A program made the position numbers and the translations under genes. The notes under the pieces were generated by a model. The model was not told the DNA's origin. It saw only the letters and a program-made list of their open reading frames with translations, and did no database searches. Of a stretch of DNA of 16,227 nt, positions 1-16,227 are shown one piece after another; position 1 is the first letter of the stretch; every line of letters begins with the position of its first letter. The DNA comes from a bacterium. Lineage in GTDB: Bacteria > BMS3Abin14. The stretch is from assembly GCA_020352595.1 (NCBI GenBank), contig CP070682.1:1668411-1684637 (forward strand), in the 5' to 3' direction.

Positions 1-391
1 AGATGCCGAAGCTCTGGAAAGCCGCCAGGCCCACCGTGCCGTAGCGCGTGTACCGGATGATGGTCCGCCTTCCCGCCTCGCCCTCTTTGGCAAGCCTCTC
101 GAGGTGGGGAATGACCACGGTCAGCAGCTGGATGATGATGCTCGCAGAGATGTAGGGCATGATGCCCAGGGCGAATATGGTCATCCTCAGCAGGGCGCCA
201 CCGGCGAAAAGGTCGAAGAAACCCAGCAGGGTTCCCTGCGCCTGCTTGAAAAATTCGGCCAGGGCCAGGCCGTCTATCCCGGGCGTAGGGATGTGCGCGC
301 CAATGCGGTATATGGCTAGCAGCCCGAAGGTGAAGAGCACACGACGTTTCAGTTCGGGGATCTTGAAGATGTTCGCGAAGCTGAAAAGCAA
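1..391 (-). CDS. secY: Protein translocase subunit SecY, N-terminal part (runs off left edge)
   Basis: SecY is the central channel subunit of the SecYEG translocon in the inner membrane and passes unfolded proteins across or into the membrane. The first 130 codons are here. They read NIFKIPELKRRVLF, then a first membrane segment (about residues 18-30), the conserved periplasmic HIPTPGIDG motif, the plug-like FDLFAGGALLRM stretch, and the second transmembrane segment IFALGIMPYISASII followed by QLL. A cytoplasmic loop with HLERLAKEGEAGRR follows. The start is TTG at 391, chosen because the stretch encodes the expected MLFxFxNIFK-type N-terminus and a TGAGGGG purine run lies just upstream, overlapping the rplO stop. 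The rplO stop is 10 nt away, so expression is probably coupled to the ribosomal protein genes. The remainder of the gene, and probably adk, map or the alpha genes, lie outside the window. Confidence 0.97.
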   Translation of the reverse strand, partial: MLFSFANIFKIPELKRRVLFTFGLLAIYRIGAHIPTPGIDGLALAEFFKQAQGTLLGFFDLFAGGALLRMTIFALGIMPYISASIIIQLLTVVIPHLERLAKEGEAGRRTIIRYTRYGTVGLAAFQSFGI

Positions 392-401
392 ATCTCCCCC
401 C

Positions 402-836
402 TCAGACGAGCTCGACCTTACCGCCGGCCTTCTCGATCTTGGCGGCGGCTGCGGCGCTCACTTTATGTGCCCTGACGGTCACGGGTCTCTGGATGTCTCC
501 CTCCGCGAGGACCTTCACGGGCATCCCCTTGCGAGCGAGCCGGAGCTTGACCATGAGATCGGGGTCTATGACGTCAACGTCCTGCACCCTCGCCAGGTCC
601 CGGACGTTGACAACGGTGAACTCCTTGCGGAAAACGTTGGTGAATCCCCTTTTGGGCAGGCGGCGCTGGAGGGGCATCTGTCCCCCCTCGAAACCGGCTT
701 TCACCTTGCCGCCGCTGCGAGCCAGCTGGCCCTTGGTACCACGCCCGCTCGTCTTGCCGTGGGTACTCCCGGGCCCTCGACCGACCCGCTTTCGCCTTCT
801 TACCGACCCCCTGGCCGGCTTGAGGTTGCTCAGCAT
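402..836 (-). CDS. rplO: 50S ribosomal protein L15
   Basis: L15 (uL15) is a late-assembly protein of the large subunit that threads a long basic N-terminal extension into 23S rRNA. The 144-aa product has the family signature: N-terminal [10 protein letters not shown], the glycine/arginine-rich [20 protein letters not shown] stretch at about residues 18-37, then [18 protein letters not shown]. The C-terminal globular part ends [12 protein letters not shown]. Length matches the usual 144-150 aa. The ATG directly abuts the TAG stop of rpmD (TAGATG), so the two are probably translationally coupled. secY follows after a 10-nt gap, the usual rpmD-rplO-secY order. Confidence 0.98.
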
Positions 837-1025
837 CTACTCTTCCTCCACGGCCCGGACCCGGACCAGGTGGGACACCTTCTCCACCATGCCCCTGATG
901 CACGGGTTATCCTCGTGCCGCACCGTCTGATTGAGCTTCCTGAGGCCCAGACTTCGGACCACCTTCTCATGCTTACCGGGCCTGCCTATGGTGCTCTTGA
1001 CCAGTGTTATGTCGATCTTGGACAT
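837..1025 (-). CDS. rpmD: 50S ribosomal protein L30
   Basis: L30 (uL30) is a small large-subunit protein that is not universal in bacteria. The 62-aa product reads [20 protein letters not shown] and then [10 protein letters not shown], the typical bacterial L30 motifs, with a short acidic tail ending in EEE. A longer open frame exists upstream, but the start at the ATG at 1025 (MSKIDIT) gives the family length and is preceded by GGAG-type purine runs (GGGAGACGGAGAG). rpsE ends 17 nt upstream and rplO begins directly at the stop codon. Its presence argues against lineages known to lack L30, such as the Candidate Phyla Radiation. Confidence 0.97.
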
Positions 1026-1042
1026 CTCTCCGTCTCCCGGTC

Positions 1043-1576
1043 TCAGCCGTGCAGGATCTCGGTGACCTTCTTGCCGCGCATGACAGCCACCTGTTCGGGG
1101 CTCCTGAGGTTCAGCAGACCCTGCATGGTTGCCTTGAGCACGTTGTTGGGGTTGTTGGTCCCGATGCATTTGGTCAGGATATCCTTCACACCGACGGCTT
1201 CCATGAGGGCCCGGACGGGACCTCCGGCGATGACGCCCGTTCCGGGGCTGGCCGGCTTGAGAAGAACTCTGGCGGCTCCCCACCTTCCCATCACCTGGTG
1301 CTGGATGGTCGTGCCGCGCAGCGGTACCCTGTAGAGGCTTTTCTTGGCCTTGTCGATCCCTTTGCGGATGGCCTCGGGGACTTCGTTGGCCTTGCCGTGC
1401 CCGACGCCGACGAGGCCCTTGCCGTCTCCCACCACCACAAGGGCGCTGAAGCGGAAACGCCTCCCGCCCTTGACAACCTTGGCGACACGGTTGATGAAAA
1501 CGACCTTGTCGATGAGTTCGGTCTCATCGATGGTCACATCCCTAAGCGGCTGTTCTAAGGCTCTCTTCATGCTCAT
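1043..1576 (-). CDS. rpsE: 30S ribosomal protein S5
   Basis: S5 (uS5) lies at the mRNA entry side of the small subunit and affects decoding accuracy and mRNA unwinding. The 177-aa product has an N-terminal double-stranded RNA-binding-like domain with [20 protein letters not shown] (about residues 28-47) and [19 protein letters not shown]. The C-terminal domain carries [15 protein letters not shown] and [13 protein letters not shown]. The frame stays open upstream to 1750. The ATG at 1576 (MSMKRAL) is preferred because it gives the normal length and AGGA lies 6 nt upstream. The KVVKGGRRF loop, whose changes give spectinomycin resistance in other species, looks wild type. It lies 34 nt after rplR and 17 nt before rpmD. 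Confidence 0.98.
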
Positions 1577-1610
1577 ACCTATTCCTGTATGGGTTCCGGC
1601 GGCCGCAGAC

Positions 1611-1979
1611 CTAGAACTTGAGGCCACCCTCTCTGGCGGCCTCAGCCAGAGCCTTGACCCGGCCATGGTACTTGAACCCGCCACGGTCGAAGGCCACCGT
1701 CTCGATCTTCTTCTCGCCTGCCCGCGCTGCGATGAGTTTACCCACCTCACGGGCTGCCTCCGCGTTGCCCGGAGATTTGAGCGAACCGCGGAGCTGCTTC
1801 TCCATGGTGGATGCGCTCGCCAGCACAGTACCGAGATCGTCGTCTACGATCTGGGCGTAGATGTGGCGGGCGCTCCTGAACACGGAGAGCCTGGGCATCA
1901 GAGCCGTTCCGTGGATCCGGCTCCTGATGCGCCTGCGCCGAGCGTTGCGTGTTCTTATCTTGTCCTCGATCCTGCCCAC
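1611..1979 (-). CDS. rplR: 50S ribosomal protein L18 (GTG start)
   Basis: L18 (uL18) binds 5S rRNA together with L5 and helps place it in the central protuberance. The 122-aa product has a strongly basic N-terminus ([14 protein letters not shown]), then the [17 protein letters not shown] core, and ends [28 protein letters not shown], all standard for bacterial L18. Length matches the family (117-122 aa). The start codon is GTG at 1979; AGGAAGA lies immediately upstream and no ATG fits. rplF ends 24 nt upstream and rpsE starts 34 nt downstream. Confidence 0.98.
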
Positions 1980-2003
1980 TCTTCCTGCCCTCCGGTCAGA
2001 ATT

Positions 2004-2540
2004 CTATACGCCGGCCTTTCCGGCCTTGCGCCTGATCCTCTCTCCGGCATACATGATCCCCTTGCCCTTGTAGGGCTCAGGGGGTCTGATGGCCCGGATG
2101 TCGGCCGCTGTCTGGCCCACCTTCTCCTTGTCGATGCCTCGGATGGTGATCCGGTTGTTCTTGTCCACCTCCGCGGTGATCCCCTCCGGAAGATTGAACT
2201 CCACGGTGTGGGAAAACCCCGCGTGGATCTCCAGCGCATTGCCCCTGGCCATGGCCCGGTAGCCCACCCCCACCATGTCCAGATCCTTCTGGAACCCTTC
2301 GGAGACACCAACCACCATGTTGCTGATGAGCGACCGGACCAGGCCCTGGAAGGAGGTCTTCTCCTTGGGCCTCGAGGGGGGCAGCACGGTCACGGCTTCC
2401 GCCGCCACCTGGACCTCGACACCGGCCGGCAGATCCCTGCGAAGCATCCCTTTGGGGCCCTTGACGGTGATGGTGCGCCCATCCAGTCTCACGTCCACCC
2501 CTTTGGGTACGGGTACAGGCTGTTTTCCGATTCTCGACAT
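2004..2540 (-). CDS. rplF: 50S ribosomal protein L6
   Basis: L6 (uL6) sits near the sarcin-ricin loop and the factor-binding site of the large subunit. The 178-aa product begins [16 protein letters not shown], has the tandem L6 folds, and carries the C-terminal signature [24 protein letters not shown], at residues about 152-175. Length equals the family norm of 175-180 aa. The ATG at 2540 is the only sensible start. The 64-nt gap back to rpsH is the widest in the spc section and holds a small CCCC-GTC-GGGG hairpin just after the rpsH stop. There is no T-run there, so it is unlikely to be a terminator. Confidence 0.98.
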
Positions 2541-2604
2541 GACTTTTTCGCTCCGCTAGATTTTCAGGGGCGTCTTCCGTGAGAGGCTCCCCGACGGGGC
2601 TCGT

Positions 2605-3003
2605 CTACCAGACGTAGCACAGAACCTCGCCGCCCACGTTCTGGACCCTGGATTCCCTGTCCGTCAGGATGCCCCTCGACGTTGAGAGGATGGCGATGCC
2701 CAGCCCGTTGAGCACTCTGGGTATCTCCCCCACACCGACGTAGACCCTTCGACCCGGCTTGCTGATGCGCTGAAGGTTGACGATGGCCGGTGTTTCGGGT
2801 TCCCCGTACTTGAGGGTGATGCGGATCAGCCCCTGCCTGTTGTCCTCGATCATCCTGTAGTTGACTATATAACCCTCGTCCCTGAGGATCCGGGCGATAC
2901 CCTCCTTGATGGCGGAGGCGGGGATATCCACCTTCTCCTTGCCGGCCATCAGGGCGTTGCGGATCCTCGTGAGCATATCAGCAATGGGATCGGTCATGGA
3001 CAT
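2605..3003 (-). CDS. rpsH: 30S ribosomal protein S8
   Basis: S8 (uS8) binds the central domain of 16S rRNA and is essential for early 30S assembly; in E. coli it also represses the spc operon by binding its mRNA. The 132-aa product starts [17 protein letters not shown] and ends with the hallmark [30 protein letters not shown] and the STSRGILTD motif lie in between, all typical. Of two in-frame ATGs, the one at 3003 is preferred: AGGAGG lies 8 nt upstream and it reproduces the conserved MSM start. rpsN ends 12 nt upstream. I could not establish a repressor site in the mRNA here. Confidence 0.98.
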
Positions 3004-3015
3004 GACGACTTCCTC

Positions 3016-3201
3016 CTACCAACTGGCCTTGACGACGCCAGGGATCTCACCGGCCAGGGCTCGGTTCCTGAAGCATATGCGGCACATGGCGAACCTCCTC
3101 AGGTAGGCCCGTGACCGCCCGCATATGGGACATCTGTTGTAGGCCCGGACGCCGAACTTGGGCTTGCGTCTTGCCTTGTTGACCAGGGATTTCTTTGCCA
3201 T
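3016..3201 (-). CDS. rpsN: 30S ribosomal protein S14, zinc-binding type Z
   Basis: S14 (uS14) is a late-assembling protein of the 30S head. This is the short 61-aa type Z form. Four cysteines, C24-x2-C27 and C40-x2-C43 (CPIC...CRIC), form a zinc knuckle. The longer, zinc-free form of about 100 aa found in E. coli lacks this motif. The rest ([16 protein letters not shown] and the tail [11 protein letters not shown]) is standard. It sits in the usual place between rplE and rpsH, with gaps of 12 nt on both sides. Type Z is common in Gram-positives and in several delta-proteobacterial and deep Gram-negative groups. Confidence 0.97.
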
Positions 3202-3213
3202 TTCGATGCTCTC

Positions 3214-3753
3214 CTACTTCCTGAACGGTACGCCGAGGAGGTCGAGAAGTTCCTTCGCTTCCTCGTCCGTTTCCGCGGTGGTGACGATGGTAATGTTCAT
3301 CCCCTTGATCTTCTCCACGTCATCGTAGTGGATCTCGGGGAAAATGAGCTGTTCCCTGACGCCGAGGGTGAAGTTGCCCCTGCCGTCGAAGCCCCTCGGG
3401 GAAACACCCTTGAAATCCCTCACCCTGGGGAGAGCGATGTTGAGGAGCCGGTAGAGAAAATCGTACATCCGCTGCCTTCTCAGGGTCACCCGGCATCCGA
3501 TGGGGTTGCCCTCCCGCAGCTTGAAGTTGGCGATGGATTTCCTCGCCTTGGTCAGCACCGGGCGCTGACCCGTGATCCGGGAGAGCTCCTCCACTGAGGT
3601 GTCCAGTATCCTGGCGTTCTGGAGGGCTTCGCCCAACCCCATGTTGACGACAACCTTCTCGATGCGCGGCACCTGCATGACGTTCCTGTAATTGAACGTC
3701 TTCATCATGGCGGGCACCACCTCTTCCCTGTAACGTCTCTGCATCTCATTCAT
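3214..3753 (-). CDS. rplE: 50S ribosomal protein L5
   Basis: L5 (uL5) binds 5S rRNA, contacts the P-site tRNA and forms part of bridge B1b to the small subunit. The 179-aa product has the expected motifs: [16 protein letters not shown] (about residues 28-43), [21 protein letters not shown], the [11 protein letters not shown] strand, [18 protein letters not shown], and the C-terminal [19 protein letters not shown]. Length equals the family norm. The start at 3753 (MNEMQRRY) has GGGAG about 9 nt upstream; the second ATG, three codons in, is a less likely alternative. It is 16 nt from rplX and 12 nt from rpsN. Confidence 0.98.
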
Positions 3754-3769
3754 GGGACCGATCTCCCGC

Positions 3770-4090
3770 TCAGTCGAAGGATTCGCCGCAGCCGGCGCAC
3801 AGCCTCACGACCTTCCCGTCATCCAGCCGCTGCCTGCGCACCCGGACACCTTTGCCGCACTTCTCGCACCAGAGCATGACGTTGGAAAGATGTACCGGGC
3901 CTTCCCTCTCGATGATGCCGCCCTGCCTCTGGGCGCTGGTCGGCCGCTGATGGCGCTTGATAAAATTGACTTTTTCCACGACGACCTTGTCCTTGTCCCG
4001 GAGGACCTTCAGGACCTTCCCTTTTTTGCCTTTTTCCTTCCCCGCCTTTACGACGACGAAGTCATTTTTCCTGATGCTGATGCCAGCCAT
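3770..4090 (-). CDS. rplX: 50S ribosomal protein L24
   Basis: L24 (uL24) initiates assembly of the large subunit and lies near the exit of the peptide tunnel. The 106-aa product has an N-terminal KOW motif ([20 protein letters not shown], about residues 9-28) and [14 protein letters not shown]. Its C-terminal half carries cysteines at 75, 78, 98 and 101 (CEKC...CAGC), a possible zinc site kept in many bacteria but lost in E. coli. Length matches the family. The ATG at 4090 gives the [10 protein letters not shown] start. Gaps are 9 nt to rplN and 16 nt to rplE. Confidence 0.98.
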
Positions 4091-4099
4091 GGTCGCCTC

Positions 4100-4468
4100 C
4101 TAGAGCACCTCGGGGGCCAGGGAGACGATCTTCATGAAGTTCTTGGCCCGAAGTTCCCTAGCAATGGGGCCGAAGATCCGGGTGCCGATGGGCTCCCGCG
4201 CCTCGTTGATGATGACCGCCGCGTTGTTGTCGAAGCGGATGTAGGAGCCGTCCGGACGCCGGATCTCCTTCCTGGTCCGGACGATGACGGCCTTGTGAAC
4301 ATCGCCCTTCTTGACCTTGGATTCCGGCGCGGCCTCCTTGATGGACACGACGATGATGTCGCCCACGCTGGCCGATCTCCGCTTGGAACCGCCGAGGATC
4401 CTGAAGCAGAGTACCTTCTTGGCTCCGCTGTTGTCCGCCACGTCGAGGATCGTCTCCACCTTGATCAT
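4100..4468 (-). CDS. rplN: 50S ribosomal protein L14
   Basis: L14 (uL14) sits at the subunit interface next to L3 and L19 and forms part of bridges to 16S rRNA; it is also the docking site of the silencing factor RsfS. The 122-aa product has the family motifs [17 protein letters not shown] (about residues 5-21), [38 protein letters not shown], and the tail [15 protein letters not shown]...[10 protein letters not shown]. Length is exactly the usual 122 aa. L14 normally packs against L3, and its conservation suggests that L3 is still made in this organism even though rplC is not in this cluster. Confidence 0.98.
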
Positions 4469-4499
4469 TTCTCAGTCCCTCATTCTGCTGAAACGGGCG

Positions 4500-4772
4500 T
4501 CAGTCCTGGGCCGCTCGCTCCAGGATCTCGAGGAGGCGCCACCTCTTGTCGCGGGACAGGGGGCGGGTCTCCACGATCCTGACCGTGTCGCCGATGTTCA
4601 GGTCGTTCTTTTCGTCGTGGACCTTGTACTTCACCCGCTTGCTCACATATTTCTTGAAAACCGGGTGGGCGAAGCGCCGCTGGACCTGGACCACGGCGGT
4701 TTTGTCCATGCGGTTGCTCACCACGGTTCCGATGATGATCTTGCGTTCTTTGGCCTTGTTCTCGGACATCAT
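4500..4772 (-). CDS. rpsQ: 30S ribosomal protein S17
   Basis: S17 (uS17) is an early-assembling OB-fold protein of the 30S body. The 90-aa product has [20 protein letters not shown] (about residues 15-34), [19 protein letters not shown], and the [22 protein letters not shown] signature. Two ATGs are adjacent at 4772 and 4769. The first gives a 4-nt ATGA overlap with rpmC and has GAGG 5 nt upstream; the second gives a 1-nt overlap. Either implies translational coupling to rpmC. It is 31 nt before rplN, the traditional S10/spc operon boundary, where I recognise no terminator or promoter. Confidence 0.97.
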
Positions 4773-4975
4773 TCCGCCCTCTCGTGCGACCGCTTTTTCT
4801 CGGAGATGATCGTCTTCACCCTTGCGAGGTCTTTTTTGGTCAGCGGCAGACGCATGGGATTCTCCAGCTGGTTCGTGGCCAGCTGGAAGCGCAGGTTGAA
4901 AAGTTCGGCGTGAAGCTCGCGCTCCTTGCTCAGAAGCTCATCCATGGTCATGTCCCTAAGTTCGGAGGCTTTCAT
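4769..4975 (-). CDS. rpmC: 50S ribosomal protein L29
   Basis: L29 (uL29) is a small helical-hairpin protein beside the peptide exit tunnel near L23 and contributes to the docking site for trigger factor and SRP. The 68-aa product reads [15 protein letters not shown], then [20 protein letters not shown], then a basic second helix with [15 protein letters not shown], the classic family pattern. A longer upstream frame exists, but the ATG at 4975 gives the family length and overlaps the rplP stop by ATGA. Its own stop overlaps the rpsQ start in the same way, so rplP, rpmC and rpsQ form a translationally coupled chain. Confidence 0.97.
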
Positions 4976-5388
4976 TTCACGTCCTCCCTGACCAGGATCT
5001 TTGTCTTGATGGGCAGCTTGTGGGCGGCGAGCCTCATGGCCTCCTTGGCCACCGCCTCCGAAACCCCTTCCAGCTCGTAGAGCACGCGGCCGGGCTTGAC
5101 GACGGCTACCCAGGCCTCCGGAGAACCCTTCCCCTTGCCCATGCGGGTCTCGGCAGGTTTCTTTGTCACCGGCTTGTCGGGGAAGATGCGGATCCAGACC
5201 TTGCCGCCCCTCTTGACGTGCCGGGTGATGGCGATTCGGGCGGACTCGATCTGGCGCGAGGTGATCCATCCCGGCGTCAGCGCCTGCAGCCCGTAATCGC
5301 CGAAGCTGAGCTTGTTGCCGCGCGTGGCAGCGCCTTTCATCCTGCCGCGCATCTGTTTTCTGTATTTCACCTTCTTGGGCATCAACAT
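4972..5388 (-). CDS. rplP: 50S ribosomal protein L16
   Basis: L16 (uL16) is a late-assembly protein that helps organise the A-site region near the peptidyl transferase centre and the 5S rRNA contacts. The 138-aa product begins [19 protein letters not shown], has the [20 protein letters not shown] stretch (about residues 29-48), then [36 protein letters not shown], and ends [16 protein letters not shown]. All are standard, and length matches the family (136-144 aa). The ATG at 5388 is well supported. The gap from rpsC is 48 nt and the stop overlaps rpmC by 4 nt. Confidence 0.98.
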
Positions 5389-5436
5389 GACGCTGTCTCC
5401 TGACCGGTCCCTGACGGAACCGGATGATCACGAACC

Positions 5437-6093
5437 TCAGGCCTGACCGGAATCCCGGGGAGCCCTCTCACCGGAGACCTCACCCTTGAACACCCAGACC
5501 TTGACACCGATGACGCCATACGTCGTTTTGGCCTCAGCGAACCCGTAGTCGATATCCGCGCGCAGTGTCTGAAGGGGCACCCGGCCCTCCCGGTACCACT
5601 CGCGGCGGGACATCTCGGCATTGTTCAGGCGGCCGGAGACCATGACCTTGATCCCCTCGGCGCCGAAGCGCAGTGCAGAGGACACGCTCCTCTTGAGGGC
5701 TCTGCGGAAGGCCACACGCCGCTCCAACTGTCCGGCGATGTTCTCGGCCACCAGCTGGGCCTCCACCTCAGGCTTGCGGACCTCGACGATGTTGATGAAG
5801 ATGTCCTTGTTGGTCATCTTCTGGATCTCCCGCCGGAGCGCCTCGACCTCGGCACCCTTCTTGCCGATGATGATCCCCGGTCGGGCGGCGTGGATGTTGA
5901 TCCGCGCGCGCTTGGCCGTTCTCTCGATGATGATGTCCGAGACACCCGCGTTGAAGAGCTTCTCCTTGATGAACCCCCGGATGCGGATGTCCTCGTGCAG
6001 CAGCCTGGCGTAATCCTTCTCTGCGTACCATCGGGAATCCCAGTCCTTGATGATCCCCAGTCGGAACCCCTTCGGGTGGACTTTCTGGCCCAA
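5437..6093 (-). CDS. rpsC: 30S ribosomal protein S3 (TTG start)
   Basis: S3 (uS3) lines the mRNA entry channel and takes part in mRNA unwinding. The 218-aa product starts [14 protein letters not shown] and has a KH-type RNA-binding domain with the GxxG-type loop GKKG at residues 77-80. The basic patch RRALKR at about 130-135 corresponds to the residues linked to helicase activity in E. coli. The C-terminal domain carries [32 protein letters not shown]. The start is TTG at 6093: it begins the invariant GQKVHP sequence and AAGGAGG lies 5 nt upstream, embedded in the TAA stop of rplV. No ATG fits. The short tail after VWVFKGE is typical of S3 variation. Confidence 0.98.
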
Positions 6094-6098
6094 AACGT

Positions 6099-6105
6099 CC
6101 TCCTT
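6099..6105 (-). promoter_or_regulatory. Shine-Dalgarno site of rpsC, overlapping the rplV stop
   Basis: AAGGAGG ends 5 nt before the TTG at 6093, and its first two bases are part of the rplV TAA stop codon. This fixes the TTG as the rpsC start and implies that ribosomes ending rplV can restart directly on rpsC. Confidence 0.85.
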
Positions 6106-6436
6106 ACTTCTCGGCGAGCACGACGGTTATGTGGCTCGTCCTTTTCCGGATCATGGTAGCCCGGCCCATGGCCCTGGGCATGAATCGCTTGAGCGTGGGA
6201 CCCTCGTCCACGTAGGCCTTCTTGATGACGAGGCCGTCGGTGCTCATTCCGTGGTTGTTCTCGGCGTTGGCCAGGGCGGACCGGATGATCTTCTCGATGA
6301 TGGGCGAGGCCGCTTTCCGGACCAGCCCCAGGGTCTGGAGCGCCTCCTCGACGGGTTTGCCCCTGACCATGTCCATCACCATCCTCACCTTCCTGGGCGC
6401 GATGCGGACAAATTTTGCTTTGGCTGTCGCTTCCAT
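6104..6436 (-). CDS. rplV: 50S ribosomal protein L22
   Basis: L22 (uL22) contacts all six 23S rRNA domains, and its long beta-hairpin lines the peptide exit tunnel next to L4. The 110-aa product has [21 protein letters not shown] (about residues 9-29), the [19 protein letters not shown] strand, and the tunnel hairpin [25 protein letters not shown] at about 83-107. Length matches the family (110-115 aa). The hairpin is intact, including the LKR position whose deletion gives macrolide resistance elsewhere. The ATG at 6436 is clear. Spacing is 28 nt from rpsS and 10 nt to rpsC. Confidence 0.98.
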
Positions 6437-6464
6437 GGTTTATCCTCGCTGGGCCAGCTGCCGG

Positions 6465-6746
6465 CTATTTCTTGCCTCTCCTGTCGCTCTTGGACGTGTG
6501 GCCCCTGTAGTTCCTCGTCGGGGAGAACTCGCCCAACCGGTGACCCACCATGTTCTCGGTAACGAAAACGGGTATGAAGTTCTTGCCGTTGTGGACGGCG
6601 AAGGTGTAGCCCACCATGTCGGGTACGATCATGGAGCGCCTGGACCAGGTCTTGATGACCTTTCTGTCCCCACTCTCCCCCATGGTCTTCACCTTGCGCA
6701 TCAGGTGCTCGTCCACAAAAGGGCCTTTCTTGATGGACCTGGCCAA
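6465..6746 (-). CDS. rpsS: 30S ribosomal protein S19 (TTG start)
   Basis: S19 (uS19) sits in the 30S head near the A-site finger and forms a heterodimer with S13. The 93-aa product begins [18 protein letters not shown] and continues [39 protein letters not shown], and a basic tail. It is fully typical, and length matches the family (91-95 aa). The start codon is TTG at 6746: the conserved ARSxKKGPF sequence begins there and GGAGG is about 6 nt upstream. It follows rplB by 15 nt, the usual rplB-rpsS-rplV-rpsC order. Confidence 0.98.
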
Positions 6747-6761
6747 CGTCAGCCTCCCGCT

Positions 6762-7586
6762 CTAGGACCGCTTCTTGAGGATGTAGCGGTCGGAATTCTT
6801 GTTTTTCTTCCTTGTCTTGTAGCCCTTGGTGGGCTTGCCCCAGGGTGTGCAGGGATGCCTGCCGCCCGAGCTCTTGCCCTCGCCCCCGCCCATGGGGTGG
6901 TCCACCGGGTTCATGGCCACGCCCCGGACGCTGGGTCGCCGGCCGAGCCACCTCTTTCTGCCCGCCTTGCCGATGGACACGATCTCATGGTGCGGGTTGC
7001 TCAGCTGGCCCACGGTGGCCATGCACTCGAGGCGGACCATCCTGATCTCCCCCGACGGGAGACGCAGGGTGGCGTAATCGCCCTCCTTGGCCATGAGTTG
7101 GGCATAGGCTCCGGCACTGCGGACCATCTGCCCTCCCTTGCCCTCCTTGAGCTCCACGTTGTGGACCAGGGTGCCGAGGGGGATGTTGCGGATCTTCATG
7201 GCGTTCCCGGGCCGGATGTCGGCCTTCTCGGCCGAGAGGATCTCATCGCCCACCTTCAGGTTCTGGGGAGCCAGGATGTACCTCTTCTCTCCGTCCGCGT
7301 AGACCACGAGGGCGATGTAGGCGCTCCTGTTGGGGTCGTACTCGATGGTGCTGATCCTGGCCGGCACGCCGTACTTGTTCCTTCGGAAGTCTACGATCCG
7401 GTAACGCCTCTTGTGGCCTCCACCTCTCTGCCAGGCGGTAATGCGACCCGCATTGTTCCGGCCTCCCTTCCTCTTGAGGGGAACCAGAAGGCTTTTTTCA
7501 GGCCTGTCGGTGGTGATCTCGGCGAAATCGTTCACCGTCTGGAAACGCCGCCCTGGCGATGTCGGTTTCAGTGTCCTGATGCCCAT
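6762..7586 (-). CDS. rplB: 50S ribosomal protein L2
   Basis: L2 (uL2) is one of the largest and most conserved 50S proteins, needed for subunit joining and for shaping the peptidyl transferase centre. The 274-aa product begins [15 protein letters not shown] and has [20 protein letters not shown] (about residues 39-58), the RNA-binding OB and SH3 folds, and the C-terminal signature [20 protein letters not shown]. The tail is [23 protein letters not shown]. The second histidine of the E. coli HPHGGG motif is methionine here, a substitution I believe occurs in other bacteria; the first histidine is kept. Length is normal. rplW ends 17 nt upstream. Confidence 0.99.
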
Positions 7587-7603
7587 GCTCTACTCTCCTT
7601 GAC

Positions 7604-7894
7604 CTAGACTCCCTCGAAGAACTCTATGGTGCTGCCCTCCTTGAGGGTCACGATGGCCTTCTTCCAGTCGCGGCGTTTTCCGAGGTTCCTGCCCATCCTC
7701 TTGACCTTCCCCCGGACGTTCACCACGTTGACGGCCTCCACGGAGACCTTGAACGCCTCCTCGACGGCCTTCTTGATCTCGATCTTGTTGGCGTCCGGCG
7801 CCACCTCAAAGGCCACCCTGTTCTGGGCCTCCTTCATGATGGCGTTCTTCTCCGTGATGAGGGGCCTGATGATCACCTTGGCGTAAGGTCTCAT
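7604..7894 (-). CDS. rplW: 50S ribosomal protein L23
   Basis: L23 (uL23) lies at the tunnel exit and is the main docking site for trigger factor and SRP. The 96-aa product begins [20 protein letters not shown] and has [20 protein letters not shown] (about residues 29-48), [19 protein letters not shown], and [23 protein letters not shown], the typical layout and length. The frame is open far upstream, but the ATG at 7894 gives the correct length and overlaps the rplD stop by ATGA, showing coupling with rplD. rplB starts 17 nt after it. Confidence 0.98.
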
Positions 7895-8511
7895 GGGGAC
7901 AACGCTCCTTCCAGCGCCTCCAGGGCTTTCCTGGTGACGATAAGGCTGTCGAAGGACAGCACATCGTATACGTTGACCCTCTCGGGCGTGACGACCTTGA
8001 CCCACGTGAGGTTGGTGGAGGCTCTCTGGAGGTGGTCGGAAACGGCGTCCACCACCAGCAGCGCGCTGATGACGTCGAAGCGGTCCATGGCGGCAACGAG
8101 GTCCCTGGTCTTCGGGGACTCGAGGTTCACCTCCTCGAGGAGGATGAGGCTGCCTGAGGCGGCCTTGTGGGCCAGAGCCCCCTGGAGCGCCTTCCTGGAC
8201 ATCTTCTTGTTGATGGCCTTGGAGTAATCCCTCGGGTGGGGCCCGAAAACGGTCCCCCCTCCCCTCATCTGGGGCGCCCGGATGGTGCCCTGCCGTGCCC
8301 GTCCCGTACCCTTCTGGCGAAAAGGCTTGCGCCCGCCTCCGGACACCTCGCGGCGCGTCTTGGTGGAGTGGGTCCCTCTTCTGGTCCCGGCCCTGGCGCT
8401 GACCACGGCCTGGTGGATGACGGACGGGTGCCCCGGACCGGTCCACCAGGGGGCCAGCTTCACCTTGCCCACCACTTCATTTTCAATACTGAGCACATCC
8501 ATCTGAGGCAT
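7891..8511 (-). CDS. rplD: 50S ribosomal protein L4
   Basis: L4 (uL4) binds early to 23S rRNA, and its extended loop lines the peptide tunnel; in E. coli it also represses the S10 operon. The 206-aa product has an N-terminal [16 protein letters not shown] strand, the [20 protein letters not shown] stretch, the tunnel loop [20 protein letters not shown] at about residues 64-83, and the C-terminal Rossmann-like half. Residues 20-32 ([13 protein letters not shown]) are unusual, because most bacterial L4 proteins have an acidic/hydrophobic segment of the type VFxxE there. The start at 8511 has TGAGGGG about 8 nt upstream; an in-frame ATG at 8502 is an alternative. It directly follows rpsJ, with rplC absent. 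Confidence 0.97.
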
Positions 8512-8524
8512 AACACTGACCCCC
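8512..8524 (-). other. rpsJ-rplD junction: expected rplC (L3) is absent
   Basis: In nearly all bacterial S10 clusters rplC, about 600-640 bp, lies between rpsJ and rplD. Here the two genes are separated by only 13 nt, which together with the rpsJ TGA supply the rplD Shine-Dalgarno sequence (TGAGGGG). Both flanking genes are full length. None of the other reading frames in the window shows L3 motifs, and no remnant is visible. Whether L3 is encoded elsewhere cannot be judged from this window. Confidence 0.93.
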
Positions 8525-8836
8525 TCAGGAGAGTTTGATCTCGACGTCCACGCCGGCCGACAGGTCCAGTTTCATCAAGGCGTCCACCGTCTGCGGGGTG
8601 GGTTCCACGATGTCGAGCATCCTCTTGTGGATCCGGATCTCGAACTGCTCCCGGGACTTCTTGTCGATATGCGGCGAGCGAAGGACCGTGTAGATGCTCC
8701 GCCGGGTGGGCAGGGGAATGGGACCGCAGACCCTCGCCCCGGTCCTTCTGGCGGTTTCCACGATCTCGTTCACCGAGGCGTCCAGGATCCTGTAATCGTA
8801 GGCCTTGAGCTTGATCCTAATCTTCTGCTGTTCCAT
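8525..8836 (-). CDS. rpsJ: 30S ribosomal protein S10 / NusE
   Basis: S10 (uS10) is a 30S head protein and, as NusE, pairs with NusB in transcription antitermination and with NusG in coupling transcription to translation. The 103-aa product equals the E. coli length and has [20 protein letters not shown] (about residues 5-24), [20 protein letters not shown] (38-57), and [20 protein letters not shown]. It ends VDVEIKLS. The ATG at 8836 is clear, with AAGG immediately upstream and GGAGG further off. It lies 71 nt after tuf, so the str and S10 groups are contiguous. No hairpin resembling the E. coli S10 leader is apparent in that gap. Confidence 0.99.
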
Positions 8837-8907
8837 GACCTTGCCGTTCCTCCGTTATGACTTCCCGGTCCCTGCTCGCGCCGCTTTCAGCTGTGCTGCA
8901 GCGATGC

Positions 8908-10107
8908 CTACTCGATGATGTCGGCCACAACGCCGGCACCCACCGTCCGCCCGCCCTCGCGGATGGCGAACCGAAGCTCCTTCTCCATGGCGATGGGCGT
9001 GATGAGATCCACCTCGATGGACACGTTGTCGCCAGGCATCACCATCTTCACGTCCGAAGGAAGCTTCACCACGCCCGTCACGTCCGTCGTCCGAAAATAA
9101 AACTGAGGACGATAACCATCAAAAAACGGCGTGTGACGGCCACCCTCCTCCTTCGTCAGAACGTACACCTCAGCCTTGAACTTCGTGTGCGGCGTGATGC
9201 TCCCGGGAATACAGATCACCTGACCACGCTCGATCTCGTCACGCTTGACCCCCCGAAGAAGAACACCGATGTTGTCACCGGCCTGACCCTGGTCCAGAAG
9301 CTTCCGGAACATCTCAACACCCGTCACCACCGTCTTCTGCGTCGGACGGATCCCCACGATCTCAACCTCGTCGCCCACCTTCACAATGCCGCGGTCCACA
9401 CGACCCGTCGCCACCGTCCCGCGACCAGAGATGGAAAACACGTCCTCAACCGGCAAAAGAAAAGGCTTGTCGATGACGCGCTGAGGCTCAGGAATGTAAC
9501 CGTCAACATCGTCCATAAACTCGAACACCGATCCGCAGTCCGCACAGGACGTATCCCCGCAACCGTGCTCGAGCGCCTTGAGAGCGCTGCCCTTGACCAC
9601 AGGAATGTCGTCCCCGGGAAACTCGTACTGCGACAACAGCTCACGAACCTCAAGCTCCACCAGCTCCAAAAGCTCAGGATCGTCAACCATGTCCACCTTG
9701 TTCATGTAAACCACGATGTAGGGAACACCCACCTGACGCGCCAGCAGAATGTGCTCACGCGTCTGAGGCATCGGACCGACCGCCGCCGACACCACAAGTA
9801 TCGCACCGTCCATCTGGGCCGCACCCGTGATCATGTTCTTCACGTAGTCCGCGTGACCAGGACAGTCCACATGCGCGTAATGACGCTTCGACGTCTCGTA
9901 CTCCACGTGAGCCGTCGCTATCGTGATGCCGCGCTCCCGCTCCTCAGGGGCCTTGTCAATCTCGTCAAAGGGAATGAACTTCGCCCCTCCAGCGTTGGAA
10001 AGACACTTCGTGATCGCCGCCGTCAACGTCGTCTTGCCGTGATCCACGTGACCGATCGTCCCTACGTTAACGTGCGGCTTCGTCCTCTGAAACTTCTCCT
10101 TGGACAT
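8908..10107 (-). CDS. tuf: Elongation factor Tu
   Basis: EF-Tu is the GTPase that carries aminoacyl-tRNA to the ribosomal A site. The 399-aa product has the G-domain motifs GHVDHGKT (19-26), RGIT (59-62), DCPGH (81-85), NKVD (136-139) and SALK (174-177), followed by domains II and III. After SALK an insert contains cysteines 183, 188 and 191 (CGDTSCADC), absent from E. coli EF-Tu. Two ATGs are adjacent; the one at 10107 is preferred because AAGGAGG lies 5 nt before it and it gives [12 protein letters not shown]. Codon use is unlike the neighbours: all 26 threonines are ACG, and CGT, CCT, GGT and TTT are frequent. Many genomes carry a second tuf, which would lie outside this window. Confidence 0.99.
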
Positions 10108-10112
10108 CATCT

Positions 10113-10119
10113 CCTCCTT
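10113..10119 (-). promoter_or_regulatory. Strong Shine-Dalgarno site of tuf
   Basis: AAGGAGG lies 5 nt before the ATG at 10107 but on top of the adjacent ATG at 10110, with only 2 nt spacing. This favours the second ATG as the real start and fits the very high expression expected of EF-Tu. Confidence 0.8.
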
Positions 10120-10145
10120 AGAGCGGTAGGCTCCATCCGGGACCC

Positions 10146-12227
10146 TCAGGCCACGCCCGAGTGTGCCAGCACTTCCTCAGCAATGTTCTGCGGAACCTTC
10201 TCGTATCGCGAAAAGTGCATCGAATAGGTGGCTCGCCCCTGGGTCATGGACCTCAGATCGGTGGCGTAGCCGAACATCTCGGCCAGGGGGACCGTTGCGT
10301 GAACCACCTTGGCACCAGCTCTCTCATCCATGCTGGACACCTTGCCGCGGCGGCTGTTCAGGTTCCCCATCACATCCCCCATATACTCCTCGGGGACCAC
10401 AACCTCCACGTCCATAACCGGTTCGAGGAGGACGGATCCGGCTTTCCTCGAACCTTCCTTGAAGGCCATGGAACCGGCCACCTTGAAGGCCATCTCGGAG
10501 GAATCCACCTCGTGGAAGGACCCGTCGAAGAGGCTGACCTTCACGTCCAGAACGGGGTACCCGCCAAGGATCCCCTGCAGCGCGGCCTCCTCGACCCCCT
10601 TCTGCACCGCGGGAATGTACTCCTTGGGAACGACGCCGCCGACGATGCGGTTCTCGAAGCTGATGCCGCTGCCCGGCTCCCCTGGCTCCACCTCGAGCCA
10701 GACGTGACCGAACTGTCCCCGGCCGCCCGACTGCTTGATGAACCGCCCCTCGCTCTTGACGCTGGCCGTTATCGTCTCCCGATAGGCGACCTGCGGGCGA
10801 CCGACGTTGGCACCCACCTTGAATTCGCGCATGAGCCTGTCGACGATGATCTCGAGGTGGAGTTCCCCCATGCCCGCGATGAGCGTCTGCCCTGTATCCT
10901 GGTCGGTGGTGACCTGGAAGGTCGGGTCTTCCTGGGAAAGCTTCTGGAGAGCCGTGCCCAGCTTTTCCTGATCAGCCTTGGTCTTGGGCTCGATGGCGAT
11001 GGAGATCACCGGTTCGGGGAAGTCCATCTCCTCGAGGAGGATGGGGCGGTCCGGGGAACAGAGGGTGTCCCCGGTGAGTGTCTTGGAAAGGCCGACACAG
11101 GCGACGATGTCGCCTGAATAGACGTCCTTGATATCCTCGCGCTTGTTGGCGTGCATCTTCAGGAGCCTTCCGATGCGCTCCTTCCTTCCCGACGTGGCGT
11201 TGAGCACGTAGCTGCCCGCCGCGAGGTGGCCGGAATAGATCCTGATGAAGGTGAGGTGCCCCACGAAGGGGTCGGTCATGATCTTGAACGCCAGGGCGGC
11301 GAAGGGCGATGCGTCGTCGGCGGTCACCTGGACCGGCTCGCCCGTCTTGATCTCCTTACCCGTGATGGCGGGACAGTCCAGAGGGGATGGCAGATAATCC
11401 ACCACGGCGTCGAGCAGGGGCTGCACACCCTTGTTCTTGAATGCGCTGCCGCACAGGACCGGAACGATGGCCAGGTCCAGTGTGGCCTTGCGGACCACGG
11501 ACTTGATCTGAACGACGTCGATCTTCTCGCCCTCCAGATAACGCTCCATGACCCCGTCGTCGAGTTCCGCCAGGGACTCGATGAGGGCCTCCCGCGCCGC
11601 GGCCGCCTCTTCGGCCATCTCCCCGGGGATCGGCTGCTCCTCTACCCTGGCGCCCAGTGCCTCGTCGTCGAAGGTATAGAGGACCTCGGAGATGAGATCG
11701 ATGATTCCCTTGAATTTATCCTCGGCACCGTAAGGGATCTGGACGGGCACGGGGCGAGCCCCGAGTCGGTCCCGCATCATGCGGACCACCCTGCCGAAGT
11801 CGGCTCCGGTGCGGTCCATCTTGTTGACGAAGGCGATCCTGGGTACCTTGTACTTGTCGGCCTGCCGCCACACCGTCTCGGACTGGGGCTCCACACCGCC
11901 CACCGAGCAGAAGACCGCCACCGCGCCGTCGAGGACGCGCAGGGATCTTTCCACTTCCACGGTGAAATCCACGTGTCCCGGGGTGTCGATGATGTTGATG
12001 CGGGTGTCTTTCCAGAAGGTGGTGGTGGCCGCAGAGGTGATGGTGATCCCCCTCTCCTGTTCCTGCTCCATCCAGTCCATGACGGCCGCGCCGTCGTGGA
12101 CCTCCCCCATCTTGTGGGAAACGCCGGTGTAGAAGAGGATCCTCTCCGTGGTGGTGGTCTTACCGGCATCGATGTGCGCCATGATGCCGATATTCCTGTG
12201 ATTTTTCAGTTGATACTGTCTTGCCAA
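10146..12227 (-). CDS. fusA: Elongation factor G (TTG start)
   Basis: EF-G is the GTPase that drives translocation of tRNA and mRNA and, with RRF, ribosome recycling. The 693-aa product has G-domain motifs AHIDAGKT (17-24), RGIT (59-62), DTPGH (81-85), NKMD (135-138) and GSAF (260-263), then domains II-V with [14 protein letters not shown] in domain III and the C-terminal [16 protein letters not shown]. Length matches standard EF-G1 (690-705 aa). The start is TTG at 12227, giving [15 protein letters not shown]. No ATG is possible without losing the conserved N-terminus. Its Shine-Dalgarno sequence is poor: AGGA lies only 1 nt before the TTG. It is 34 nt after rpsG and 38 nt before tuf. Confidence 0.98.
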
Positions 12228-12261
12228 ATCCTGTCGGTGACGCGCTGCGTCTCCGCCTCCC

Positions 12262-12747
<486 letters not shown>

Positions 12748-13119
12748 TTACTTGGGCCTCTTTGCCCCGTATTTCGACCGACTCTGCCGCCTGTCGGCGA
12801 CGCCGGCGGTATCCAGCGTCCCGCGCACGATGTGGTACCGCACACCGGGCAGGTCCTTGACCCTGCCTCCACGGATGAGGACGACCGAGTGTTCCTGGAG
12901 GTTGTGTCCAACACCGGGGATGTATGAGGTCACCTCGATGCCGTTGGTGAGCCTCACACGGGCCACCTTCCGAAGCGCCGAGTTGGGCTTCTTCGGGGTC
13001 GTCGTGTAGACTCGTGTGCAGACCCCGCGCTTCTGCGGGCACTGCTGCATGGCCGGACTCTTGGACTTTCGGACCACTTTTCTCCGGCTGTTCCTCACCA
13101 GCTGGTTCAGTGTCGGCAT
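12748..13119 (-). CDS. rpsL: 30S ribosomal protein S12
   Basis: S12 (uS12) sits at the decoding centre and controls accuracy. The 123-aa product has [34 protein letters not shown] (about residues 27-46) and [19 protein letters not shown] (about 82-100). Lysines 43, 44 and 88, sites of streptomycin-resistance changes in other species, are all wild type. Asp89, the site methylthiolated by RimO where that enzyme exists, is present. The ATG at 13119 has GAGGAG 7 nt upstream. It is the first gene after the promoter and leader in the rpoC-rpsL spacer. Confidence 0.99.
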
Positions 13120-13328
13120 GTGTCAACTCCTCGCTTCAAACCCGTCTTTTCCTGTGCAAAAAATACGTTCAAAGGGCGTAAAAAGCCTTTCTTGGCACAC
13201 TGGACCCTCTGGGGACCCGTGCCAGCTCCCTGGTTGCCGGTTCCATGGACTTCTAACCCATTGAAGATGAACCGGAAATTCTTATTGAAACCACCCTTTC
13301 CCGGGTGGAATCCCGCTCAGGGAAAAAC
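13120..13328 (-). promoter_or_regulatory. Long 5' leader of rpsL with three possible hairpins
   Basis: About 208 nt separate the predicted transcription start from rpsL. Three inverted repeats lie in it. CCACCC/GGGTGG spans 13291-13308 with a 6-nt loop. CCGGTTC (13269-13275) pairs with GAACCGG (13237-13243) around an inner CTTC/GAAG stem. TGGCAC (13219-13224) pairs with GTGCCA (13193-13198) around an inner CCC/GGG. A leader this long and structured suggests feedback or attenuation control of the str genes, but I recognise no known riboswitch or protein-binding motif. The last 20 nt hold the rpsL Shine-Dalgarno GAGGAG. Confidence 0.5.
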
Positions 13329-13334
13329 CCGGTG

Positions 13335-13363
13335 ATACTATCGGGCGAAAAGGGATTTGTCAA
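13335..13363 (-). promoter_or_regulatory. Sigma-70 type promoter of the str-S10-spc cluster
   Basis: A perfect -35 TTGACA (13358-13363) and a -10 TAGTAT (13335-13340, 4 of 6 consensus) are separated by exactly 17 nt. The expected start is near 13328. It is the only good promoter I found in the spacer and faces rpsL. The region just upstream of the -35 is moderately AT-rich (CTGTTTAG). Confidence 0.72.
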
Positions 13364-13430
13364 GGGCTAAACAGGTCGGCAAGACGTGCTTCAGGAAGAG
13401 GAAATAACTGTCCCCGGACGGCCTACACGA

Positions 13431-13461
13431 CCCTTTCTCCCCCCCTGTTCCCGCCTCCCCC
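13431..13461 (-). other. G-rich tract with quadruplex potential
   Basis: The minus strand carries four G-runs of 5, 3, 7 and 3 bases with loops of 4, 4 and 5 bases (AGGC, AACA, AGAAA). This fits the usual pattern of four runs of three or more guanines with loops of 1-7. It lies between the rpoC terminator hairpin and the rpsL promoter. Whether it folds in the cell is unknown. Confidence 0.5.
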
Positions 13462-13478
13462 TGCCGGTGTTCTAAGAA

Positions 13479-13509
13479 CAGACGGACGACCTTACGGGTC
13501 GTCCGTCTG
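13479..13509 (-). terminator. Intrinsic terminator after rpoC
   Basis: A perfect 13-bp stem, CAGACGGACGACC paired with GGTCGTCCGTCTG, closes a 5-nt loop. It begins 25 nt after the rpoC stop. On the minus strand it is followed by TTCTTAGAACA, a short and imperfect T-tract. It probably ends the rpoBC transcript. The tail overlaps a small palindrome, TGTTCT-A-AGAACA (13468-13480). Confidence 0.8.
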
Positions 13510-13534
13510 AAACCAGGCGGATCCTCGCCGCGTA

Positions 13535-16227
13535 TCAGGGTCTGTCACCCTGTTCAAGGATCTCGGCCACTTCCGGCGGGATCTCGCTGGGCGCCGCACC
13601 GGTCTCGATGTACCTCTTGAGGCCCGTTCCGGCCGGGATGAGGCGCCCGACGATGATGTTTTCCTTGAGCCCTCTGAGGAAGTCCACCTTGCCGGAGATG
13701 CTCGCTTCGGTGAGCACGCGTGTGGTTTCCTGGAAGGAAGCCGCCGAGAAGAAGCTCTCCGTGTTGAGCGCGGCCTTGGTGATCCCCTGAAGGATGGGCT
13801 TGCCTGTGGCCGGCCTGCCGCTCTCGCGCATGACCCTCTCGTTCTCCTCCGAGAAATCGGGCCTGTCCATCTGTTCTCCCACCATGAAGCGGGTGTCCCC
13901 CACGTCCTCGATGCGGACCTTGCGCAGCATCTGGCGGATGATCACCTCGATGTGCTTGTCGTTGATCTTGACGCCCTGCAGAAGGTAGACCTCCTGCACC
14001 TCGTTGACGAGATATTTCTGCAGCTCCTTCTCCCCCAGGACGTGCAGGATGTCGTGGGGGTTGGGGGACCCGTCCATGAGCGGTTCCCCCGCCCGGACCC
14101 GGTCACCCTCGTGGACGCTGATGTGCTTGCCCCTGGGGATGAGGTATTCCCTCGCCTCGCCGACGTCGGGTCGGATCTCGATGCGGCGCTTGCCCTTGAC
14201 ATCGCGACCGAAGCTCACGATGCCGTCGATCTCGCTGATGGTCGCCTGCTCCTTGGGCACCCTGGCCTCGAACAGCTCGGCAACGCGGGGAAGACCCCCC
14301 GTGATGTCCTTGGTCTTGGTGGTCTCGATGGGGATCTTGGCGAGGATATCGCCGGCCTGCACGGCGTCACCCTCGTTGACCATGATAATGGCGTTGGAGG
14401 GCATGAAGTAACGCGCTGTGGATTTGGTGCCGGGCACCTTGAGCGTGCGCCCCTCCTCGTCCTTGATGGACACCCTCGGCCTGAAGTCGGTGCCCTGGTA
14501 CTCCGTGATGACCTTCGAGGCGATGCCCGTGACCTCGTCCACCTGTTCCTTCATGGTGAGGCCTTCCCTGATGTCACCGAACTTGATCTTGCCGTCCACT
14601 TCGGTGAGGATCGGGGTGCTGAAGGGATCCCACTCGGCCAGCAGCATCCCTTTCTGGACGCCTTCGCCGTCGGCCACCTTGAACCGGGCACCGTAGATCA
14701 CGGGGTATCTCTTCTTCTCACGGCCGTTCTCGTCGGCGATGGCCACCTCTCCGTTGCGGTTCATGACCACGAGGTCACCCAGGCGGTTCTTGATGGTCGT
14801 CAGGTTGATGTACTTCAGGAACCCCTCGATGGGCGCCTCCAGCGAGGTCTGCTCCACGTGACGGCTGGCGGTGCCGCCGATGTGGAAGGTCCTCATGGTC
14901 AGCTGGGTGCCGGGCTCTCCGATGGACTGGGCCGCGATGATGCCCACCGCCTCGCCCACGGCCACCAGCTGGCCCCTGGCCAGATCCCGTCCATAGCACT
15001 TGGCGCAGACGCCCCTCTTGGCCCTGCACGTGAGCACGGACCTGATGGGGATGCCCTCGTAGCCCAGGCCCCGCTTCTCGATCTCCTCGACAGACCTCTC
15101 GTCGATCTCCTCGGCGGTCTGCACGACGACCTCGCCGGACTCTGGATCCTTGATGTCATCCAGGGCGATCCTGCCGAGGATCCTCTCCTCCAGCGGCTGG
15201 ATGACTTCGCCGCCCTCCACCAGGGAGGTGACCACAATGCCGTCCAGGGTGCCGCAGTCGTTGATGGTGACGATGCACTCCTGGGCCACGTCGATGAGCC
15301 GTCTGGTCAGGTAGCCGGAATTGGCCGTCTTCAGAGCCGTGTCGGCGAGCCCCTTCCGGGCTCCGTGGGTGGAGATGAAGTACTCGAGGACCTTGAGCCC
15401 TTCCCGGAAGTTGGCCCGGATGGGCGTCTCGATGATCTCCCCGGAAGGCTTGGCCATGAGTCCCCTCATGCCGGCCAGCTGCCTGATCTGCTGGGCCGAT
15501 CCTCTGGCGCCGGAGTCGGCCATCATGTAGATGGAGTTGAAGGTCCCCTCGCCCTCCACCCCCTCCTCCTCGAGGGAGCTGATGACCTCGTCGGCCACCT
15601 CCTCGGTGACCTGGGCCCAGATGTCCACGACCTTGTTATACCGTTCCCCGTCGGTGATGAGGCCCTCCGTGTACTGACTCTGGACCTGCGCCACGTCCTT
15701 CTCGGCCCGGGCGAGGAGGTCGGCTTTCCGGTGGGGGATGTGCATGTCGTCCACGCAGATGGAGAGGCCCGACTGGGTGGCGAAGGAGAATCCGAGTTCC
15801 TTGATCTGGTCGAGCAGGTATATGGTCTTCTCGTTTCCGGACTCCATGAAGGACTGCGTGATGAGCTCACCCAGTTCCCGCTTGCGCAGCAGCCTGTTCA
15901 CCGCCTCGAAGGGGATCTCCGAAGGAACGATATCGTAAAGGAGCACCCGGCCCACCGTCGTGTCCACCATCTCGCCGTTGAAGCGGACCTTGATGCCTGC
16001 CTGAAGGGCGACGACGCCCCTGTCATAGGCCATCCGTACCGCTTCCATGTTGGGGAACACCATGCCCTCCCCCACCGATTTCGGCCGCAGCTTGGTCATC
16101 CAGTAGACACCGAGGACGATGTCCTGGGTGGGGACCACGATGGGCCGGCCGTTGGCAGGCGAGAGAACGTTGTTGGTGGCCAGCATGAGCGTTCTGGATT
16201 CCATCTGGGCTTCCAGGGAAAGGGGCA
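13535..16227 (-). CDS. rpoC: RNA polymerase beta' subunit, C-terminal part (runs off right edge)
   Basis: The beta' subunit forms half of the RNA polymerase active-site cleft. The 897 residues present begin [14 protein letters not shown], just after the catalytic region, which lies outside the window. Numbering from the Met at 16204, the second zinc site is C317, C393, C400 and C403, matching E. coli C814/C888/C895/C898. The bridge helix [20 protein letters not shown] is at about 281-300 and the trigger loop [16 protein letters not shown] at 429-444. A large insertion of the SI3 type follows, collinear with E. coli. [17 protein letters not shown] and [16 protein letters not shown] come next, then [18 protein letters not shown] near the end. 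The stop at 13535 is followed by a terminator hairpin. rpoB should lie to the right. Confidence 0.99.

Follow-up and report, generated by a model that had tools for sequence, protein, structure and literature searches.

L3 is an early assembly protein of the 50S subunit. Its gene, rplC, normally shares one operon, the S10 operon, with the genes of its partners, and the canonical order there begins rpsJ-rplC-rplD. In the bacterial DNA analyzed here, a stretch of 16,227 nucleotides (the window), rpsJ is followed directly by rplD. The locus raises the question of what became of rplC, and of what may control a ribosomal protein gene that stands outside its operon. The reading that best explains the results as a whole, to which we assign a probability of roughly 0.7, is an ancestral relocation of rplC combined with a leader through which L3 would regulate its own gene.

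The genes of the window all lie on the minus strand, in the order rpoC-rpsL-rpsG-fusA-tuf-rpsJ-rplD-rplW-rplB-rpsS-rplV-rpsC-rplP-rpmC-rpsQ-rplN-rplX, with more following; rpsJ, rplD, tuf, and rplW to rplX were named by Pfam and the remainder by eye from the translations of the open reading frames. The rpsJ gene (ribosomal protein S10; 8525..8836, minus strand) is full length at 103 codons (PF00338, E 9.9e-38) and ends in a TGA stop at 8525-8527. The rplD gene (ribosomal protein L4; 7891..8511, minus strand) is likewise full length, with 206 codons from an ATG at 8511 (PF00573, E 2.4e-64). The usual rplC site between them is a junction of 13 nt (8512..8524, minus strand), at which a G-rich, Shine-Dalgarno-like run overlaps the rpsJ stop. 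Each of the ten downstream genes checked, from rplW to rplX, fits its own Pfam family. When compared with the canonical operon, the other checked genes are in their usual order, but rplC is absent and the junction is closed. A search of the whole genome with PF00297 gave one match, located outside the window, and thus neither a remnant of L3 nor a second L3 is seen in the window at the sensitivity of this profile. The preliminary description, which had reported two full-length genes 13 nt apart, a Shine-Dalgarno sequence at their junction, an otherwise complete S10 cluster, and no L3 elsewhere in the window, is borne out on all of these points.

The single match is one intact copy of rplC. The genome of the window consists of a single contig of 2.16 Mb, scored as 73.7% complete, and carries the gene at C1:2008096-2008920 (plus strand), approximately 331 kb from the junction and on the strand opposite to the S10 cluster, with tatA and an arsR-type regulator downstream. 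The earlier suggestion that L3 is encoded elsewhere was thus correct, and rplC is, with near certainty, relocated and not missing.

The phylum of this genome is represented in our sample by 12 genomes, all of one family (labelled f1). Both rplC and rplD were found in 11 of the 12, each of the 11 having a single PF00297 match; the exception, G010 (71% complete), gave neither gene. In all 11 genomes with rplD, rpsJ and rplD adjoin, with 11-15 nt from stop to start and no rplC between them, and in all 11 rplC lies elsewhere, without S10, L4, L23, L2, or EF-Tu in its flanks (up to about 1.5 kb a side). Its neighbors recur as well. The tatA gene is beside rplC in 10 of the 11 loci (it is absent in G004), and an arsR-type regulator, a putative lipoprotein ORF, and a putative aminotransferase ORF, the latter two identified by eye, are each present in 10. 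The distance from rplC to the S10 cluster varies, being approximately 33 kb in G008 and more than 1 Mb in G001. Taken together, the closed junction and the rplC-tatA pairing fit one ancestral relocation, in which a single departure of rplC from the S10 cluster, in the common ancestor of this phylum-level lineage, would have been followed by clean closure of the cluster. The relocation is old and is fixed in the sampled lineage.

A misassembly or binning error that dropped rplC from the window has next to no probability, for although the genome is incomplete and many of its relatives are fragmented into tens to hundreds of contigs, the junction is repeated in every relative with rplD and the rplC-tatA pairing in 10 of 11, including the single-contig genomes G001 and G008. 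A junction common to the family cannot be an assembly deletion confined to the genome of the window, and we reject such a deletion and a pseudogene alike, as the relatives lack rplC at the junction and PF00297 reveals no remnant. The evolved rearrangement that had been favored over a pseudogene from the window alone therefore stands, with the junction closed in the relatives and rplC intact at another site. As a separate observation on the new site, a selenocysteine tRNA gene is located about 8 kb upstream of rplC in G001 and G002 (L127, 18499-18592, minus strand; L129, 1342-1435, plus strand), and a set of ORFs (c37-c43) between this tRNA gene and rplC is common to both genomes.

The L3 ORF of the window's genome has 274 codons and comprises a standard bacterial body of approximately 212 residues followed by an acidic tail of approximately 60. 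It scores 280.5 bits against TIGR03625 (NCBIfam L3_bact; cut-off 142.9), with residues 5-205 of 274 aligned to model positions 2-202 of 202, and the best-matching PDB chain covers residues 4-212. The last 60 residues have a net charge of -18. The C-terminal tail is negative in all 11 family genomes, with 12-99 residues and charges of -3 to -35, where the lengths depend on our own choice of cut point. Among the closest 70 L3 protein clusters, tails are negative in 63 of the 64 that were parsed (six were unparsed), and E-rich tails also occur on some more distant L3s, such as P0072, P0081, and P0105, so the acidic tail is not unique to the f1 lineage; these sequences suggest more than one origin of acidic L3 tails. 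Long E-rich C-terminal tails were observed in other lineages on P0074 and P0077 as well as on those three, P0081 being labelled Syntrophobacterales. The preliminary description had also named prmB, for the L3 methyltransferase, as a gene worth looking for. No PrmB proper was found in the 12 family genomes: TIGR03533 matches all 12, but its curated cut-off is reached by none of them (and by 1 of 14 controls), and the sub-cut-off matches are probably PrmC, a PrmB paralogue. At the L3 position that we take to be the glutamine methylated by PrmB in E. coli, the family has Q, A, or P.

Lone rplC genes also occur outside this family. We surveyed a 290-genome sample that appears to have been drawn in rounds, with approximately one genome taken from each phylum each time; L3 was placed in the 150 best-scoring genomes and in 15 that were added (165 in all), and L4 was placed in 150. 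Both places were available for 92 genomes among the matches listed, which do not form a random sample, and 88 of these genomes are outside f1. Among these listed matches, L3 lies within 3 kb of L4 in 74 of the 88, with the canonical gene order, and farther away in 14. In the DNA examined around these genes, all 14 have rpsJ directly before rplD and L3 elsewhere without genuine adjoining cluster genes. Near the L3 of G091, a match resembling S10 was rejected as spurious, as it sits within a longer ORF that is an aminotransferase by eye. In G186, two EF-G-like stretches lie approximately 2-3 kb downstream of the lone L3, and the L3 of G039 likewise stands by itself in a locus of 3.3 kb. S10 or L4 is found no farther than 2 kb from L3 in 78 of the best 80 named L3 loci. 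The two that have neither, L044 and L048, belong to genomes in which rpsJ also adjoins rplD; the L044 genome is apparently G109 (same L4 place and score) and thus adds no extra case. No named locus among the best 80 matches listed exceeds 58% identity to the f1 L3 alignment. The earlier statement that this is almost always the site of rplC holds for the 74 linked genomes but not for the other 14, and relocation of rplC is a kind of event that recurs across lineages.

It is conceivable that such genes did not move within each genome, but that the native rplC was lost and a free-standing rplC was gained from another phylum, with lone genes being passed between phyla. The host tree, built from S10, L4, L23, L2, S19, L22, and S3 (84 rows), needs nine changes of the lone or canonical label, at least six of which are forced by well-supported branches, and a single clade of lone-rplC hosts is rejected (p-AU 0.004 with 78 rows and a quick LG+G4 tree; 0.0006 without G091 and G044). 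L3 itself allows what the host concatenation does not, since one clade of 21 lone L3s is not rejected by the L3 data (p-AU 0.20; 79 rows of a short, poorly resolved protein), and a quick L3 tree groups 14 of the 16 other lone L3s with those of f1, at a support of 87 and along with seven canonical ones. Both results speak for such xenologous replacement. However, L3 offers 212 columns and most deep branches of its tree are unsupported; one lone-L3 clade appears in 0% of 200 L3 bootstrap trees, in which 7-9 changes are typical. Moreover, f1 adjoins G091 in the host tree (96) but is apart from it in the L3 tree, and the neighbors of L3 in L044, L048, and G091 are unlike those in f1. We consider replacement from another phylum improbable and favor relocation of the gene in an ancestor of the lineage, although some transfer of lone rplC genes may be involved.

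It had been proposed that moving away would remove L3 from the dosage control of its own operon. The gene is indeed outside that operon, but the proposal is incomplete, as a promoter-like block and a conserved, structured leader precede rplC at its new site. In the genome of the window, a sigma-70-like block (TTGACG - 17 nt - TATCTA) precedes rplC, and a DNA alignment places TTGAC and TAnnnA upstream of rplC in all 11 f1 genomes. We call this block promoter-like rather than a promoter because it was missed by a simple consensus promoter scan of the window's genome (the -10-like half fits TATAAT poorly); the label rests on its conservation and on the 17-nt spacing in that genome. Upstream of the lone rplC genes of other lineages, TTGAC is found in 9 of 16, at -54 to -86 (within 90 nt of a start chosen by script). 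In the G110 family, where seven genomes were searched and G292 gave no L3, TTGACA occurs at -71 to -86 in all six lone rplC genes (L228, L230, L232, L233, L145, and L151). It is therefore plausible that an own promoter is a common outcome for lone rplC. The upstream regions of five same-group lone-rplC pairs show short local likeness only.

The 5' leader of rplC in f1, of approximately 65-110 nt, is conserved in all 11 genomes (11 sequences, eight genera) and, to judge from the promoter-like block, is presumably transcribed. All 11 leaders contain the blocks CTAAA.CAT.C and GGATAAGAT just before the Shine-Dalgarno sequence. Across the f1 genomes, the 73 nt before rplC include 12 invariant columns, compared with 0 before tatA (n = 10), 1 before rpsJ (n = 11), and 0 at 150-223 nt before rplC (n = 11) in control regions. 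The consensus fold has 15 pairs in three helices. The outer helix, P1, pairs a UUCUCC-like strand with the GGAGG of the Shine-Dalgarno sequence; P2 pairs CUA with UAG; an internal loop of 4x4 nucleotides reads AAMC / AAGA; and the inner helix, P3, pairs AUYCRYC with GGYGGAU. Five pairs have double changes, which occur in helices 1 and 3 and not in helix 2; as P2 hardly varies, covariation is no test of it. The covariation score is 0.315, shuffles average 0.227, and 0 of 500 shuffles attained the observed score, in a control that ignores relatedness; for one of five covariation measures (pairs changed on both sides), the observed value was reached by 57 of 500 shuffles. Cells are paired at 93.9%, as opposed to 40-48% when slid.

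Folding z-scores are negative in all 11 sequences (-0.87 to -2.74) and are weakest in G007 and G006 (-0.87 and -0.88). P2 and P3 are present in 10 of the 11 single-sequence best folds. The best fold of G011 is without P1 and P2 and pairs GAUAGG with CCUAUC around the Shine-Dalgarno sequence, and G007 forms P1 partly. The leaders L011, L013, L014, and L026 also allow GAUAGG and CCUAUC to pair directly ahead of the start codon, in an alternative hairpin around the Shine-Dalgarno sequence that is the best fold of L013; this hairpin might be a second state of a switch. Taken as a whole, the leader is very probably a real RNA element.

A covariance model built from the same 11 leaders (R1) detects the rplC leader in 11 of the 12 f1 genomes at E 9e-15 to 7e-10, with two weak matches besides (E 0.25 and 0.69); the scoring covered 150 candidates in each genome, out of several hundred or more from a first look. 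R1 has no match in the window or in three other f1 S10 loci, and upstream of lone rplC genes in other lineages it gave nothing convincing, the best match being L044 at E 2.1; in six G110-family members, no f1-like leader was apparent by eye. The leader is thus no general consequence of relocation, and as far as tested, this structured element appears specific to the f1 lineage. Rfam gave no match on the strand of the leader at its position. On the opposite strand, Rfam gave a match to the fluoride riboswitch that is below threshold (19.7 bits against a gathering score of 34, E 0.0022).

A promoter-like block and a leader that covers the ribosome-binding site imply that lone rplC may not be without control. 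In E. coli, operon-level control is described in the available text of PMC10931766 as L4 acting on S10. We propose that L3 in surplus over 23S rRNA would bind the element formed by P2 and the internal loop, and that bound L3 would stabilize P1, hide the Shine-Dalgarno sequence, and repress its own translation. Such feedback would replace the operon-level control that rplC lost on moving. Alternatively, the conserved 5' region may be only a promoter with a translation-tuning stem and no L3 feedback, as would agree with the lone rplC genes of other lineages, which have TTGAC or TTGACA close upstream in the numbers given above and no such leader. This simpler account is less likely, in that the invariant blocks CTAAA.C and GGATAAGAT are located 3' of the promoter block, inside or beside covarying paired elements, and the outer helix covers the Shine-Dalgarno sequence instead of exposing it. 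For the function of the leader, we lean slightly towards autoregulation by L3, as proposed here.

The leader may have a counterpart in rRNA. The 23S rRNA of the f1 member G002, in its Rfam structure, has a helix near the 3' end in which UAG pairs with CUA, with the flanks AGA|UAGG and ACUA|A. P2 and the loop of the leader have the same flanks with the strand order swapped; the identical stretches are 5-7 nt, which could be chance, and the likeness is accordingly suggestive only. The available text of PMC9687910 reports uL3 to be important for domain VI stability in the 50S cores of E. coli. In its fullest form, our proposal is that rplC repeatedly escapes the S10 cluster and that the f1 copy evolved the first L3-specific autogenous leader, which would copy the domain VI UAG/CUA element near the 23S 3' end, bind surplus L3, and close the Shine-Dalgarno sequence. 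We put this forward tentatively, at a little under even odds. If true, relocation and new feedback control would go together. Separately, the 23S 3' domain was not found in the single-contig genome of the window or in several relatives, and a 420-nt 23S query matched 5 of the 12 genomes.

Autogenous leaders have been described for L1, L4, L10/L12, S8, S15, L20, and other ribosomal proteins, according to the available text of PMC10931766 and PMC7247131. The rplC leader resembles them as a structured 5' leader over the ribosome-binding site with possible likeness to rRNA, but its candidate ligand, L3, is absent from the known set as given in these sources. No L3 leader is named in the available part of Table 1 of PMC7247131 or in the available text of PMC10931766, and the latter treats uL3 as an early assembly protein without presenting it as a repressor. 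Genes that leave a cluster while the operon stays otherwise intact, such as rpmJ and rplJL, have been described for Gammaproteobacteria and Bacilli (PMC8046335, in the text available). In those cases, as here, a gene leaves and the operon remains intact; here, however, the gene is rplC, a term absent from the main text of that paper as available, and it leaves in several lineages. Among the matches listed in a search of the open-access literature, no title or abstract reports a lone rplC or an L3 leader. What is new is the candidate L3 leader.

The repeated escape of rplC amounts to a set of natural experiments that ask whether stoichiometry depends on membership of an operon. A leader bound by L3, if true, would add a new ligand to the autogenous regulators among ribosomal proteins.
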